Positions 1 through 64,000 of a stretch of 64,000 nt of DNA are shown here, one piece after another. The notes beneath the pieces are model-generated. The model worked only from the letters and a program-made list of their open reading frames with translations, was not told the origin of the DNA and searched no databases. Location of the stretch: the IMG/VR virus record IMGVR_UViG_3300025648_000012, positions 78,722-142,721 of that record, one strand, 5' to 3'. This DNA is from a virus. The translations under genes and the position numbers were made by a program. Numbering within the stretch: the first letter of the stretch is position 1; each line of letters opens with the position of its first letter.

Positions 1-1026
1 ATAGCAGCAAACGACGAGGTACTCGGCTCCGTATTTGAAACAGGAAGACAGCTCCGTAGAAAGTTAATTAAAAATCCAACAGAAGAAATACGGCAGGAAA
101 TAAAGAAAAAAGGTGACTTGCATATTCTTAATGTAAAGAGGTTTTTCAATAAATGGGTGGAAAAATCTGATCCATTGCGAGAAGCAGTTAAATCGGTTAT
201 ATTTGGAGCAATCTACTTAATGACAGCAAGAACTCTTGGTAGAAATACGAAAAAACCTGAGATTGTTGAAATACAAGCGTTAATGCGAAAAGCTCGAGAT
301 GAAAAACAACCCATTGAACCGTACATGGAAAGACTTGAGGAGCTTTTAGAAGAGGATAGAACCGAGTATGCAAATAACATTCTTAATAAACTATTTTCTG
401 CATTTAAGAAATCTTCAAAATGGTTAGATTCCGTTACAAGAAGTGCCGCAAAAAAGCAACAAGCAGAGTCTCCAATAGGCCGAGTTAGGCATCTTTGGGC
501 TACTCTTTTTGAAGATAAAAGTCTAACTGCTAAACAAATAAGAAGAGGAGCAAATGCTCCAATTCAGGGTTTTGGCTCTGAAATAGGTGTAGTTTCTTCC
601 TACTTAATATGCAATACGTGGAATAAACTCTTTCCCAAAGTAAATGTTGAGTTTAGCAGAATAATCCACGATGCGTCTTATTTCCATGTTCCAATAGAAT
701 ACTCTGTAGAGTTTATTCATGTTATGTCATACATGGCAACTACTGGAGTTGCAGATTACTATGAAAGGCATTTTGGACTAAAAATGGTAGTCAATCCTGA
801 GATAGAAATTGAGCTTGGAGTTTCCGATGACAAGTTTGAAAAATGGAATTGGGAACTGCCGTCTTTGGTTTCTTTAATGGAAAAAACACTAAAAGACAAG
901 GGGGAAACCCACAGTCTAAAGCACATATTTAGATCTTGGAAGAATAACTCAATGAAAAATTTTCCACTATTGAATGTAGAGTTATCCAAGGAATTGAGAA
1001 CTGAATACCAAAAACTTAGAGCATAA
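1..1026 (+). CDS. DNA polymerase, family A, C-terminal part (5' truncated by window edge)
   Basis: The frame is open from base 1, so the gene begins upstream of the window. The visible part carries the Pol I palm/fingers motifs: an O-helix-like block (REAVKSVIFGAIYLMTART) replacing the usual K-x3-NFG-x-IYG form, the NAPIQG block about 150 residues later, and motif C as IIHDAS (QVHDE in classical Pol I), where His-Asp bind the catalytic metal. It would copy the phage genome. The stretch between the O-helix and NAPIQG is long and charged, suggesting an insertion in the fingers. Downstream genes follow within a few bases, consistent with one replication operon. Exonuclease and N-terminal domains cannot be seen. 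The ATG-less start near 118 in this frame is only an internal leucine codon, not a real start. Confidence 0.85.
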   Translation: MAANDEVLGSVFETGRQLRRKLIKNPTEEIRQEIKKKGDLHILNVKRFFNKWVEKSDPLREAVKSVIFGAIYLMTARTLGRNTKKPEIVEIQALMRKARDEKQPIEPYMERLEELLEEDRTEYANNILNKLFSAFKKSSKWLDSVTRSAAKKQQAESPIGRVRHLWATLFEDKSLTAKQIRRGANAPIQGFGSEIGVVSSYLICNTWNKLFPKVNVEFSRIIHDASYFHVPIEYSVEFIHVMSYMATTGVADYYERHFGLKMVVNPEIEIELGVSDDKFEKWNWELPSLVSLMEKTLKDKGETHSLKHIFRSWKNNSMKNFPLLNVELSKELRTEYQKLRA

Positions 1027-1029
1027 ACT

Positions 1030-1407
1030 ATGGTTGAAAGAAGAATCCAATACCTAACAGGTTTAGAATCGCTAATTACTTTTGAAGATCCTCCTGGAAC
1101 TTCACACATCTTTCTAATTGAAGCCTACCCTCTAAAGTTTAATATGTTTTGGGTAAGACTAGTAGAGTTAGAAAGGTTAGAAAAATCTAGAGCAATGAAA
1201 TCGTATTTAAGAGAATGTTGGTCTAACCGCATTTACTGTTCTTCTATTTTAAGTTTTATGCCAGCATTAGTATTATCAGTAGCAGAAAGAGTGGATTTAA
1301 GTAATCCAGAATTACTTCACCTAAATTTTGGCGGCTCTCTACTCAATGAGTATCCCAAGTTAAATTTAGAACAGTTAACGGGCAACCCAAACACTGTAGT
1401 TCATTAG
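1030..1407 (+). CDS. hypothetical protein (125 aa)
   Basis: An ORF of 125 residues starting 3 bases after the polymerase stop, in the same operon. I do not recognise the family. The N-terminus is mixed alpha/beta and the middle (about residues 40-90) is helical and hydrophobic with a few Cys. There is no signal peptide and no clear metal motif. Spacing and strand support it as real. The antisense frame over its start is a shadow. Confidence 0.6.
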   Translation: MVERRIQYLTGLESLITFEDPPGTSHIFLIEAYPLKFNMFWVRLVELERLEKSRAMKSYLRECWSNRIYCSSILSFMPALVLSVAERVDLSNPELLHLNFGGSLLNEYPKLNLEQLTGNPNTVVH

Positions 1408-1416
1408 GAGATTTTA

Positions 1417-2091
1417 ATGACACTTCAAACACTAATACCTTGTTTAACTCCTCAAGGAATACTCTTAGGAGCTTTTTTAATTACTCCAACAGATTTAACT
1501 AATGTTGGAGTTTTTAATTTTTCAGAAGGGTCAGTTTCACTAACTTGGATTACATATCCAGTGGATGCAACAAACCCTTCGGGACTTAGATCCTTTTACG
1601 CCTATGTTACAAATAACCCTTCGCAATTACCAGGATTTTCTTCTTTTGTCCCTGCGGATATAACCAACTATCAGAGATGGAATGCTCCTCAAGTGGGAGG
1701 TGGGTTATCATCTCAACAAAACAATCTTCTTGAAGTTATACGGGGTGGCTTTTACTCCAATAGGAATTTGTTAGTAGTACCCTCGTCAAGCGGAACTACG
1801 CCTACTCAACCCAATACTTGGGAAATAACTTTAGCTGCTTCTTCATTAGAAGGAATTACATTTGTTGACTTTGATTGGACACTTTTAATTGCTGGAACTT
1901 CCATACTTCCAACCTCAAATCCGACTGGTATGAAAGCTATAGTTGTAGGTACATCCAATCAAAACAACTTGTTCAATACGGTAAGAATACTGCTTCTTAC
2001 GAGCCCTACTCCTGGTACATATAGCTTTGGATTTTTAGTAACCCAGGTTAGCGGAACTGTAACTGCAACTCTTAATTTAATCATTGACTAG
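1417..2091 (+). CDS. hypothetical protein, beta-rich (224 aa)
   Basis: ATG is preceded by AGGAG (GGAGATTTTAATG context). The protein is rich in Thr, Ser, Gly, Asn and Pro with short alternating hydrophobic strands, as in secreted or virion beta-sandwich proteins. It has no recognised motif and no signal peptide. Its composition resembles the tail proteins at 45-60 kb rather than its replication neighbours, so a virion decoration or host-attachment role is possible, but that is inference from composition only. Confidence 0.6.
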   Translation: MTLQTLIPCLTPQGILLGAFLITPTDLTNVGVFNFSEGSVSLTWITYPVDATNPSGLRSFYAYVTNNPSQLPGFSSFVPADITNYQRWNAPQVGGGLSSQQNNLLEVIRGGFYSNRNLLVVPSSSGTTPTQPNTWEITLAASSLEGITFVDFDWTLLIAGTSILPTSNPTGMKAIVVGTSNQNNLFNTVRILLLTSPTPGTYSFGFLVTQVSGTVTATLNLIID

Positions 2092-2105
2092 CTTACAATT
2101 AAAAA

Positions 2106-2465
2106 ATGAAAATTTACATCTCAGGTCCTATGACAGGTATAGAAGACCTTAATTTTCCAGCCTTTCATTTTGCAGAAAAGGTACTAAAATCTGTTGCTCA
2201 GCAATTTAGCACTCATATAGAAGTAGAAAACCCTGCCAGTTGGGGGTTGCCAGCCGAACCCTATGAGGATTGCATAAAATTTGCTATTACTAAACTTATG
2301 GACAACTGTAAATATGTAATTGCATTAGAAGGCTGGGAAAACTCTAAAGGGGCTAACGCAGAAATAGCAGTGGCTATAGCCCTTGGAATTCCTGTTCTAT
2401 CTTTAGAGGACGTAACCTCAATTTTTGGAGAAAAGAATGAACAAACCCCAAATGAGTCTATCTGA
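2106..2465 (+). CDS. DUF4406-like (nucleoside deoxyribosyltransferase-like) protein
   Basis: It starts MKIYISGPMTG, the hallmark opening of DUF4406 and related nucleoside 2-deoxyribosyltransferase-like folds, followed by a middle ENPASWG segment and a C-terminal half with GWENSKGANAEIAVAIALGIPV, where the helix after GWE-x-S-x-GA is characteristic. The length (119 aa) fits small phage members. The family is Rossmann-like and often annotated as a nucleotide-modifying enzyme, although the reaction of DUF4406 members is not established. The gene overlaps the next one by 29 bases. Confidence 0.75.
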   Translation: MKIYISGPMTGIEDLNFPAFHFAEKVLKSVAQQFSTHIEVENPASWGLPAEPYEDCIKFAITKLMDNCKYVIALEGWENSKGANAEIAVAIALGIPVLSLEDVTSIFGEKNEQTPNESI

Positions 2466-2841
2466 CGTAATCACTGAACTTGAACTATCCTATAAGCAGG
2501 CACTTAGTAATCACGAACCCTATCTAAGGATAAGCTTTAGTGGGTTATTAAACACTTTAATACATCTTTATAACCAAAAAACACAACTAGAGAGGGAAAA
2601 TGCACTTGGAGGGAGTGCAGAACCTTTTATCTGGAAACCTATAGAAACTGCTCCTAAAGATGGAACTACCATACTTGGTGCGATTATCATTAGATGTACC
2701 CGCAAAGAAATTTCTTATATGTTTGCTGGAGCAGTAAATTACTTGGAAGGAGAGTGGTGCAGTGAGTATAGAGTTTCTAGAAAGAGCACTCATAATTTAA
2801 CTCATTGGATGACCCTTCCAAAAACACTTGAAGGAGAATAG
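2437..2841 (+). CDS. DUF551-like small protein
   Basis: The ATG at 2437 is chosen over the upstream TTG at 2425 because GGAG at 2427-2430 sits six bases before it. The N-terminal half is helical. The C-terminal half begins WKPIETAPKDGTTIL and ends LTHWMTLP, the conserved ends of the DUF551-type domain common in phage genomes (an IETAPKDG opening and a HWMPLP close). No biochemical role is known. The stop overlaps the thyX ribosome-binding region. Confidence 0.7.
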   Translation: MNKPQMSLSDVITELELSYKQALSNHEPYLRISFSGLLNTLIHLYNQKTQLERENALGGSAEPFIWKPIETAPKDGTTILGAIIIRCTRKEISYMFAGAVNYLEGEWCSEYRVSRKSTHNLTHWMTLPKTLEGE

Positions 2842-2842
2842 A

Positions 2843-3631
2843 ATGGAGAATAGTTTTGAAGTTTTAGGGAAAGGTTACGTAAAACTCATTGAACATTGGG
2901 GTTCAGACGAGAGAATAATTGAAGCTGCTAGAATGTCTACTTCAAAGGGGTTTAATGGGTGGGGCGAACCTTGTAAGAATTGTGAAGGTAAAGGAAACTA
3001 TTATATTGAACTTGTTTTAACACATTGCAAGGAATGTGATGGACAGGGGCATATTACTGGAGATGAAAAGCTACTCAAATTTCTATACACTAACAACCAC
3101 TCGACCCCCTTTGAGATGGCAGGTTTAATCATTGAAGTTAAAGCCCCTATCTTTGTATTTAGAGAATGGCATAGGCATAGGACACAGAGTTACAACGAAA
3201 TGTCGGCTAGGTATATTCCATTACCCAATGAAAACTACACTCCAACTCTTACTAGATTAATTTTAGGGTCTAAATTTACAGCAAATAAGCAAGCTACAGG
3301 TACAGCGGAAATAAACATTGCAAAGGCGGATCTTTGGCTATCTGAATTGGCAGCTTTGTATGCTTACGCTCAAGAAGTCTATGAGAAGGGACTGGAAGCT
3401 GGAGTTCCTAAAGAATTAGCAAGACTTTCTGTACCCGTTGCTAGGTTTAGTAGAATGCGCGCATCGGCTAATCTTCTAAATTGGCTAAAATTCTTAACAT
3501 TAAGAATGGATAGCAAAGCTCAATGGGAAATTAGAGAATACGCAAAAGCGGTTGGAAATTTAATTTCTCAGAAATTTCCAAAAACTTGGGAGCTTTTTGT
3601 AGAACATACGTTAAGGAGTGAGCAACAATGA
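2843..3631 (+). CDS. thyX: flavin-dependent thymidylate synthase ThyX with zinc-knuckle insertion
   Basis: ThyX makes dTMP from dUMP using FAD, methylene-tetrahydrofolate and NADPH. The diagnostic ThyX motif is intact as RHRTQSYNEMSARY (residues 111-124), including the Ser nucleotide-binding position. The fold opens normally (EAARMSTSKG, residues 27-36) but then carries two C-x2-C-x-G-x-G knuckles (C44, C47, C62, C65) of the DnaJ zinc-finger type before resuming at DEKLLKFLY. The ATG at 2843 has AAGGAG six bases upstream; the TTG at 2828 is too far 5'. The gene overlaps the next by 4 bases (ATGA-type). It is paired functionally with the dUTPase at 27.7 kb. The zinc segment is an addition to the usual enzyme. 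Confidence 0.95.
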   Translation: MENSFEVLGKGYVKLIEHWGSDERIIEAARMSTSKGFNGWGEPCKNCEGKGNYYIELVLTHCKECDGQGHITGDEKLLKFLYTNNHSTPFEMAGLIIEVKAPIFVFREWHRHRTQSYNEMSARYIPLPNENYTPTLTRLILGSKFTANKQATGTAEINIAKADLWLSELAALYAYAQEVYEKGLEAGVPKELARLSVPVARFSRMRASANLLNWLKFLTLRMDSKAQWEIREYAKAVGNLISQKFPKTWELFVEHTLRSEQQ

Positions 3632-3912
3632 AACAAGATCCTAAGGTTTTATCTTCGTATAAGAGCATGGAAAATGAAGTAATGAACTTTTTCTTCGACC
3701 CTTCCAGAAATTCAAGTACAGTATTGCATGGACTTAATGCTTTGCAGTCTAAGATAGATAGTTTGATTTTAATTCTGGAAAAAGAAGTTGCTAATGAACA
3801 GGACATTGCTCAAGAAAAGGAAAACGCCTCAAGTGAAGAAAACTCGTCTTATTTGGATGCTTATGGAATTGGAAAAATACTAAAAAACTCTTTTTTAGGA
3901 AGGAGAACTTAA
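3628..3912 (+). CDS. hypothetical protein, helical (94 aa)
   Basis: It overlaps the thyX stop by 4 bases and has AAGGAG upstream of its ATG. Residues about 30-70 form a probable amphipathic or coiled-coil helix rich in Leu, Ile, Glu and Lys. No family is recognised. The operon position and clean ribosome-binding site support expression. Confidence 0.6.
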   Translation: MKQDPKVLSSYKSMENEVMNFFFDPSRNSSTVLHGLNALQSKIDSLILILEKEVANEQDIAQEKENASSEENSSYLDAYGIGKILKNSFLGRRT

Positions 3913-4136
3913 TGTTTCCTTTTAGTAGGAGAAACCTGGTGTTTCCTGCAATTATGACTAATCCTAAAGTTTGCATTCCTTTAAGTAGTCCAGTAGTAAT
4001 TACTGGAGAGGTACTAAACCAAGGATTGCACTTTGATGAAGTGATTGTTAGAAACGGCAAAATCAAAAGCAAGTTAAATGGATTAAAGGGCAAGCCCCTT
4101 AACGGAAAGTTTAAGGTAATTTTAATTCCTGAGTGA
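3912..4136 (+). CDS. hypothetical protein, small beta-rich (74 aa)
   Basis: The ATG overlaps the previous stop (TAATG) and GGAAGGAG lies just upstream, so translation is coupled. The 74-residue product is basic and beta-rich with repeated Val, Ile and Gly strands and no recognised motif. Confidence 0.55.
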   Translation: MFPFSRRNLVFPAIMTNPKVCIPLSSPVVITGEVLNQGLHFDEVIVRNGKIKSKLNGLKGKPLNGKFKVILIPE

Positions 4137-4142
4137 GCTAAA

Positions 4143-4637
4143 ATGGAAACTAATCAAAGTAAAAAGATCCTTTTATCCGAATCTACTTTTTTAGATATTG
4201 TAAAAGGATTGGCAAAAAAGATTCGGGAATCTGAAGAGTATTCTGTTTCTACGCTTAAATACATTGTTGCACCAAGCCGAGGAGGGTTAATTCCTGCGGT
4301 TCATCTGTCTCATTTGCTCAATCTCCCTTTAATTGTTTTAGAAAAACACGAGTTAACCTCCCTTAAATCTAAGGTAGAATTTAGGTACAGTTTAGACAAT
4401 GATGAAGCGGAGCAGTTTGAAAACATTAAAATTATTCTAGTAGAAGATATTTCTGATACAGGTAAAACCTTTCAGACCATGCTTAGCGGGCTGAACTCTA
4501 CAAAAAACGTAATAACAGCTAGCCTTGTTTGTAGAGGCACTACCTCATTTTCCCCTGACTTTTTCGGTAATTACTACATAGGTAACTCTTGGGTAGTATT
4601 TCCTTGGGAGCACAAACCCATAATCAATAAAAAATGA
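4143..4637 (+). CDS. phosphoribosyltransferase, type I fold
   Basis: The PRPP-binding loop is visible as IILVEDISDTGKTF (two acidic residues followed by D-T-G-K-T), with the upstream APSRGGLIPAVHLS loop that binds pyrophosphate. Length (164 aa) fits purine or xanthine phosphoribosyltransferases. The reaction would be base plus PRPP to nucleoside monophosphate; the base cannot be read from the sequence. Because the phage also encodes deazaguanine synthesis, a base-salvage role is attractive but unproven. It overlaps the next gene by 4 bases. Confidence 0.8.
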   Translation: METNQSKKILLSESTFLDIVKGLAKKIRESEEYSVSTLKYIVAPSRGGLIPAVHLSHLLNLPLIVLEKHELTSLKSKVEFRYSLDNDEAEQFENIKIILVEDISDTGKTFQTMLSGLNSTKNVITASLVCRGTTSFSPDFFGNYYIGNSWVVFPWEHKPIINKK

Positions 4638-6682
4638 TTAACATTAAGAAATTTGGCGTTTCTGGAGTATTGTTTAATAAGCAAAAGCTAAAGGTTGAGC
4701 CAGGAGTAACTTACATATATGGCAAGTCTACTCAAGAAAATGGCAATGGAAATGCAGTAGGTAAATCTCTGTTTGCAACCTCTATAGCTGAAATTCTGTA
4801 CGATACTCCAATAGTCGGTACTCGCCAAGACAAGTCTACTGCTACGTATTTGCTCGAATTTGATTCTCACAGAGTAGTTTCTAAAAATAAAAAACTCTCC
4901 GTTACTGAAAATGGAAAGGCAATAAAATTTAGAACAAAACAACTAGCTTCAGAATGGCTTAAGAAGCATTTTCCAGTTTCCGAAGAAGAGTACAGAACAT
5001 ACTGTTTCTTAGATTCAATAACTCCACATCCTTTAGTTAGAGGAACTTCTTCACAGCGCAAGGAGTTCTTTACTAACTTCTTTAGAATATCCTCAATAGA
5101 TACCGCCCGTCGAGAAGTAAATTCTAAGCTAAACTACTTAAAAGTAGAAAGAGCAAAACTAAATGAGGTTGTAGCTCAACTAAAGGAATGTAGTACTCTG
5201 TCTAAACAAGAGTTTATCTCAAAACAATCTAGATATAAACACTTGCAAGAGGAGCTTGAAAAACTCTCAAAAAGCTACGAAGAGTACCAAAAAGCAACTC
5301 GAAATAATGAACTAAGAGCGTTGTATAGAAGCGACTTAGAAATAGCTGGAAATCTTTCCTACAAACGGTTAGAAAAACTAGAATTACTACTAACACAAAG
5401 ACAAAGTACAAATGATAAAGCGAAGGAATACTCGCAATATCTCAAAAGAAAAGAAAACTTTGAAGAGTTGGCTAAAGGGATAGACTTCTCTGTACCAATT
5501 GAAGAACTAGTCAAAGCCAACGATAAATACCAAAGACTTTTAGGCAAGTTGGTGGAACCAACAAAACCAAAGAAAGTAACTTTGCTAAAAAAGGTGGAAT
5601 TTTCTCAAGAACAGCTAGATGCCCTATCAATAGTTAATCAAAAAATAGCGTATGCAACTAAATTTTCTAAGGGCAAGTGCTTTGCTTGCGGTCAACCTGT
5701 AAAAGTAGAAGATTTGAGTAAGCTGCAAGAAAAAAAGAATGAGTTAACAAAGCTAAAACAGCAATCTGAAGACTATAAGAATTCAGTAGCTGAGTATAAG
5801 CTTTATAAAGAAAAAATAGTACTGTATAGAGAAGAGGTAGAGCAGTTTAGAAAAAACGAGGAAGAGTTGAAAAGACTAAAACCCTTTGTTAGGCTCTACA
5901 ATGCCAGAATAGAACTAGAAGAACCTAAACACGTAAAAAAGGTTAATTCTGTACCCACTAAAAAATTAGAAAAGTGCATTGCGGCTTTGAAAAGATGCTT
6001 ACCTAATAAAGATATTTTAGATCTTCCAGAAAGTAAAGTTGTAGAGTTTAATATGGAAGCTTTACTAAAATTACAAGAAGAATTTGCTCAGTTACGGGTC
6101 GAGCTTAAAGCTAACAAACTCAATAGGGAGAAAAGGATCACTCTGCTTGAGAGGAAAGACAAATTAGAAACTATTCTTAAAAATGAAAAAGCTCTTCAGT
6201 TGCTCTCAAAAGCGTATTCTGATAAGGAATTAAAACACCTTATAGTTAAGTCAATTTCTGAAAAATTAGTTGAGCTTGTTAACTTTTACAGTAAAGCAGT
6301 TCTTCCCTCCTCTACTTTTGATATTAAGTGGGGTACGCAACTTTCTATTTTGGCTACACGTAAATCTGGAACCACAGATGTTAGAAAGTTATCCGCAGCA
6401 GAAGCTAAGCTGTTTACTTTAGCTTTAGTATTGGCATTACTGCACTTTGTTCCTTTACATAAGAGGTGCAACTTGCTAATACTTGATGAGCCTTGCTCTT
6501 CATTTTCTCCTCATACTCGAGAAAAATTTTATTCATTTTTACCAATTTTACTAACTATTATACCCTCTATAATCGTGGTTACTCCAGACCCAGATGAAAG
6601 AATGCCTGGGGCTAGGGAATACACCATAGTAAGAAATAAAAAGGAGTCTAAACTTGTCTCGGGACACCCAACTGAAGCGTAA
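4634..6682 (+). CDS. Rad50/SbcC-type recombination ATPase (T4 gp46-like)
   Basis: The order of parts is that of a Rad50/SbcC/gp46 subunit: N-terminal Walker A NGNGNAVGKS (about residues 36-45), a long coiled coil rich in Lys, Glu and Leu, a zinc hook CFAC near residue 349, the returning coil, an ABC signature-like region (LSAAEAKLFTLAL), and Walker B LLILDEPCSS near residue 614. Such proteins pair with a gp47/SbcD nuclease to resect DNA ends for recombination-dependent replication; no partner nuclease is visible here, so it may lie upstream. The gene overlaps both neighbours (4 and 29 bases). Confidence 0.88.
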   Translation: MINIKKFGVSGVLFNKQKLKVEPGVTYIYGKSTQENGNGNAVGKSLFATSIAEILYDTPIVGTRQDKSTATYLLEFDSHRVVSKNKKLSVTENGKAIKFRTKQLASEWLKKHFPVSEEEYRTYCFLDSITPHPLVRGTSSQRKEFFTNFFRISSIDTARREVNSKLNYLKVERAKLNEVVAQLKECSTLSKQEFISKQSRYKHLQEELEKLSKSYEEYQKATRNNELRALYRSDLEIAGNLSYKRLEKLELLLTQRQSTNDKAKEYSQYLKRKENFEELAKGIDFSVPIEELVKANDKYQRLLGKLVEPTKPKKVTLLKKVEFSQEQLDALSIVNQKIAYATKFSKGKCFACGQPVKVEDLSKLQEKKNELTKLKQQSEDYKNSVAEYKLYKEKIVLYREEVEQFRKNEEELKRLKPFVRLYNARIELEEPKHVKKVNSVPTKKLEKCIAALKRCLPNKDILDLPESKVVEFNMEALLKLQEEFAQLRVELKANKLNREKRITLLERKDKLETILKNEKALQLLSKAYSDKELKHLIVKSISEKLVELVNFYSKAVLPSSTFDIKWGTQLSILATRKSGTTDVRKLSAAEAKLFTLALVLALLHFVPLHKRCNLLILDEPCSSFSPHTREKFYSFLPILLTIIPSIIVVTPDPDERMPGAREYTIVRNKKESKLVSGHPTEA

Positions 6683-7313
6683 TCTTTACGCAACAAATTA
6701 CTGGGCTCCACTTGATGTGCACGTTTATTTACGAAGGCACAAAATAGGGCACACTTTTGATAAAAAAATGTTCGGAGTACCTACTCTTGAATTACTAACC
6801 GACCTTCGTGGAGTTGACTCTCTTCTTCCTAAAATCTTCTTTGGAGCAACAAGTTCCATTCTATCCTATGGAATACCTTGCCTTGACTATACTCGTGGAA
6901 TGAAGGTCTGTATTGATTACGTCCTTAAAACTCCAAACTCAATAACTGTAAATAGAGGTTACAAGACGGTTATGGAGTATGTTAATAGTTGTTGTTATTC
7001 GTCTGCCTTATCAGAAGCAGAAACTGTAATTTTATCCATAAAGGATACTTCATTTAGAAAAAGGATTAGCCTAGAACTAATGAAGTACTTAAAAGGGGAA
7101 TTGACTGTAGTAAAATTACAAACTATTTGTGGCTTACATGAATATAGTAATGAACTATTGAGTGTTCTACCCAAACTAGATACTTTAAGGTTAGCAATTC
7201 AACATTCTAAGATTTCATCTGTTAAGGAAGCTTCCTCTAAATTTAGAGTGTCTGAGTTTGATATAAATTTTGTATTAGCGGAGAGAAAAAATGAGCATGA
7301 AGTTTCGGTTTGA
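6654..7313 (+). CDS. hypothetical protein next to the clamp gene (219 aa)
   Basis: The TTG at 6654 is the likely start, with AAGGAG at 6641-6646 seven bases before it; the frame overlaps the end of the Rad50-like gene by 29 bases. The protein is mostly helical with a Cys pair near residue 114 and a C-terminal segment (about 175-215) resembling a small helical bundle. I do not recognise the family. Lying directly before the clamp-like gene, it could be a clamp-loader accessory (T4 gp62 is in that position), but no motif supports this. Confidence 0.6.
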   Translation: MSRDTQLKRNLYATNYWAPLDVHVYLRRHKIGHTFDKKMFGVPTLELLTDLRGVDSLLPKIFFGATSSILSYGIPCLDYTRGMKVCIDYVLKTPNSITVNRGYKTVMEYVNSCCYSSALSEAETVILSIKDTSFRKRISLELMKYLKGELTVVKLQTICGLHEYSNELLSVLPKLDTLRLAIQHSKISSVKEASSKFRVSEFDINFVLAERKNEHEVSV

Positions 7314-8322
7314 AGTACCCTCAGTAAATGCTGTTCTTGATATAGTTACAGCACTAGCCCCACCTTCTGGAGGTTCCGTTAGCTTAAATGCTACCAATGG
7401 AAAATTGGTAGTAACTTCTAAATCTGAGTTGGATTTAGTAGTGGCTAAAATTCCTTGTGAGGTCGAAGGTTCTGCTCATTTTGCTATTACCTTAGATACA
7501 TTTAAGCAAGCAGTTAAGGGCAAATCTGCAATGCAAGGGGAGTTTCTTAACGACCAAGGTTTGGTATTAACCAGTAAAAACTATAAAGCAGTTTTGGCTA
7601 CTTCTGATGCAGATTCAGTTGAGTATCCAAAAATTGAACCAGATGAGGTTCTAACTATTACTCCTGAGATGGGGAAATTTCTACTCAAAGCTGTGAGTAA
7701 AGTAGCGCTATCCCCATTGGGTGAAACTTGGATTCCTCTATCTATTGTTAGTACGGAAAAAGGAACAACTGTTATATGCTATGACCCCTACAAAGTTTTG
7801 TGGATGAAAAATTCTAAACTTGTTGGTAATTTTAGAGTAACCCTTCCAGTAACCACAATTAAAAATATACTATCTTCGCTATCTGGTAGAGAAATAACTC
7901 TAAATTTGACTAAACAATTAGTTGAAGTTAAAGCAGGCTTAGTTAAGGCAGCTGTTGCACTTCCTGGAGAAAGTACAATTCCTTTAGACTCTGTTCTTGA
8001 GATTATTAAAAAGAAGAATACAAGTGAGTTAAATGAGTTGGATAAAGAAGAAGTCTCTAGTTTTTTAGAAAATGCTAAAGCAATAGCAGTTGGAAAATTA
8101 TCTGAAATATCTGCCAAGGAAAATGTATGGAAAGTATCTTCGGATAGTGGCTCCATTTCTGCCAAGTTAAAAAATGCAAACTTGACCTTCAAGATGGATT
8201 GCACAGTATTGAGCGACTTAGTTGGAAAATCCTCGAAGGTAGTGTTGATGGGGGTAAATGAGAGTGCGTATTTCTTTTCATTAGGGGATAACGCCTTTGC
8301 TTATGGTTCACAAAATCAGTAA
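7291..8322 (+). CDS. sliding-clamp-like protein (DnaN/gp45-type candidate)
   Basis: Length (343 aa) and layout fit a three-domain beta clamp of roughly 115 residues per domain. Domain junctions resemble DnaN: a first domain ending DADSVEYPKI (compare the EFPN region of DnaN), a second opening LTITPEMGKFLLKAVSKV, and a third ending in a hydrophobic strand pair near VVLMGVNESAYFF. There is no exact signature motif, so the assignment rests on fold-like spacing and on the position between recombination and replication genes. The ATG at 7291 follows GGAG and overlaps the previous stop. A clamp would tether the polymerase and, as in T4, could also activate late transcription by the sigma factor at 23.5 kb. 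Confidence 0.55.
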   Translation: MSMKFRFEVPSVNAVLDIVTALAPPSGGSVSLNATNGKLVVTSKSELDLVVAKIPCEVEGSAHFAITLDTFKQAVKGKSAMQGEFLNDQGLVLTSKNYKAVLATSDADSVEYPKIEPDEVLTITPEMGKFLLKAVSKVALSPLGETWIPLSIVSTEKGTTVICYDPYKVLWMKNSKLVGNFRVTLPVTTIKNILSSLSGREITLNLTKQLVEVKAGLVKAAVALPGESTIPLDSVLEIIKKKNTSELNELDKEEVSSFLENAKAIAVGKLSEISAKENVWKVSSDSGSISAKLKNANLTFKMDCTVLSDLVGKSSKVVLMGVNESAYFFSLGDNAFAYGSQNQ

Positions 8323-8331
8323 AAAATAGCA

Positions 8332-8721
8332 ATGACTTACTCCAGTATAATTACTACCTATAGTGACCTTCCTAAAAATTACTTTTGGAAAAAAGAAAAT
8401 GGGACTCTTTTTCCAACAGTTGACCTTAACAAAGGAATTTACACAGTAGGCGCCCCTTTGGACTTATCACTGTTTAGCTCTGTTTTTGTGCTTAACCAAG
8501 GCAACAAAGAAGTAGGATATTACTTTCAATCCCCTTATAAGGAAAAAGTAAGTAAATTTTTTTACTTAACTTGGTTTAGAAGTAATGAAGGAAAGGCAGA
8601 ATCCTACAGAGCGTCATTAAAAACCGAAAATTTACTCATTCTTAATTTTGAAAACCATGGCTTATTAGCAATATCCCCTCAATGGAATTTTAGACTGTCC
8701 CAAATATTTGAGAACCAATGA
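8332..8721 (+). CDS. hypothetical protein (129 aa)
   Basis: The protein is aromatic-rich (many Phe, Tyr and Trp), with no recognised family and no membrane segment. The ATG lacks a good ribosome-binding site, so initiation may depend on translation of the clamp gene ending ten bases before. It overlaps the following gene by 4 bases. Confidence 0.5.
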   Translation: MTYSSIITTYSDLPKNYFWKKENGTLFPTVDLNKGIYTVGAPLDLSLFSSVFVLNQGNKEVGYYFQSPYKEKVSKFFYLTWFRSNEGKAESYRASLKTENLLILNFENHGLLAISPQWNFRLSQIFENQ

Positions 8722-9227
8722 AACTTATGTTCACCTCATCCAAAGAATTCCAAAAATTTAAGCAAGAATTTGCAAATAGAGTCGAGATAGACCAGGACAC
8801 TCTTATAGCTGAAATTCTTACTCTTCATAAATCTAGGTTATCACGAAACATAGTTGGAGAAAAACGGTACTCTCCTAAAACGCTCATTGATGCTTCCCTT
8901 AGTGACTTATCTACTCGAGCTAGATTTACTGAGTTATTTGTGAGATTAGATATCAATGTGTCCAAGATGGAGCTTTTAATTAAAGTAATAACTAACTATA
9001 TAGTTTCAGAGTATGGGGAAGAGTTAAAAGCTGAGTACAAAACAGTAGGAGAAAGAAACGCCTATATTGACCGTAAACTGGCTAAATACAAACGACAGAT
9101 AAAAGAGGGGCAACAAGTAATGGAGATGCTTCAAGCAGTAATAAAAGACATAGACATGGGAGGGTATTTGCTAAAAACTTGTATTGAATCCCTAAAACTT
9201 ATTGACCCTAAAAACAATGTGGTCTAA
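8718..9227 (+). CDS. hypothetical helical protein; possible recombination mediator
   Basis: The product has 169 residues, nearly all helical, with a central block rich in Lys, Glu and Arg (about residues 105-140) and a C-terminal helical pair. Size and helical pattern, together with its place directly before the UvsW-like helicase, recall T4 UvsY, which loads UvsX onto SSB-coated DNA. There is no diagnostic sequence motif, so this is a positional suggestion only. ATG is used at the overlap with the preceding stop. Confidence 0.5.
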   Translation: MKLMFTSSKEFQKFKQEFANRVEIDQDTLIAEILTLHKSRLSRNIVGEKRYSPKTLIDASLSDLSTRARFTELFVRLDINVSKMELLIKVITNYIVSEYGEELKAEYKTVGERNAYIDRKLAKYKRQIKEGQQVMEMLQAVIKDIDMGGYLLKTCIESLKLIDPKNNVV

Positions 9228-10725
9228 AAATCCGATACGTATTGTTCAAAGGGAATCTTTATTTTTGCCCTACAAAGAAGTTAAAAACAATGCTAAGTCA
9301 ATAATTCAAAAATACACTCATTCTTTTTTTCAAGAAAAGGTGTGTTCCAAGTGTGAGTGGTTACCTGAAAGACATGCGGAATTTGATGTCTGCCAAAGGT
9401 GTCCAGCGTTCATAGGCTCTTATCAGCTGGCCAAAAAGGTAAAAGTAGGGAAGAATACATACCTTAAAGTTCCAGTAGGGGCTACGAAATACATACAGTC
9501 TAAATTCCCTAATGCAAAATGGGTACATAAATCTCCAACTACAAAAATTTCTCCCTTTGAAGTAACGGAAAAACTGCACGACTTTCAAACTATTGCCGTT
9601 AAGGAAATGATTAGGGCAAAAAGAGGAGTTTTACAATCTCCTCCAAGGTCGGGCAAGACCGTTATGGCAGCAGCAATAATACAAAAATTGCAGTGCAAAA
9701 CACTAATACTTGCTTCTCAAAGAGAGTGGCTTCTTGGGTTTCAGGAGACTTTTATTGGTTCAAGTACTCAAAAAGGGTTTACAAACATCTCAAAAAACCG
9801 AATAGGGTTTTGCAAAAAACTTGAAGACTTCGAAAAGTTTGATATTTGCTTAGCTACAATTCAATCTTTTTATTCTTCTAAAGGTGCAAAACTTTTATCT
9901 GCTATAAAGTCATTGTTTCCTGTTATAGTAGTAGATGAAGTTCATTATGGAGCAGCAGACAAATTCATTGGAATTTTAGGAAAGTTAAACGCAAGGTACA
10001 TTTTTGGTCTATCTGGTACTCCAGAACGAAAAGACGAAAAATTCTCCTTAATTAACTCTGTAATTTCTCCAGTAGCCCATAAGACGAATGTTGAAGTATT
10101 GAGACCAACAGTAAAATTAGTTAGAACGAAATTAACAAAGTCTTATGCTCCTAATACACCTTTTCACCGCATTATCTCTGGAGTAGAAGGAAACCCTAAA
10201 AGAATTAAGCTAATTGCAAAACACGCTATCGAAGATATGGAGAAAGGTCATTCAGTTTTAATTCCAGTAAGGCTAATTAGAACAGTTCATAAAATAATCT
10301 CAGAAATAAATAAACAGGCAGGTAGAAAAGTAGCATTTCCTTTTTACGGCGGAATGAAAAAGGAAGAACGGGATATTACGATTCAACGAGCTCGCCTATA
10401 TAAAAGAAAAATAATAGTAGGTCAGATATCAATGGTATCCACTGGCATAAATATTCCTAGGTTAAGTTGCCTTTATGAAGTAGCAATTAGTTCAAACATT
10501 CCAAAATGCACTCAGCGAGTTTCCCGCATACTTACAAAAATAGAAGACAAACCTTCTCCCATTCTCAAGTTGTTTTTAGATAATGTAGCAGTAAGAAAGC
10601 GGTGCTTAGCAAATGAGTGGTTCCGCGGAATAGTTGCAAGGTTTAAGCCAATAATATCAGAAAAAGATTCTGAAATTTTGCATGAGTATTTTAAGGAAAA
10701 AGACTTTTCTAGGCTAGAACTTTAG
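9217..10725 (+). CDS. SF2 helicase, UvsW/DEAD-like
   Basis: Helicase motifs appear in order: Walker A LQSPPRSGKTV (residues about 140-149), motif II VVDEVHYGA, motif III FGLSGTPER, and C-terminal motifs V and VI (STGINIPRL and QRVSRILT). This is the architecture of T4 UvsW and related branch-migrating helicases, which remodel recombination intermediates and R-loops. Two CxxC pairs before the helicase core (C43, C46, C59, C62 counted from the ATG) suggest a zinc-binding N-terminal domain. The ATG at 9217 overlaps the previous gene; a TTG at 9202 is the alternative start. Confidence 0.9.
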   Translation: MWSKNPIRIVQRESLFLPYKEVKNNAKSIIQKYTHSFFQEKVCSKCEWLPERHAEFDVCQRCPAFIGSYQLAKKVKVGKNTYLKVPVGATKYIQSKFPNAKWVHKSPTTKISPFEVTEKLHDFQTIAVKEMIRAKRGVLQSPPRSGKTVMAAAIIQKLQCKTLILASQREWLLGFQETFIGSSTQKGFTNISKNRIGFCKKLEDFEKFDICLATIQSFYSSKGAKLLSAIKSLFPVIVVDEVHYGAADKFIGILGKLNARYIFGLSGTPERKDEKFSLINSVISPVAHKTNVEVLRPTVKLVRTKLTKSYAPNTPFHRIISGVEGNPKRIKLIAKHAIEDMEKGHSVLIPVRLIRTVHKIISEINKQAGRKVAFPFYGGMKKEERDITIQRARLYKRKIIVGQISMVSTGINIPRLSCLYEVAISSNIPKCTQRVSRILTKIEDKPSPILKLFLDNVAVRKRCLANEWFRGIVARFKPIISEKDSEILHEYFKEKDFSRLEL

Positions 10726-10743
10726 GGGCTATCAGGAGGTTTT

Positions 10744-11316
10744 ATGAGGATAAAAAAGAAGTACGAAAACGATAGAGTAAAAATTACAAAGATGTGTGAA
10801 GCAACCCCAGGATGGGTTAGACCCATTCCAAGTTTTACGTTTGCTCCCAAGGACTTTGTTATTGGTCATTCTGAACTTAATCAAACCATTGTATCTGTAA
10901 ATAGACAGTATGCTTCTTTTAATTCGTTTAATGAGAATTCAAAAGCTCCTGTGTTTTACCTATGTTCGGGTGCAGTTGACGATACATTGGCAGCAAGGTT
11001 TGCTTCTTACTTGGGGTGGATTCACGAGCAGGAGGGAGGAGAGCCAGCATGGGTTCCTTTGTATGGAAATTTTTCTAAAATTGAATTTGTAGAAGAACCC
11101 ACTCTACTCATATTATCTGGTTTAACTGCTACCTCCACCTCAGTTAAAGTTGAAAAATGCCGAGATGCCCTAATTAAATGGTCTCACTTACCACGAATTG
11201 TTGTAGCATCAGGCGATGACCCAATATCTTTGGGTTATAGATTAAACTTGATTCCAAATAGCTTCGCCTATTTTGGAAGTAATTTGTTGAAAAGTGGTGG
11301 GTCAGAGGTAGTATAA
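10744..11316 (+). CDS. hypothetical protein upstream of dnaB; possible degenerate loader
   Basis: A very good AGGAGG precedes the ATG. The 190-residue protein has a hydrophobic strand ending in a Walker-B-like position (PTLLILSGLTAT) and a later RIVVASGDDP strand, reminiscent of the layout of DnaC/DnaA-type ATPases, but there is no P-loop GKT/S. It sits directly before the DnaB-type helicase, where helicase loaders are often encoded. The loader idea is inference; the family is not recognised. Confidence 0.55.
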   Translation: MRIKKKYENDRVKITKMCEATPGWVRPIPSFTFAPKDFVIGHSELNQTIVSVNRQYASFNSFNENSKAPVFYLCSGAVDDTLAARFASYLGWIHEQEGGEPAWVPLYGNFSKIEFVEEPTLLILSGLTATSTSVKVEKCRDALIKWSHLPRIVVASGDDPISLGYRLNLIPNSFAYFGSNLLKSGGSEVV

Positions 11317-11318
11317 AA

Positions 11319-12629
11319 ATGGCTATTAAATTAGCGTCACCTCGCGCAGAATTAACTGTTCTACGAGGGTTAGTCCACTCCAAAAAAGTTAGTGGTGCTT
11401 TACTTAATTTAGTTGATAAATCCTACTTTTCTTCAAACGAAGCGAAAACGATTTATGAGTATGTTAATGACCATGTAGCAACACATGGTGATTTACCTTC
11501 ATTTAGACTAATGGTAGAAGATCCTTCCATAAGTAGAAAAGCTCGTGAGTTTTTTAGAGATTCTATACCTACAATAACTTCCGTAGAAGACGCTGTTAGA
11601 GCTGCCAAGGTACTCAACAGGTATAGACAGTCTCGCGGGGTGCATGCCATAGGAACTCACATTGCTAATAAATTTGGCGGGGATGCTGTAGATGTTCCTA
11701 AAATAATAGAAGAAATTAGTGAGGCCATAGTAACAGTTGGGGGGAGTAAAAATAATGCAGCATTAGTAGGTCATATAGGCAGGTCATCGAATACCGCAGA
11801 GGATATTGAAGACATACTTAATGGGGAATCTTCTGAATTAGTAATCCCCACGGGAATACGTGACTTTGACGAAGACAATGGCGGCTGGCTTCGTGGCTCT
11901 CTTGTATCCATGGGCGCTAATAGTGGCGCAGGGAAATCAGCAGTTGCGCTTAACGTGGCTCTAAATCAAGCATATAAGGGGTATAGAGTAATGTTTGTTC
12001 CCTTAGAAATGTCAAGGCAAGAGTTAGAGTGCAGAGCATTAGCTGCCATATCAGGAATTGATAACACAAGAATTTTACAGAGAAAACTAACTGAAAATGA
12101 AAAAACTTACGTTAAAGACAGATGGACTGAGTGGGAATATAAAGTAAAAAAGAGAAAAGGAAGACTGTCAATCTATAAACCAGACGACGAAGTATCTGTA
12201 AATGATATATTCAATGTAGCTAATGTGTATAGACCTGACGTTCTTTATATTGATTATGCTTCACTTCTAAAGGAAGCAGACGAAGACGATGCGTGGAAAG
12301 CCTTAGGTAGAGTGAGTAGAAAAAGTAAGTTAAATGCAGAAGCAACCAATAGGGTTAATGTGTTGTTAGTACAAATAAATGACGAAGGAAAGATTCGTTA
12401 TGCTCGTAAAATTGGAGAAGACTCTTCGTCTTGTTGGATATGGAATGCTCCACATTCAGAAAGAGCTAAAAATGTAGGAAAAATTAAGATTGAGCAATTT
12501 AAGTCAAGAAACAATAATAGCAAACCTTTTTTCATTGGAATGAATTGGTCTCACATGAAAGTAGTAAAAGCATCATCTGTTCAAGAAGAAAAAGTTGGAG
12601 AGGTTCCCCATCATGCGTCAGATATTTAG
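11319..12629 (+). CDS. replicative DNA helicase, DnaB/gp41 type
   Basis: The RecA-like core carries Walker A GANSGAGKSAVA (near residues 199-210), the DnaB motif VPLEMS, and Walker B VLYIDYASLL. The N-terminal 140 residues form the helical domain typical of DnaB (ELTVLRGLVH opening). The hexamer would unwind DNA 5' to 3' ahead of the fork and recruit the primase encoded 1.5 kb downstream. The start ATG follows the previous stop by two bases. Length (436 aa) is normal for the family. Confidence 0.93.
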   Translation: MAIKLASPRAELTVLRGLVHSKKVSGALLNLVDKSYFSSNEAKTIYEYVNDHVATHGDLPSFRLMVEDPSISRKAREFFRDSIPTITSVEDAVRAAKVLNRYRQSRGVHAIGTHIANKFGGDAVDVPKIIEEISEAIVTVGGSKNNAALVGHIGRSSNTAEDIEDILNGESSELVIPTGIRDFDEDNGGWLRGSLVSMGANSGAGKSAVALNVALNQAYKGYRVMFVPLEMSRQELECRALAAISGIDNTRILQRKLTENEKTYVKDRWTEWEYKVKKRKGRLSIYKPDDEVSVNDIFNVANVYRPDVLYIDYASLLKEADEDDAWKALGRVSRKSKLNAEATNRVNVLLVQINDEGKIRYARKIGEDSSSCWIWNAPHSERAKNVGKIKIEQFKSRNNNSKPFFIGMNWSHMKVVKASSVQEEKVGEVPHHASDI

Positions 12630-12638
12630 GAGATAAAA

Positions 12639-13099
12639 ATGAAATTTGAAGTAAAAGAAAACGAAGGATTTGCAGCTTTGCTGGTCAGCGAATTACCGTA
12701 TTTTGTGCAGTCTACATTTATACAGGCGACCTTGTAGGTATAAGTGAAACCTGTATTAAACTAGAAAATCCAAAGATTGTTTACGAAACTGGGGCCTTTA
12801 ACGAAAAAGAATGGAAAGATGCTCAATCCCTACCTAATGAGCTATATATTCAAACTGGGATGATTGAATCTTTTGAAGTGAGCATTCCCATTAAAAATAT
12901 TCGCAGGTTTTGGTTATATCCAAAGTTGCTGTCAGGAATACACTCTATGTCATGGTCGTACACTGGGAAAAATTCGTATAGTGAGTCCGGTTCTGGAAAT
13001 AGATCCCGTTGTAGGTGTAGGTCAGGAAACTGGAGTTGGGCGTGGTCAGAGTCAGGATCAAAATCAAGGGCAAATTCCAAGACTAGGTCTACCTCATAG
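12639..13099 (+). pseudogene. frameshifted small gene with Ser/Gly/Arg-rich tail
   Basis: An AGGAG and ATG at 12639 open a reading frame that hits TAG at 12735. A second frame (shift by two) is open from about 12651 to the TAG ending at 13099 and reads as convincing protein across the break: a strand-rich core (VFCAVYIYTGDLVG, then KIVYETGAF) and a tail of about 45 residues dominated by Ser, Gly, Arg and Trp. Joining the two frames early, near codons 8-10, gives one protein of about 150 residues. The core resembles small phage proteins of the DUF6948 type, from memory and not certain. The cause could be a real disruption, programmed shifting or a sequencing indel. Confidence 0.55.
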
Positions 13100-13170
13100 C
13101 ACAAAAGAGAGAAAAGTTCTGAATAAATCTTAGGAAGCTATTAGGAAACTAAAACAGGAGATTAGACTAA

Positions 13171-13476
13171 ATGGCTGTCTACCACAAACCCAATGCACTT
13201 TTATCGTATTCTTTGGAGAATTCAAAAATGAAACCTTTTGACTATGTAAAAATGAAACCTTTTAACTTGGAAGCCGCCCTTGCTGGTGCGCCAGTTGTAA
13301 CTAGAGACGGTAGGCCAGTGAAAATAGCAGGGTATAACCCGGATGCTCATGCAAGCGGTACCCTGACTGGTTGGATTGAGAAATCAATAGCTGGGTGGAA
13401 TAAAAAAAAGGGGGGGAGGGCTGAAATGAAGGCTCTTAAATGTACGCAGCGCCCAAACCTTTTATCCATACATTAG
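13171..13476 (+). CDS. small phage protein with APVVTRDGRPV motif, C-terminus possibly frameshifted
   Basis: The segment LEAALAGAPVVTRDGRPVKI is a common conserved opening of short phage proteins of unknown function, usually starting MKPFDL. Here MKPF occurs twice (ATG at 13228 and 13249) because of a short duplication, and a GGAG lies nine bases before 13228, so that ATG may be the true start instead of 13171, which has its own AGGAG. Past residue 75 the code runs through A8 followed by G7 and the rest no longer resembles the family, which suggests an indel in the homopolymer. Confidence 0.5.
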   Translation: MAVYHKPNALLSYSLENSKMKPFDYVKMKPFNLEAALAGAPVVTRDGRPVKIAGYNPDAHASGTLTGWIEKSIAGWNKKKGGRAEMKALKCTQRPNLLSIH

Positions 13477-13515
13477 AGTTTGCAGTTTTCAATTAAGGAG
13501 GCTAAGATAAAGCCA

Positions 13516-13926
13516 ATGGTAGAAAGATTGCAAGTATCAGTAGGAAAACACATAGTATTTTGCTATGACGGTAATCCATGCTGGGTTATTCCAAAAGGTA
13601 TATTTACTCACATAGAAGTTATAAGAAATTTTCCACCTGGAATTTTTATAAAATTGCCGTTTTTTGGTTACATTAAAGGAGCAGGGTGGACTTGTCCAAA
13701 TACTACTCCAATTCCAAATGAAACTAGAGTTTGGCTTCCAAACTTTGTTCGTTTTGATATTGATGATTTCTACCATAGAACCTCTATAACATCAAGGAAA
13801 AAAGTTCTATCTTATGTACCAGAGGTAGCCAAGGCGGTAACTGTAAATAGAAAGACCAATGAGTTTTACTATAAAGTATTAGTTAAGGGAGTAGCAATAA
13901 TTTCTTCGATAGAGGTACTAAAATGA
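13516..13926 (+). CDS. hypothetical protein (136 aa)
   Basis: The ATG at 13516 follows AAGGAGG at 13495-13501 with a rather long 14-base spacing; a TTG at 13480 in frame is the alternative. The product is aromatic and Pro-rich in the middle (several FPPG and PNTTP turns) and beta-rich overall. It is not recognised. It overlaps the next gene by 4 bases. Confidence 0.55.
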   Translation: MVERLQVSVGKHIVFCYDGNPCWVIPKGIFTHIEVIRNFPPGIFIKLPFFGYIKGAGWTCPNTTPIPNETRVWLPNFVRFDIDDFYHRTSITSRKKVLSYVPEVAKAVTVNRKTNEFYYKVLVKGVAIISSIEVLK

Positions 13927-14126
13927 AAGAAAGAAAAGCGCAACTACTTAAAGTTGCTAATTTACTATTGTCTGAATCTAACTATGCTGTTGATATTGCT
14001 TCGTTAAGAGGATTTTGTTTAGGAGCAAACATTGAAGCAAAAGATCTAAAACAATACTTAATGGAGCATCTTGGAGAGTTTCCTAAGTGTATTCCAGAAA
14101 ATTTTATTTACGCCGCTGGACTGTAA
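13923..14126 (+). CDS. hypothetical protein (67 aa)
   Basis: A small helical protein, coupled to the preceding gene by an ATGA overlap. It has no motif I can name. It is placed between an unknown gene and the primase. Confidence 0.5.
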   Translation: MKERKAQLLKVANLLLSESNYAVDIASLRGFCLGANIEAKDLKQYLMEHLGEFPKCIPENFIYAAGL

Positions 14127-14143
14127 AACAAAAGGAGGCCTAA

Positions 14144-15085
14144 ATGCTTGCCAGTACATCTTTAGAGGTGGAAGCAGCCTTAGCCGCATATTCAGGTGTT
14201 AAGAATAGAGTAAGTAATTCCGTATTTATTTTATGTCCATACCATTCTGAAAAAACTCCGTCAGGTAGGATATTTTTGGATAATGGTTATTTTACTTGCT
14301 ATGGCTGTGGACACAAAGCCCCGTGGAGTTCAATTAAAGAAAAACTAGGCATTGGAGATAAACCTTCCGATATTTATGCTGGTAAAATATCTATACCCGT
14401 AGAGTATGAAGAAGTAGAAAAATTGGAATTAAAAGAGTTACCAAAAGGAAAATCTTGGAGAGGATTTTCAACCTCATTTTTATCTTCCCTAGGAGCCAAA
14501 CTACAAGTCTATAAGGGCAAAACTTGGGTGTGGTTTCCTGTGGAGGTATTAGGAATTCAAAGAGGGTACATTCGTGCCTTTATCAAAAAACCAAAGACTA
14601 ACCTACCTTCATATTTTAATAGCTATGGCACTTGGTCTAAAGAATATGGATTGTTTTTATTTGACCAATCTGTAAATATAATGGACAAAGCAAAAAAGAA
14701 AACTCTAGTAGTAGTCGAGGGTCCTCGGGATGCCCTAAGACTGGTTAGAGCTAACATTCCAGCAGTTGCTCTATTAGGAGCTACAAACTTTACAGAGAAA
14801 AAGGCATCCCTATTGGAAATTGCTGGAGTTACAAAAATAATTTCCTGTTTAGACGGAGATTCGGCAGGTATAGCCGGAACTAAAAACATAGAGCATATTT
14901 TAAGTAGGGGTAATGGGTTAAGTCTAGAAGTATTTAGCTTGTCAGGGAAGGACTCTCCTTATTGGAAATTTAAGGATTTTGACTTTCCAAAAAAGGAAGC
15001 AGGGAAAGAAGGCGTGGAATTGTGGGACCCTTACTCTATGCCCAAAGCGAAATTAAACGAACTAAAGCAACTTTACTGGGAGTAA
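14144..15085 (+). CDS. DNA primase, DnaG/gp61 type
   Basis: The N-terminus has a CHC2-type zinc finger: C31, H34, C52, C55 with CPYHSEKTPS. A Toprim domain follows, with the glutamate motif VVVEGPRDAL (near residue 190) and the aspartate motif CLDGDSAG (near residue 240). The protein would synthesise RNA primers for lagging-strand replication with the DnaB-type helicase. At 313 aa it is short, like T4 gp61 and other phage primases that lack a long C-terminal helicase-binding domain. A strong AAAGGAGG precedes the ATG. Confidence 0.92.
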   Translation: MLASTSLEVEAALAAYSGVKNRVSNSVFILCPYHSEKTPSGRIFLDNGYFTCYGCGHKAPWSSIKEKLGIGDKPSDIYAGKISIPVEYEEVEKLELKELPKGKSWRGFSTSFLSSLGAKLQVYKGKTWVWFPVEVLGIQRGYIRAFIKKPKTNLPSYFNSYGTWSKEYGLFLFDQSVNIMDKAKKKTLVVVEGPRDALRLVRANIPAVALLGATNFTEKKASLLEIAGVTKIISCLDGDSAGIAGTKNIEHILSRGNGLSLEVFSLSGKDSPYWKFKDFDFPKKEAGKEGVELWDPYSMPKAKLNELKQLYWE

Positions 15086-15088
15086 ATT

Positions 15089-15652
15089 ATGTCAAACCGC
15101 GTAATAAAAGAACCAAAGTTTACTATTACAAAAGATATACACCTATCTTATGGTCATAGGGTATGGACTCAGGAATTAGACCCAGAGTTTGCTTTAGATA
15201 ACTCGTGCGTATGTAAGCATTTGCATGGACATTCTGGAACTATAACGGTTGGACTTAGTTCAGAAAAAGTAACAGATGGCTTTGTAACTGACTTTAAGCA
15301 CTTAAACTGGTTAAAGCAGGCTGTGGATACTCACCTTGACCACAAGTTTATTATTGATAAAAACGACCCACTATATATGTATTTAGTAGGCTGTGCTGGC
15401 TATGAAAAGCAACCCTGTATGTTAAACGAAAAAGAATTTTTTGGAGGCGCATATTCCTTAGTCTCTCCTTTTGCCTTAAACAATTCACTTACAGAATTCG
15501 TTGAGAGCTTTACCGTTGTGAACTTTGTTCCTACATCTGAAAATTTAGCTAAATGGATTTTTGAAATAGTGGAAAAGAAAATGGAAAGATTAGCTACAGT
15601 AGATTTTGTTACATGGAAAGAAACAGAAAAAACTTCTGCAACTTATAGTTAA
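15089..15652 (+). CDS. queD: QueD, 6-carboxytetrahydropterin synthase
   Basis: This PTPS/QueD-fold enzyme converts dihydroneopterin triphosphate to 6-carboxytetrahydropterin, step two of 7-deazaguanine synthesis. Zinc ligands are H23 (SYGHR) and the H46/H48 pair of HLHGH; a Cys at 40 or 42 fits the catalytic position, followed by FVTDFKHL and LDHKFI, both diagnostic. It is longer than the usual 120 aa because of an insertion around residues 95-135. GGAG lies before the ATG. It opens the modification island whose other pathway genes are queE (21.1 kb) and folE (22.4 kb). Confidence 0.93.
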   Translation: MSNRVIKEPKFTITKDIHLSYGHRVWTQELDPEFALDNSCVCKHLHGHSGTITVGLSSEKVTDGFVTDFKHLNWLKQAVDTHLDHKFIIDKNDPLYMYLVGCAGYEKQPCMLNEKEFFGGAYSLVSPFALNNSLTEFVESFTVVNFVPTSENLAKWIFEIVEKKMERLATVDFVTWKETEKTSATYS

Positions 15653-15669
15653 ATATATTATAGATTAAA

Positions 15670-16050
15670 ATGAAAAAAATCTGGATTACATTTAGTAAGC
15701 ATGGATTACATAAATACCCAAATGCTCCGGTTGAGGTTGGATATTTAGCTAATGAGCATAGACACCTATTCAAGTTCAAAGTAACAATTGAAGTTTCTCA
15801 CTTAGATAGAGAATTAGAATTTCACATGGTACAAAACTATTGTGAAGGCATGTACAGTTGTGGGGTTTTAGAACTGAGTAATAAATCCTGCGAAATGCTA
15901 GCAGTCGAGCTTTTAGACAAGCTTCACAAAAAGTATACGTATTTTCCTAATTCAGAGGATTTTAGATATCTCGAGGTTGAAGTTTCGGAAGATGGAGAAT
16001 GCGGGGCCATTTGCGATGTAACTGATTTACTTAGGAAAACTTTAGAATGA
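15670..16050 (+). CDS. small QueD-like phage protein
   Basis: This 126-residue protein opens MKKIWITFSKHGLHKYP and contains NEHRHLFKFKVTIEV followed by DREIEF-like REL/EF residues. The H-x-H before a long strand is similar to the HGHxY strand of the QueD/PTPS fold, and I remember such proteins as a widespread uncharacterised phage family. It may be a structural relative of QueD, but the catalytic set is incomplete. It overlaps galE by 4 bases, so it is part of the same transcript. No reaction is assigned. Confidence 0.65.
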   Translation: MKKIWITFSKHGLHKYPNAPVEVGYLANEHRHLFKFKVTIEVSHLDRELEFHMVQNYCEGMYSCGVLELSNKSCEMLAVELLDKLHKKYTYFPNSEDFRYLEVEVSEDGECGAICDVTDLLRKTLE

Positions 16051-17081
16051 ACATTCTTGTAACCGGTGGGTTTGGGTACATTGGATCTAACACTGTTGTA
16101 AAATTAATCCAATCAGGTCATAAGGTAGTTATTCTAGATAACTTAGTTAATAGTTTTTTAACTACAATCTCAAAAATTGAATCTATAACTAAAAAAGGGG
16201 TGCCTTTCTTTCTTGAGGATTGCGGTAATACTTCCGTTGTCATATCCATTCTAAAAGAATATTCTATTGATACCGTAATCCATTTTGCTGGTCTAAAATC
16301 AGTAACAGAGTCTGTGCTTAAACCCATTGAATACTATAATAACAATGTTGCCGGTACCCTATCGGTGCTTTTAGCCATGAAAAATACTGGTGTAACTAGG
16401 TTAGTATTTAGCTCTTCAGCTGCGGTTTACGGAATTACAGAAGAATCACCAATAACAGAGTTGCATAGTTGCAACCCAGTAAATTCATACGGTCAATCTA
16501 AATACTTAGTTGAAAAAATTCTTAAGGATGTTTGTACAAGCTCTCCCATGTGGAAAGTATTGTGTTTACGGTATTTTAATCCCATTGGATCTGATACTAC
16601 AGCTAGTTTGGGAGATAATCCAAAAAGCCAAACTAAAAATTTAATTCCATTGCTATGTAGAGTAGCTCAAGGTGAAATTCCCCATGTAGACGTATACGGA
16701 GATAACTTTAATACTCGGGATGGTACTGGAGTTAGAGACTATATTCATGTTGAGGATGTAGCTCAAGGCCACTTGGCTGCTCTTACTGCCCTTAATAACG
16801 TTGCTGGGTTTGATGTAGTTAATTTAGGAACTAGTAAAGGCTACACAGTATTAGAAGTAATAAAAACCATGGAAAAAGTTTCTAAAAAGTCAATACCATT
16901 TCAAATTTGCTCAGCTAGGCGAGGGGAGATAGATTGTTATTATGCGGATGTTACAAAAGCAAATAACCTTTTGGGGTGGAAAGCAACGCATGATTTAGAA
17001 TCAATGTGTAGCTCAGCTTGGCATTTTGCAAACAATAAGGGATTAACTCATGCAAACAATAGTTCACTCCAGTATTCCTAA
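16047..17081 (+). CDS. galE: UDP-glucose 4-epimerase GalE-like
   Basis: It is an extended short-chain dehydrogenase: NAD-binding TGGFGYIGS at the N-terminus, FSSSAAVYG carrying the catalytic Ser region, and YGQSK as the Tyr-x3-Lys pair. LRYFNPIGS and the GVRDYIHVEDVA block are GalE hallmarks. It interconverts UDP-glucose and UDP-galactose (or the N-acetyl forms). It is wedged inside the deazaguanine genes and one gene away from dpdA, which suggests supply of a sugar nucleotide to the glycosyltransferase at 19.7 kb. It overlaps both neighbours. Length 344 aa is normal. Confidence 0.93.
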   Translation: MNILVTGGFGYIGSNTVVKLIQSGHKVVILDNLVNSFLTTISKIESITKKGVPFFLEDCGNTSVVISILKEYSIDTVIHFAGLKSVTESVLKPIEYYNNNVAGTLSVLLAMKNTGVTRLVFSSSAAVYGITEESPITELHSCNPVNSYGQSKYLVEKILKDVCTSSPMWKVLCLRYFNPIGSDTTASLGDNPKSQTKNLIPLLCRVAQGEIPHVDVYGDNFNTRDGTGVRDYIHVEDVAQGHLAALTALNNVAGFDVVNLGTSKGYTVLEVIKTMEKVSKKSIPFQICSARRGEIDCYYADVTKANNLLGWKATHDLESMCSSAWHFANNKGLTHANNSSLQYS

Positions 17082-17919
17082 ATATGCAGTAATTGGTACT
17101 AATAGCGCTGGAAAATCTACAGCTACGTATTTAGCCTGTGGTATTCTAAAACAACAAGGAATAAACGTTGATGGAATTTTTCAACAGGATAGGCGCAGAC
17201 CATTTCCTACAGAGTTAATGGGAAAGTACTTAGAAGCTCATTATTGGCAGTTAGCTAATTTAATTTCTGTTGAGTCTTACTTTTCTCTAATACAGTCTGG
17301 TACAGACGTTATTTTATCCGATCGTTCAGTATTTGACTTATTTGAGTACGCTAAATTTCAATGGCCTCAATCTATTGGGGCTCTCGAGCAATTTATTTTG
17401 ACCTATACTGCTACTTATACCAAGTTATTTTATTTGAAACCTATAGAGTATGTTGATGATGGTCAAAGACCTCCCAAAGATTTTGTTAATGCTGTTGACG
17501 TTTTAATTGAAAAAGACTTACCGGTTAATACAATAAGAATCCCTTTACAAAGAAATTCTGGAGTAAACCCTGGTGAGTTCATAGCTCAAAGAATAGCTTA
17601 CGATTTGAAGTTAGCTAAATTAGGTTTAAACTCTATAAATTCTCGCCTTATTGGCAGTAGAGGGTGTATGACTCACCGCATAGATTCTGATTGGGATATT
17701 GTAACTACAGTAGGTGAAATTGAAAAGAATCCTTTGCTAAACTCTATTGAAAAAAGAAAAGATAGTGGAAAAAATTCTAATTCAAGAGGTCTGCTTGGAA
17801 AAGCTCCAACTCCCTGTTATATAGTAAAGAGTTCAACTTTTGACATTATAGTTCATGAGACCATTGAAGAAGTTATACTGTACGACTCAATAACTCCTTA
17901 TACGGAAATTTTTCTATGA
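17050..17919 (+). CDS. fused P-loop kinase and minimal nucleotidyltransferase
   Basis: The N-terminal domain is a NadR/deoxynucleoside-kinase-like P-loop NTPase: Walker A GTNSAGKST (16-24), ILSDRSVFDLFEYAKF (88-103) and the YVDDGQRPP loop (134-142). The C-terminal domain has the Pol-beta-type nucleotidyltransferase signature: GS at 202-203 and then DSDWD at 212-216 with exactly the canonical spacing, plus a third carboxylate in STFDIIV (D265). This pairing of kinase and nucleotidyltransferase could first phosphorylate and then activate or transfer a small molecule. Its start overlaps galE and its end overlaps dpdA, tying it to the modification island. The substrate is unknown. Confidence 0.75.
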   Translation: MQTIVHSSIPKYAVIGTNSAGKSTATYLACGILKQQGINVDGIFQQDRRRPFPTELMGKYLEAHYWQLANLISVESYFSLIQSGTDVILSDRSVFDLFEYAKFQWPQSIGALEQFILTYTATYTKLFYLKPIEYVDDGQRPPKDFVNAVDVLIEKDLPVNTIRIPLQRNSGVNPGEFIAQRIAYDLKLAKLGLNSINSRLIGSRGCMTHRIDSDWDIVTTVGEIEKNPLLNSIEKRKDSGKNSNSRGLLGKAPTPCYIVKSSTFDIIVHETIEEVILYDSITPYTEIFL

Positions 17920-19253
17920 AACTTTCTAGGGATACAACTTTAGATAAAAAACTTCCTACTATTGGATATCATTATGCTCCAGCTGGGGCAGATAAGATAT
18001 CCACCACAAACTTAAAATGTACTCCATATAATGAATATGCTCCAAAAATTAAAAAAATTAAAAAGGGGAGTACCATTATAACTGTTTGTTATGGGTTTAA
18101 TAAGAAACTAACATTAAGTAGAGTTTTGCCCCTCAAAGATGCACAAATTACAGGAATAACCATACTCAAAAAAGCAAAGGTTAGCCTGTATAATGCCACC
18201 ATGTTAACGGTAAACGAAACAACCCATACTCGACTAAATAACATAAGAAAGGCAAGTTACACTATTCAAGATAGCGGTGGGTTTCAGCTGTGGTCTGGAG
18301 TTGAGGACTTTTTAGACCCAAAATTGATAAAGAATAAACACACTCTTTGGGCAGATTCCGGCGTAGGATTAGACTTACCCCTTAGTGGCTGTTCAGATGA
18401 AAAGGTATTTTTAGCCGGAGCTAAAATGCTAGCGGCAAACAACCAAGTAATGAAAAGCAATAAGTACAACTTGATGAACGTTTCTCACGGAGGAACCTTA
18501 AAGGGTCGAGAAAAATGGCTAAACATTGTGCTTGAGGACCCTCAAACTTCAATGTGCATTGCTGGTCTACGGGCTACAGCGATGCAACAAAATATCTCGG
18601 GAGTAGGGGACAGAATATCTCCAGTAGCATTTATTTCTCACGTTCTTTTTACAATTCTTAAAACTCAAAAATACTATCAGCATTATCACGTATTAGGTGT
18701 AGCTACAGGATGGCAAATGTTTCTACTTTCATTGGTAGCCCATAACTTAGGTAAAACTATAACCTCAGATTCCGCTACAGCTCAACTTTCTGCTAAATCT
18801 GGATTCTTTTTAGAAAGCGACTCCCTAAAACCCCTTGGAAGAATACCGAAATCTGTAAGACAATCATATTGCAACTGTGAAGCTTGTAACTTAGTTGGTA
18901 ACAAATACTGGTTTTATGTTGTAGACCAGCTTACTATGCTCCATAACTTGTATAGTTTAATAGATTGCGCTGAAACTGCTAACCGCTATGCTGAATATGC
19001 TATAAAAAATAATGTTTCTTTTTCTGACATAACTACTGTGGTTTTAGGATCTACCTCATCAACCAAGCACACTGATAAGGCTATTTTTGAGGCGGTTAAA
19101 TTAGTAAAAACTACAGATTATAAAAAGTTAAAGGAAGTTTCAGTTTTTACTACTCCTACAACTCTGTTTACTCAAAAAGACGAGCTAATTCAGACGCGTA
19201 AAGTCCTTAAAAAATATGGAGAATATTATGGAACCTCCTTTTTTACTCCGTAG
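17916..19253 (+). CDS. dpdA: DpdA-type 7-deazaguanine DNA transglycosylase (TGT-like)
   Basis: It is a member of the tRNA-guanine transglycosylase superfamily. The base-binding DSGGFQ motif is at residues 119-124, a later SDSATAQL segment lies near 284-291, and the structural zinc set C-x-C-x2-C plus a distant His is at C319, C321, C324 and H343. Phage TGT-like proteins beside folE, queD and queE are DpdA enzymes, which exchange guanine for a 7-deazaguanine base in DNA; that substrate is inferred from context, since the sequence alone cannot exclude tRNA. It overlaps the kinase gene by 4 bases (ATGA) and the next gene by 26. Confidence 0.88.
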   Translation: MKLSRDTTLDKKLPTIGYHYAPAGADKISTTNLKCTPYNEYAPKIKKIKKGSTIITVCYGFNKKLTLSRVLPLKDAQITGITILKKAKVSLYNATMLTVNETTHTRLNNIRKASYTIQDSGGFQLWSGVEDFLDPKLIKNKHTLWADSGVGLDLPLSGCSDEKVFLAGAKMLAANNQVMKSNKYNLMNVSHGGTLKGREKWLNIVLEDPQTSMCIAGLRATAMQQNISGVGDRISPVAFISHVLFTILKTQKYYQHYHVLGVATGWQMFLLSLVAHNLGKTITSDSATAQLSAKSGFFLESDSLKPLGRIPKSVRQSYCNCEACNLVGNKYWFYVVDQLTMLHNLYSLIDCAETANRYAEYAIKNNVSFSDITTVVLGSTSSTKHTDKAIFEAVKLVKTTDYKKLKEVSVFTTPTTLFTQKDELIQTRKVLKKYGEYYGTSFFTP

Positions 19254-19722
19254 TCAAGAACCACATTTATTTACTGGAATAGAAGTCGAGCATTCCCCGT
19301 ATTTTGGAGAAAAAACTCTTTTTGTAGTTGGAACCGTTGAAAAAGAAAAAATAGAAAAAGCTCTAAAAATAGAAAACTGTACGCATTTATATTTGGGAGC
19401 TAATCAACACTTTTCAGATTACGTAATTGAGTTAGCAAAAGAATTTAGTAACTTAATTCACGTAACTGTTGATATTCCTTATTTGCTATATATAGATGAA
19501 GTGTTTAGTAATGAGCTACTTCACCCAAGTCTTAAAAAAGTACACTTTATGCTCAGTGCCCCACTTGTAGTTTCACACAGATTACTTTCCATTAAAGTTG
19601 ATGATTCTGTAAATAATAGGCGTAATCCAGGAGTGTGGGTGTTTCCTATTACGTCAAATACTAAAAATTTTACACCTTGGTCAGCTTATAAAAATGATGT
19701 ACTTTTAGGAGAAAAGTTTTGA
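19228..19722 (+). CDS. conserved phage protein of the modification island (164 aa)
   Basis: The ATG at 19228 is preferred because GGAG at 19218-19221 lies six bases upstream; an ATG at 19216 is in frame. Motifs seen: VEHSPYFGEKTLFVVG near the N-terminus, HLYLGANQHFS in the middle and NPGVWVF ... FTPWSAY near the C-terminus. I recall an uncharacterised phage family with the same three landmarks, but cannot name a function. Its tight overlap with both dpdA and the glycosyltransferase gene argues for a role in base modification or its regulation. Confidence 0.65.
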   Translation: MEPPFLLRSQEPHLFTGIEVEHSPYFGEKTLFVVGTVEKEKIEKALKIENCTHLYLGANQHFSDYVIELAKEFSNLIHVTVDIPYLLYIDEVFSNELLHPSLKKVHFMLSAPLVVSHRLLSIKVDDSVNNRRNPGVWVFPITSNTKNFTPWSAYKNDVLLGEKF

Positions 19723-20897
19723 AAGTATTTTATATGGGGTTAGAATCAATAGTCTCAAGATACACCTACCAATTAACTAATTGGAATACTCGAGTATTTG
19801 AGGAGCTTGGAGTTAATTACGAGATAGTTACTGGGGAAGAAATTCCAGAGGCTAAAGGACATATTTTAGTAGGTTCAGTTTTGGATGCGCATAACCGAGG
19901 ATACTACTCTTTAACGCAAACAGCTAATTTGGTAAAACTACACCAACAAGGTAATATAACCAGTACAGATGTAATTTTTTATGAGGATATGTTTACTCCA
20001 GGAATAGAAATTCTTCCTTATATTTTTGCTCAAGTTCCTATGAATAAACGACCTAAAGTTTTTGTTAGGTGTTTAGCGCAAACTATTGACCCAGACGATT
20101 TTACTAACCGGGAAGGTATGTTTGGTTTCATGAGAAGGTACGAACAGTTAGTAGATTCTTTCGTTACTGGCATTCTATGCGCTTCGGAAGAGATGGTGGC
20201 TAACTTAAAAATTGCTGGATTTAAGTCTGACTTGTATGTAACTGGTTTACCCTTTGGTAAAGCTGAAGTTCAAGAGAGAGTTACACCTACTCCTTTTGAA
20301 AACCGTCCGAAAACTGTAGTATTTGCTGCTCGGTGGGATAGTGAAAAACAACCTAAATTTTTTATAGAGGTTGCAAAATTAGTAAAGAAAAAACTTGGAA
20401 ATTCAGTAAAATTTGTAGTCTTGAGTGGAAGAAAAGGAATAAACTCAAATGATTTAGACTTGAAGACTGCTGCTATTGAGGCTATTCAAGACTCAACTAT
20501 TGAGTGGAAAGATGGGCTTTCCAAAAATGAATACTACACGTGGCTAAATAACAGTAGAGTTCTTTTTAATTGTGCATTGCAAGATTGGGTTAGTAATACG
20601 GTAAGTGAAGCCGATGCTTTAGGCTGCAATACTGTTTTTCCTGCGTATAGATCTTTTCCAGAGGTTTTCAAAAGTAGCCGAGAACATTTGTATATACCGT
20701 TTAATGTGGAAGACGCAGCACTCCTCATTGAAAAAAATATAGAACAACCACAATCTGATTTAGGAGAAGTTTCTAGTAATCAGAATCTTTCCATATATAA
20801 AACAGTCAAAATTTTTCAGGGAGTAGGTAAAGAGTACCTACGGTCAAATTTAGACTATAGAGGAAAGTTGTACGGAGCAATTTCAAAAGGAGATTAA
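19719..20897 (+). CDS. glycosyltransferase, GT4-like (GT-B fold)
   Basis: The C-terminal half has the GT-B nucleotide-sugar site: KTVVFAARWDSEKQP (a strand then R/K-rich loop as in GT4 enzymes), FVVLSGRKG, then NSRVLFNCALQDWVSNTVSEADALGC, where the acidic E-A-x-A-x-G run contacts the sugar nucleotide. The N-terminal half is the acceptor domain. It has no signal peptide or membrane segment, so it acts in the cytoplasm. Being located between dpdA and queE with galE nearby suggests glycosylation of the modified base or DNA; other acceptors, such as virion proteins, are possible. ATGA-type overlap with the previous gene. Confidence 0.85.
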   Translation: MKVFYMGLESIVSRYTYQLTNWNTRVFEELGVNYEIVTGEEIPEAKGHILVGSVLDAHNRGYYSLTQTANLVKLHQQGNITSTDVIFYEDMFTPGIEILPYIFAQVPMNKRPKVFVRCLAQTIDPDDFTNREGMFGFMRRYEQLVDSFVTGILCASEEMVANLKIAGFKSDLYVTGLPFGKAEVQERVTPTPFENRPKTVVFAARWDSEKQPKFFIEVAKLVKKKLGNSVKFVVLSGRKGINSNDLDLKTAAIEAIQDSTIEWKDGLSKNEYYTWLNNSRVLFNCALQDWVSNTVSEADALGCNTVFPAYRSFPEVFKSSREHLYIPFNVEDAALLIEKNIEQPQSDLGEVSSNQNLSIYKTVKIFQGVGKEYLRSNLDYRGKLYGAISKGD

Positions 20898-20898
20898 A

Positions 20899-21090
20899 AT
20901 GTTAGTACGGTTTAGTTTAGCAAATGGAGGAGATTTTGCAGTTACTCCCTCCAATGTTGTAGCAGTGTATTGGGGCAAAAAAGAAAACTCTGTTGACTGT
21001 ATTCCAACTACAATCGTTCTTGGGACTGGTGAGGAATTCAATACAGAAGAAAGCTTTGACGAAGTATTAGAAAAACTTGGTTCCATTTAG
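20899..21090 (+). CDS. small beta-rich protein, FlbD-like shape (63 aa)
   Basis: AAAGGAG precedes the ATG. The sequence alternates short strands with an NGGDF turn and ends in a Glu-rich helix (ESFDEVLEKL). The pattern resembles the small FlbD-type fold seen in various short phage and flagellar proteins, but no function follows from it. It separates the glycosyltransferase from queE without a gap of any length. Confidence 0.5.
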   Translation: MLVRFSLANGGDFAVTPSNVVAVYWGKKENSVDCIPTTIVLGTGEEFNTEESFDEVLEKLGSI

Positions 21091-21099
21091 GCTTATTCC

Positions 21100-21900
21100 A
21101 TGTTTAATTATACTGAACTTTTTTATTCATTGCAGGGCGAAGGGGAAAGAGCTGGCGTACCCTCTGTTTTCCTCCGTTTGTTTGGCTGCAATTTGAGATG
21201 TCCTGGCTTCTACGGTAAACAAAAGGTAGACTCTATTGACCCTTCCCAATACTCCAAGTTTGAAGATTTGCCCCTCATGGACGGTGGATGTGACACCTAC
21301 GCTTCTATTTACCCCCAATTTTCTAAATTTGCTCAAAAGATTACAGTAGAAGAACTTGTTAAAAAGCTGTCTAGTTTTGATTGCCGAGACCTGGTTATTA
21401 CCGGTGGAGAGCCACTGTTACCGGGGAATCAACGTAGGTTAGTAGAGCTACTTACTAACTTTGAGTTTAGCAGCTTACCTTTTGATGTAATTACGTTTGA
21501 AACGAATGGTACGCAAGAACTAATTCCTGAGATGGTAAAAGCAGTGGAGGACACAGGATTTACATACTTATTTTCTGTTTCTCCAAAATTGTCTAATTCA
21601 GGTGAAACAGAAGAAGCAAGAAAAGTAAGACTACAGTTAGATTTTAAGCAGGAACCGGAATGTTCAAATACTCAATACCTTAAGTTTGTTATAGCAACAA
21701 GAAAGGATGCGGAGGAAGCATTGCAGCTAGCCATGGAACTAGGAGCTACTCCTTTGAGTATTTATTTTATGCCGATGGGTGGAATTGTATCCACCTATGA
21801 ATTACACAAAACTGCTGTAGCTAACTTGGCTTTGGAGTATGGAGTTAGGTACTCTGATAGATTGCAAGTTCCACTATTTAAGAACGATTGGGGCACCTAA
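21100..21900 (+). CDS. queE: QueE, 7-carboxy-7-deazaguanine synthase (radical SAM)
   Basis: It opens LFYSLQGEGERAG, a QueE hallmark, then FLRLFGCNLRC with C30 and C34, and a third Cys at C64 (GGCDTY), so the cluster ligands are spread as C-x3-C-x29-C rather than compact CxxxCxxC. The SAM-binding ITGGEPLL motif follows near residue 107. It rearranges 6-carboxytetrahydropterin into 7-carboxy-7-deazaguanine. The extended cluster loop is known from some QueE members. Its product could feed DpdA directly or after QueC, which is not found in this window. Confidence 0.92.
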   Translation: MFNYTELFYSLQGEGERAGVPSVFLRLFGCNLRCPGFYGKQKVDSIDPSQYSKFEDLPLMDGGCDTYASIYPQFSKFAQKITVEELVKKLSSFDCRDLVITGGEPLLPGNQRRLVELLTNFEFSSLPFDVITFETNGTQELIPEMVKAVEDTGFTYLFSVSPKLSNSGETEEARKVRLQLDFKQEPECSNTQYLKFVIATRKDAEEALQLAMELGATPLSIYFMPMGGIVSTYELHKTAVANLALEYGVRYSDRLQVPLFKNDWGT

Positions 21901-21901
21901 T

Positions 21902-22135
21902 ATGAAAACACAAAAATTTAGTCACAGAGAATTAGTAAAGTCCAAGTTAGAGCAATTAGGTCGAGTTGATACCGCTTTAGCCAAATCTTTAGGAATTTCA
22001 AGGCTACCTGTTCAGATTGAAAGGTTAAGAAAACAAGGTATGAAAATTAACTTGATCCGTGAGTATACAGGGTCAATGTACTATATGTTAGAAAACTATA
22101 CGCTCAAAAAAGGTGCTCAAAATGACTTACAGTGA
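21902..22135 (+). CDS. small helix-turn-helix protein (77 aa)
   Basis: The ATG at 21902 abuts the queE stop (TAATATG). The segment VDTALAKSLGISRLPVQIERLRKQG reads as a helix-turn-helix, where ALAKSLGIS forms the first helix and turn and the next helix would contact DNA; a winged C-terminus with Tyr-rich strands follows. It is probably a DNA-binding regulator, possibly of the modification genes around it. No partner operator is evident. Confidence 0.55.
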   Translation: MKTQKFSHRELVKSKLEQLGRVDTALAKSLGISRLPVQIERLRKQGMKINLIREYTGSMYYMLENYTLKKGAQNDLQ

Positions 22136-22343
22136 AAATAACAAGTACATAGATGTTCTGAATTCCTACATTAAGGAAGACACTGCATTAGTTAATTACT
22201 ATAATAAAACTTTGAAGTTGCCTTCTGGAGAAATAGGAAATAGATTACTTTTAGTGGAAACTAGACTACTTAATTTGTCAAAACTTGTTTGTGAGCTTAT
22301 TACAGAGCTAGGAACAAATAAACAGTTACCAAAATACTACTGA
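22122..22343 (+). CDS. hypothetical helical protein (73 aa)
   Basis: The ATG at 22122 overlaps the preceding stop (ATG ... TGA); a GTG at 22113 is in frame upstream. The protein is all-helical with Leu, Tyr and Asn. It has no recognised family and lies directly before folE. Confidence 0.5.
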   Translation: MTYSENNKYIDVLNSYIKEDTALVNYYNKTLKLPSGEIGNRLLLVETRLLNLSKLVCELITELGTNKQLPKYY

Positions 22344-22352
22344 GGAATAAAA

Positions 22353-23027
22353 GTGGCTAATACTGACGAAGCATTAGGAGCGGAAATAGGAACAATTTTA
22401 AGAAACAAGGGAATAGAAACTCCCATGTTTGGATCGAACTACCTGGACAACTTTTCAAAAATAGAAACACTGGCTCCATTAGTTGAGTCCATTCTAACAA
22501 TTCTTGGAATGGACTTGAAAGATGATTCTCTTAGGGATACGCCAAAACGTGTTTCTAAGATGTTTATTGAAGAATTGTTCTATGGGCTTGACTACAGCAA
22601 CTTTCCGGCATGTACAGCCGTGGATAATAAGATGCACTATGACGAAATGCTACTTGAGGGAGGTATAACGGTAAACTCTCAGTGTGAGCACCACCTTGTA
22701 CCGTTCAAAGGACATGCGTACGTTGCATATTTACCAGCCAATAAAGTATTGGGGTTATCCAAGTTTAACCGAATAGTAGATTTCTTTAGCAGAAGGCCAC
22801 AAGTTCAGGAGAGGCTAACAGTACAGATTGGTACCTCCATACAGCATATTGTAGAAACGCCAAATGTTGCGGTTGTACTAGAATGTTCTCATTTTTGTGT
22901 TCAATGCCGTGGAGTAAAAGATTCTGATAGTTGGACTGCAACGTCAATGCTCGGGGGTATTTTTAAGGAACAAGCGGTTAGAGTTGAGTTGTTTTCTCTA
23001 ATAAACGGTAGACGAGGGAGGCATTAG
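22353..23027 (+). CDS. folE: FolE, GTP cyclohydrolase I
   Basis: The zinc ligands are in place: C111 and H114 in NSQCEHH and C182 in HFCVQCRGV. Further hallmarks are GLSKFNRIVDFFSRRPQVQE and the final ATSMLGG. The enzyme makes dihydroneopterin triphosphate from GTP, the first step of 7-deazaguanine synthesis shared with folate synthesis. It has a GTG start with AGGA upstream and length 224 aa, normal for the family. With queD and queE it completes a pathway to 7-carboxy-7-deazaguanine. Confidence 0.96.
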   Translation: MANTDEALGAEIGTILRNKGIETPMFGSNYLDNFSKIETLAPLVESILTILGMDLKDDSLRDTPKRVSKMFIEELFYGLDYSNFPACTAVDNKMHYDEMLLEGGITVNSQCEHHLVPFKGHAYVAYLPANKVLGLSKFNRIVDFFSRRPQVQERLTVQIGTSIQHIVETPNVAVVLECSHFCVQCRGVKDSDSWTATSMLGGIFKEQAVRVELFSLINGRRGRH

Positions 23028-23033
23028 TAATCC

Positions 23034-23456
23034 ATGTCAATGACTTTAGACGATATTATTAAAAAATGCAAACCATTACAAAAGGATCTTGCTCTGTATG
23101 TAAAATTTAGGTCTATAAAAACAGGGAAGCAAGATGACGTGTATCCATTTATTGCTGCAAAAGCTTATTCAACTAAGCGTAGATTACCGGACGGACGTAT
23201 GGTAACCAATGTAAATCCGGAAACTTACATTGCAGTAATTATGGTTATTGACAATAAAAAACACGTCAAGGTATCCTGTAGCTGTCCTTCCTTCAACTAT
23301 GGAGGTTTTGAGTATTCTTTAGCTAAAAAAGGGGCTGCAGATATACAATATGGAGACGGGTCTGCACCGGATATAAAAAATCCAAAAAGAATTCCAGGAA
23401 TGTGCAAGCACCTTGTTGCTTTAAGAAGTTATGTTAAGACAAAGTACAAGTTCTAA
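23034..23456 (+). CDS. SWIM-type zinc-finger protein
   Basis: The C-terminal half has CSCPSFNYGG ... GMCKHLVAL, a C-x-C-x(n)-C-x-H arrangement diagnostic of the SWIM zinc finger, which binds nucleic acids or proteins. The N-terminal half is basic and beta-rich. The long loop between the metal pairs is larger than usual. The ATG at 23034 or 23040 could start it. It overlaps the sigma factor gene by one base, which might suggest co-expression with the transcription switch. Confidence 0.75.
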   Translation: MSMTLDDIIKKCKPLQKDLALYVKFRSIKTGKQDDVYPFIAAKAYSTKRRLPDGRMVTNVNPETYIAVIMVIDNKKHVKVSCSCPSFNYGGFEYSLAKKGAADIQYGDGSAPDIKNPKRIPGMCKHLVALRSYVKTKYKF

Positions 23457-24352
23457 TGGCAAAAACTTACCGTAAAAGTGAATCCTTTGAAGTTCTAAAA
23501 ACAGTAAAAGACTACAAAGATAATCTCACAACTTACCAATGGCTTAATACTCTTGATTTCTTTATTGAGGAGGCCGTTAAACCTTTGGCGTTCGCGCTAC
23601 CTACACTCACAAAAAACTTTTTAGCATTAGTTGCTGCTAAACAGGTCATAAATTCCCATACTCGTTATTGCCGAGGAGAAAAACAATCGTTAGTAATAAA
23701 CATTTTTAATTTCCTGTGTACGGAAAAAGTAGAGTACCTAAGTGCAATAACTGTAAATAGGGGGATATGGTTTGGATTCTTTTCCTTAGCCCAGGGAACA
23801 GTAGAACCCTATATGTCAGTTATGAGTAATCCAGCCCAGTACTCCCAGTACCTAGTAGCCAAGGATTGGGAGCAAAAAAGACCTATTTGGCAATTCATTA
23901 AACAATCACAATACTGGCAGGACAAGGCATCATGGTTCAAGTCAATAATAGTTCAAAAATTTACAAGGTTGGCGTTAAACCGAGCAAAAGCATCGTATAC
24001 TGCAATCGGTCATATAGTTGACTTAGATGATATTATCTCAGTTAATTTGCAATTTGTAAATAAAGCAGTAGAGAGGTGTGATACAAACAAGGGTACGTTA
24101 GCCACCTTTGTAAACACTTGGTTGTACTCTGCCAATGCAGAAGTTAAAAAGTTAATTTCAAAGAATGAAATGTCTTTGAATGACGAATTGTTAGTTGCGG
24201 ATCAATCTGTCTCATGGGAAATGGAACGCTCTATGTCTGCAATAGCTAAAGAAGTAGACAAAGAAGGGTATGTTAGAGCCGTTCTTGGCATACCTGAGTA
24301 TTTTACAGCAGTAGATTACCAAGTGCTTCAAAAAGCAGCAAAAGTAAGTTAA
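23456..24352 (+). CDS. sigma-70-like factor, candidate late sigma (T4 gp55-like)
   Basis: The central region resembles sigma region 2: HIVDLDDIISVNLQFVNKAV followed by CDTNKGTLATFVNTWLY, matching the D-L-x-Q-x(n)-A-x-x-K-F-D-x-x-K-G-x-F-x-T-x-A pattern that binds RNA polymerase and the -10 element. There is no clear region 4, which recalls T4 gp55, the late factor that works with the sliding clamp. Length 298 aa is longer than gp55 because of an N-terminal helical extension. The ORF overlaps the previous stop. Late genes for head and tail lie downstream. Confidence 0.72.
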   Translation: MAKTYRKSESFEVLKTVKDYKDNLTTYQWLNTLDFFIEEAVKPLAFALPTLTKNFLALVAAKQVINSHTRYCRGEKQSLVINIFNFLCTEKVEYLSAITVNRGIWFGFFSLAQGTVEPYMSVMSNPAQYSQYLVAKDWEQKRPIWQFIKQSQYWQDKASWFKSIIVQKFTRLALNRAKASYTAIGHIVDLDDIISVNLQFVNKAVERCDTNKGTLATFVNTWLYSANAEVKKLISKNEMSLNDELLVADQSVSWEMERSMSAIAKEVDKEGYVRAVLGIPEYFTAVDYQVLQKAAKVS

Positions 24353-24370
24353 ATTTAAGGAGAAATAAGA

Positions 24371-25888
24371 ATGTCAATAGATTTAGAAGACACAAAAACT
24401 GGTGGATTTTCGGACTCACCAAAAATTCCAAGTATTGAAAAAGTATTACCGGTAGTTAAATGGAAAGCTGGAAAATATACCAAAATTCGTTTAATTGGTA
24501 AAGTTACTCCAACTGCCAAGTTTTGGGTTAAAGTTAAAAAGAAGGATGGGGGCATAACTAAATTTCCTGCCCCTTGCATTTCTTACGACCCATTAACTCA
24601 GGAACACGATGAGACAATAAAAGATCCTTGGTGGGAATATTATAAGCAGGAACGAGCTGCAATTAAAGACGGCTCGTTGGACAAAGAGGATGCTTTAGTA
24701 CAGTACTCAACTGATTGTTATTGTAACGTAATAGTTAGAAGTAAGCAGCAAAAGGGTGGGGATTTTGAAACTCGCACTAAAGCAGAAGCAAGGACAGGAT
24801 TCAAAGATCCGGAATCTGAGTCTGATACTCCTGTAGAAGTTGCACGTTTTACTTCCTCTGTTTTACGTAAAATAAAGGAGAAGAAAGAGCTAAATGAGGT
24901 AGAAACAAAAGAAGGTGTTACGTGTTACCCCTGCAATGACCCTCGTTATGGTTTTGATATTCTTGTTAAGTATAATGAGAATTCTGCGTCACCAAGCGAA
25001 ACCTATTCGGTAGAGAAGGGTGAAGGTAGAACAAAACTTACTGAGGAAGAGAAGCTGTATCTTGTGTATGACATTGACAGTGTTGCAAAACTTCCTGAAA
25101 ATGTTACAGAAGAATCAGTTATTAGTGATTTTAATTCATGGAGAGAAAGAATGGGAATTAAGAAACCTAGCAAAACAACTGTTTCAAAGAAAGGCAAAGG
25201 GCGTACAGAAGAAGACGAAGATGAGGATGACTTGGAAGAGGAAGAGGAGGATGAAGCGCCTAAATCCAAGGCAAAGAAACCCGTCAAGAAGTCTAAGAAA
25301 GTTGAGGACGATGATGACGAGGATTTTGATGACGAAGATGAAGAGGACGAAGCTCCCAAATCTAAATCAAAAAAGGCAGTGAAAAAGTCTAAAGTCGAAG
25401 ATGAAGACGATGATGAAGACGATGATGAAGATGATGACTTCGGCGACGATAACGAAGACGAGGAAGAGTCCCCTAAATCTAAAAAGTCAGTTAAAAAGCC
25501 TGTCAAGAAGTCTAAGAAAGTAGAAGATGACGAAGACGAGGATTTTGATGACGACAGTGATGAGGATGAGGATGAAGACGACGAACCCAAGTCAAAGAAA
25601 CCTGTCAAAAAGTCAAAGAAGGTAGAAGATGAGGACGATGATGATGACGACTTTGGTGACGATGACGATGACGATGAAGATGAAGATGAAGCTCCCAAGT
25701 CTAAGTCAAAGAAACCTGTAAAGAAATCAAAGAAAGTAGAAGATGACGACTTTGATGATGACAGTGACGACGATGACGGTGACGACGAGGATGATTCCCC
25801 CAAGTCAAAAAAATCTGTCAAAAAGCCAGCTAAGAAGCCTGTCAAGAAGTCAAAGAAGGTAGAAGATGATGACGATGATGATTTTTGA
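24371..25888 (+). CDS. single-stranded DNA-binding protein, gp32-like, with repeated charged tail
   Basis: Residues 1-275 have the look of a phage SSB core: WKAGKYTKIRLIG strand, a cysteine set (TDCYCNV and VTCYPCN) and PCISYDP. Residues about 280-505 are a low-complexity tail with six copies of a basic PKSK/VKKSKKVED unit separated by runs of Asp and Glu. Acidic C-termini of SSBs recruit replication partners, but this one is unusually long and alternates basic and acidic blocks. Its place directly before uvsX fits a recombination role. The opposite-strand frame over the tail is a shadow of the repeats. AAGGAG precedes the ATG. Confidence 0.7.
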   Translation: MSIDLEDTKTGGFSDSPKIPSIEKVLPVVKWKAGKYTKIRLIGKVTPTAKFWVKVKKKDGGITKFPAPCISYDPLTQEHDETIKDPWWEYYKQERAAIKDGSLDKEDALVQYSTDCYCNVIVRSKQQKGGDFETRTKAEARTGFKDPESESDTPVEVARFTSSVLRKIKEKKELNEVETKEGVTCYPCNDPRYGFDILVKYNENSASPSETYSVEKGEGRTKLTEEEKLYLVYDIDSVAKLPENVTEESVISDFNSWRERMGIKKPSKTTVSKKGKGRTEEDEDEDDLEEEEEDEAPKSKAKKPVKKSKKVEDDDDEDFDDEDEEDEAPKSKSKKAVKKSKVEDEDDDEDDDEDDDFGDDNEDEEESPKSKKSVKKPVKKSKKVEDDEDEDFDDDSDEDEDEDDEPKSKKPVKKSKKVEDEDDDDDDFGDDDDDDEDEDEAPKSKSKKPVKKSKKVEDDDFDDDSDDDDGDDEDDSPKSKKSVKKPAKKPVKKSKKVEDDDDDDF

Positions 25889-25961
25889 TCTTTAGATTGT
25901 AAATTATGGGTACTCAGCTACCTTAGTGAGTTCCCAATTTTCCTTTTTAAGAGAAAAACCA

Positions 25962-27365
25962 ATGGCAAAAAGAAAAGAAGAACAGGAACAGTTTGATATT
26001 AGATTAGCGCTTTCAGACTCAGTTGATGATGTTTCAAGAAGGCTAAGTTATGAGGAATCCTCTCTAGAGGCGGTGCCTCCCATGAGTACAGGTATGCTGG
26101 CAATGGACTTGGTTTATGGTGGTGGGTTACGTCCAGGTATGCTTACACACGCAGGGGAAGAACAAACTGCTAAGACTACTGCGCAACTTACAATCATGGC
26201 TTCGGCGATTAAGCATGACATACCTTTAATTGCTTTTTCTGACTATGAAGGGAGCACTCGTTCAAGCAAAAATTATGTCCATGAGATTCTAAAAAATGTT
26301 GGTGTTAAAATGAACATGGACGAAGTATTTGGTAAAAAAGACGACCAGGGTAAGTGGGTTGTAACTCCAAGGGTTCGTTATAGAGCTGAAGCAATTTTAG
26401 AAAAATTTTACGATTGGCTGCACTCTATACTACAAATTCTGCCGGATAAACGGTTGGTTGGAAAAAATTGGTGGCTAATCTACGAGGATACCAAAGAAAA
26501 CAAAGCAAAGTATGGGGAGTTTAGTGACCCATCCATGCCAAAAAAGTATGGTAAAGGTATATGGATTCCAGCACAAGATTCTAAACTACAGGCAGTAATT
26601 TGTGTGGATAGCTATGCGGCCATGAACCCCTTAGCCCAAGATGAAGACGAATCCTCCAATGCTTTAGCTGTTGCTGCAAGAGCCTTTGCTAAACAATTAC
26701 CTAGAGTTAAAGGGAGAATGCTTCAAAAAATGGTAGCAGTCATAGGCACTAACTTGTTAGGTGATATTCCTATGGCTATGTATGGCCCTACTCAAAACGA
26801 AAAAGGAGGTAAAGCCCTAAAGGGATTTTCTGATGTACGAGTTTGGTTTACAAAAAGATCCTTATCCGCTCCACCTTTCAATCCAAAACCGGGTAAGAAA
26901 ATATCCAGTGAGATTGAAGCTTCTGTAACTGGAGAAGGAACTGATAGGTATAGGTACATTCATATAAAGGCGGTCAAGAATAAGCTATCTATGCCAAACA
27001 GAGAAGCGTACCTTAGAATATGGGAAGAGGATGGAGAGGGAGTAGCCCGTGGATTAGACCCAGTATTTGATACTATATTTTACCTACGGGAAACAGGGCA
27101 ATTAACCGGTAAGCGTTCCAAGTTCGAGCTGAACCTAGATGGAATTCCAACAAAGAAGTTCGTTACTTGGGAGCAGTTAAAAGGGTGGATACTAAAGGAC
27201 AAAGCGTACAAAGTTGCTCTTTGTAAGCACCTTGGTATTAAAAAGCCTTTTGACATTCGTATATTTTGCTTTAGGCAAATGGAAAAAGGAATTGGAGAAA
27301 AGTTATACATTGCTGCCAATATTGACAAGCATTCAATCAAAAAAGGTGAAGAAGATGACGAATAA
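25962..27365 (+). CDS. RecA/UvsX-type recombinase
   Basis: The RecA fold opens with VPPMSTGMLAMDLVYGGGLRPG, then a Walker A of the form AGEEQTAKTT (residues 64-73), followed by an LIAFSDYEGS strand where the conserved acidic pair lies, and a later VICVDSYAA Walker B. The basic loop region is IGTNLLG ... YGPTQNEKGGKALKGFSD. It would form filaments on ssDNA and drive strand exchange for T4-style recombination-dependent replication with the SSB, UvsW and Rad50-like proteins here. The ATG at 25962 is preferred; an upstream GTG at 25926 is less likely. It overlaps the next gene by 11 bases. Confidence 0.9.
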   Translation: MAKRKEEQEQFDIRLALSDSVDDVSRRLSYEESSLEAVPPMSTGMLAMDLVYGGGLRPGMLTHAGEEQTAKTTAQLTIMASAIKHDIPLIAFSDYEGSTRSSKNYVHEILKNVGVKMNMDEVFGKKDDQGKWVVTPRVRYRAEAILEKFYDWLHSILQILPDKRLVGKNWWLIYEDTKENKAKYGEFSDPSMPKKYGKGIWIPAQDSKLQAVICVDSYAAMNPLAQDEDESSNALAVAARAFAKQLPRVKGRMLQKMVAVIGTNLLGDIPMAMYGPTQNEKGGKALKGFSDVRVWFTKRSLSAPPFNPKPGKKISSEIEASVTGEGTDRYRYIHIKAVKNKLSMPNREAYLRIWEEDGEGVARGLDPVFDTIFYLRETGQLTGKRSKFELNLDGIPTKKFVTWEQLKGWILKDKAYKVALCKHLGIKKPFDIRIFCFRQMEKGIGEKLYIAANIDKHSIKKGEEDDE

Positions 27366-27735
27366 CCCTTCAAAGGAAGCAGTAGGCGTTCTAATACCGT
27401 GCTCCACTTTACTTTCAGTACTTCATGTAGATTGGCAAAATGAACTACCTCAAGATAGAGCGGGGTATAAACTATTCAAGGAAAATCTTTTATCCTATGT
27501 ACTATATTCAACTTCCTGCAAGTTGTTTGATAAAGATGGAAACGAATTCAATGTACGGGAAGACCAGTGGCTACAAGTTATTAGAGGTGAGTACAAAGTC
27601 CTAAGTAGGTTAGATAAGATTAAAAAATACGGAGACTTTTCTTCTGCTCGACTTGTGTACTATAATGAGGAAGATAATGAATCTTTTATCCTTAAAGAAG
27701 GAGATGAAAAGAATGGTACTCAACATTTACTCTAA
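27355..27735 (+). CDS. hypothetical protein (126 aa)
   Basis: The ATG at 27355 with AAGGTG just upstream is chosen rather than the longer upstream frame that lies inside uvsX. The product is mixed alpha/beta with an acidic C-terminus (NEEDNESF, GDEKNG). It is not recognised. It overlaps the dUTPase gene by 23 bases. Confidence 0.55.
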   Translation: MTNNPSKEAVGVLIPCSTLLSVLHVDWQNELPQDRAGYKLFKENLLSYVLYSTSCKLFDKDGNEFNVREDQWLQVIRGEYKVLSRLDKIKKYGDFSSARLVYYNEEDNESFILKEGDEKNGTQHLL

Positions 27736-28177
27736 ATCTGGAGAAATTCCTACCTACGCTCATGCAACTGATTCTGGAATGGACTTAAAAGCCTTTTCCA
27801 GTACTGAAAACTCATGGACTATTCACCCTAACCAAGTAACTATAATTCCAACTGGAGTTTTTATTGCATTACCTCCAGGCTACGAAGCTCAAATTAGGTC
27901 TAGATCAGGACTTGCTGCAAAGTATGGAGTATTTGTTGTAAACAGTCCTGGTACAATAGACGAAGGGTACAGAGGGGAACTACAAGTCATACTGACTAAG
28001 GTAGGTAATGCAAACTTTGAGGAAGAGTATGTAGTGAATACCGGAGATAAAATTGCTCAATTAGTAATTGCTCCTGTCTCTAAACTTGGAGTAGTCCTTA
28101 TGAAAAACCAGCACGAGTTTGAAAAACTACCTCAAACAACAAGAATGGCTGGTGGATTAGGTTCTACTGGAAGATGA
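27713..28177 (+). CDS. dut: dUTPase, trimeric type
   Basis: All five dUTPase motifs are present in order: ATDSGMDL (I), RSRSGLAAK (II), GTIDEGYRGEL (III), GDKIAQLVIAP (IV) and TTRMAGGLGSTG (V). It hydrolyses dUTP to dUMP and pyrophosphate, both protecting DNA from uracil and supplying ThyX with substrate. The ATG at 27713 is nine bases after AAGGAG (27698-27703); the ATG at 27704 would be too close. Length about 154 aa is typical. Confidence 0.96.
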   Translation: MVLNIYSKSGEIPTYAHATDSGMDLKAFSSTENSWTIHPNQVTIIPTGVFIALPPGYEAQIRSRSGLAAKYGVFVVNSPGTIDEGYRGELQVILTKVGNANFEEEYVVNTGDKIAQLVIAPVSKLGVVLMKNQHEFEKLPQTTRMAGGLGSTGR

Positions 28178-28181
28178 AACT

Positions 28182-28823
28182 ATGGACCTTAATTTAACAT
28201 ACGCGACTGCTGCAAATAGTAGCGTTGTTCCTACTCCAAGCACGCCTTCTCTAGAAAGGATAGCTAAACGTAAAAACAGAACTTCTAGATTTTGGGATAC
28301 AGTTGATTACTGGGAGCCTAATAAAGAAATTTCAAAAAAGGCTGCGCTCATTACTATTGACAAGTTAGTTGTCGATTTGTTACCCAAGTATAAGGGAATT
28401 ACAAAACTAGCTAAGGATAATTCCCTTGTTATTACGAATTTTATCTTAACGGAGCTTGCACCTTTAACTTTAGCAATTAGCCCAGCAGTAACTCAGTGCA
28501 AAGAAATTCTTAACCGTACTCTTAAAACAGACGAGGATAACTCTCCTTCCCTTGATACCTCCGTTTTAGATCAAGTATACTTCATGTCGAACGAAGCAGT
28601 TAAAATTCGTTTAAGAAGGTTTATTGCTAAGTTGTATTCTCTTAAAGAGTTTGACTTGGTTAAAGAACCTGACGTACTTGATAAACTTTCAAGGTCAATA
28701 AGTAAACCAATAGTTGAGGCTATTACAAATAAAACCTCAGGTAAAAATGAACTCAAAGAAGCATTAGATCATTTAGAAAAAATGCAAGGAGTAAACAAAC
28801 AGAGGAAGACTCATGCTAGGTAA
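28182..28823 (+). CDS. hypothetical protein before terminase; possible small terminase
   Basis: A 213-residue, mostly helical and basic protein encoded directly upstream of, and overlapping by 11 bases, the large terminase. In many phages this position holds the small terminase subunit, and a helical bundle of such length is compatible, but no helix-turn-helix or oligomerisation motif can be named. Treat the role as positional inference. Confidence 0.5.
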   Translation: MDLNLTYATAANSSVVPTPSTPSLERIAKRKNRTSRFWDTVDYWEPNKEISKKAALITIDKLVVDLLPKYKGITKLAKDNSLVITNFILTELAPLTLAISPAVTQCKEILNRTLKTDEDNSPSLDTSVLDQVYFMSNEAVKIRLRRFIAKLYSLKEFDLVKEPDVLDKLSRSISKPIVEAITNKTSGKNELKEALDHLEKMQGVNKQRKTHAR

Positions 28824-30912
28824 ACAAAGAGATAAAAAACTAAAGGGCAAATCTGACTCCAGATTGGCCCTTTTCTCCTTTATTGACTCAGAAGCTCTAC
28901 AGCCTCATGTTGAAGAAAAAAGTAGAGATTTACCCAAACTTGTTAAAAACAACGAAAATTTTGATGTTCGCGCCTACATGGATAGTCTAGTAGACGAGAA
29001 TACAGGTATAATTCGTGACTTAAAAATTGACGATAGAGATTTCCCTTCTGCTAAAAACTTTTTTGACTACTCAACTACCATAATTGGGAATGATGCTAAC
29101 CCTCCTTGGATTGCACAGATGTGGATGTGCGTATTTGCCCTGGGAGAAGTATGCCCAATCTGCAGCTCCAAAAAATGGTCTAACTTTAGATACATTATAG
29201 AGGAAGTAGGTAAACACGTTCCAGCAGAAGCATTAAAAGAACACCTTGTATTCTTGGAGTATGGAATATGTCCTAAGTGCAAAACACATAAGTGGGAACT
29301 CATTAAAAACCACGGACTTAAAAACTATGCTGAATTAGTAGCTGTGTTTGGTCAACGGTCAGGTAAGAGTAGCAGTCTTGCGTTAATGTCGACCTACATA
29401 ACTCATAGATACCTTAAACTACCTCCACTCGGCACCCTAACTAAAGCAATACAGAGGTCTACTCCAATTACTTCCACATTTGTCTCCCTTAATTTTGCTA
29501 AGGCGTATAAGCTTTTGTGGACACCTTATTTACGCATATTGCAGGATTCAAAATGGTGGAATGACTACCATGAATTTCTAAAATACACTTCAAATAGATT
29601 AGGAGTTGAGCTAATAAAGGATAAGGATGTATTTTTGAAATACTTACACCGCAACATGGAATTATACCCAGCTGGGCCTAAAGGCGAAACTCTCCGTGGA
29701 GAAACTAGATTTCAGGCTTCAATAGATGAGTTGGCGTTGTTTCCTCAACCTGCGGGAGATTCAGAAGAAGATGAGGATACAGATAGAGCCAATGCTGATA
29801 AAACTCATACATCCTTAAGTACAAGTCTATCTACTATTCAAGGAGTACACTTAGAACTGTTAAAAAGACACATTGATATTCCTCCTGCTCTCATGTGCGG
29901 AATATCTTCTCCCATGGCTGAAAGAGATAAAGTGTGGAGATTGTTTCAAGATTCACAAACTATTGAAGGTTCAAAAACCATACTTGGAGTAAATGCTGCA
30001 ACTTGGGAAATTAACCCAAACATGGATAGAGAAACATCTCCCATGATAATAAACGCATTTAGACGAAACTCAGTCAATGCAATGCGAGACTATGGTGCAG
30101 TCCCTCCAAAAGTAAACTCTCCGTTTTTAAGCCCAACTAACTTTCCTTACAAACTGTGGACACAACCTCCAACGCACGAGTTAATTCCCATGCTCGATGA
30201 GCCTGGAGTAACTTATGCGAAAGTCCGTAAACTCAATAATGTTTCTTTTCCATCCGTACTTTGTTTAGACGCAGGCAGAACAAACAACTCTTTTGCAGTT
30301 GTAGCTGGTCACTTTGATTTGCATGCTCAAAAGGTCGTTGTAACAACTCTATTAGAGATAAAACCAGTAGAAGGTCGTCCAATTGACTTTAATTTGGTCT
30401 ATAAGAATGTTATACTTCCAATAGCTAAAGATGTCCATGCTACTGCTTGTTTTGCTGACCAATGGCAGGGTGTAGAATTGTTAGATAGACTAAAAGATGA
30501 TATGGGTAAGTATGGAAATGGAAAACCTAAGTGTGGTGTACGAACTTACTCTCCAAAGAGGTTTGACTTTGATACTTTAACAAGTTTACTGACTAACAGC
30601 AACATAAGACTACCCTTCATTAAAAAGGAAGTATACGACGAGACAATACAGTCATTGCACAATATAAAAGTGGAGACAGCATTTCCTTCTCAGCATCTAT
30701 TACTGCAAATGCTAACTATTCGGGATGTAGGTGATACACGTTGCCCAGAAAAAGGTGTTGGTTATACGGATGACTTGTACCGAGCACTTGTGCTGCTAAC
30801 CCGTATATTTGATGAAAAAGTAATGGAACGTTTGAAGACAATTAAAGTAGAATCAACAAGTAATGAGCAGTTAACAGTAAAGCCTATCTATGTTTCTCGT
30901 GGTGGATTATAA
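28813..30912 (+). CDS. terminase large subunit
   Basis: The ATPase domain has Walker A GQRSGKSS near residues 179-186 and Walker B ASIDELALF near residue 303. The C-terminal RNase H-like nuclease starts with the metal Asp in LCLDAGRTNN near residue 484, followed by CFADQW and a terminal TDDLYRAL acidic motif. Two CxxC pairs (CPICSSKKW about 114-117 and CPKCKTHKW about 154-157) form a zinc ribbon inserted before Walker A. It packages DNA into the prohead by docking on the portal. Length 699 aa fits large myovirus terminases. Confidence 0.93.
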   Translation: MLGKQRDKKLKGKSDSRLALFSFIDSEALQPHVEEKSRDLPKLVKNNENFDVRAYMDSLVDENTGIIRDLKIDDRDFPSAKNFFDYSTTIIGNDANPPWIAQMWMCVFALGEVCPICSSKKWSNFRYIIEEVGKHVPAEALKEHLVFLEYGICPKCKTHKWELIKNHGLKNYAELVAVFGQRSGKSSSLALMSTYITHRYLKLPPLGTLTKAIQRSTPITSTFVSLNFAKAYKLLWTPYLRILQDSKWWNDYHEFLKYTSNRLGVELIKDKDVFLKYLHRNMELYPAGPKGETLRGETRFQASIDELALFPQPAGDSEEDEDTDRANADKTHTSLSTSLSTIQGVHLELLKRHIDIPPALMCGISSPMAERDKVWRLFQDSQTIEGSKTILGVNAATWEINPNMDRETSPMIINAFRRNSVNAMRDYGAVPPKVNSPFLSPTNFPYKLWTQPPTHELIPMLDEPGVTYAKVRKLNNVSFPSVLCLDAGRTNNSFAVVAGHFDLHAQKVVVTTLLEIKPVEGRPIDFNLVYKNVILPIAKDVHATACFADQWQGVELLDRLKDDMGKYGNGKPKCGVRTYSPKRFDFDTLTSLLTNSNIRLPFIKKEVYDETIQSLHNIKVETAFPSQHLLLQMLTIRDVGDTRCPEKGVGYTDDLYRALVLLTRIFDEKVMERLKTIKVESTSNEQLTVKPIYVSRGGL

Positions 30913-30919
30913 ATTTGAG

Positions 30920-30936
30920 AACAATTTTAGGTTGAG
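30920..30936 (+). repeat. 17-bp intergenic repeat, copy 1
   Basis: AACAATTTTAGGTTGAG lies between the terminase stop and the HNH start. The same 17 bases recur at 44440 and 52565, also between genes. Confidence 0.8.
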
Positions 30937-30948
30937 AGGATTTAACTC

Positions 30949-31179
30949 ATGAAAAGAGAAACTTACAACTCAACCTATTACAAACTTCGTAACTCCATTA
31001 CTAAAAGAGATAAAAACTGTGTTCAATGCGGTGAGAAAGCGAACCACAGGCATCACATCATACCCTTATCACGTGGCGGTACTAACTCTATGGCAAACTT
31101 GATGTTCTTGTGTGAAACTTGCCACCAATCTAAACATAGACACAAGTTTACTAATAAGCGAAAGGTAAAGGCATGTTAG
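30949..31179 (+). CDS. HNH endonuclease
   Basis: The HNH fold is clear in 76 residues: C-x2-C at NCVQCGE, the catalytic HHIIPLSRGGTNS block with NLMFLC, and CETCHQSKH closing the zinc site. HNH proteins beside terminases assist DNA packaging in some phages and are homing endonucleases in others; a stand-alone small HNH at the terminase border fits either. The gene overlaps the resolvase by 7 bases, arguing for an integrated function. Confidence 0.88.
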   Translation: MKRETYNSTYYKLRNSITKRDKNCVQCGEKANHRHHIIPLSRGGTNSMANLMFLCETCHQSKHRHKFTNKRKVKAC

Positions 31180-31637
31180 TATTAGGATTAGATCCAGGAA
31201 CTAAGAACTTTGGTTTTTCCTTAGTTGAGTTTAAAGGAAAGCCAAATGTGGTTACTACTGGAATGCTCAATTATCCAATTTCTGACTTGGTAAATTACCA
31301 AGAAGGTAAGGAGCTGTTTAAGAAAGAGGTAAAAGCCCTAAGTAAAAATTCAAGTTTAATTGCTGTTGAGCGGTTTCAATCTCGAGGTGGTAAAGCTGGA
31401 AAAACTATTGAGTGTGTTAACATAATGATAGGTTTATTGGATCAGTGCAATAAACCTTTATCCATGTTTTTACCTGCTACTTGGAAAATGGACTTTACTC
31501 GAAGGTTTGGATTCAAGGTTGTAGAAACTTATTCGCATTTTGATTGCAAAAATCACGAAGTTGATGCCTCACTAATTGCAATCTATGCTTACTCCAAGTT
31601 TGTTAAACCGATAGAGTACAACTGGAAGAAAATTTAA
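31173..31637 (+). CDS. RuvC-like Holliday-junction resolvase
   Basis: This RNase H-fold nuclease has its carboxylates in the expected places: D in GLDPGTKNFGFS near the start, E in IAVERFQSRGG (about residue 66), and the C-terminal HEVDASLIAIYAY with the closing Asp. It would cut four-way junctions so that replicated, recombining phage DNA can be packaged, the role of T4 endonuclease VII. Its location next to the terminase agrees with that. Confidence 0.88.
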   Translation: MLVLGLDPGTKNFGFSLVEFKGKPNVVTTGMLNYPISDLVNYQEGKELFKKEVKALSKNSSLIAVERFQSRGGKAGKTIECVNIMIGLLDQCNKPLSMFLPATWKMDFTRRFGFKVVETYSHFDCKNHEVDASLIAIYAYSKFVKPIEYNWKKI

Positions 31638-31643
31638 TTAAAC

Positions 31644-31669
31644 ATGGGGATTGAAAATGGGGATTGAAA
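31644..31669 (+). repeat. tandem 13-bp duplication before a start codon
   Basis: ATGGGGATTGAAA occurs twice in direct succession (31644-31656 and 31657-31669), immediately before the ATG at 31670. Each copy holds a GGGGA that can act as a ribosome-binding site. Confidence 0.85.
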
Positions 31670-32641
31670 ATGGCTAATGCAACATTACTTCCAATAGACT
31701 TTATTACCGCAGGAATTTCACCAACTCTTTCTGTAACTTCTAAAGATGAACCAGAATACCTTAAAGGGTGGGTGGATTCAAACTTGGTAGTTGCAGCCAA
31801 TGAAGTTGCAGGCGGTGGCGGCCTTCCAACTTGGTGGACTAAGCTTAGCGACGAAGAGCAAGAATCCTATTTGGAAGAACATCCTAATTCCAAATATGCG
31901 GATGCAGCGAAATCTCATATTGAGCGACGTAAAGCTGCATCCGTAGTAGCTCCATTAACTCCAGAGCAAAAGTCAGAAGGTAATAGAGTAGTTAAGTTTC
32001 TAAAGACTAAAAAGCAGCATTTGGTTATAGCGGCTAAAGCTCATGCTCTAGAATGGAAACATGCGGGTGGTGCTGTTTCTAGACTAACTACTGGTAAGCC
32101 TTTAGAAGACCACCACAAGGAAGCATTAACTGCAGTCGGTACTGATTTAGCACGCCTTATTATGGCAACAGCTAGCGGTGGAAAGTCAGAAGTGGCTAAG
32201 CTTTTGGGTGAAGGACTGGCTGATCTATGTAAGGACACCTTTATTAAAGTAGCGTTGGGAACTGCAGTTGGACTCAATCCTTCTTCGCATAGAACAACTT
32301 CTGGCTACTTAATGTTAACGTCAAGAGAAAATAAAAACTCAATGGAATCCATTAGCAAAGAACAACTTGAAAGAATAACAGAAAAAACAATTCTTCTTGT
32401 CTTAGAAGAGTTAGAAAAGAAATTTAAGGAGGATACTCCTAAGGAAGTTAAGAAAGCTTTAGAAAAAACAACCAATAAGGCTTTAGTGGTTAAGGCTAAG
32501 ATTGATATGAGCGAAGAAGTTGCAGGTGCTGGTCTTTGTCCTGAGTGCCGTAAGCCAATGGGGACAACACTGGTTGGAGGGCATGAAATGCTGGTTTGCT
32601 ATACGGATAGAATTACGTTACCTAAACCAGACGGGTGTTAA
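31670..32641 (+). CDS. virion-associated candidate with HPNSK motif and C-terminal zinc ribbon
   Basis: The ATG at 31670 follows a duplicated leader. Residues 52-77 hold LPTWWTKLSDEEQESYL ending in HPNSK, closely matching the C-terminus of the protein at 33224. A helical middle (about 110-260) follows, and CPECRKP ... LVCYTD near the C-terminus suggests a small zinc ribbon. The gene lies in the run between terminase and portal, where prohead core, scaffold or capsid-associated proteins are expected. No enzyme motif is seen. Confidence 0.6.
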   Translation: MANATLLPIDFITAGISPTLSVTSKDEPEYLKGWVDSNLVVAANEVAGGGGLPTWWTKLSDEEQESYLEEHPNSKYADAAKSHIERRKAASVVAPLTPEQKSEGNRVVKFLKTKKQHLVIAAKAHALEWKHAGGAVSRLTTGKPLEDHHKEALTAVGTDLARLIMATASGGKSEVAKLLGEGLADLCKDTFIKVALGTAVGLNPSSHRTTSGYLMLTSRENKNSMESISKEQLERITEKTILLVLEELEKKFKEDTPKEVKKALEKTTNKALVVKAKIDMSEEVAGAGLCPECRKPMGTTLVGGHEMLVCYTDRITLPKPDGC

Positions 32642-32642
32642 G

Positions 32643-33215
32643 TTGGGAATTAAAAAAACAAAACCCAGTAGAGCTTTAGTTAAGGTTAGTAAACGAGAAC
32701 CTAAAAAGTTAAGCAAAAAGCTATCTAAAGTTAGTGAAAAGTTATCTTCTATATTGGGGGATAGCTCGGAAAACATATTAGGTTTGCTTGAAGCTAACAA
32801 TTCTGAGTCGGCATCAAACTTAATACTAACAAAACTGATGCAGTCTTTAGTTGATACAATCCCCTATGCTGAAAATAATGTAAGAAAAACTCGGGGTCAA
32901 AAGGGAGTTTATCAGTTAAATTCGTTAGTTCAATCCTTGCGAGAACTAATGATTGATATGCAAGCAGTGAGGGACAAGGGACTACTTGGTGAACGCCTAG
33001 TTGAAAAAATTATTAGACCAGCTTTTATGGACATAGGTAAAACTTTGGTTGAAGAAGATGATAGAATGTACCGAGAATTAAGAGACCAGTTTGATTCAGA
33101 AGCAGTAACAGCAATTCGTAAACTTCAAAAAGAGTCGATTGCAAGAATTGCTGAGTTTATGAACCGTCAATATAGTGAAGTTAAAGAAGGTACTATTGCC
33201 TTCATTCAAAACTAA
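32643..33215 (+). CDS. hypothetical helical protein (190 aa)
   Basis: A TTG at 32643, overlapping the previous stop region, is the probable start, since the upstream part of the frame lies in the preceding gene. The N-terminus is very basic (repeated K, S and R up to residue 40) and the rest is long helices with Leu, Glu and Arg, like a scaffold or core protein. Not recognised. Confidence 0.5.
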   Translation: MGIKKTKPSRALVKVSKREPKKLSKKLSKVSEKLSSILGDSSENILGLLEANNSESASNLILTKLMQSLVDTIPYAENNVRKTRGQKGVYQLNSLVQSLRELMIDMQAVRDKGLLGERLVEKIIRPAFMDIGKTLVEEDDRMYRELRDQFDSEAVTAIRKLQKESIARIAEFMNRQYSEVKEGTIAFIQN

Positions 33216-33223
33216 GGCGTAAA

Positions 33224-33823
33224 ATGAAGTTAACTCATTGGCTTAAAAGTTCAAAAATAGCAGAAGAAAAAGTTTCAGATAATTCTCCAATCTATGTATA
33301 CCGAGAATTGCTTAATGTGGATCAATTGTCGGTGTGGGCTAAACAGCAAGGATTCTCTACTCTCTGTCAAAACTTGCACACTACAGTTGCTTGCTCTAAG
33401 ACTCCAGTTTCTTGGAAAAGTATTAAGTTAGACAAAGACCAGGTATGGGTTACGTCTTCCATTGTTTCTCAATCTCTTAATTGTTCTCTAGTTATTTTAG
33501 ACGACTTAGTATTAGAGGAAAGACAAAAGGAGTTTGCGAAACTTGGAGTAGAAGACTACGGGACTTCCATGACACTGTCCTTAGAGACAAAAGCACAAGG
33601 AGCAGTTCTTCCATTTGCCTTAAAATTTGGAGGAGAAAAAGTTCGCTCATATACTATTGTACCTGCAGAACACCTTAATGCTTTTACTGAATTAGTTGGA
33701 GTTAAGCCTAGATTAAGTCATTGGTTCAAAACTTTAACCCAAGAACAAAAAGATGAATACTTAAAAACCCATCCAAACTCGAAGCTTTCTGTTTGGAACT
33801 TGCACTCCAAAGATGCAAAGTAA
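33224..33823 (+). CDS. degenerate 2H-phosphoesterase-like protein with HPNSK tail
   Basis: The opening IYVYRELLNVDQLSVWAKQQGF and the strand NLHTTVACSKTPVSW match the phage 2H phosphoesterase family (the group that includes anti-CBASS Acb1-like and 2'-5' ligase-like proteins), with the first H-x-T at H52-T54. The second H-x-T, expected before TLSL around residues 115-119, reads S-M-T, so one catalytic His is missing. Residues 164-190 repeat the HPNSK motif of the 31670 protein. It may be a virion or structural derivative that lost catalysis, or a binding protein for cyclic nucleotides. Family assignment is from pattern memory. Confidence 0.6.
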   Translation: MKLTHWLKSSKIAEEKVSDNSPIYVYRELLNVDQLSVWAKQQGFSTLCQNLHTTVACSKTPVSWKSIKLDKDQVWVTSSIVSQSLNCSLVILDDLVLEERQKEFAKLGVEDYGTSMTLSLETKAQGAVLPFALKFGGEKVRSYTIVPAEHLNAFTELVGVKPRLSHWFKTLTQEQKDEYLKTHPNSKLSVWNLHSKDAK

Positions 33824-34265
33824 ACGGCTAGTAAGAGCAGAAGTTGCACCGTTTATTGTTAACCGGTTAAAGAAACAATTCACTAAAAAGAAAATGGCTG
33901 TTTTTAGTGAATTGGGATTAAACAAAAGGGGTAGATTACGGGCAGATATACTTGCGTTATCCATGTCCTCAATCATAACAATAGTGGAAGTAAAAAGTAG
34001 TGAAGCTGACTTTAAGGCGGATAATAAATGGGAACTCTACTTACCATTTTGTAACCGTTTTTACTTTGCTGTACCAGAAGGCCTTAAACTTAATGTACCC
34101 AAGGGAATTGGAATAATTGCGGTGAATACTACTGGGAAAATGAGAGTAATTCAAAAATGCAAGTTTCGCTCAATAAAGAGCGAAGAAGTCAAGCAAAACA
34201 TCTTAGTTAGATGTGCATTTAGAAACTCAGATAACAACACGAGAAAAAATAAAGGCAATAGTTAA
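33813..34265 (+). CDS. MmcB-like PD-(D/E)xK nuclease
   Basis: The core reads RADILALSMSSIITIVEVKSS then DFKADNKW, i.e. the D and E-x-K of a PD-(D/E)xK nuclease, with the KW and FCNRFYFAVP features of the MmcB family of DNA-repair-associated nucleases. Size (150 aa) fits. Its C-terminus is basic. It overlaps the preceding gene by 11 bases. A repair or branch-trimming role during packaging is plausible. Confidence 0.78.
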   Translation: MQSKRLVRAEVAPFIVNRLKKQFTKKKMAVFSELGLNKRGRLRADILALSMSSIITIVEVKSSEADFKADNKWELYLPFCNRFYFAVPEGLKLNVPKGIGIIAVNTTGKMRVIQKCKFRSIKSEEVKQNILVRCAFRNSDNNTRKNKGNS

Positions 34266-34277
34266 TAGGAAAATACA

Positions 34278-35921
34278 ATGTTCCTTTCAGCAAATACAGT
34301 ATTCAAAAGTTCAGGTCAACCTGCCAAGTTAAATTCTAAAATAAATGCTTCTGTCTTTGCTCAGCCGTTTATGGGCAATCCTTACCAGTATTTTCTTACT
34401 GGTATTATAAACCAGCAGCCTGACATAGATGATACTTTGCAAACTATGCTGTTGCTACGGGATATTTATCAAAATGATAATATCGCTGGGTCTGCAGTTG
34501 ATATGATATCGTCCTTTCCTTTTTCTGATTATGAATTGCGTGGATTAAAGGATAGTGAATTAGAGATTTTTAAGCAGTCATTAGCGCAGATTGATATAGT
34601 AGGGTTGTTAGCTAAAGTTAGCTTAGCCTATATGGTTGATGGATTTTACTGTGGAACCTTATTACTCTCTAAAGATCAAAAACTGGTTCAGGATATTATG
34701 ACGCATGATGCTCTTCAATGCAACATACGGGCAAACATGCTTCAAGCTTCTGACCCAGTTATTCACGTTACAACAAACCAAGATATTCTTGCTTTTTTAA
34801 ATGCAAATACGGAGTACTCAAAGGCCGTAACGGAAAGGTGGCCCTTAACTCTTAAAAATGCCTTGCTATCGGGTCAAATGATTCTTGACCCATTATCTAC
34901 TGTGTATGTACCTAGGTCAGGCTTAACCAACAAACCCTTTCAGTCTTTTTTACAAAGAATTTTACCAATGTATTTATTGGAAAAAGCACTTTATAAAGGT
35001 ACCTATACTGAAGCGGTAAGAAGACAAAGGTCTACTACGCATATTCAAATGGGAGATGATATTTGGACTCCAACTGATGCAGAACTAGCAGCAACTGTTA
35101 ATTTGTTTATGGAGTCAGAAAGAGACCCGCTTGGTGGTTGGGTAGTTACACGGAATGGGGTTAACGTTTCTGAAATAAAGCCAGGTGGAGAATTTTGGAA
35201 ATGGACGGAATTAAGTGACACTTTAACTCCCTACAAACTTCGAGCTTTAGGAATTTCAGAAGCCTTCCTATCTGGTGACGCTTCCTTTGCTTCGGCTGAA
35301 AGTGCATTTTCCGTTTTTCTCGAGACATGCAATTCGCATAGAATGGAAATGACTCGCAATGTAATTACAAATAAAATTTTTCCTCTAATAGCGTTAACTA
35401 ATGATTTAGTTAAAGATGGCAAGCATTTGAACACCTCAAAGGTATCCGCAGTAGAGCTACTAACAGACGTACGGGTTAAAGGACAATTAAAAATACCAGA
35501 AATTCATTGGCATAAACAGTTAACCTCAAAATCAGAAGAGTCGTCTTTTGATATGCTAGAAAAGCTGAGCGAAAAAGGTGTACCAATAGCCATTAAAACT
35601 TGGGCGGCAGCTGCTGGGTATGATATAGACACCCTTATAAAAGATTCAATTGACAATCAAGAATATAAAGCTAGATTTGCAAAACTTGGAATTGGAAACA
35701 ATAACGAAGAGGAGCCACTTTCGACAGAGGCTTCCTTGAAAAAAGTGGGAGTACTAAATAGAGATTGGAATGTAGAAGAGTCAAAAACTCCTAAGAATTT
35801 CGATGTGATGCTATCCTCCATTGCATCAAAAATGAACGGGGACCCTGAATATAGGGCTAAAGTAAGAAAATCAAATATGGAAAAGTTTGGATACTTCAAA
35901 CTTAATTCAACCAATGTTTAG
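34278..35921 (+). CDS. portal protein (gp20-like)
   Basis: The position right after packaging genes, the 547-aa length and the pattern of a portal are all consistent: N-terminal stem helices (LQTMLLLRDIYQNDNIAGSA), a wing-like VYVPRSGLTNK strand, EKALYKGTYTEAVRRQRSTTHIQ crown/stem transitions and a SEAFLSGDASFASAESAFSV motif typical of myovirus portals. It would form the twelve-fold ring on which terminase and neck assemble. GGAAAA precedes the ATG. Confidence 0.82.
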   Translation: MFLSANTVFKSSGQPAKLNSKINASVFAQPFMGNPYQYFLTGIINQQPDIDDTLQTMLLLRDIYQNDNIAGSAVDMISSFPFSDYELRGLKDSELEIFKQSLAQIDIVGLLAKVSLAYMVDGFYCGTLLLSKDQKLVQDIMTHDALQCNIRANMLQASDPVIHVTTNQDILAFLNANTEYSKAVTERWPLTLKNALLSGQMILDPLSTVYVPRSGLTNKPFQSFLQRILPMYLLEKALYKGTYTEAVRRQRSTTHIQMGDDIWTPTDAELAATVNLFMESERDPLGGWVVTRNGVNVSEIKPGGEFWKWTELSDTLTPYKLRALGISEAFLSGDASFASAESAFSVFLETCNSHRMEMTRNVITNKIFPLIALTNDLVKDGKHLNTSKVSAVELLTDVRVKGQLKIPEIHWHKQLTSKSEESSFDMLEKLSEKGVPIAIKTWAAAAGYDIDTLIKDSIDNQEYKARFAKLGIGNNNEEEPLSTEASLKKVGVLNRDWNVEESKTPKNFDVMLSSIASKMNGDPEYRAKVRKSNMEKFGYFKLNSTNV

Positions 35922-36420
35922 TGTAACTGCAAAGCCTTGTGAGTTTTGGGTTTACAAAGGAAAAACACCAATAGTAGTTTCCTCAATGGAAATCACTCAA
36001 GGAACAGTATTTGGACTACTTACCGAGGATTTCGGTAAGATGGTTTTTCCTTCAAATATGAACAAGGAGTATTTAGTTAGTGCTGACACAATTAAAAACC
36101 TTCTAAAAGGAAACACGAAAATGGCTAAGGGCAAGTTAACAGCTCATTACGTATCAACTGAAAAAGAAAGAGTGGAATCTCTAATTAAAGATGAGCAGTT
36201 TTACAAGTTTTGGATTTACACTGGTAAAAAGCCTATGAGTTTTAATTACCGTGGAACTAACTACAGACTAGAACCAGGTGACCAGTTTGGTGTTAGAGAG
36301 TCCGCAGATAAAAAGAAGATTCGTTTTATACTTGGAGAAGATGTAAATAGAGTATTTACCATTGAACATTCAGCTCTAGTTACACTTTCTAAAAACTCTA
36401 AACCGGCAAGAAGGGTTTAA
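35914..36420 (+). CDS. hypothetical protein with internal domain duplication
   Basis: The ATG at 35914 overlaps the portal stop; a TTG at 35887 is the alternative. Two related halves are visible: FWVYKGKTPI about residue 11 and FWIYTGKKPM about residue 99, each followed by beta strands and a segment ending in a hydrophobic helix (VSADTIKNL and IEHSALVTL). Each half is about 80 residues, a small SH3-like or OB-like size. Its place after the portal suggests a neck or head-completion role. Not recognised. Confidence 0.6.
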   Translation: MFSVTAKPCEFWVYKGKTPIVVSSMEITQGTVFGLLTEDFGKMVFPSNMNKEYLVSADTIKNLLKGNTKMAKGKLTAHYVSTEKERVESLIKDEQFYKFWIYTGKKPMSFNYRGTNYRLEPGDQFGVRESADKKKIRFILGEDVNRVFTIEHSALVTLSKNSKPARRV

Positions 36421-36449
36421 TAGCACAGTTAAAAGCAACAGGAGGAGTA

Positions 36450-36905
36450 ATGTTTGACTCGATGAGTAACGAAGACGAAGATACTCGAGATTATCCAGTA
36501 GTTGCCTTTGGGTTTAAGGGGGATATTCCAATAGGAGCTATTTCTCAAGACATGCTTATACTTCATAATGAATATAAAAATATGAAGTGCGCGCAGGACG
36601 ATGCCGTAGACCATCTTGCTTCCGCTACGGGCATTCCTATTGTTGATGAAAAACCAAACGTAATACTATTCTACAAAACAGAAAAGGGTCAAGAAATTCC
36701 TAAGTATGCGACTCCTTGCGAAGTAATTGTACGGGAATTAGTAACAGAAGACCCTCCTCAAGGGGTTGTACCTCCTGATATGAAAACTTTAAATCCAAAT
36801 AGACATTCCTGGAGGTGGGGTCCTAACCTTACGGAAATGTACTTAAACAGAAAAGCTCCTACAGGAGCTCCAATAATTGACCCGAGGTTGTACCACTTGT
36901 ATTAA
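36450..36905 (+). CDS. hypothetical protein, neck/baseplate region (151 aa)
   Basis: A strong AGGAGG precedes the ATG. It has a Pro-rich middle (DPPQGVVPPDM) and a well-formed C-terminal half with a WRWGPN turn. No family is recognised. It is flanked by a probable head protein and the gp26-like gene. Confidence 0.55.
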   Translation: MFDSMSNEDEDTRDYPVVAFGFKGDIPIGAISQDMLILHNEYKNMKCAQDDAVDHLASATGIPIVDEKPNVILFYKTEKGQEIPKYATPCEVIVRELVTEDPPQGVVPPDMKTLNPNRHSWRWGPNLTEMYLNRKAPTGAPIIDPRLYHLY

Positions 36906-36921
36906 GTTTAGGAGAACATTC

Positions 36922-37806
36922 ATGGCCTTAAAAAGACCCACCATTAAAAATCTACAAACAACTAATAAACCGTTAGTCCATAGCGAAATTGTTAATCCTC
37001 TTAGAAAGAAAGAGGCTAAACTAGAAGCAGTTCCATTACCTCACCCAAAGAATACTAGCGAACCTTTGGCAATAGGTATAGGAATGCCTTCTAGGTTTTA
37101 CTTCTATGAGTTTAAGGACTTATTCATTACACCCTTCAAAACCAAGCATTTAGCCAAACTTAACCATGTAAATGAAACTGGTGATTTACGGTCATTGTGT
37201 GAGACAATTTCTTCAATTTTGTCTACATCCTCTGGAGAGCAAAATTTAGGCTTTAAGCTAAACCTTGGAGACTTTGCGTATGTTCTTCATAGACAGTATC
37301 AAGATCATTTTAAGGGAACCCCATTAACTGTAACTGCATATTGTGAAAATGAAGATCATATTGCAGAAGTAGAAGCTTTACGCAAACCTAAGGATTCTTT
37401 GGTAAACAAAGTTACTTACGCTTCATCTGCTATTAAAATCGTTGAGTTGCTAGAAGCACCACCTCCCCTCTTAATAAAGGGGAACCGGGTTAGACCACCG
37501 ACTCTATCAGATATGCTTTGGATGTCTGATGACCCAACGTTACTCACTAATAATGAATTTTTGTACTTGGTAGGAATTGCAAGCTACCTTGAAGTTTTAA
37601 GCCCGGGAAGTAAAGAAGAAATCCCAATTATGGATAAGGTTAAGTACGTAGAAGAAACACTGGAAGATGTGGACGTATACGCTATTGACGCTTACCGGGA
37701 AAATGCTCCAAAATTTGGAGTTGAAGAATCTGTCAAAACTAACTGTGTAGGGTGCGGCGCATCAATGGAGATTAACTTTTCCATTGATGCGTCCACGTTT
37801 TTGTAA
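36922..37806 (+). CDS. baseplate hub assembly protein, gp26-like
   Basis: The ATG at 36922 with AGGAG at 36910-36914 is the start. Residue order: basic N-terminus, then GIGMPSRFYFYEFKDLFI, a helical centre and a C-terminal zinc ribbon, NCVGCGASMEINFSIDAS. The MPSR opening plus a C-x2-C ribbon followed by an F-x-I strand is the pattern of T4 gp26 and its relatives, which help assemble the baseplate hub. The 3' end of the gene contains a strong inverted repeat (37759-37790). Confidence 0.65.
   Translation: MALKRPTIKNLQTTNKPLVHSEIVNPLRKKEAKLEAVPLPHPKNTSEPLAIGIGMPSRFYFYEFKDLFITPFKTKHLAKLNHVNETGDLRSLCETISSILSTSSGEQNLGFKLNLGDFAYVLHRQYQDHFKGTPLTVTAYCENEDHIAEVEALRKPKDSLVNKVTYASSAIKIVELLEAPPPLLIKGNRVRPPTLSDMLWMSDDPTLLTNNEFLYLVGIASYLEVLSPGSKEEIPIMDKVKYVEETLEDVDVYAIDAYRENAPKFGVEESVKTNCVGCGASMEINFSIDASTFL
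37759..37790 (+). promoter_or_regulatory. 12-bp inverted repeat sequestering the next start codon
   Basis: GCATCAATGGA at 37759-37769 pairs perfectly with TCCATTGATGC at 37780-37790 across a 10-base loop, and C37758 can pair with G37791. The right arm contains the ATG at 37787-37789 of the following small gene, which has no ribosome-binding site. Ribosomes finishing the upstream gene would open the stem, so the hairpin could couple translation of the two genes. Confidence 0.75.
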
Positions 37807-37987
37807 GAGGTTTATTCCACCGTTTCCTTTAGAATCAAGATTACAAGCAAAGCAGGCAATAATGACATATTACCAATGGTCAGAAGAAATGCCTCTACAA
37901 GAAATGTATTTTCACCTTACTACTATTTCAAAAATTCGGGAAACAAAGAGAAAGGCTTTAGCTGAAGGTAATGTTTTCATTGAGTGA
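37787..37987 (+). CDS. small baseplate hub assembly protein, gp51-like candidate
   Basis: The ATG at 37787 overlaps the end of the gp26-like gene in another frame. The 66 residues are basic and helical (RLQAKQAIMTYYQWSEEMPLQEMYF); the PLQEMYFHL element resembles the YSELMELP-type motif of short chaperone-like proteins that follow gp26. A +1 shift at the T5 run (37798-37802) could also fuse it to the upstream protein, as in tail-assembly chaperones, but an independent start is simpler. Confidence 0.55.
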   Translation: MRPRFCKRFIPPFPLESRLQAKQAIMTYYQWSEEMPLQEMYFHLTTISKIRETKRKALAEGNVFIE

Positions 37988-38030
37988 TATTCCATTCATT
38001 GAGTGATATTCATTGAGTAATTGAGTAAAC
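37978..38030 (+). repeat. short direct repeats before the tape-measure candidate
   Basis: CATTGAGTGATATTC occurs at 37978-37992 and again at 37997-38011, followed by the partial copies CATTGAGTAA (38011-38020) and ATTGAGTAA (38020-38028). The first copy overlaps the end and stop of the preceding small gene. Confidence 0.8.
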
Positions 38031-38043
38031 TATCAAAGGAAAA

Positions 38044-40293
38044 ATGAAAGTAAAAAAGAGAGTTGGCGTTAAATCTAAATTTACTACAAGTAATGCTTTA
38101 GTAAGAGCAAAGCAGAAGCAAGCTATGGCAAAATTTGATGCTATAGAGAGCACTGCTCAACTTAAAGTTCTAAACTCCAGCCTGCTCAATGCAGGCATTG
38201 CTACACCTTCGATTGCTATTTCTGAGGCCAACTTAAGAGCGCAAATCGCAGTAAAACGAAAAGTCATAACAAATAAAAGCATTTTAGAGAACAAGAAGGC
38301 TAAGATTGAGTCCATTGAGCATGCAAAAGAGCAGGAAAAGGTAGCTAAAAATGAGACTTTAAGGCTCAAGCAAAATTCTGTGAATAGTCTAAAGGACAGG
38401 CTTATTCAACAGAAAGAAAAAGAAGTAGAGAGCCTTGAGTCTAATCTTTTACTACCAAAGTTTTCGGAATTTGTCGAGGAAACTCAAGAGAACGCTAAAG
38501 TCGCAAGTGCCTTAGTAGCTTCAAAAAATGTCCATTCAGAAATACACGATACTAAACTCAAAATAAAGAGAAAGAAAAAAGAGGGAGTTGAAGCAAGGGA
38601 GCGAGCTGCTGGCACTGCAATGGTAGTGGCTACTCCTTTAAGTACAGATACTTTCGGTGAATTTCTATTAAAGAAAAAGAGAGAAGGAATTTCAAGCCAA
38701 ATAGCTGATATTCTAAATAAGGCTAAGGATAGAATTCTTACTAAAAAAGAAGCAGAAAAAGTAGAAGAACTATCTGAAAACGTAGAATTATCAGACTCTA
38801 TGGAAAAGGCAGTGATGTCTGCCTTAAGAAAGTTCCATAAAAAACAAAAGCATAAAGTAGAAGGAGCGGGTAAAGCAGGAGTTGATTATGCCGCTAATTT
38901 AATTACACGTAAAGTCAAGAGTGTAGCAGGTACTGTTGCCAACATTGCGGGAACTATGGTTCCTGTTGGTAAAGTTTTCGATGCTTGGCAGTTTGCCCAT
39001 AACAAAGTAGGCGATTTTTCAAGCACAAAATACGGTAAATTTATTGATAAGCGGCTTTCGAACCCAAATAGAAGCGACATAAGTAGAGCAGCTTGGCACT
39101 CCATAGATAATGCACTTAGAACCTTTGGAAACACTGTTAAAACTTTACCAACTACCATAAAAAATGCGTTAATGAATTTGCCTTCACTGCTATTTAAGGG
39201 AATAGCTAAAACTCTTGGAGGTATGTTCAAAGGTATTACTAAACTTGGAAGTTTTGCATTTTCAAAAATACGGGGAGCTCTATCGTTTCTTGGAAGTAGC
39301 TCAGGTTTGCAAGATTTAGCAGCAATGGCTCTACTTTGGCCTACATTTATTAGCCCGTTAATCTCCACCATTAAAAAGCAATTAGAAGATACTTATGGGG
39401 AACATTGGATAAGTGATTTTCTAAGTAAAACTTGGTATTCTGGTATGGACTTTCTTGTTGATAAAGTTCGAGATGCTTTTGGCCTAAGTTCCTTAGCGGA
39501 TGCCAAGAAAAATGACCTAAACGATCTGTACGAAAGAGTTTCTACTAAGCCTCTAAGAAAAGGAGCTGGTGGAACTGTAGACATGCAAAATGCAGTTAGG
39601 GATTATGAAGAATATTCTGGAGAAAAAGCTGCAGGCAACACTCTCAAAGAAAAGTACAACTATATTTTAGAAAAAGCCAAGCAGAGTACTTGGAAACCAG
39701 GTAAAGCTGGTGGAGTGGAAGAACCTTTAAGAAACCCACTTGGTTACACGGACACCGTTCCTTCAACTGACTTAGACTCTACTCTACCTACTTCTTTAAC
39801 AGGGGATGTTACTAAAGGCCCGTTAAACCCATCCTCCTTCTTTTCAGATTTATTCTCAAAGGGTACAGTAAAAGGTGGAGGTAAGGGGCTAATTGGAAAC
39901 TCAAAATATCCTGTACTAAATGTCTCACCCCCGGGAACTGCCCCTGTTCCTTTAGTAAAGACTGCACCAGAAAGTTTACAACCCTCTACTCCAGGGTCCG
40001 TACCTGTATCCTCTTATACTTCGTCTACTCCTCCATCTCTAAACGTTTACCCAAGTGGAGTGGCTACAGTACCAGTTAATAAAGTAATGGCTCAACCAAT
40101 GAGTGGAGCAGGAGGAGTTGGGGCTACGGGAGATATGAATAGCATGAACCCGGAACTGATGACGTCTCCGATTGCTCCTTTAGAAAAGCAGCAGTATTCA
40201 GCAAAGCCTTTAACTGCAGGAGGAATTAAAACTTTTGACTGTAGTCCAGAATACCACATGCTAAATGCCTGCTTAATTGGTCAACATCTATGA
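38044..40293 (+). CDS. tail tape-measure-like protein
   Basis: A 749-residue protein: a charged, long helical N-terminal half (about 1-300, repeated Lys, Glu, Ala and Leu), a middle with small hydrophobic helices (about 370-480, GIAKTLGGMFKGITKLG and LAAMALLWPTFISPLIS), and a Pro, Ser and Thr-rich disordered C-terminus. Such composition and the position between baseplate assembly genes and the tail lysin fit a tape measure or baseplate hub scaffold. There is no enzymatic motif. AAAGGA precedes the ATG. It overlaps the next gene by 4 bases. Confidence 0.6.
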   Translation: MKVKKRVGVKSKFTTSNALVRAKQKQAMAKFDAIESTAQLKVLNSSLLNAGIATPSIAISEANLRAQIAVKRKVITNKSILENKKAKIESIEHAKEQEKVAKNETLRLKQNSVNSLKDRLIQQKEKEVESLESNLLLPKFSEFVEETQENAKVASALVASKNVHSEIHDTKLKIKRKKKEGVEARERAAGTAMVVATPLSTDTFGEFLLKKKREGISSQIADILNKAKDRILTKKEAEKVEELSENVELSDSMEKAVMSALRKFHKKQKHKVEGAGKAGVDYAANLITRKVKSVAGTVANIAGTMVPVGKVFDAWQFAHNKVGDFSSTKYGKFIDKRLSNPNRSDISRAAWHSIDNALRTFGNTVKTLPTTIKNALMNLPSLLFKGIAKTLGGMFKGITKLGSFAFSKIRGALSFLGSSSGLQDLAAMALLWPTFISPLISTIKKQLEDTYGEHWISDFLSKTWYSGMDFLVDKVRDAFGLSSLADAKKNDLNDLYERVSTKPLRKGAGGTVDMQNAVRDYEEYSGEKAAGNTLKEKYNYILEKAKQSTWKPGKAGGVEEPLRNPLGYTDTVPSTDLDSTLPTSLTGDVTKGPLNPSSFFSDLFSKGTVKGGGKGLIGNSKYPVLNVSPPGTAPVPLVKTAPESLQPSTPGSVPVSSYTSSTPPSLNVYPSGVATVPVNKVMAQPMSGAGGVGATGDMNSMNPELMTSPIAPLEKQQYSAKPLTAGGIKTFDCSPEYHMLNACLIGQHL

Positions 40294-41711
40294 TATCTAA
40301 AGAGTTAATTGAAAAGGGAACAAAAACAGCGGAATACACAGTTAATTCCCTCGTTACCTTTGGATTCATTCAAGAATGCAAAGACGTGTTAACTGGAAAA
40401 AAGCCAAATGTACTTAATTATTCTAATCTTATTACCTCAACAGTAACCAAGTATAAAAGGTTTATTGAGAATTCCAAAGAGGTAGAAACTTCAGTATTTA
40501 AGGAAATGTCAAAAGCTGTAAAAACCGTTCTTACTAACCTATTTGGAAATATGATAACTAGAATATGGTCTTTTATTCGAGACGTTATATTTGATGTGGG
40601 GTCAGTTTTTGTAACGAGTTTTTTTAAAATATCAAGGTTTTTAGTAGAAACTGCAATAAAAGTAAGCAGACATTTGCTGGTACTTTTAGTAGAGAACCCT
40701 ATAGCAGCTGGAGCATTAGCCGCAGCTTTGGGAGTTGCCTACCTTCTGTATAAAAAACCTTGGAGAATGAAAAAAGAAGAAACTGTTGAAGCGCAACAGC
40801 CCGTAGAAAGTGAAATAAAAAACTGGGAACAGGCAGCAAAACCTACAACGAAAGAAGGAACCAAAAAATTTGGTATTGAGTATGAAGAAGCTCATAAATC
40901 TTGGAAAGAATCTTTAGAAACTAAAGGTCAACAAGAAAGAGACATAGTATGGGCAGCTAAAGTAGTTGGAGTGGATAAAGGTTTGCTTTTAAGAATAGCA
41001 AAAGCAGAATCATTGGGAACAACTGGAACTAACGCTAAAAACCCATTATCATCTGCGCGTGGCTTATTCCAATTTTTAACTTCTGACTTTACTGATAAAG
41101 ATGGAAAATACCACGAATCTACATGGACTACAGTAGTTAAAAAATACGGTAAAGACTTTAAGAAGTATGGGGGCTATGAGATAACTATGGAGAATCAAAA
41201 TCCATACGATCCCAAACAGTCGTCTTTTCTTGCTGCTCACTTATTAAAAGAATGCAAAGAAAAATACCCATCATTAAAAAGCTCAACTGATTTTTATATG
41301 GTTTGGTTTTTAGGCCCTAGAGCAGAGCAATTCTTAAAACTGTTCCGTAAAAATCCAAATACTCCAAACGAAAGCTTTTTTAAGCCCCTTGAATTTGAGC
41401 AGAATCCTAGCATAATAAAGTATAAAGAAACATTGTGGCATGTCTACCACAAAATGCTCTTAAAGGTATCCGATGCCAAAGATACTCAATACGATAGGCA
41501 GGACTACGCTGAGGTAGAAGCACCCCTAGTTGTAACTCCAAAACCAGTAGCCTTAGTTACTACTCCAGCAGTAGCGCAAAATGAAAAAGTTGTTGCTTTT
41601 AATAGCAAAGAAACAACAAAGAAACAGTACTCATCACCTCCATCTGGTTCTGCTTCAATTTCACAGCCAGAAGTGTACCGAACTCAATTTGGCTTGTACT
41701 CCACCGGCTAA
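40290..41711 (+). CDS. tail-associated lytic transglycosylase
   Basis: The C-terminal region (about residues 215-370) has the soluble lytic transglycosylase signature: AKAESLG with the catalytic Glu, then the NPLSSARGLFQFL block (the GLxQF motif) and a later AAHLLKECKEKYP helix. An N-terminal hydrophobic segment (about 145-165, IAAGALAAALGVAYLL) may insert in membranes or the tail tube. It cleaves peptidoglycan during DNA entry. The position at the tape-measure end agrees with that. ATGA overlap with the upstream gene. Confidence 0.85.
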   Translation: MISKELIEKGTKTAEYTVNSLVTFGFIQECKDVLTGKKPNVLNYSNLITSTVTKYKRFIENSKEVETSVFKEMSKAVKTVLTNLFGNMITRIWSFIRDVIFDVGSVFVTSFFKISRFLVETAIKVSRHLLVLLVENPIAAGALAAALGVAYLLYKKPWRMKKEETVEAQQPVESEIKNWEQAAKPTTKEGTKKFGIEYEEAHKSWKESLETKGQQERDIVWAAKVVGVDKGLLLRIAKAESLGTTGTNAKNPLSSARGLFQFLTSDFTDKDGKYHESTWTTVVKKYGKDFKKYGGYEITMENQNPYDPKQSSFLAAHLLKECKEKYPSLKSSTDFYMVWFLGPRAEQFLKLFRKNPNTPNESFFKPLEFEQNPSIIKYKETLWHVYHKMLLKVSDAKDTQYDRQDYAEVEAPLVVTPKPVALVTTPAVAQNEKVVAFNSKETTKKQYSSPPSGSASISQPEVYRTQFGLYSTG

Positions 41712-41726
41712 AAGGATTGAAAAACC

Positions 41727-42938
41727 ATGCCATTATCATTGCCTAGCATAAATGTAGCAAATGGGTTACAAGGTTTAGTAGGAAATCAACCTTTGTCCGC
41801 TACAAGTCTTTTGCCGAATCTATCTATTCCCCCTATCGGTGGAGTATCTTCGTTGTCAGCTGCGCTTCCAGGGTCTGCTGGAGCTCAATCGTTATCAAGT
41901 GTAGGAGGTGGGCTTTTAGAATCTCAATCTTCTGGACGAGTATACGGTACTACGGATGAGGATTTAGCTAAGAATCCTAACTACTCCATTACTTTTATTC
42001 AGTACGATGATGCAGGAAATCCAGCAATAACTGTAAAGGCGTTTGCTCCAACCTCTTTTCAAGCCTCTTTTGATTCTCAATTTCAAGCCCCTTTTGCTGG
42101 GGGATTACTTGGTGGTGGCTTTCTTGGAAATTTGGCTGCAGCGTTGACTGGAACGAGGTTAACAGCACAGGCTTTAACCATGCAGGTATGGCAAGGAGGA
42201 GCAGACCACCAATTTACGGTAGATTTGGACCTTACTGCCTGGAGTAATTCTGATGATGTACGTGGGCCTTTAGCTGGGTTAATAGAGATGGGAGTTGCAG
42301 GAGTAGACAACGGATTGTTTGTTGCTCCTGGCCCGAGATTAGATCCCGAAGAAACAGGTAAAATACTTGCTGGGCTTTTTACACAAACTGCGTCTGTAGC
42401 TTCTCAAGTTATATCAGCAAGCAACCCTCCTACGAGTTCTTCTCAGGCAAATACCTCTGGAAGTTCCGTAAATGCCATAGCTTCCGCCGCAAATGATCAA
42501 GCTACAGTAGCGGGTAATTCTCAATCCATAGCATCCGCATTAACAAATAACGGAGCAGTTGCGCAAGAGAAAAAGATAATAGGGCAGTCAAGTACGGATT
42601 TAATGAAGAAAGCGGTTAAAAAGAAAATATCTGTGCAGATAGGACAGTGGTTTACATTACCAAATATAGTTATTACGAATTTAACTCCAGTTTTTGCTTC
42701 AAACATTCTTGATAGCAATGGATTTCCAATTAAAACCTCAGTACAGGTTACCTTTATTCCCTTTTTTCAGTTATCCAAGGAAGACGTTCTAAATATGTTC
42801 GTAAATACCAACTCAAGTCCTGGGGTTGGGGTTGCAAATACTGCAGCCACACTTTCATTAGCGACTGGGCTAACTGGTGGAGTAAAGGGTATAATTCCGA
42901 CTTCTACAGTTAGTAGCGGATTGTCTTTGCTTGGTTAG
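41727..42938 (+). CDS. hypothetical virion protein of the baseplate/tail region (403 aa)
   Basis: An Ala, Ser and Gly-rich protein with a central beta domain (about residues 80-190, YSITFIQYDDAGNP, TVDLDLTAWSN) and a C-terminal strand set (PNIVITNLTPVFASN). The central part resembles tail-tube or baseplate beta-sandwich domains. It is directly upstream of the gp53-like gene. Not recognised with certainty. Confidence 0.55.
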   Translation: MPLSLPSINVANGLQGLVGNQPLSATSLLPNLSIPPIGGVSSLSAALPGSAGAQSLSSVGGGLLESQSSGRVYGTTDEDLAKNPNYSITFIQYDDAGNPAITVKAFAPTSFQASFDSQFQAPFAGGLLGGGFLGNLAAALTGTRLTAQALTMQVWQGGADHQFTVDLDLTAWSNSDDVRGPLAGLIEMGVAGVDNGLFVAPGPRLDPEETGKILAGLFTQTASVASQVISASNPPTSSSQANTSGSSVNAIASAANDQATVAGNSQSIASALTNNGAVAQEKKIIGQSSTDLMKKAVKKKISVQIGQWFTLPNIVITNLTPVFASNILDSNGFPIKTSVQVTFIPFFQLSKEDVLNMFVNTNSSPGVGVANTAATLSLATGLTGGVKGIIPTSTVSSGLSLLG

Positions 42939-42951
42939 GGGCTAAATAATA

Positions 42952-43290
42952 ATGAAGACTTTATCACAAACAACAAAGGTAGTTAAAGACAATGATGGTA
43001 CAATTCAACCTGACTTGTTAAACTCCTTGTATGTAAACATGCAATATGAGGTAGTAATTCAAGAAATTTTGCAAGTTACAAGTGCTCACGAAGCTAATTT
43101 ACCTGGCTTAGCTTATTCCTATTACGGCGATGTGGATATGTGGCGTGCAATTTTAGTAGTTAATGGACTAATTGACCCAATATCGGACGTAGTTGCAGGA
43201 ATGTATTTAGTTATGCCAACCCGCGATTCTGTATCAAAATACTTAACTGCAAATAATGCAACGACTTCAATAGCAAAAATAACAATCTAA
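42952..43290 (+). CDS. baseplate wedge protein, gp53/X-like with LysM-type domain
   Basis: The YYGDVDMWRAILVVNGL turn-and-helix followed by ISDVVAGMYLVMPT is the LysM-like fold used by phage P2 gpX and T4 gp53. It is short (112 aa) and sits between two hub genes, as expected for a wedge protein. The gene start has no strong ribosome-binding site. Confidence 0.72.
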   Translation: MKTLSQTTKVVKDNDGTIQPDLLNSLYVNMQYEVVIQEILQVTSAHEANLPGLAYSYYGDVDMWRAILVVNGLIDPISDVVAGMYLVMPTRDSVSKYLTANNATTSIAKITI

Positions 43291-43305
43291 ATAAGGTACT
43301 ACTCA

Positions 43306-44418
43306 ATGGCGTTTACTGTTGGGCCAACTTGCCGCATAGAACAGATTCTAATAGAAAAGAATAAATTACCGGATACTTTTGGCATTACTTACCTACATAT
43401 TGTATCCTCAGCGGAGGTGTCTCTGCCTACCTGTACTCTGTCCTTCATAGACCCAATAGGGTTTATGGAAAAAATAGGAATAGGGGATGGAACTATAGTT
43501 TCTATTACAATAACCACTTCAGTTACAAAAACGTATGAATTTAGAGTTTGCAAAGTGCCTTTAAGACTGCAAGCTGGTCTTGGGTATACTTATACTTTAG
43601 AAATGTACTTAAATTACCCGCTATATTTGGCTCAAACAGATGAAAACTCTCAAACTGGCCCATCATCTGCCGCCATGACCTACATAGCCAATTCGGTAGG
43701 GTTAAATGGTTCTCAAAATAACATAGTAACTACAGCGGATTCTATGGTGTGGTCTCCAGGAGGAAGAGTTTATTCAGTATGGGCTAGATCTATAGCCTTA
43801 AGAGGGTACAAAAGTTCTACTTCTTTAATGGTGGTTGCAGTTTCAGAAGATGGCGATTTACTCTACAAAGATATATCCTTAGCAAAAATTGCGGTGAACG
43901 TCTCTACAATCTTAACTCCAGGATTTGTATTTTGCCAAGAGTTTAAGCCAACAATAACTCCTGGTGTAAGCAATTTAACTCTTAATTATGACCACACAAG
44001 GTACGCTCAAGATCTAACGCCAATCGCCTACGATAGCATAGATGTTTTTCCTCATAATAATTCCATACTTTTATCCTCAACTGTAGATTCTATTATAACA
44101 AATGGAGGTTGCAGTTTTGGTCCTGTATTGTTTGGAACAACGCACGAGAACTATGACAACGCAGTAGCACAAAATGTTAGAGCGGATGCGACCTATTCAG
44201 TACAGGGAGAATTTTTATTTCCAACATCTAGCGGGTTATCTCTGCTAGACGCTTTTACTTTTGAGTTAAAAACACAGGCGCTAGATAGTCAACAAAATAA
44301 TTCAGAGTTAAAGATAGATTTTTCTGGTAAATGGATAGTTAAAACCAAAATGATCCATATTGAGGGTCCACACTTTGCTGAAAAAATAATTGCTGTCAAA
44401 CAAACACTATCCAATTAG
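43306..44418 (+). CDS. baseplate hub protein, gp27/D-like
   Basis: The N-terminal ISSAEVSLPTCTLSFIDPIG strand-turn pattern and the later TFELKTQALDSQQN region, in a 370-residue beta-rich protein immediately before the OB-fold spike protein, match the hub (gp27, P2 gpD, Mu gp44) that holds the spike. The motif similarity is moderate; the gene order hub-spike-PAAR-gp25-J supports the call strongly. Confidence 0.72.
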   Translation: MAFTVGPTCRIEQILIEKNKLPDTFGITYLHIVSSAEVSLPTCTLSFIDPIGFMEKIGIGDGTIVSITITTSVTKTYEFRVCKVPLRLQAGLGYTYTLEMYLNYPLYLAQTDENSQTGPSSAAMTYIANSVGLNGSQNNIVTTADSMVWSPGGRVYSVWARSIALRGYKSSTSLMVVAVSEDGDLLYKDISLAKIAVNVSTILTPGFVFCQEFKPTITPGVSNLTLNYDHTRYAQDLTPIAYDSIDVFPHNNSILLSSTVDSIITNGGCSFGPVLFGTTHENYDNAVAQNVRADATYSVQGEFLFPTSSGLSLLDAFTFELKTQALDSQQNNSELKIDFSGKWIVKTKMIHIEGPHFAEKIIAVKQTLSN

Positions 44419-44439
44419 CCATCAGAACAATTTTAACAA

Positions 44440-44456
44440 AACAATTTTAGGTTGAG
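44440..44456 (+). repeat. 17-bp intergenic repeat, copy 2
   Basis: AACAATTTTAGGTTGAG sits three bases before the ATG of the spike gene; a related AACAATTTTAAC precedes it at 44425-44436. AGGTTGAG may serve as its ribosome-binding site. Confidence 0.8.
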
Positions 44457-44458
44457 CC

Positions 44459-45037
44459 ATGATTTTTTCAAATCAGCATCAATTATCCTTATTTCCAAAC
44501 GAATCTCAAAGATACATAGGAATAGTTACTTCCATTACTGACCCTAAAAATTTAGGAAGAGTTCAGATAAAATGTCCAGGAGTTTACCCAAAAGGTTCAG
44601 ATTGGATAGGGATTCAAAGGGATTGCATTGTTGGAGCTTCCCCTTCAAACGCTACGTCTTATGGAACTTTTGGAGTTCCGCCAGTTGGTGCGGAAGTAAT
44701 CTTTGAATTACAAAATAATGACCCTAATTCTGCTATTATAGTGGGTACAAGGCAAACTGCTGCTTTACCAAATGGCTGGAGTACAACTGCATGGGGTTGG
44801 TTAGATATAGATGGAAATTACATACAAGTAGATAAAAAGACATTTAAGCTATTTGTTGCAGCCTCTGGAACTTACCTTGCAGTAGATTCTTCTGGAAACA
44901 TAACAATTTATACTCCTGGAACCATAACTACTAATTGCACAACTGCAACAGTTAACGCATCATCTGGAGTCAATATAAATACTCCAACAGCTACGTTCAG
45001 TACTAATGTAGTTGTAAACGGCACTTTAACAGTATAA
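44459..45037 (+). CDS. baseplate spike protein, gpV/gp5-like OB-fold
   Basis: The N-terminal OB domain shows YIGIVTSITDPKNLGRVQIKCPG, the standard gp5/gpV opening, and GTFGVPPVGAEVIFEL. The C-terminal part is a threonine and asparagine-rich strand ladder (about 120-190), as in the beta-helix needle. There is no lysozyme domain, so the separate transglycosylase at 40.3 kb would provide cell-wall cleavage. 192 aa is short but typical for simple tails. Confidence 0.87.
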   Translation: MIFSNQHQLSLFPNESQRYIGIVTSITDPKNLGRVQIKCPGVYPKGSDWIGIQRDCIVGASPSNATSYGTFGVPPVGAEVIFELQNNDPNSAIIVGTRQTAALPNGWSTTAWGWLDIDGNYIQVDKKTFKLFVAASGTYLAVDSSGNITIYTPGTITTNCTTATVNASSGVNINTPTATFSTNVVVNGTLTV

Positions 45038-45078
45038 AACAACAGTATAAGAAAACAACAACCCATGAGTAACAGTCC

Positions 45079-45351
45079 ATGAGTAAACCTGTAGCAGTTG
45101 TTGGTAGTACATCAAGCCATGGTGGTTCCATGATAACAGCATCTGGCTCAAAAGTTATAACGCCTCAAGGCCCAGTTTGTATTACAGGCGATTCTCATTC
45201 CTGCCCCATTTCTGGACACGGAGTAACTTCAGTAACAGGTAACTCTACTCGAGCTACTACTTCTGGTAAAGCAATAGTACTTCAAGGAGCAGTAGCAGGA
45301 TGCGGGGCTAGTATAGTGGGTAACTTTGCGACGAGAGTAGCGTTGGATTAA
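45079..45351 (+). CDS. PAAR-domain spike tip protein
   Basis: The protein opens KPVAVVGSTSSHGGSM, then carries DSHSCPISGHG with further Cys and His positions, as in PAAR proteins whose metal ion caps the tip of the spike. Ninety residues is the normal size. The ATG at 45079 is preferred; an ATG at 45065 belongs to a 5-codon frame produced by a duplicated start region. Confidence 0.87.
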   Translation: MSKPVAVVGSTSSHGGSMITASGSKVITPQGPVCITGDSHSCPISGHGVTSVTGNSTRATTSGKAIVLQGAVAGCGASIVGNFATRVALD

Positions 45352-45360
45352 GGAGGAAAA

Positions 45361-45744
45361 TTGGCAACTTATCAGGATGTAAATTCAAATATAGGAATTG
45401 ACTTTAATTCACCGGTATTATCGGATATTAACTGTATTCAAAACGGTTTAACCAATATGTTTTCTACGGTTCCAGGTCAACGAGGTAGAATTTTTCAACC
45501 TACCTACGGTTCTGCCTGGGCTTATCTTTTGCAAGAGCAAATAAGTACTACTAATGCTACAAAGATAATTAAAACCATGATAAACGATATTAAAACATGG
45601 CAACCCTGGATTACAGTAATTGAAGGTCAGTGCACTATTTTAGTGGATTACACTTTGCCTGGGTACTCTGTAACTCTAGCTTGGCAGTTAGCTTCCTCAA
45701 CCAGCACAAATTTTACTTCTTTTGCACTTCAAACAAATGGCTAA
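45361..45744 (+). CDS. baseplate wedge protein gp25/W-like
   Basis: The 127-residue protein has the GPW/gp25 domain signature: QRGRIFQPTYGSAW with Arg and Pro-x-x-Gly, then helices and a closing VTLAWQL strand. A TTG start follows AAGGAGG. gp25-like proteins connect wedge and sheath. The location between PAAR and the J-like gene is standard. Confidence 0.85.
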   Translation: MATYQDVNSNIGIDFNSPVLSDINCIQNGLTNMFSTVPGQRGRIFQPTYGSAWAYLLQEQISTTNATKIIKTMINDIKTWQPWITVIEGQCTILVDYTLPGYSVTLAWQLASSTSTNFTSFALQTNG

Positions 45745-45747
45745 ACT

Positions 45748-48474
45748 ATGAACATACTGCAACTACTGCTACCTACAGTACCTTTTGGTCAACCCTATTC
45801 AACTAATATATCCATTGACCCCAATTCTTTGCCTTCCGGTGGACTACTCACAACTGGAAGCTCTCAAATAAAATCTTTTACTGTAACTATTCCAACAAAT
45901 TTACCACCTGGAATAGGTTATACTGTCGGGGGCTATTCTTTAAGTCAGCTCAATGTTACAGTAAATTCAACTGGCCCCTACACGTTGAATGGTTCTCCTA
46001 ATAATACTCTATCAGGGAATTCCTATGTAATTCCTGTTTCTATAGTGGGCGGTTTCATAGTTCCTCCAACTATTACTTTAACTGGAGTGTGCAATACTAC
46101 TGGACTGTATACTGGTAATCAATTTATAATTACTGCAAATACTACCGCAGGTGGTTCAGTTGACTTATATGGTAATGCTACAATTCCTACTGCTTCTACA
46201 TATTCTTCAACTCAAACTTATACTTTAACCTGTATTCAGCAGATAAATTTATCAAATTTAACTGTGGATCAGGGGGATTTTGTAACTCAGTTGCAAACAG
46301 CTTTAGCCAACAAGCAATCTTGGGCTGGAAACCTAACTACAGAAACTTCTGAAACAATAATTGAATTAGTTGCGACCATTGCTGCGTTTGACTCTACTCG
46401 AGTAATTAGAGCAACAGAAAACGCATTTCCGCAATTAGCTCAAAATGATGCTGCAATACTTGCTGGGGCAATTCTTTCAGGAGTTAGATTAGCCAGAAAG
46501 TTACCTGCTCAAGCTTTGGTAAATTTAAGCAATACTGCATCAACTTCAATTACTATTTTGCCTTATACTCAATTCTCAGGTGCAGGTGCACAGTGGTTTA
46601 ATACTCAAACAATAACCATTCCAGCGTTAGGAAGTATTGCTAATGTTGCGCTTTATGAAGGTACAATAAACATTACTTATGGCACTGGAACTGGTAAACC
46701 CAACCAAATGTGGATATCTAATGAGGATTCATTCACAATTTCTGACCAAGATGTAGTAATTAAAGTAAATGGAACTGTTTTAGAAAAAACGTTTGGTGGA
46801 TTATGGAATGCTGCAGGAACAAGTGCGTATGGAGAATTTACACTAAAAGATGGAAGAGCAATTGCACAGTTTGGTACCGCTAGTTATGGATATTCCCCTG
46901 CTACTTCTGATACTATTGCAATTCAATACTGCGTTACTTCTGGATCTTTAGGAAATACACTTTCTACTATTGGTTCTTCAGTAGTGACCGTAGCTTTGGT
47001 TGGGGCAGCCTCTCAAGCTGTGCCTTATCCTACCATATCTGGTACTTTTGTAACAAATCCATCGGGTGGAGCGGATGAACTCCCAGCATCAACTTACAAA
47101 ACTATTAGCGCTGGCTCTTTTGGAACTTATGGTTCAGCAGTAACTAAACCACAGTTACAAAGTATAGCCAAAAACTATCCCGGAATAGCAGACGTTATAG
47201 TAAAAGTTCAAAGAGACATAGATCCCTCCTCTTTATACTTGATGAACACTGCTCAAGTATCCCTACTGCCTACTGGAGGGGTAACTTGGACACAAGCACA
47301 AACTTCTGCATATTTTAATTATTTGAACCAAAACACGATGTACTCAACTCAATACGTACTTATTACTCCTTCAGCTATTCCAGTAGTAGTTGCTGCAAAT
47401 GTGTACGTTATAAATACGGTTCAATCGTTGGCTGCAATTCAAGAAACACTTACTAATGCAATTACTGCGTATTTATCTCCAAGAACCGGAATACTTGGGT
47501 TAAATATGTACTTATCTGACTTAGATACTCTAATTAAAAATGCTGCTCCTGGTGTAGTTGATTACGTCGATATTGTGTACCCTACAGCGGATATGCTCGT
47601 AACAGCCCCCTCAACTCCTCCCATTTTGTACGCACTTAACCCAACAACGCCAACTGCTGGAGTATCAGCATTAACCACCGGAGCGTATGCGTACTCTGTT
47701 GGAGTGAGCGCAGTATCTCCAGTGTTTACTGGCAATACTTTCACAGTAGGAGCTGGGGGTGCTTCTTTATCTTCTGCACAATCCGGTTACTTTGTAGAAA
47801 TTACGTATAGTGGATCCGCAAGCCCCATTGCTCTCCCTAGTCCAGGGGGAAATTCTGGTGTGTCTTACACAATTTACAACCAGAATACATTGAGCTCCAC
47901 AATAACCACTGCGTCAGGAGCAATTATTTTATCTGGAGTATCAAGCACCTCCATAGGAGTAGCGCCAAATACTGAAGTATATTTAGTATCAGACGGCACT
48001 AACTGGTTGGCTACGGTTGGAACTTATAATTTAGACGTAGGAGCGCCTAGTTCTTGGGTTTATCCAGTGTATGGAACAAGTTTGGCAAATGGTACTCAAT
48101 ATATTGATCTTACTTGGCCTATAACTACGGGGCAATCCTATACTGTTTATGGAAGAACAGCAACATTGTCGAATACCATTGGAGTATTGGCTACAATATC
48201 CGCATCACAAGTTGCTTCTCTAGTGGCAGCCGGAGTAACTCCTGGACCTTCAACTTCAACCAGCGGCTCTCCAATAGTTATAGCAACTCCTTTTTGGGTA
48301 TCTAATATTGGAAGACTATCCTTTAGAGATAACGGAATGACTCCCGTTGCACCAATTCCAAGTTTAACTGGAATAACTAACGTTGGAGTAAGATACAATA
48401 GTTTAGCAACAACTGGCTTACCAACAGGCATATCTTCAAATCCATACATAAATGTGTATTATACGAGTAGGTAA
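45748..48474 (+). CDS. baseplate wedge protein J/gp6-like with extra fibre-type module
   Basis: The centre (about residues 170-620) is the J/gp6 domain: DFVTQLQTALANKQSW, LVATIAAFDSTRVIRATENAFPQLA, then the QSIAKNYPGIADVIV and LYLMNTAQVSLLPTGG segments and a terminal TAYLSPRTGILGLN block. An N-terminal beta part precedes it. Residues about 665-760 hold a module nearly the same as one in the fibre gene at 55.4 kb (TEVYLVSDGTNWLAT), and a fibronectin-like YTVYGRT domain follows. 908 aa is larger than usual because of these additions. Confidence 0.8.
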   Translation: MNILQLLLPTVPFGQPYSTNISIDPNSLPSGGLLTTGSSQIKSFTVTIPTNLPPGIGYTVGGYSLSQLNVTVNSTGPYTLNGSPNNTLSGNSYVIPVSIVGGFIVPPTITLTGVCNTTGLYTGNQFIITANTTAGGSVDLYGNATIPTASTYSSTQTYTLTCIQQINLSNLTVDQGDFVTQLQTALANKQSWAGNLTTETSETIIELVATIAAFDSTRVIRATENAFPQLAQNDAAILAGAILSGVRLARKLPAQALVNLSNTASTSITILPYTQFSGAGAQWFNTQTITIPALGSIANVALYEGTINITYGTGTGKPNQMWISNEDSFTISDQDVVIKVNGTVLEKTFGGLWNAAGTSAYGEFTLKDGRAIAQFGTASYGYSPATSDTIAIQYCVTSGSLGNTLSTIGSSVVTVALVGAASQAVPYPTISGTFVTNPSGGADELPASTYKTISAGSFGTYGSAVTKPQLQSIAKNYPGIADVIVKVQRDIDPSSLYLMNTAQVSLLPTGGVTWTQAQTSAYFNYLNQNTMYSTQYVLITPSAIPVVVAANVYVINTVQSLAAIQETLTNAITAYLSPRTGILGLNMYLSDLDTLIKNAAPGVVDYVDIVYPTADMLVTAPSTPPILYALNPTTPTAGVSALTTGAYAYSVGVSAVSPVFTGNTFTVGAGGASLSSAQSGYFVEITYSGSASPIALPSPGGNSGVSYTIYNQNTLSSTITTASGAIILSGVSSTSIGVAPNTEVYLVSDGTNWLATVGTYNLDVGAPSSWVYPVYGTSLANGTQYIDLTWPITTGQSYTVYGRTATLSNTIGVLATISASQVASLVAAGVTPGPSTSTSGSPIVIATPFWVSNIGRLSFRDNGMTPVAPIPSLTGITNVGVRYNSLATTGLPTGISSNPYINVYYTSR

Positions 48475-48476
48475 CT

Positions 48477-51400
48477 ATGCTACAAATTGATGCTAATCAG
48501 TTTCAAATTTACCAACCAGTAGGAGTAACTTTTAGCCTACAACCTTCCTTTTTAATTTTAGGAGGAAGTGGAAGCTACTCTTACGCTTCTTCTGGGCTTC
48601 CTTCTGGAGTCTCCATGTCTTCAACTGGAACTATCTCTGGGAAAGTTTCCGTTGCGTACCAAGGCGATTTTACAGTAACAGTTATGGATTTAGTTACTAA
48701 TTCACAAATTACAGCCACTTTTGACTATTACTTTGTAAATACTCTGTTTAACTACACAAATAATGCTCCTACATCAAGCCCTACTCTCAATAGAAGGCAG
48801 TTTTCAAAGCTAACTAGGCAAATTTTACTTCCACCCTATTTAGAAACGGCTTACTTTTTAGATCTATTAGGTGTTATTGACTTTGTATTTGACGCTAATC
48901 TTGATGCTCCAGTAGAGGCGTTAGAAAACATAAGAAATCCATATTGGAGCGGGCCAGGAGCTGAAGCCAAAATTGAAACACTGGATAACTCTACAGTGGA
49001 GTTACAATTTCCTGCTTGGGTTTCCTTGGCAGCTTCTACTGTAATTTCCACTTTGCCTGCTGGAACTTATGCCTACCAAGTTGCTCCCGTGTTTGCAAAC
49101 AACACCATAGGACCGGCAAATAGTTTAATGGAAGTATCTGTGGGGCGGCTAATTTCTCCTTCTTTAACCTGGACTGCTGTACCAAATGCTGTTAGTTATA
49201 ACATATATGGAAGAACAGAAGGCAATTTAGGATTACTTGTTAATGTACCTTATTCTGTACTATCTTACACAGATACAGGTGCAACCACACCAGTTACTGG
49301 TGGGTATATACCTTCACCATACCCTTATCCTAAACTATTGGATGAAACTGACTTATCTTCCGTAGATAGAACAACCCTTGTTCAACAAGTTAACTTACTT
49401 GGAATAAAGCTGCAATCAATTGGAGTTTTAGATGACTCCTCATACCGCTCGTTGTTGAGATTTTTAGGAAAATACTGGTTTCAAAAAGGTACAAAAGCCG
49501 CTATTGACTTTTTGAACTATGCACTCAATATCAATTTAGCCATAGATCAGCTATATGCAAACACTACAGCTAATTACTTAACTAAGATATATTCTGTGGG
49601 AGCAGTTTCTACCTTTGCTACTGGGTTGTCTGGACCTGCAGCCATGGTAAAGGATAACTCTGGAAACATCTATGTTGCGAATTACCAAGGTGGCAACACC
49701 ATATCTAAAATAACCCCAGCGGGAATAGTATCCACCTTTGCCACCGTACAGTCTCCCCCTTACGCACTAGCCATTGATTTAACTACTAATACTCTCTATG
49801 TAGGCTATGGACCTAATTATCCTTACGTATTATGCAAAATAACAAGTGCGGGAGTGGTTACACCAGTCTTTGCCACAATTTCCACTACACCTTGCTATGG
49901 TCAGTCTATTGTGGTAGATAGCACCGGAAGTAACATCTACGTATCTAATGGACAAGGCGTAATTACTAGAGTAACTTCAACTGGGTCAGTAGTTACAAAT
50001 TGGGCTGGGTACTCTGGATATACAAATGCTCCTATAGGTATTGACTCAAGTAACAACGTATACATAGCAACTCCTAACACAGGTTTCACCTCCATAGTAA
50101 CAAAAATTACTCCGGCTGGAGTAATTACAACACCTTGGGCTACAATTAGTGGAATAAATCCTATTGGATTAGCAATTGACTCAAGCAATAACGTATACGT
50201 AGCTTGCTTTGGAGCCTATCCAATATCCAAAATAACTTCGACAGGAGTAGTATCTACGTTAGCTACTTTGAATTTACCAAGTAGTTTCCCAACACCTATG
50301 ATCGTAGATTCTTTTGGATATATCTATGTAGGAAACAACACAAATACTACAATAACAAAAATAGCACCAAATGGGTCATACACTACCTTTGCGTACTTAC
50401 CGGGTTATTTCCTTTGGAGTTTTATTTTAGATTCAAGCAATGCGCTATATGTTTCTAATGAACTCTCTTTTGCGGGTAACCTTCCTTCAATAGTTAAAAT
50501 AACCAATTCCTCTGCAACTGCTACAATTGGTACAGCTTTAGCGAGTACTCCTTCTGCCATTGCTATTGATACTTCCGGTAACTACTACTTGGCTAACGGT
50601 GGAAGCAACACCGTATCCAAAGTAACAAGTGCAGGTGTTGTAACTCAAGTATTTGCAAATACGGGTACAAATCCCGTCGCTATTGCGGTAGATAGTTCAG
50701 GGAATGTCTATACTGCAAATAGTGGAAGTAGCTCAATTACCAAAGTTACTTCCACTGGGGTTGTTACTATAACCTGGGCTACTGTTGGAACAAATCCCGT
50801 AGCAATCACGGTAGATAGTTCTGGAAACGTCTATACTGCAAATAGTGGAAGTAATACTGTATCTAAGGTAACGAGTGCAGGGGTTGTTACAACAACCTGG
50901 GCTACTGCAGGTACAAATCCCGTAGCAATCACGGTAGATAGTTCTGGAAACGTCTATACTGCAAATAAAAATGCTAATTCCATATCTAAAGTAACAAGTG
51001 CTGGTGTAGTTACTCTTAATTGGGCTACTACGGGCACAAGTCCAAGCGGAATTGCCATTGATAGCTCAGGTAATGTCTATACTGCAAATAGTGTAAGTAA
51101 CACTGTTACCAAAGTAACAAGTGCAGGTGTAGTTACAGCAAGCTGGGCTACTACTGGAGCTACTCCCTCGTCCATTGCAGTTGATAGTTCTGGAAACGTC
51201 TATACTGCAAACTATGGAGCAAACACTTTAACTTTCATTACTCCATTAGGAACTTCTACTACTCCTTATGCAACCTTTACATCATCCGTAGGACCATTAG
51301 TAGTGGATAGCTCGGGTACCGTCTATACAACAGAGCAATCCATTGGAACTGATGGGTATTGGAGATCAGGCGATTTAACCAATTTATTAACTGCGTCTCA

Positions 51401-52547
51401 GGTAGCTGCAAATTCAAACTATACGTTACTTCAAAATGTAACTGTACCTTTGAACACGCTTACTCCAGCCCAACTTTCAAATGTTTGGATTCCAACAACT
51501 TTAGTTCAAATAACAAACAATACGCCATCAATATCCACTGATACAATAGTAACCCTATTTGACGAAGTATGTAACTATAATCTATGTATAAATAGGCTTT
51601 ACACAGTTCAAACTGTGGTAACTGTCTTGTATATTGACGTTTCTGGCACTGTATTAGATTCTATAGTTGGAACCGCTACCTTTCCAGACTATGCTAAGAT
51701 AAATATAATGCCATTAGCTATTGCCATTGATAGTTCAGGGAATGTCTATACTATTAGTCAATCAAGTAATTCCATTACCAAAGTAACAAGTGCTGGTGTA
51801 GTTACCCTTAATTGGGCTACTGTTGGATCAGTACCAAGTGATATAGCTGTTGATAGCTCAGGAAATGTATATACTGCTAATTACGCAAGTAACTCCATTA
51901 CCAAAGTAACGAGTGCAGGTGTAGTTACCCTTAATTGGGCTACTGTTGGATCAGTACCAGGGCATATTGCAATAGATAGCTCTGGTAACATTTATAAGAC
52001 TAATTACGCAAGTAACTCCATTACCAAAGTAACGAGTGCAGGTGTAGTTACTACAAGTTGGGCTACTACGGGCACAAGTCCAACAGCCATCGCTGTAGAT
52101 AGTATAGGGAACGTATATACTGCTAATTACGCAAGTAACTCCATTACCAAAGTAACAAGTGCTGGGGTGGGTACTACAAGCTGGGCTACTACGGGCACAA
52201 GTCCAAGCGGAATTGCCATTGATAGCTCAGGAAATGTATATACTGCAAATAGTGTAAGTAACACTGTTACCAAAGTAACAAGTGCAGGTGTAGTTACTAC
52301 AAGTTGGGCTACTACGGGCACAAGTCCAACAGCCATCGCTGTAGATAGTATAGGAAATGTATATATTGCAAATAGTGTAAGTAACACTGTTACCAAAGTA
52401 ACAAGTGCTGGGGTGGGTACTACAAGCTGGGCTACTGTAGGATCTCAGCCAGTGGATATTGCTGTTGATAACTTAGGGAACGTTTATACTGCTAATAGTG
52501 TAAGCAACACCATTACCAAAGTAACAAGTGCAGGAGTTGTACTCTAG
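48477..52547 (+). CDS. large baseplate protein with Ig-like domain and three beta-propellers
   Basis: Order: N-terminal Ig-like domain (SGLPSGVSMSSTGTISG, about residues 35-60), a tail-protein domain (about 95-370, SYRSLLRFLGKYWFQKG), repeats 1-14 of about 40 residues (about 371-951), a return of the tail domain (about 952-1076, including GYWRSGDLTNLL and LFDEVCNYNL), then repeats 15-21 (about 1077-1356). Repeats follow the pattern AIDSSGNVYTANSxSNTVTKVTSAGVV, of the NHL/SBBP-propeller type. Fourteen and seven repeats fit two and one seven-bladed propellers. Likely receptor binding at the baseplate rim. Many repeats are nearly identical in DNA. Confidence 0.75.
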   Translation: MLQIDANQFQIYQPVGVTFSLQPSFLILGGSGSYSYASSGLPSGVSMSSTGTISGKVSVAYQGDFTVTVMDLVTNSQITATFDYYFVNTLFNYTNNAPTSSPTLNRRQFSKLTRQILLPPYLETAYFLDLLGVIDFVFDANLDAPVEALENIRNPYWSGPGAEAKIETLDNSTVELQFPAWVSLAASTVISTLPAGTYAYQVAPVFANNTIGPANSLMEVSVGRLISPSLTWTAVPNAVSYNIYGRTEGNLGLLVNVPYSVLSYTDTGATTPVTGGYIPSPYPYPKLLDETDLSSVDRTTLVQQVNLLGIKLQSIGVLDDSSYRSLLRFLGKYWFQKGTKAAIDFLNYALNINLAIDQLYANTTANYLTKIYSVGAVSTFATGLSGPAAMVKDNSGNIYVANYQGGNTISKITPAGIVSTFATVQSPPYALAIDLTTNTLYVGYGPNYPYVLCKITSAGVVTPVFATISTTPCYGQSIVVDSTGSNIYVSNGQGVITRVTSTGSVVTNWAGYSGYTNAPIGIDSSNNVYIATPNTGFTSIVTKITPAGVITTPWATISGINPIGLAIDSSNNVYVACFGAYPISKITSTGVVSTLATLNLPSSFPTPMIVDSFGYIYVGNNTNTTITKIAPNGSYTTFAYLPGYFLWSFILDSSNALYVSNELSFAGNLPSIVKITNSSATATIGTALASTPSAIAIDTSGNYYLANGGSNTVSKVTSAGVVTQVFANTGTNPVAIAVDSSGNVYTANSGSSSITKVTSTGVVTITWATVGTNPVAITVDSSGNVYTANSGSNTVSKVTSAGVVTTTWATAGTNPVAITVDSSGNVYTANKNANSISKVTSAGVVTLNWATTGTSPSGIAIDSSGNVYTANSVSNTVTKVTSAGVVTASWATTGATPSSIAVDSSGNVYTANYGANTLTFITPLGTSTTPYATFTSSVGPLVVDSSGTVYTTEQSIGTDGYWRSGDLTNLLTASQVAANSNYTLLQNVTVPLNTLTPAQLSNVWIPTTLVQITNNTPSISTDTIVTLFDEVCNYNLCINRLYTVQTVVTVLYIDVSGTVLDSIVGTATFPDYAKINIMPLAIAIDSSGNVYTISQSSNSITKVTSAGVVTLNWATVGSVPSDIAVDSSGNVYTANYASNSITKVTSAGVVTLNWATVGSVPGHIAIDSSGNIYKTNYASNSITKVTSAGVVTTSWATTGTSPTAIAVDSIGNVYTANYASNSITKVTSAGVGTTSWATTGTSPSGIAIDSSGNVYTANSVSNTVTKVTSAGVVTTSWATTGTSPTAIAVDSIGNVYIANSVSNTVTKVTSAGVGTTSWATVGSQPVDIAVDNLGNVYTANSVSNTITKVTSAGVVL

Positions 52548-52564
52548 CAGAACAATTTAAACAA

Positions 52565-52581
52565 AACAATTTTAGGTTGAG
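52565..52581 (+). repeat. 17-bp intergenic repeat, copy 3
   Basis: AACAATTTTAGGTTGAG lies between the propeller gene and the tail-collar gene, preceded by AACAATTTAAAC at 52551, the same doublet arrangement as at 44425-44456. Confidence 0.8.
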
Positions 52582-52596
52582 CAAAGGAGATACCTA

Positions 52597-54732
52597 ATGG
52601 CATATCAAGTAGCAGTAACAAACACTGGTGCAGCAATGCTTGCATCAGCCATAACAAATGGACAGATACTAACGCTTTCTACTTTTGAAATAGCAACTGG
52701 GTACGGATATGACCCAACTGTAGCTTCAAATGTATCTCAAGCAGTTCCTGCCTTTCAGGGTGCTACTTTAATTAGTGGTGCTACTGTACTTTCTGTTTCC
52801 GGTAACGTTCTTACCATAGTTTGCTCCATTCCAACTACAGTCGTATCCTCTTTTGGAGAAATTGGTATTTGGGCTACTAATACGACTACTAGCCAATCCA
52901 ATATGTTTGCAATAATGGTATTTAATACCGCATTACCGGGCAGTGCATCACTTGGATCTGGAGTAACAGAAGCCTATACCATTGACTTTCAGTTAACGTT
53001 TTCGACTGGTCAATTAGCATTTATAAATACATCAAGCTCAGTATCAACAACAGTAGCTAATTGGTCCTTAATAGAAAGTACCTTACCCACTTTAGCTACA
53101 ACTACCACCATTTTAGAAGTGGGGACTGTAGCAAATACTCAAGAAGTATCTCTAATAGCCAAGGGTGTATCTAATCAATTTTGGCAGCCAGTTTCAACCT
53201 ATTACCCTGTTATTTATTCAGTATCCTCTTCGACTTCTTCGACTTCTATTGTATTTTCAAGCCCAATAGCAGTAACTTTTAGCGAAGGAGCTTTTGTAAT
53301 TAAAGGAGCAAGCTACAATACGGCGGGTATTTGGAATGAATCCTACCGTGAAGTAACAGCCATGACGGTTTCCGGTACTGGGCCTTACACCTATACTTGT
53401 ACTGTTGCTACTATTGGGCCAACAATACGTACAAATATGTGGCCGGTTGGAGGTGTAGTTACTCTATATTGCAATAACTCTTCTGCAATCGTACAGAATT
53501 TATTAGGAGTTGAGGTAGCGAGAGCACAAACTGCTGAAGCTTCTCTGTTTCCAATTAAAGGCAACTATCCTACTACTAATAGTCAAAGTTGTAATACGTT
53601 AACTACAACTGGTTTGTGGCAGATTGACTGTGCTAGTTACACTGGCTCAACTAATTTTCCATACACCAACTGCATCGGTTCAATGTATGTTCAAAGTTCT
53701 TCTTCCTATACAAATACGAGTTCTCAACTCTATAATTGGGTATCTCAGATATTCATTGATGGCAAGGGAGCATTGTATTCTCGTACGTATACTCTCATTG
53801 GAGGTTCTTCCTCTTGGTCAGCCTGGGTGTCTCCAGGAGGAGTAAGTAGTGTATCAGGATCTGGGGGTTCAACTGGGTTAACCCTAACTGGTGGTCCTAT
53901 TACCTCATCAGGTACACTTACTCTTGGTGGAGTTTTAGGAACATCTAACGGTGGAACAGGAATAAGTGCTACTCCCTCTAATGGTACCCTTTTAATTGGT
54001 AATGGTTCTGGTTACTCCTTGAGTACTTTAACCGCTGGAAGCAATGTTGTAATATCGAATGGAGCTGGAGGAATTACAATATCTGCAACGACTAGTAGCG
54101 GTGGGGGTGGAACAGTAAGTTACGTTAATGGTTCTGGGGGTTCAACTGGGTTAACCCTAACTGGTGGTCCTATTACCTCATCAGGTACACTTACTCTTGG
54201 TGGAGTTTTAGGAACATCTAACGGTGGAACAGGAATAAGTGCTACTCCCTCTAATGGTACCCTTTTAATTGGTAATGGTTCTGGTTTTAGTTTAGGCAAC
54301 TTACATGCTGGACCAAACATTGCAATAACCAATGGGTCAGGCTCGATTACTATCGGAACTTCTGGTAGCTTTGTTACTTCTGTTGATGGAAACGGAGGGG
54401 CTGTAGACTTAAGTACTTTAGCTAGTTTTAGTCATAGTTATGGTCCTGGTGTTCCTGGTTATACAAGACTACCAGGTGGACTAATTATTCAGTGGGGAGC
54501 ATTCCACCAGGGGGATTTGCCCGCTGGGCATTCCTTTGTAACGATAAACTATCCAATAGCTTTTCCTAGCTACTCTTTTTGTATAACTCTTGGAATTCGT
54601 GATGTTAATCAAACCATATCCACGGATATCGAGTTTTCGGTACAAAATAACGTAGGATTTGTAGTAGGTATGGCAGAAAGATACTCTATTGTTCAAGATC
54701 TATACATAAATTGGATATCAATAGGTTATTAG
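52597..54732 (+). CDS. tail-collar fibre protein
   Basis: The N-terminal 150 residues follow the phage tail-collar fibre pattern (VAVTNTGAAMLASAI opening; FGEIGIWATN and the TIDFQLTFSTG segment). Middle: a pyocin-knob-like block near residues 345-410 (LWQIDCASYTGS ... SSSWSAWV). A 91-residue unit is then present twice (NGTLLIGNGSG region), with a near-perfect 153-bp DNA repeat. The C-terminal 100 residues form a trimeric knob-like domain. A host receptor-binding fibre is likely. AAAGGAG precedes the ATG. Confidence 0.75.
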   Translation: MAYQVAVTNTGAAMLASAITNGQILTLSTFEIATGYGYDPTVASNVSQAVPAFQGATLISGATVLSVSGNVLTIVCSIPTTVVSSFGEIGIWATNTTTSQSNMFAIMVFNTALPGSASLGSGVTEAYTIDFQLTFSTGQLAFINTSSSVSTTVANWSLIESTLPTLATTTTILEVGTVANTQEVSLIAKGVSNQFWQPVSTYYPVIYSVSSSTSSTSIVFSSPIAVTFSEGAFVIKGASYNTAGIWNESYREVTAMTVSGTGPYTYTCTVATIGPTIRTNMWPVGGVVTLYCNNSSAIVQNLLGVEVARAQTAEASLFPIKGNYPTTNSQSCNTLTTTGLWQIDCASYTGSTNFPYTNCIGSMYVQSSSSYTNTSSQLYNWVSQIFIDGKGALYSRTYTLIGGSSSWSAWVSPGGVSSVSGSGGSTGLTLTGGPITSSGTLTLGGVLGTSNGGTGISATPSNGTLLIGNGSGYSLSTLTAGSNVVISNGAGGITISATTSSGGGGTVSYVNGSGGSTGLTLTGGPITSSGTLTLGGVLGTSNGGTGISATPSNGTLLIGNGSGFSLGNLHAGPNIAITNGSGSITIGTSGSFVTSVDGNGGAVDLSTLASFSHSYGPGVPGYTRLPGGLIIQWGAFHQGDLPAGHSFVTINYPIAFPSYSFCITLGIRDVNQTISTDIEFSVQNNVGFVVGMAERYSIVQDLYINWISIGY
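53861..54013 (+). repeat. 153-bp direct repeat, left copy
   Basis: Bases 53861-54013 recur base for base at 54134-54286, an offset of 273 bp (91 codons, in frame) inside the fibre gene. Confidence 0.9.
54134..54286 (+). repeat. 153-bp direct repeat, right copy
   Basis: Second copy of the in-frame 153-bp repeat. The flanks diverge immediately outside it (GTTACTCC versus GTTTTAGT on the right). Confidence 0.9.
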
Positions 54733-54745
54733 GAGATCTTATATA

Positions 54746-55363
54746 ATGTCAGTTTTATATTCGCCGTCAAAGCATGCTGCTGGTTTAGGTTCAGGGTTTT
54801 ATTTTGCTGAGGACCCAAATGCTCCAGCAGATTCTTTTTTAGTATCAGATAAGGATCACGGAACTGCTGTTGGACAAACTGGAGGATTCACCTATTCCTT
54901 CACTCCTCCGGTAGCACCAGCTACCGAAGGTACACTCACACTAATTCCACCTGTTCCTTCCTCCATAGCGGATTTGAATTCTGCAGCAGGAAATAAACAA
55001 ATTTCCATGCTAAAAGCAGCGTATTCTTCGGCAATTGCCGTTCCTGTGCAGTTTACCAATGCTGCTGGAGTTACTTCCACCTACCCAACCACCGCAATTT
55101 CCATAAATGGACAATCCTATATACAAAACTTGCAACAGTGCGTTGGAGCTGGCTCTTCTGCGTGGACTTTAGGAGTGTGGGAAGACTCCACTGGAGTAAT
55201 GCAGACTTTTACTTTTGCTGACCTTCAAGGGTTAGCAGCAGCTATTGAGGCAGTTGACGCACCAGACTGGAAAGATTTATTTACAAAAATAACATTGGTT
55301 CAATCGCTAATGACGAGCACAACTGTAGATAACACCGCAGCAATACAAGCAATTAGTTTTTAA
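54746..55363 (+). CDS. fibre-associated protein, DUF4376-like C-terminus
   Basis: GGAG precedes the ATG. The C-terminal third (FTFADLQGLAAAIEAVDAP, then ITLVQSLMTSTTVDNTAAI) resembles DUF4376, a domain found in tail-fibre assembly or tail-tip proteins. The middle is beta-rich with Pro, Ser and Thr. It is placed between two fibre genes and so probably serves fibre folding or attachment. Confidence 0.6.
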   Translation: MSVLYSPSKHAAGLGSGFYFAEDPNAPADSFLVSDKDHGTAVGQTGGFTYSFTPPVAPATEGTLTLIPPVPSSIADLNSAAGNKQISMLKAAYSSAIAVPVQFTNAAGVTSTYPTTAISINGQSYIQNLQQCVGAGSSAWTLGVWEDSTGVMQTFTFADLQGLAAAIEAVDAPDWKDLFTKITLVQSLMTSTTVDNTAAIQAISF

Positions 55364-55372
55364 TTTTTGAGT

Positions 55373-55417
55373 CTTTTTAAGGTCAAATTTTTTAAGGTCA
55401 AATTTTTTGAGGTCAAA
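55373..55417 (+). repeat. three 15-bp tandem copies before a fibre gene
   Basis: Three consecutive near-copies of TTTTTTAAGGTCAAA (55373-55387, 55388-55402, 55403-55417) end right at the ATG at 55418. Each carries an AGG that could place the ribosome. Confidence 0.85.
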
Positions 55418-58400
55418 ATGACCACACTACTTAATTTTACAAATAATGCAGTAACTACTTTAGGTGCCCTGGTATCCCCAAGCTCAACAGTAATTACAGC
55501 TACTACTGGTACTGGAGCACTGTTTCCTACCTCTAGTTTTTTCTTGGTACTTAAAAACTCTTCTAGCTATGAAGTGTGTTTTTGTAGTGCAAGAACAAAT
55601 GATACTTTTGCTGTAGTTAGAGCACAAGATAACACTACTGCTCAGGCATTTAATGTGGGAGATACTTTAGAGTACGCAATCACTGCTGCTACTTTAAGGA
55701 CTATTCAGTCAAACCTAGGCAATTACTCTCAAACAATAGCCCCCACAACTGCCACTACGCTAACTACAACTCAAGGTGGTAGTTTTGTATCCATTGCTTC
55801 TACTGGACTAACAATCCCTATTGGTTTACCAACTCCAGTTAATAATAATGGCTTAACTTACACCCTGGTAAATAGAAACACTGTAGTTTCAGTAATAACC
55901 ACATCCACAAATTTAATAATAGTTAGCGGTACTGGAGTTTCCGCATCCACACTTTCTCTAAATCCAAATTCAGAAGTTGAACTTGTTTCTGATGGTACAA
56001 ATTGGATAGCTACTTTTGTATCTGATGGTTCTCTAGTTAAATCCAACCTATACTCTGGAACTACTGGCCAAGTGTTGTTAAGTAATGGCTCTGGTAATGC
56101 TCCAACTTATGGAGCCTATAGTGTGTCTTTAACTTCGAGTCAAGTTACAACTGCTCTTGGGTATACTCCATATTCAGCAGCTAACCCTTCTAACTATATA
56201 ACTAGTTCTGGCAGTATTTCTGGTAGTGCCGGTTCTGTTGCTAATGGACTAACCATTGGCACTGGATTATCTGGTACATCTTACAATGGGTCAGTACCGA
56301 CTACTATTGCTTTAGCCAACACTGCTGTAACCTCTGGTTCTTATACGAACGCCTCTATAACAGTTAATGCTCAAGGCCAAATAACTGCTGCATCCAGTGG
56401 ATTCGGTGGTGCAGTTACCTCAGTAGCTGGTACTGCAGGGCAAATAACCTCAACTGGTGGTTCCACTCCAGTAATTGGATTAGCAAGTGGAATTGTAACT
56501 GCTGGAACTACTGGATCTTCTACGCTAATTCCAGTAGTCACTGTAGATACTTATGGTAGAGTAACGTCAATTACGACTGCTGCTAATCCTCAAGGAGCAG
56601 TTACTTCAGTATCGGGCACAGGTACAGTTAACGGTTTAACTTTAACGGGTACTGTAACTTCTACTGGCAGCTTAACTCTGGGTGGGTCTTTGAGTGGAAT
56701 TGCTAATTCCTCATTAACCAATAGCACAATATCAGGAGTGGCTTTAGGGAGTTCGTTGTTTAATTTAACTGCTGGCACCAACATTTCTTTTTCTTCTGGT
56801 ACAACTTATAATGGGTCTGCTGCAGTAACCATAAATGCAACTTCTTCAAGTTCAAACTTGTATATAGGATCTGGGTCTGGTTCTCCAACTAATCCAACGG
56901 TAGGCGCATATCTTGGTCAAGTGGCGATTGGTAACGGTGCGATAGTTTCCAGCACAGGAACGGGCGGGATTGCAATAGGCACTACTGCAACGGTAGCGGG
57001 TTCGACTAATAATGCGGTGGCAATCGGTAATTCTTACGCTTCGGGGGCGGATTCTTTTGCTGCGGCTATTGCAGACCATTCGGGGACGTTTGGGGCGCTT
57101 GCTGCTAGTTCAATAGCATTGGGCTATCAAAGCACGGTATCTTCTGCATATTCGGGGGTATCTGGCGGGTATAAAAATAGCATATCATCTGGTGGCAATT
57201 ATAACGGTATAGCTTCCGGTCAAAATAATAGTATAGCTACTGGGGGTCCTGCCAACTTTATTGGCGGCGGGGCTTTCAATAGCATCACGTCGTCAAGTTA
57301 CAACTCAATATTAGGTGGTAGTAATAATTACATACAAGGCAGTTCCCAATATGGAACAATATTAGGGGGATATGGTAATTACATTACTGCAACTTCTGGC
57401 GGAGTCGCCTTTGGTACTTATGCAAAAGCCACCGGATACAACCAAGTTGCTTATGCCTCCGGCTCGATAGCATCTCCGGGCGACTCACAAATTTCTTGGT
57501 ATGTTGTTAGACGCACGACAAATAACGCTACGCTTACATCTTTATATCCTGATGGTGCAGGGAATTTTGTCTCGCCAATAGTTCAACCCTCTCAAGCATT
57601 GTCCTACGAAATAACTGTAGTAGCTCATGTTGCATCTTTTATTATAAATGTAGGTTCTAGCCCTACTGGAATAGTCGTTGATACATCCGGCAATATTTAT
57701 GTTGCAAATTCTGGTTCTGGTACTGTTAGCAAGATTGCTTTAGGAGTAGCTAATAACACTTGGGCAACGGTTGGTATTAACCCTTACGGAGTGGCCCTTG
57801 ATTCTTCCAGTAATGTTTATGTGGCTAATTACGGGTCGGGTACAGTCAGCAAGATTACACCTACAGGGGTAGTTACTACCATTGCATTGGGAGACAACCC
57901 CTATGCAATAGCTGTGGATTCTTCCGGTAATGTTTATACGGCTAATTTGGGTTCTGGTGCTGTTAGTAAAATTACATCAGCTGGAGCAGTTACTACAACA
58001 TGGGCTACAGTTGGGGGTTCACCTCGTGGCATAGCCATTGATTCTTCCGGTAATGTTTATGTGACCAATTCTGGTTCTAGCACTGTTAGCAAGATTACAC
58101 CTGCCGGTGCGGTTACTACAACATGGGCTACTGTTGGAACCGGCCCCAGTGGAATAGGCATTGATACATCAGGCAATGTTTATGTGGCTAATACTGGGTC
58201 GGGTACTGTTAGTAAAATTACATCAGCTGGAGCAGTTACTGCAACATGGGCTACTGTGGGTTCTAGCCCTACTGGACTAGTCATTGATACATCAGGCAAT
58301 GTTTATGTGACAAATTATGGCTCGGGGACTGTTAGCAAGATTACATCAATCGGTGCGGTTACTGCAACATGGGCTACTGTAGGTGCTAACCCTTTTGGAA

Positions 58401-58732
58401 TAGCCCTTGATTCTTCAGGCACTGTTTATGTGACTAATTTGGGGGGCGGTTCTATTAACAGAATTACATCAGCGGGGGTGTTAGTCAGCTCTGGGGCGGC
58501 GGCGACATGGTCGTCTATAACGCCCGGGTTGGTTTACAACGATGGCGGAAAGTTAAACAATATCGCACCTACATTTTCCCCCATTGTTTCTACGGGGGGG
58601 GTATGGACGGGTGCAGGTGTATCGGTAACTACTTCTGGTACTAACCTAATCGTGCAAGTGACACCACCAACTTCAACAACCGACACTATCCACTGGGTAG
58701 CACGTATTAGAACCGTGGAAGTTACCAACTAA
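55418..58732 (+). CDS. mosaic tail fibre with YadA-like head and seven-bladed propeller repeats
   Basis: The ATG at 55418 is used; the frame before it is only the duplicated leader. Residues about 1-100 form the attachment domain, 115-210 carry the module shared with the J-like protein (NSEVELVSDGTNWIAT), and 210-480 are Gly, Ser and Thr-rich repeats. Residues about 485-690 are a YadA-like trimeric head (AIGNGA, AVAIGNSYASGADSF, GGGAFNSITSSSYNSI). Seven propeller repeats (IDTSGNVYVANTGSGTVSKI) occupy about 740-1030, and a unique tail ends it. Bases 56900-57560 and 58440-58740 are richer in G and C with different codons, so the parts come from different sources. Confidence 0.75.
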   Translation: MTTLLNFTNNAVTTLGALVSPSSTVITATTGTGALFPTSSFFLVLKNSSSYEVCFCSARTNDTFAVVRAQDNTTAQAFNVGDTLEYAITAATLRTIQSNLGNYSQTIAPTTATTLTTTQGGSFVSIASTGLTIPIGLPTPVNNNGLTYTLVNRNTVVSVITTSTNLIIVSGTGVSASTLSLNPNSEVELVSDGTNWIATFVSDGSLVKSNLYSGTTGQVLLSNGSGNAPTYGAYSVSLTSSQVTTALGYTPYSAANPSNYITSSGSISGSAGSVANGLTIGTGLSGTSYNGSVPTTIALANTAVTSGSYTNASITVNAQGQITAASSGFGGAVTSVAGTAGQITSTGGSTPVIGLASGIVTAGTTGSSTLIPVVTVDTYGRVTSITTAANPQGAVTSVSGTGTVNGLTLTGTVTSTGSLTLGGSLSGIANSSLTNSTISGVALGSSLFNLTAGTNISFSSGTTYNGSAAVTINATSSSSNLYIGSGSGSPTNPTVGAYLGQVAIGNGAIVSSTGTGGIAIGTTATVAGSTNNAVAIGNSYASGADSFAAAIADHSGTFGALAASSIALGYQSTVSSAYSGVSGGYKNSISSGGNYNGIASGQNNSIATGGPANFIGGGAFNSITSSSYNSILGGSNNYIQGSSQYGTILGGYGNYITATSGGVAFGTYAKATGYNQVAYASGSIASPGDSQISWYVVRRTTNNATLTSLYPDGAGNFVSPIVQPSQALSYEITVVAHVASFIINVGSSPTGIVVDTSGNIYVANSGSGTVSKIALGVANNTWATVGINPYGVALDSSSNVYVANYGSGTVSKITPTGVVTTIALGDNPYAIAVDSSGNVYTANLGSGAVSKITSAGAVTTTWATVGGSPRGIAIDSSGNVYVTNSGSSTVSKITPAGAVTTTWATVGTGPSGIGIDTSGNVYVANTGSGTVSKITSAGAVTATWATVGSSPTGLVIDTSGNVYVTNYGSGTVSKITSIGAVTATWATVGANPFGIALDSSGTVYVTNLGGGSINRITSAGVLVSSGAAATWSSITPGLVYNDGGKLNNIAPTFSPIVSTGGVWTGAGVSVTTSGTNLIVQVTPPTSTTDTIHWVARIRTVEVTN

Positions 58733-58745
58733 TAAAGGAGAAATC

Positions 58746-59051
58746 CTGGCTTTGAATGTTCCTAACTTATCATTACCAAGTGGTCTAAATGTTACCAGCG
58801 CCTATGCCGTAATTGCTGGTTTTGCAAAGGCGGATGATTCTACAGTGAGAATCATGATTGCATTTTATGCGTCAAAAAACGCTTTTTCTTCCGGGTTGCA
58901 GGCAGTTTACAGCAAGGACTATCTGCTACCAATTAGCAGTCCAGAATCGGCGCTTCAATCTTTGGTAGTTAACGGGAATATTAACCTGTTGAATGTGATA
59001 TATTCCAATCTGCAAACTTTGCCTGATTTTGCTAATTCAACCCTAGTTTAG
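58746..59051 (+). CDS. hypothetical small tail protein (about 101 aa)
   Basis: AAAGGAG at 58734-58740 is 5 bases before a CTG at 58746 (giving MALNVPNLS...) and 11 before a TTG at 58752; the CTG is preferred by spacing, though uncommon. The protein is beta-rich with Ser, Leu and Asn and ends in a Leu-rich helix. Not recognised; the position after a fibre gene suggests a tail accessory. Confidence 0.5.
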   Translation: MALNVPNLSLPSGLNVTSAYAVIAGFAKADDSTVRIMIAFYASKNAFSSGLQAVYSKDYLLPISSPESALQSLVVNGNINLLNVIYSNLQTLPDFANSTLV

Positions 59052-59104
59052 TAAACTGTAAATAAAGATGTAGCAGAATTAGTAACCAACTTGAGATTAA
59101 GTTC

Positions 59105-59353
59105 ATGTCAGATATAGCAGATGATGCACAAAACACAGAACAGCAACTCTTAAAGGAAGCTGTGTCTATAAGGTTAAAAGTTCAACGTAGAACTGGTAAG
59201 TGCTTAAATTGTGGGGAATGTACCTGTAAAAAATGCTCTAAAAAAGGTCTACCTCATTGCAAAGAAAGTGAAGTAGAGAAGCACAATCCTCCCGCGTACT
59301 GTGATGTTTTCTGCAAGGAAGATCATGAAACCCGTTTGAGGTTTAACCGCTAA
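59105..59353 (+). CDS. TraR/DksA-like zinc-finger protein
   Basis: Eighty-two residues: a helical N-terminus (DDAQNTEQQLLKEAV) and a C-terminal zinc site C-x2-C (KCLNCGEC), then CxxC-type Cys (CKKCSKKGLPHC) and CDVFCKEDHE. TraR/DksA proteins bind RNA polymerase near its secondary channel. This one would regulate host or phage transcription. Additional Cys relative to the family suggest a second metal. ATG without a strong ribosome-binding site. Confidence 0.72.
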   Translation: MSDIADDAQNTEQQLLKEAVSIRLKVQRRTGKCLNCGECTCKKCSKKGLPHCKESEVEKHNPPAYCDVFCKEDHETRLRFNR

Positions 59354-59354
59354 A

Positions 59355-59864
59355 ATGACTATACCTTCAAATCTTTTAGTCTCAAGTTCTAATTTTGATA
59401 ACGCATTAACTTTTGAGCTATTAGTCAAGTTAAATTCTACGGTATTAGAAAAAGTATTTTACCCAGGAATATCAGATTCCAATGCTACTTCTTATTACAA
59501 TAATTCAAATCTAATTGCTGGTAGTTTGGGAACTAGCGGAATTTCCTACAACTCGATGTACACTATTCCTCCAACTAACTCAATTTCAGCTGGATTTTTA
59601 ATAGGAACAGGTATTCTAATAGTAACAACTACTTTTCCGTGTACTGTTCTTATTGGAAGTAATTCTTTTAATGTAAACAGCTTACTAATAACCGAAGTCT
59701 CTAGTTTCGTTCCTTTGCCGTTTTCTCTATCTGCAGGGCCATTAACTGCTTTCGTAGAGGTTTTTACTTCTATTGAGGTTACAGGGGTTGGCGCCTCTCC
59801 TATAACTTCTACGGATGTACTTGGATTAGCAATTTTGGGCCAAGCAATTTTAGGACAACCTTAA
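59355..59864 (+). CDS. hypothetical beta-rich protein (169 aa)
   Basis: It follows the preceding stop by one base, ATG at 59355. It is Thr and Ser-rich with strand pattern and a repeat-like end (AILGQAILGQP). Similar composition and an NSF-x-VNS-like strand are shared with the next protein, so both may be paralogous tail or surface proteins. Not recognised. Confidence 0.5.
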   Translation: MTIPSNLLVSSSNFDNALTFELLVKLNSTVLEKVFYPGISDSNATSYYNNSNLIAGSLGTSGISYNSMYTIPPTNSISAGFLIGTGILIVTTTFPCTVLIGSNSFNVNSLLITEVSSFVPLPFSLSAGPLTAFVEVFTSIEVTGVGASPITSTDVLGLAILGQAILGQP

Positions 59865-59875
59865 CTGGAAAAATA

Positions 59876-60211
59876 ATGACTATTATTGAAACAGCATCAA
59901 CTCCAACAAATACTCTATCTTTTGACCTAACATTGTGGAAGGGAGAGTCCTCCTTTAGAAGAAATCTTGGTCAATTTACCGCAATATACTCAACAACTGC
60001 TACTCAATTTAATACGCTATCCATTACTGCAGGTAACACGCTAACAGTTAACTGTAAAGTTTTAATGGTATCAACGGATACTCCTATAACTATTACTTGT
60101 GGTACTGTGGTTTATACTGTAAATTCCTTTATTTTTATTGACTATGTACCAACAAGTACTGCAGTAATTGCAGCACCTTCCGGCGCTAACGTAACAGTAG
60201 GAGCAGGTTAA
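59876..60211 (+). CDS. hypothetical beta-rich protein (111 aa)
   Basis: ATG at 59876 after a short gap. The 111 residues are beta-rich, with VVYTVNSFIFIDYV resembling NSFNVNSLLITEV in the preceding protein, which suggests a shared fold. Its function is unknown. Confidence 0.5.
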   Translation: MTIIETASTPTNTLSFDLTLWKGESSFRRNLGQFTAIYSTTATQFNTLSITAGNTLTVNCKVLMVSTDTPITITCGTVVYTVNSFIFIDYVPTSTAVIAAPSGANVTVGAG

Positions 60212-60212
60212 G

Positions 60213-60479
60213 ATGAAATTGCAAGCAAATTTGGGAACACGTTGCTATGAAACCCTGGAAGCAATTAAGAATAACACCAAACCAATAACTGTGTATTTTA
60301 TACCAAATACTGGAGTTTTTGAATTAACAGTTAATAAAACTCAAGATATAGGTTCCTGTTTAATAGTAGGAAAATACACTAAAGCTATTGTTTCCGCAGA
60401 GGTTTTAATGGAGGACATGAGGGAAACATTAGCGGATTCAATTAGGTTAGAAATGAGAAATGAAGTATTAGTACATTAG
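60213..60479 (+). CDS. hypothetical protein (88 aa)
   Basis: Starts one base after the previous stop and is mixed alpha/beta: strand-rich first half, helical second half (VLMEDMRETLADSIRLEM). Its final codons are duplicated in the short tandem repeat that forms the leader of the RNase H gene. Not recognised. Confidence 0.5.
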   Translation: MKLQANLGTRCYETLEAIKNNTKPITVYFIPNTGVFELTVNKTQDIGSCLIVGKYTKAIVSAEVLMEDMRETLADSIRLEMRNEVLVH

Positions 60480-60496
60480 GTAGAGTACATTAGGTA
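60471..60496 (+). repeat. 14-bp duplication before the RNase H gene
   Basis: GTACATTAGGTA occurs at 60471-60482 and 60485-60496. The second copy ends on the A of the ATG at 60496; the first carries the stop of the preceding gene. Confidence 0.85.
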
Positions 60497-61263
60497 TGGC
60501 ACAAAACACATTAACTTCTTATGAATTAAGAATACTAAAACTAGCCCTTCCTATACTCAAAAAGCTAATAGAACCTAGTAAACCTAAAAGTGGAAAAACC
60601 CAATTCACCTCCTTGGTTTTTGGTTCTCATAAGAATGAAAATGTCAGCCAAACTAAAGCTCCAGTAGAGTTATACGCAGATGGTTCCTACTCTGTTCAGA
60701 CAAAAGTTGGAGGGTGGGGCGTGCTCCTACTTAAGGGCAATAGGCGAAAAGAAATAAATGGATTTGTGCCTTTGGGGCAGTCAGCCTCAAGAATGGAATT
60801 AGTAGCTATACTTGAAGGGTTAAAAGCATTAAAAACCACGTGTAATGTAATAGTACATTCTGATAGTAGATACGCTCTTGGAGCAATGACAGGCAACAAA
60901 GTAAATGCTAATTCTGAATTAGTAAAAGCGCTAAAGGAAGAGTCACTAAAGCATTCTGTAGAATGGATTTGGGTTAAAGGACATGCAAGTAATGCAGGTA
61001 ACATTGTAGCTGATAAGCTAGCTTCTCAAGGGAGAAAACTTGGAGAAAACTCCAAAGTATTTTTGCCTAAAAAAGAAAGAAAGGCTCATAGAAAGCAGCA
61101 AGTTAAAAAGAAACAGTCTAACATCCCTTCTAGTAGAACAAACTTAAGTAAAACGCAGCAACAAGTTTCTGCATCAAAACTTGTAGTTGAGAAGAGAAAG
61201 AGAAAATTGGAGTTAGCAAACCTAAAAGCAATTACAAACGATACTCCTTTTACTACAAGTTAA
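60496..61263 (+). CDS. ribonuclease H (type 1 fold) with basic extensions
   Basis: Catalytic residues are in their usual places: D62 (ELYADGS), E101 (SRMELVAI), D123 (HSDSRY) and D173 (VADKLAS), with H163 in the KGHAS loop. It removes RNA primers or R-loops. The core spans about residues 55-185. A 50-residue N-terminal helical extension and a 70-residue Lys/Arg-rich C-terminal tail (KKERKAHRKQQVKKKQ) are additions. It ends the protein-coding run before the consensus promoter. Confidence 0.9.
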   Translation: MAQNTLTSYELRILKLALPILKKLIEPSKPKSGKTQFTSLVFGSHKNENVSQTKAPVELYADGSYSVQTKVGGWGVLLLKGNRRKEINGFVPLGQSASRMELVAILEGLKALKTTCNVIVHSDSRYALGAMTGNKVNANSELVKALKEESLKHSVEWIWVKGHASNAGNIVADKLASQGRKLGENSKVFLPKKERKAHRKQQVKKKQSNIPSSRTNLSKTQQQVSASKLVVEKRKRKLELANLKAITNDTPFTTS

Positions 61264-61276
61264 AATGTAACTGCAC

Positions 61277-61305
61277 TTGACAATTTACAAAGGTTACTAT
61301 ATAAT
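61277..61305 (+). promoter_or_regulatory. consensus sigma-70 promoter
   Basis: TTGACA at 61277-61282 and TATAAT at 61300-61305 are both perfect, with a 17-base spacer, the ideal host sigma-70 arrangement. It would read rightward into the broken gene, the small ORF and possibly the structured-RNA region. No other site in the window matches both boxes so well. Confidence 0.9.
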
Positions 61306-61356
61306 CAAGTTGTAGAATACTAGCTATTGGATTTTTGTAAATAAAGGGGCAGTTAA

Positions 61357-61696
61357 ATGGGCATAACAAAAATTAAATCCTCTAAAATAATTCCAGACAT
61401 TGGAAATTCCGTAATTGACGCTGCCTTGCTACATCTAAATTATTACTTAGTAAAGGAAAGCTACACGCAATCGAATCTTACAATGGTAAACAGGTTTACA
61501 AGGAGGTAGTCCAACAAGTTTTGGATACTACGTGCTTTATGACTTGGAAGAAAAGGCTATTTTGTACTTTGTGAGATACCGTTTAATAAAAGCTAATAAA
61601 ATTAAAATGGGTAGACAAGTACTAGTATGGAGAAATAGAAAAAGCGTAGCTGCAGCAGGGTTCCCTTATTTTAACCAAAGGAGAATAAAGTCATGA
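61357..61696 (+). pseudogene. broken small gene, three frames used
   Basis: The ATG at 61357 opens a frame of 50 codons ending TAG at 61509 (MGITKIKSSKIIPDIG). A different frame then reads as good protein to the TGA at 61694-61696 (FGYYVLYDLEEKAILYFVRY and KMGRQVLVWRNRK), and a third frame looks protein-like between them (IESYNGKQVYKEV). Together they outline one gene of about 110 residues with two indels. Its stop overlaps the ATG of the next gene. The breaks may be real or sequencing indels. The family was not named. Confidence 0.6.
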
Positions 61697-61941
61697 TTCA
61701 AGTACTAATTCAAGGACCAGAACATTCCAAAAAAGACTGGGTAGTTTTAACCATTGCTAAAGCATTAAGAGAAATGGGAGCGCAAGTATCCGTTCTTGGT
61801 GAGGATACCTACATGGCTCATAAAGCTACAGCTAACATTGAGGAATTTCAATCTAGATTGACTGGTCAAGACATCGTAGTAGCAGAAGTAAGAACTGGCA
61901 AAGTTCACTTGAGATCAACTAAAGAATACGCAGAAGATTAA
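61693..61941 (+). CDS. small protein with decayed P-loop (82 aa)
   Basis: The opening VLIQGPEHSKKDWVVLTIAKALREMG has the exact layout of a small P-loop NTPase (strand, G-P-x-x-S-x-K, helix), but the lysine-threonine of Walker A is replaced by KKD, so nucleotide binding is doubtful. Similar short phage proteins with GPxGSGKT openings are common; this appears to be a degenerate member. ATGA overlap with the broken gene; AAAGGAG upstream. Confidence 0.55.
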   Translation: MIQVLIQGPEHSKKDWVVLTIAKALREMGAQVSVLGEDTYMAHKATANIEEFQSRLTGQDIVVAEVRTGKVHLRSTKEYAED

Positions 61942-61955
61942 AAAGGAACTTAACC

Positions 61956-62084
61956 TTAGCTATTCTAAGCAAAACTTACCCAATTACTTCCGTGGAAGAG
62001 GCAATAGAAGTTCTTTTAGTACTTAACAACATAAAAGAACTGCGAAAAGAATTGGTTAACTTGGGTTTAATAGATGTAATATAG
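61956..62084 (+). other. possible short coding remnant without standard start
   Basis: The frame is open for 42 codons, reading LAILSKTYPITSVEEAIEVL and ending RKELVNLGLIDVI. It looks like the helical end of a small phage protein, but there is no ATG, GTG or TTG at a suitable place after the AAGGA at 61943. It could be a TTG-to-TTA decayed gene or chance. Confidence 0.3.
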
Positions 62085-62101
62085 AAGATGCGATATAGAA
62101 C

Positions 62102-62150
62102 ACTAACGCTTACCTCGGCACAACTCTACGGTAAGCGTTAGTCTTTTAAT
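62102..62150 (+). terminator. intrinsic terminator
   Basis: ACTAACGCTTACC at 62102-62114 pairs perfectly with GGTAAGCGTTAGT at 62130-62142 (13 bp, 15-base loop), followed by CTTTTAAT. This stem-plus-U-tract would end transcripts from the promoter at 61.3 kb, or, if the RNA starts earlier, would be the first hairpin of the structured RNA. Confidence 0.75.
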
Positions 62151-63390
62151 TAGCTAGAACCACTCCTAGCTTTGTGTAGTAGTGGGGGTGTTTGCCGCAG
62201 GGTGTGTTTCGCGGGGCACCGTAAAAACAGGATGTTTCACTGAGATAATCTTTGTGAAGAAGTATTGCTGAGAAGCATCACTTTCTTGTAAAGAACCAAG
62301 GCTCCATACTTAGATGCCATAGGCTATTAACTACAGTTATGGTATTGGTCAGTTTAAGAACATAAGCGCTTTTTGTTAAAAAAGTACACACCAGTTAACG
62401 GTTATACGGCCCTTGAAAAAGGTGTCCAAGGTCAAACTCCAAGACAAGAAGGCTGCCTAGTTACGCAGCGACCCGTTAACTTCACAATATTGCGTAGTTT
62501 AGTTAGGTATGCCGTTTACGGATAAACATACTTAATCTGTTTACAATCAAACTACGCACAGGTTTATATCTTGTACGCCTGAGGTTCTAGCCCGCTCTTG
62601 GATGTAGCGGTAAAGGTAGCACTTTGGCGCCTATTGTAATTCTTAACAGGTTGCAGTAGGGTCGGAAGATTGGGGAGGTTCAGTCCCTTAGCTAAAAGTG
62701 TCGTATAGCTTTGTTAAAATGTCCTATACTTAGAAGAATCAGGCTCCCGACATTCTTAATGCTCCAATCGGCTTAAGAGTGGGCCAAAAGCACAACAGGG
62801 ACCTGCGGTGGGATTCGTCCTTTTTCAGGAAGGGCGGTGTAACATAGAGCATAGTGTAACAGGTAGTGAGAAAAGAGAGTTTATATAGTTGATGCGGCTA
62901 AACAGCTTAAAAAAGCCAGCGTAAAGTTAAAAGTAGTGGAAAACACCACGAAAATGCCAAATTGGTGAAAGCTAAGGCGGTGCGCCACACAAGTGGATAC
63001 AGACTCAAAACATTATTTTGTTCTAGCGGTGAGGAATCGTTCTCGAAAAGGTAGTAGGCTGGCAGAGTTTAGCTGAAATCTGAATGTTATTGGATACCAC
63101 CCCTGCTTTGCTTACGCGTGATGCGGCAAAGTAGGAACCGTACTTGATTCAGGTATGGCTGTTTTACTGACTAATCAAAGAAATGTGACTCGGATGCGAG
63201 CGTTTCGGTGGTTGGTTGGGCTGCATTTCAAGCAAGACCTATGTGCAGATGCTGCGGCGGAGTTAACTTTGGGGCGACCAAACCCGTGTAGCAAAGGCAG
63301 TAATCACGCAACCTACTGAACCGGTGCCGGTGCCGAGTGGAATAAATATGGAGTGAGCCGACTAATCCCACTCCATGCTCACTTTTGTGT
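62151..63390 (+). ncRNA. large structured non-coding RNA candidate (about 1.2 kb)
   Basis: There is no credible gene for 1.2 kb, yet base composition is visibly richer in G and C than in flanks and many helices can be drawn on the + strand: 62187-62190 with 62217-62220 plus 62195-62198 with 62211-62214; 62266-62269/62274-62277 closed by GAGA; 62411-62414/62419-62422 closed by GAAA; GTTAACGG 62394-62401 with 62473-62480; 62452-62456/62465-62469; nested 62491-62500/62549-62558, 62503-62511/62527-62535 and 62512-62514/62519-62521; 62816-62822/62830-62836; 63102-63111/63126-63135; 63138-63146/63150-63158; 63171-63178/63212-63219 enclosing 63189-63192/63197-63200; 63348-63355/63369-63376. Two GNRA loops and long-range pairings are typical of ornate phage RNAs such as GOLLD and ROOL. 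I cannot assign it to either. Confidence 0.7.
63348..63387 (+). terminator. 3' hairpin of the structured RNA, terminator-like with alternative pairing
   Basis: Two stems compete: ATGGAGTG (63348-63355) with CACTCCAT (63369-63376), and GTGAGC (63353-63358) with GCTCAC (63377-63382), the latter followed by TTTTGTGTT. The second looks like an intrinsic terminator and would mark the 3' end of the RNA. Confidence 0.6.
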
Positions 63391-63574
63391 TAAAGTGTCC
63401 ATTTTTATTGAATTTTCAAAAAATTGCATATTTTTATATGCTAATTTTGAAGCCTTTTAAGGGGGATATAACCTGCGGATTAAGGCCTCATGGAATAATG
63501 AGGAAAGTCAGTACGAGATACAGTGAGAAAATGGAAGAAAAAGAGAAAATAAATGAAGAAAATGGGAAAATTAA
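63391..63574 (+). other. gene-free AT-rich spacer with two small hairpins
   Basis: Nothing coding is supported. A short palindrome GCATAT-TTTT-ATATGC lies at 63425-63440 and CCTCAT/ATGAGG at 63486-63491/63498-63503. A 76-codon frame begins at 63375 inside the terminator hairpin, has odd composition, and is rejected as a gene. Confidence 0.5.
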
Positions 63575-63700
63575 GGAAGTGAGGCTAAAAAAAAGAGTAA
63601 GTTAGGAGAGAAAGTGGAGAAATAGAGGAAGTGAGGCTAAAAAAAAGAGTAAGTTAGGAGAGAAAGTGGAGAAATAGAGGAAGTGAGGCTAAAAAAAGAG
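63575..63700 (+). repeat. 52-bp tandem repeat, about 2.4 copies
   Basis: A purine-rich 52-bp unit starting GGAAGTGAGGCTAAAAAAAA repeats at 63575, 63627 and (partially) 63679, essentially identical between the full copies. Confidence 0.9.
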
Positions 63701-63720
63701 AAACTGTAAATATATAGAAT

Positions 63721-63811
63721 ATAGGTAATAGTGGTTATAGGTAATAGTGGTTATAGGTAATAGTGGTTATAGGTAATAGTGGTTATAGGTAATAGTGGTT
63801 ATAGGTAATAG
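63721..63811 (+). repeat. 16-bp tandem repeat, about 5.7 copies
   Basis: ATAGGTAATAGTGGTT repeats with exact 16-bp period at 63721, 63737, 63753, 63769 and 63785, then a partial copy at 63801. Confidence 0.92.
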
Positions 63812-63853
63812 GGAGAGATAAATGAACATATTTTATCTAAGTAAGAATACAAA

Positions 63854-64000
63854 GCTATGTGCTAAGTACCATTGCTATGTGCTAAGTACCATTGCTATGT
63901 GCTAAGTACCATTGCTATGTGCTAAGTACCATTGCTATGTGCTAAGTACCATTGCTATGTGCTAAGTACCATTGCTATGTGCTAAGTACCATTGCTATGT
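63854..64000 (+). repeat. 20-bp tandem repeat running off the window
   Basis: GCTATGTGCTAAGTACCATT repeats perfectly with 20-bp period from 63854 (seven full copies and the start of an eighth at 63994) and continues past the window edge. Exact identity suggests recent expansion, an iteron-type site, or a repeat-collapsed contig end. Confidence 0.92.

Follow-up and report, generated by a model that had tools for sequence, protein, structure and literature searches.

The longest gene-free interval in this phage genome probably holds an orphan + strand gene encoding a folded long non-coding RNA of about 1.2 kb, of the kind found in phages ICP1 and K. The window that we analysed covers the final 64 kb of a viral contig of 142,721 bp, and the features discussed below are collected in Table 1. 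We regard a long non-coding RNA (lncRNA) gene as the best explanation because the interval has no coding capacity and a raised G+C content, is bounded by hairpins at both ends, has a promoter upstream and folds with statistics like those of lncRNAs. The sequence-only reading had proposed a long non-coding RNA here with ornate structure and a possible kinship to GOLLD and ROOL. The long RNA itself stands as the best explanation of the gap, whereas the ornate structure and the kinship were not supported.

Table 1. Features in and around the candidate RNA (window positions unless stated; energies and z-scores are of predicted folds)
Feature	Position	Strand	Details
Perfect sigma70 promoter	61277-61305	+	TTGACA-17-TATAAT; 12/12 matches; directly 3' of RNase H gene
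Two short ORFs	61357-61509, 61532-61696	+	
Small protein gene	61693-61941	+	82 aa; coding-like codon use, log-odds +26
Strong hairpin	62096-62148	+	inverted repeat with 19-nt arms; 13-bp central stem, 15-nt loop, then TCTTTTA
Candidate long non-coding RNA	62151-63390	+	~1.24 kb; putative ends, set by the hairpins on either side
GNRA loop	62266		GAGA in TGCTGAGAAGCA
Long hairpin	62491-62558	+	TGCGTAGTTT...AAACTACGCA with inner CATAC helix
Predicted multibranched domain	62590-62784	+	12-bp closing helix, 62590-62601 with 62773-62784; z -2.5
GNRA loop	62962		GAAA in TTGGTGAAAGCTAA
Three successive stable hairpins	63100-63222	+	best-folding block; -51.0 kcal/mol, z -5.2
Alternative stems at 3' end	63347-63405	+	TATGGAGTG/CACTCCATG and GGAGTGAGC/GCTCACTTT
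Stem and following sequence	within 63347-63405	+	CACTTT/AAAGTG then TCCATTTTTATT
Split PF03013 gene	63829-64000, and 1-445 of the whole contig (G000; locus L007)		further frame change near T-run

Both contig ends fall in one and the same 20-bp tandem array, which splits a pyrimidine-dimer-glycosylase gene. Read across the junction, the two halves of this gene both match PF03013, which makes it probable that the contig represents a closed genome of 142.7 kb. Several other tandem arrays cluster round the split gene (63529-63811 in the window; about 541-650 and 865-925 in locus L007), and they could be true repeat expansions or assembly artefacts. The terminase and portal proteins are 44-47% identical to those of the Burkholderia phages BcepSauron and BcepSaruman and 36-40% identical to those of the Achromobacter phage Motura; judged by these identities, the phage is a distant relative of jumbo myophages. 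By its terminase (100% identical), one other contig belongs to the same phage, and in a portal alignment of 51 loci the closest non-identical relative in IMG/VR was ~50% identical. A portal scan of GTDB genomes returned no relative of the phage. The window also encodes tail-region proteins with long arrays of a 41-aa (123-bp) repeat, at 50599-52534 and 57667-58473; we take these repeats (VDSSGNVYTAN...) to resemble NHL/beta-propeller-type repeats.

The ORF-free gap extends from 61942 to 63374 (1433 bp), with no ORF of at least 60 aa on either strand, and a codon-usage gene caller agreed with the ORF scan. The second-largest interior gap of the genome is only 443 bp. The gene-free stretch of 1.2 kb reported earlier is therefore present and longer still, and it is a long ORF-less intergenic region like those that hold the ICP1 and phage K lncRNAs. 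Between 62085 and 63400, each of the six frames (438 codons) contains 19-30 stops, near the random expectation at its G+C. Stop-masked frames gave no match in the gap to Pfam (all six frames) or to PHROGs (the three + strand frames), and tblastn of such frames against 20 phage sequence sets, including the phage's own genome, was likewise empty. The chance-level stop counts and the lack of a Pfam, PHROG or tblastn trace disfavour a coding or pseudogene reading of the gap, leaving room for an unrecognised decayed insert.

The G+C content is 44.8% for 62151-63390 and 43.5% for the whole gap, compared to 38.2% for coding DNA and 34.7% for the remaining intergenic DNA. The published GC-IGR method (PMC6429828) finds structured RNAs by this criterion, an intergenic region that is long and relatively G+C-rich within an AT-rich genome. 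Alternatively, the higher G+C could reflect the source of a decayed or recently acquired segment, the gap being non-functional DNA in a degenerate corner of the genome. A truncated paralogue upstream (61357-61696), together with the clustered tandem arrays (63529-64000) and the array-interrupted glycosylase gene downstream, would suit decay or expansion, and we counted these degenerate-looking surroundings against an lncRNA. Neither of the relatives BcepSauron and contig G005 has a comparable gap in the corresponding stretch, and the fold of the region is not unusual among windows of the genome, both of which fit idle DNA. However, no frame carries a protein trace, no source searched gave a DNA match and the other interior gaps are all below 450 bp; idle DNA of 1.4 kb is rarely retained in phage genomes. 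The block at 63100-63222 and the flanking hairpins are also non-random. On this evidence, we consider non-functional DNA unlikely.

Folding of the region was compared with shuffled sequence and with the rest of the genome. The fold energy is modestly better than that of dinucleotide shuffles on the + strand (z -2.5/-2.6) but not on the minus strand (0.0/-0.4), and it is ordinary relative to other windows of the genome after correction for dinucleotide composition, a point that we counted against an lncRNA. Of the structure claimed beyond AT-rich expectation, a modest sense-strand excess over shuffles thus holds, but none over composition-matched genome windows. The minimum free energy (MFE) fold contains 34 helices of at least 5 bp, compared to 37.8 +/- 3.0 in shuffles, and 22 hairpins, compared to 22.5; dinucleotide shuffles have just as many perfect 7-10 bp helices within 300 nt. 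These shuffle-level counts also weigh against an lncRNA. The earlier description of many helices, nested three deep, was not shown to exceed chance in helix count, hairpin count or nesting, and with helix counts at chance the 'giant ornate' structure has not been demonstrated. Since the region and its shuffles are alike by helix count, spotting helices in a single sequence is not enough to establish such large RNAs. The two GNRA tetraloops that had been noticed are both present; shuffles have a mean of 0.5 such hairpin loops, and 4 of 60 shuffles reach two.

The local blocks 62096-62148, 62488-62562 and 63100-63222 were picked post hoc, after inspection. Within the region, only 63100-63222 is an exceptional fold; its MFE structure equals the centroid, and none of 200 shuffles folded as well. 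The stretch 62488-62562 has a z-score of -3.9 and a low ensemble diversity (2% of shuffles are lower), and 62790-63050 folds no better than chance (z about 0). A pattern in which only 62488-62562, 63100-63222 and the flanking hairpins clearly beat chance would be consistent with several smaller RNAs or untranslated ends, for example 63100-63222 plus the terminator as an independent small RNA. Against such a division, no sigma70-type promoter on the + strand within the region came up in the consensus scan and the raised G+C spans the whole gap, making it quite improbable.

Three phage lncRNAs with transcription demonstrated by RNA-seq served as controls, namely that of ICP1 (PMC7567579) and lnc001 and lnc002 of phage K (PMC9241854). 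Their sense-strand fold z-scores are -3.0, -2.1 and -6.8, respectively, and the candidate, at -2.6, has comparable fold statistics. Because transcribed phage lncRNAs score alike, the modest fold score excludes nothing. Genuine phage lncRNAs can have such values, and fold energy by itself can neither establish nor rule out one. A search of Rfam likewise gave no family for any of the three controls. The lncRNA of the Vibrio phage ICP1 occupies a ~1 kb ORF-less space between gp139 and gp140 of a 126-kb phage and, like the candidate, has no adjoining tRNA, no Rfam family and a fold z of about -3. Unlike the candidate, which was read from sequence alone, it has been proven by RNA-seq, where no other phage transcript is as abundant, and the two share no sequence similarity. 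The phage K (Kayvirus) RNAs are intergenic, 0.6-1.2 kb long and outside Rfam, as is the candidate, but they adjoin tRNA genes, are RNA-seq-proven and have no sequence similarity to it. Transcription of lnc001 has been reported from its own early promoter (PMC9241854).

Searches of the candidate region against Rfam at gathering and permissive thresholds gave only chance matches (mir-927, TP73-AS1), and there was no Rfam match to group I or II introns, RNase P or HEARO. An RNase P P4-like motif near 63500, GAGGAAAGTC, was judged a coincidence. With E values up to 5 allowed, the GOLLD model (RF02032, conserved 3' domain) did not match the region, and its only match genome-wide was a 5.9-bit fragment elsewhere, compared to a cut-off of 150. 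Neither the ROOL model (RF03087; cmscan, permissive filters) nor the OLE model (RF01071; permissive filters) matched the region. The same two models had no match genome-wide, a weak result for both, as the control genomes gave none either. GOLLD, a large RNA borne by phages and prophages, is often encoded near tRNA genes. No tRNA was found in the window, and the only one detected in the genome (Arg, at 75427 of the whole contig) lies ~65 kb from the region. ROOL, also a large phage and prophage RNA, has a model of 574 positions, and the candidate region is about twice as long. With neither model matching and the tRNA so distant, the suggested kinship to GOLLD or ROOL was not borne out, and comparison with covariance models of GOLLD, ROOL, OLE and other Rfam families assigned the candidate to no family.

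Long RNAs with no assigned function occur in several unrelated large phages, and some known large phage RNAs form cages larger than the ribosome. It is conceivable, though doubtful, that the candidate represents a new class of large phage RNA with no sequence kinship to GOLLD, ROOL, OLE or the ICP1 and phage K lncRNAs, transcribed from an early host-type promoter and folding into a large particle that might be homo-oligomeric, as the GOLLD and ROOL cages are. Whether or not its class is new, a genuine long RNA here would add an independent case from a clade that is related to the jumbo phages of Burkholderia and Achromobacter, and would suggest that such RNAs are a recurrent phage strategy, under-counted because sequence models miss them.

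Homologues of the region were sought widely. DNA similarity searches of ~50,700 phage and 72,500 plasmid records found none, and 46 viral records reached by portal or RNase H, as well as the longer relatives' records taken in full, gave only chance matches to the candidate RNA. As a positive control, the local search easily recovered a version of the sequence altered at about 30% of its bases. A single-sequence covariance model of 63100-63222 matched only itself in 154 sources (3 Mb); a weak match in a Yersinia phage (E 0.1) overlaps annotated coding DNA and was rejected. Exact-pattern scans, four of IMG/VR and one of GTDB, returned nothing or chance matches. Used as anchors, RNase H led to unrelated phages and the 82-aa neighbour had no match. 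In several relatives, long gaps proved to be clusters of tRNA or tmRNA genes. We counted the empty homologue search against an lncRNA, although the result is unsurprising given that the nearest non-identical relative in IMG/VR is so distant in its portal. In one relative, contig G019, whose portal is 50% identical, a permuted tmRNA (RF04321, 83.5 bits; locus L109, 11182-11431) lies inside a large tRNA array.

Going upstream from the RNA region, the first strong promoter is the perfect sigma70 promoter at 61277, which may drive the candidate RNA. It lies 0.84 kb away, with small ORFs and a terminator-like hairpin in between, and we counted both the distance and the hairpin against an lncRNA. 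The genome has four perfect sigma70 promoters, all on the + strand with 17-bp spacers. The other three, outside the window at 51960, 57375 and 67240 of the whole contig, precede probable early genes. They have an extended motif in common, AATAAATTTGACA...TATAATATAATTGTGGTAGAATAGAACCACGATTTTAACTT, as well as a leader with the potential to fold into a GTGGT/ACCAC hairpin; by these shared elements they look like an early-promoter family. Downstream of the 61277 promoter, 61357-61696 is a frame-broken, truncated relic of a ~190-aa family with no assigned function. Its 61532-61696 part is a truncated copy, with full copies at 76180-76803 of the whole contig (tblastn 45% over 60 aa, E 5e-8) and in the related contig G040 (51% over 47 aa, E 7e-11; locus L199, 10046-10627). 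The 82-aa protein that follows has no Pfam or PHROG match.

The hairpin at 62096-62148 is predicted at -21.3 kcal/mol (z -5.6), and we propose that it is the terminator of the upstream unit and/or a site where the RNA is processed at its 5' edge. The other end has stacked hairpins and, after them, TTTTT at about 63400, suggesting that 63347-63405 is a probable transcription terminator. The sequence-only reading had placed the RNA after one terminator and ended it at another, and terminator-like hairpins indeed stand at both positions. We infer the transcription, ends, abundance, timing and any trans function of the candidate lncRNA, its function by analogy to the ICP1 and phage K lncRNAs. Host RNA polymerase would start early at the 61277 promoter, or at a closer one that escaped recognition, and would read through the 62096-62148 hairpin unless the transcript were processed there. 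Transcription would stop at the hairpins around 63347-63405, and the RNA may accumulate as a stable particle or scaffold that acts in trans on the host or on phage development, a role that has also been supposed for the abundant ICP1 and phage K lncRNAs.

The same neighbourhood could point to a DNA-level element such as a replication origin or terminus or a site for packaging; an origin might be RNA-primed, with the neighbouring RNase H gene serving it. An RNase HI gene and a consensus promoter adjoin the region, repeats are close by and the cumulative GC skew has its maximum at 142.6 kb. However, this maximum follows gene strand, a skew maximum usually marks a terminus and not an origin, and there is no strict DnaA box and no iteron inside the region. 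A DNA-level element is thus very unlikely, and the skew and the absence of boxes specifically disfavour a replication origin.

A separate intergenic element lies at 75929-76200 of the whole contig (locus L010, 15929-16200), ~430 bp after the Arg tRNA and just upstream of the intact paralogue of the truncated 61357-61696 gene. It has no Rfam or phage match. With a G+C of 51% and a fold z-score of -2.6, it is a possible second RNA of the phage.
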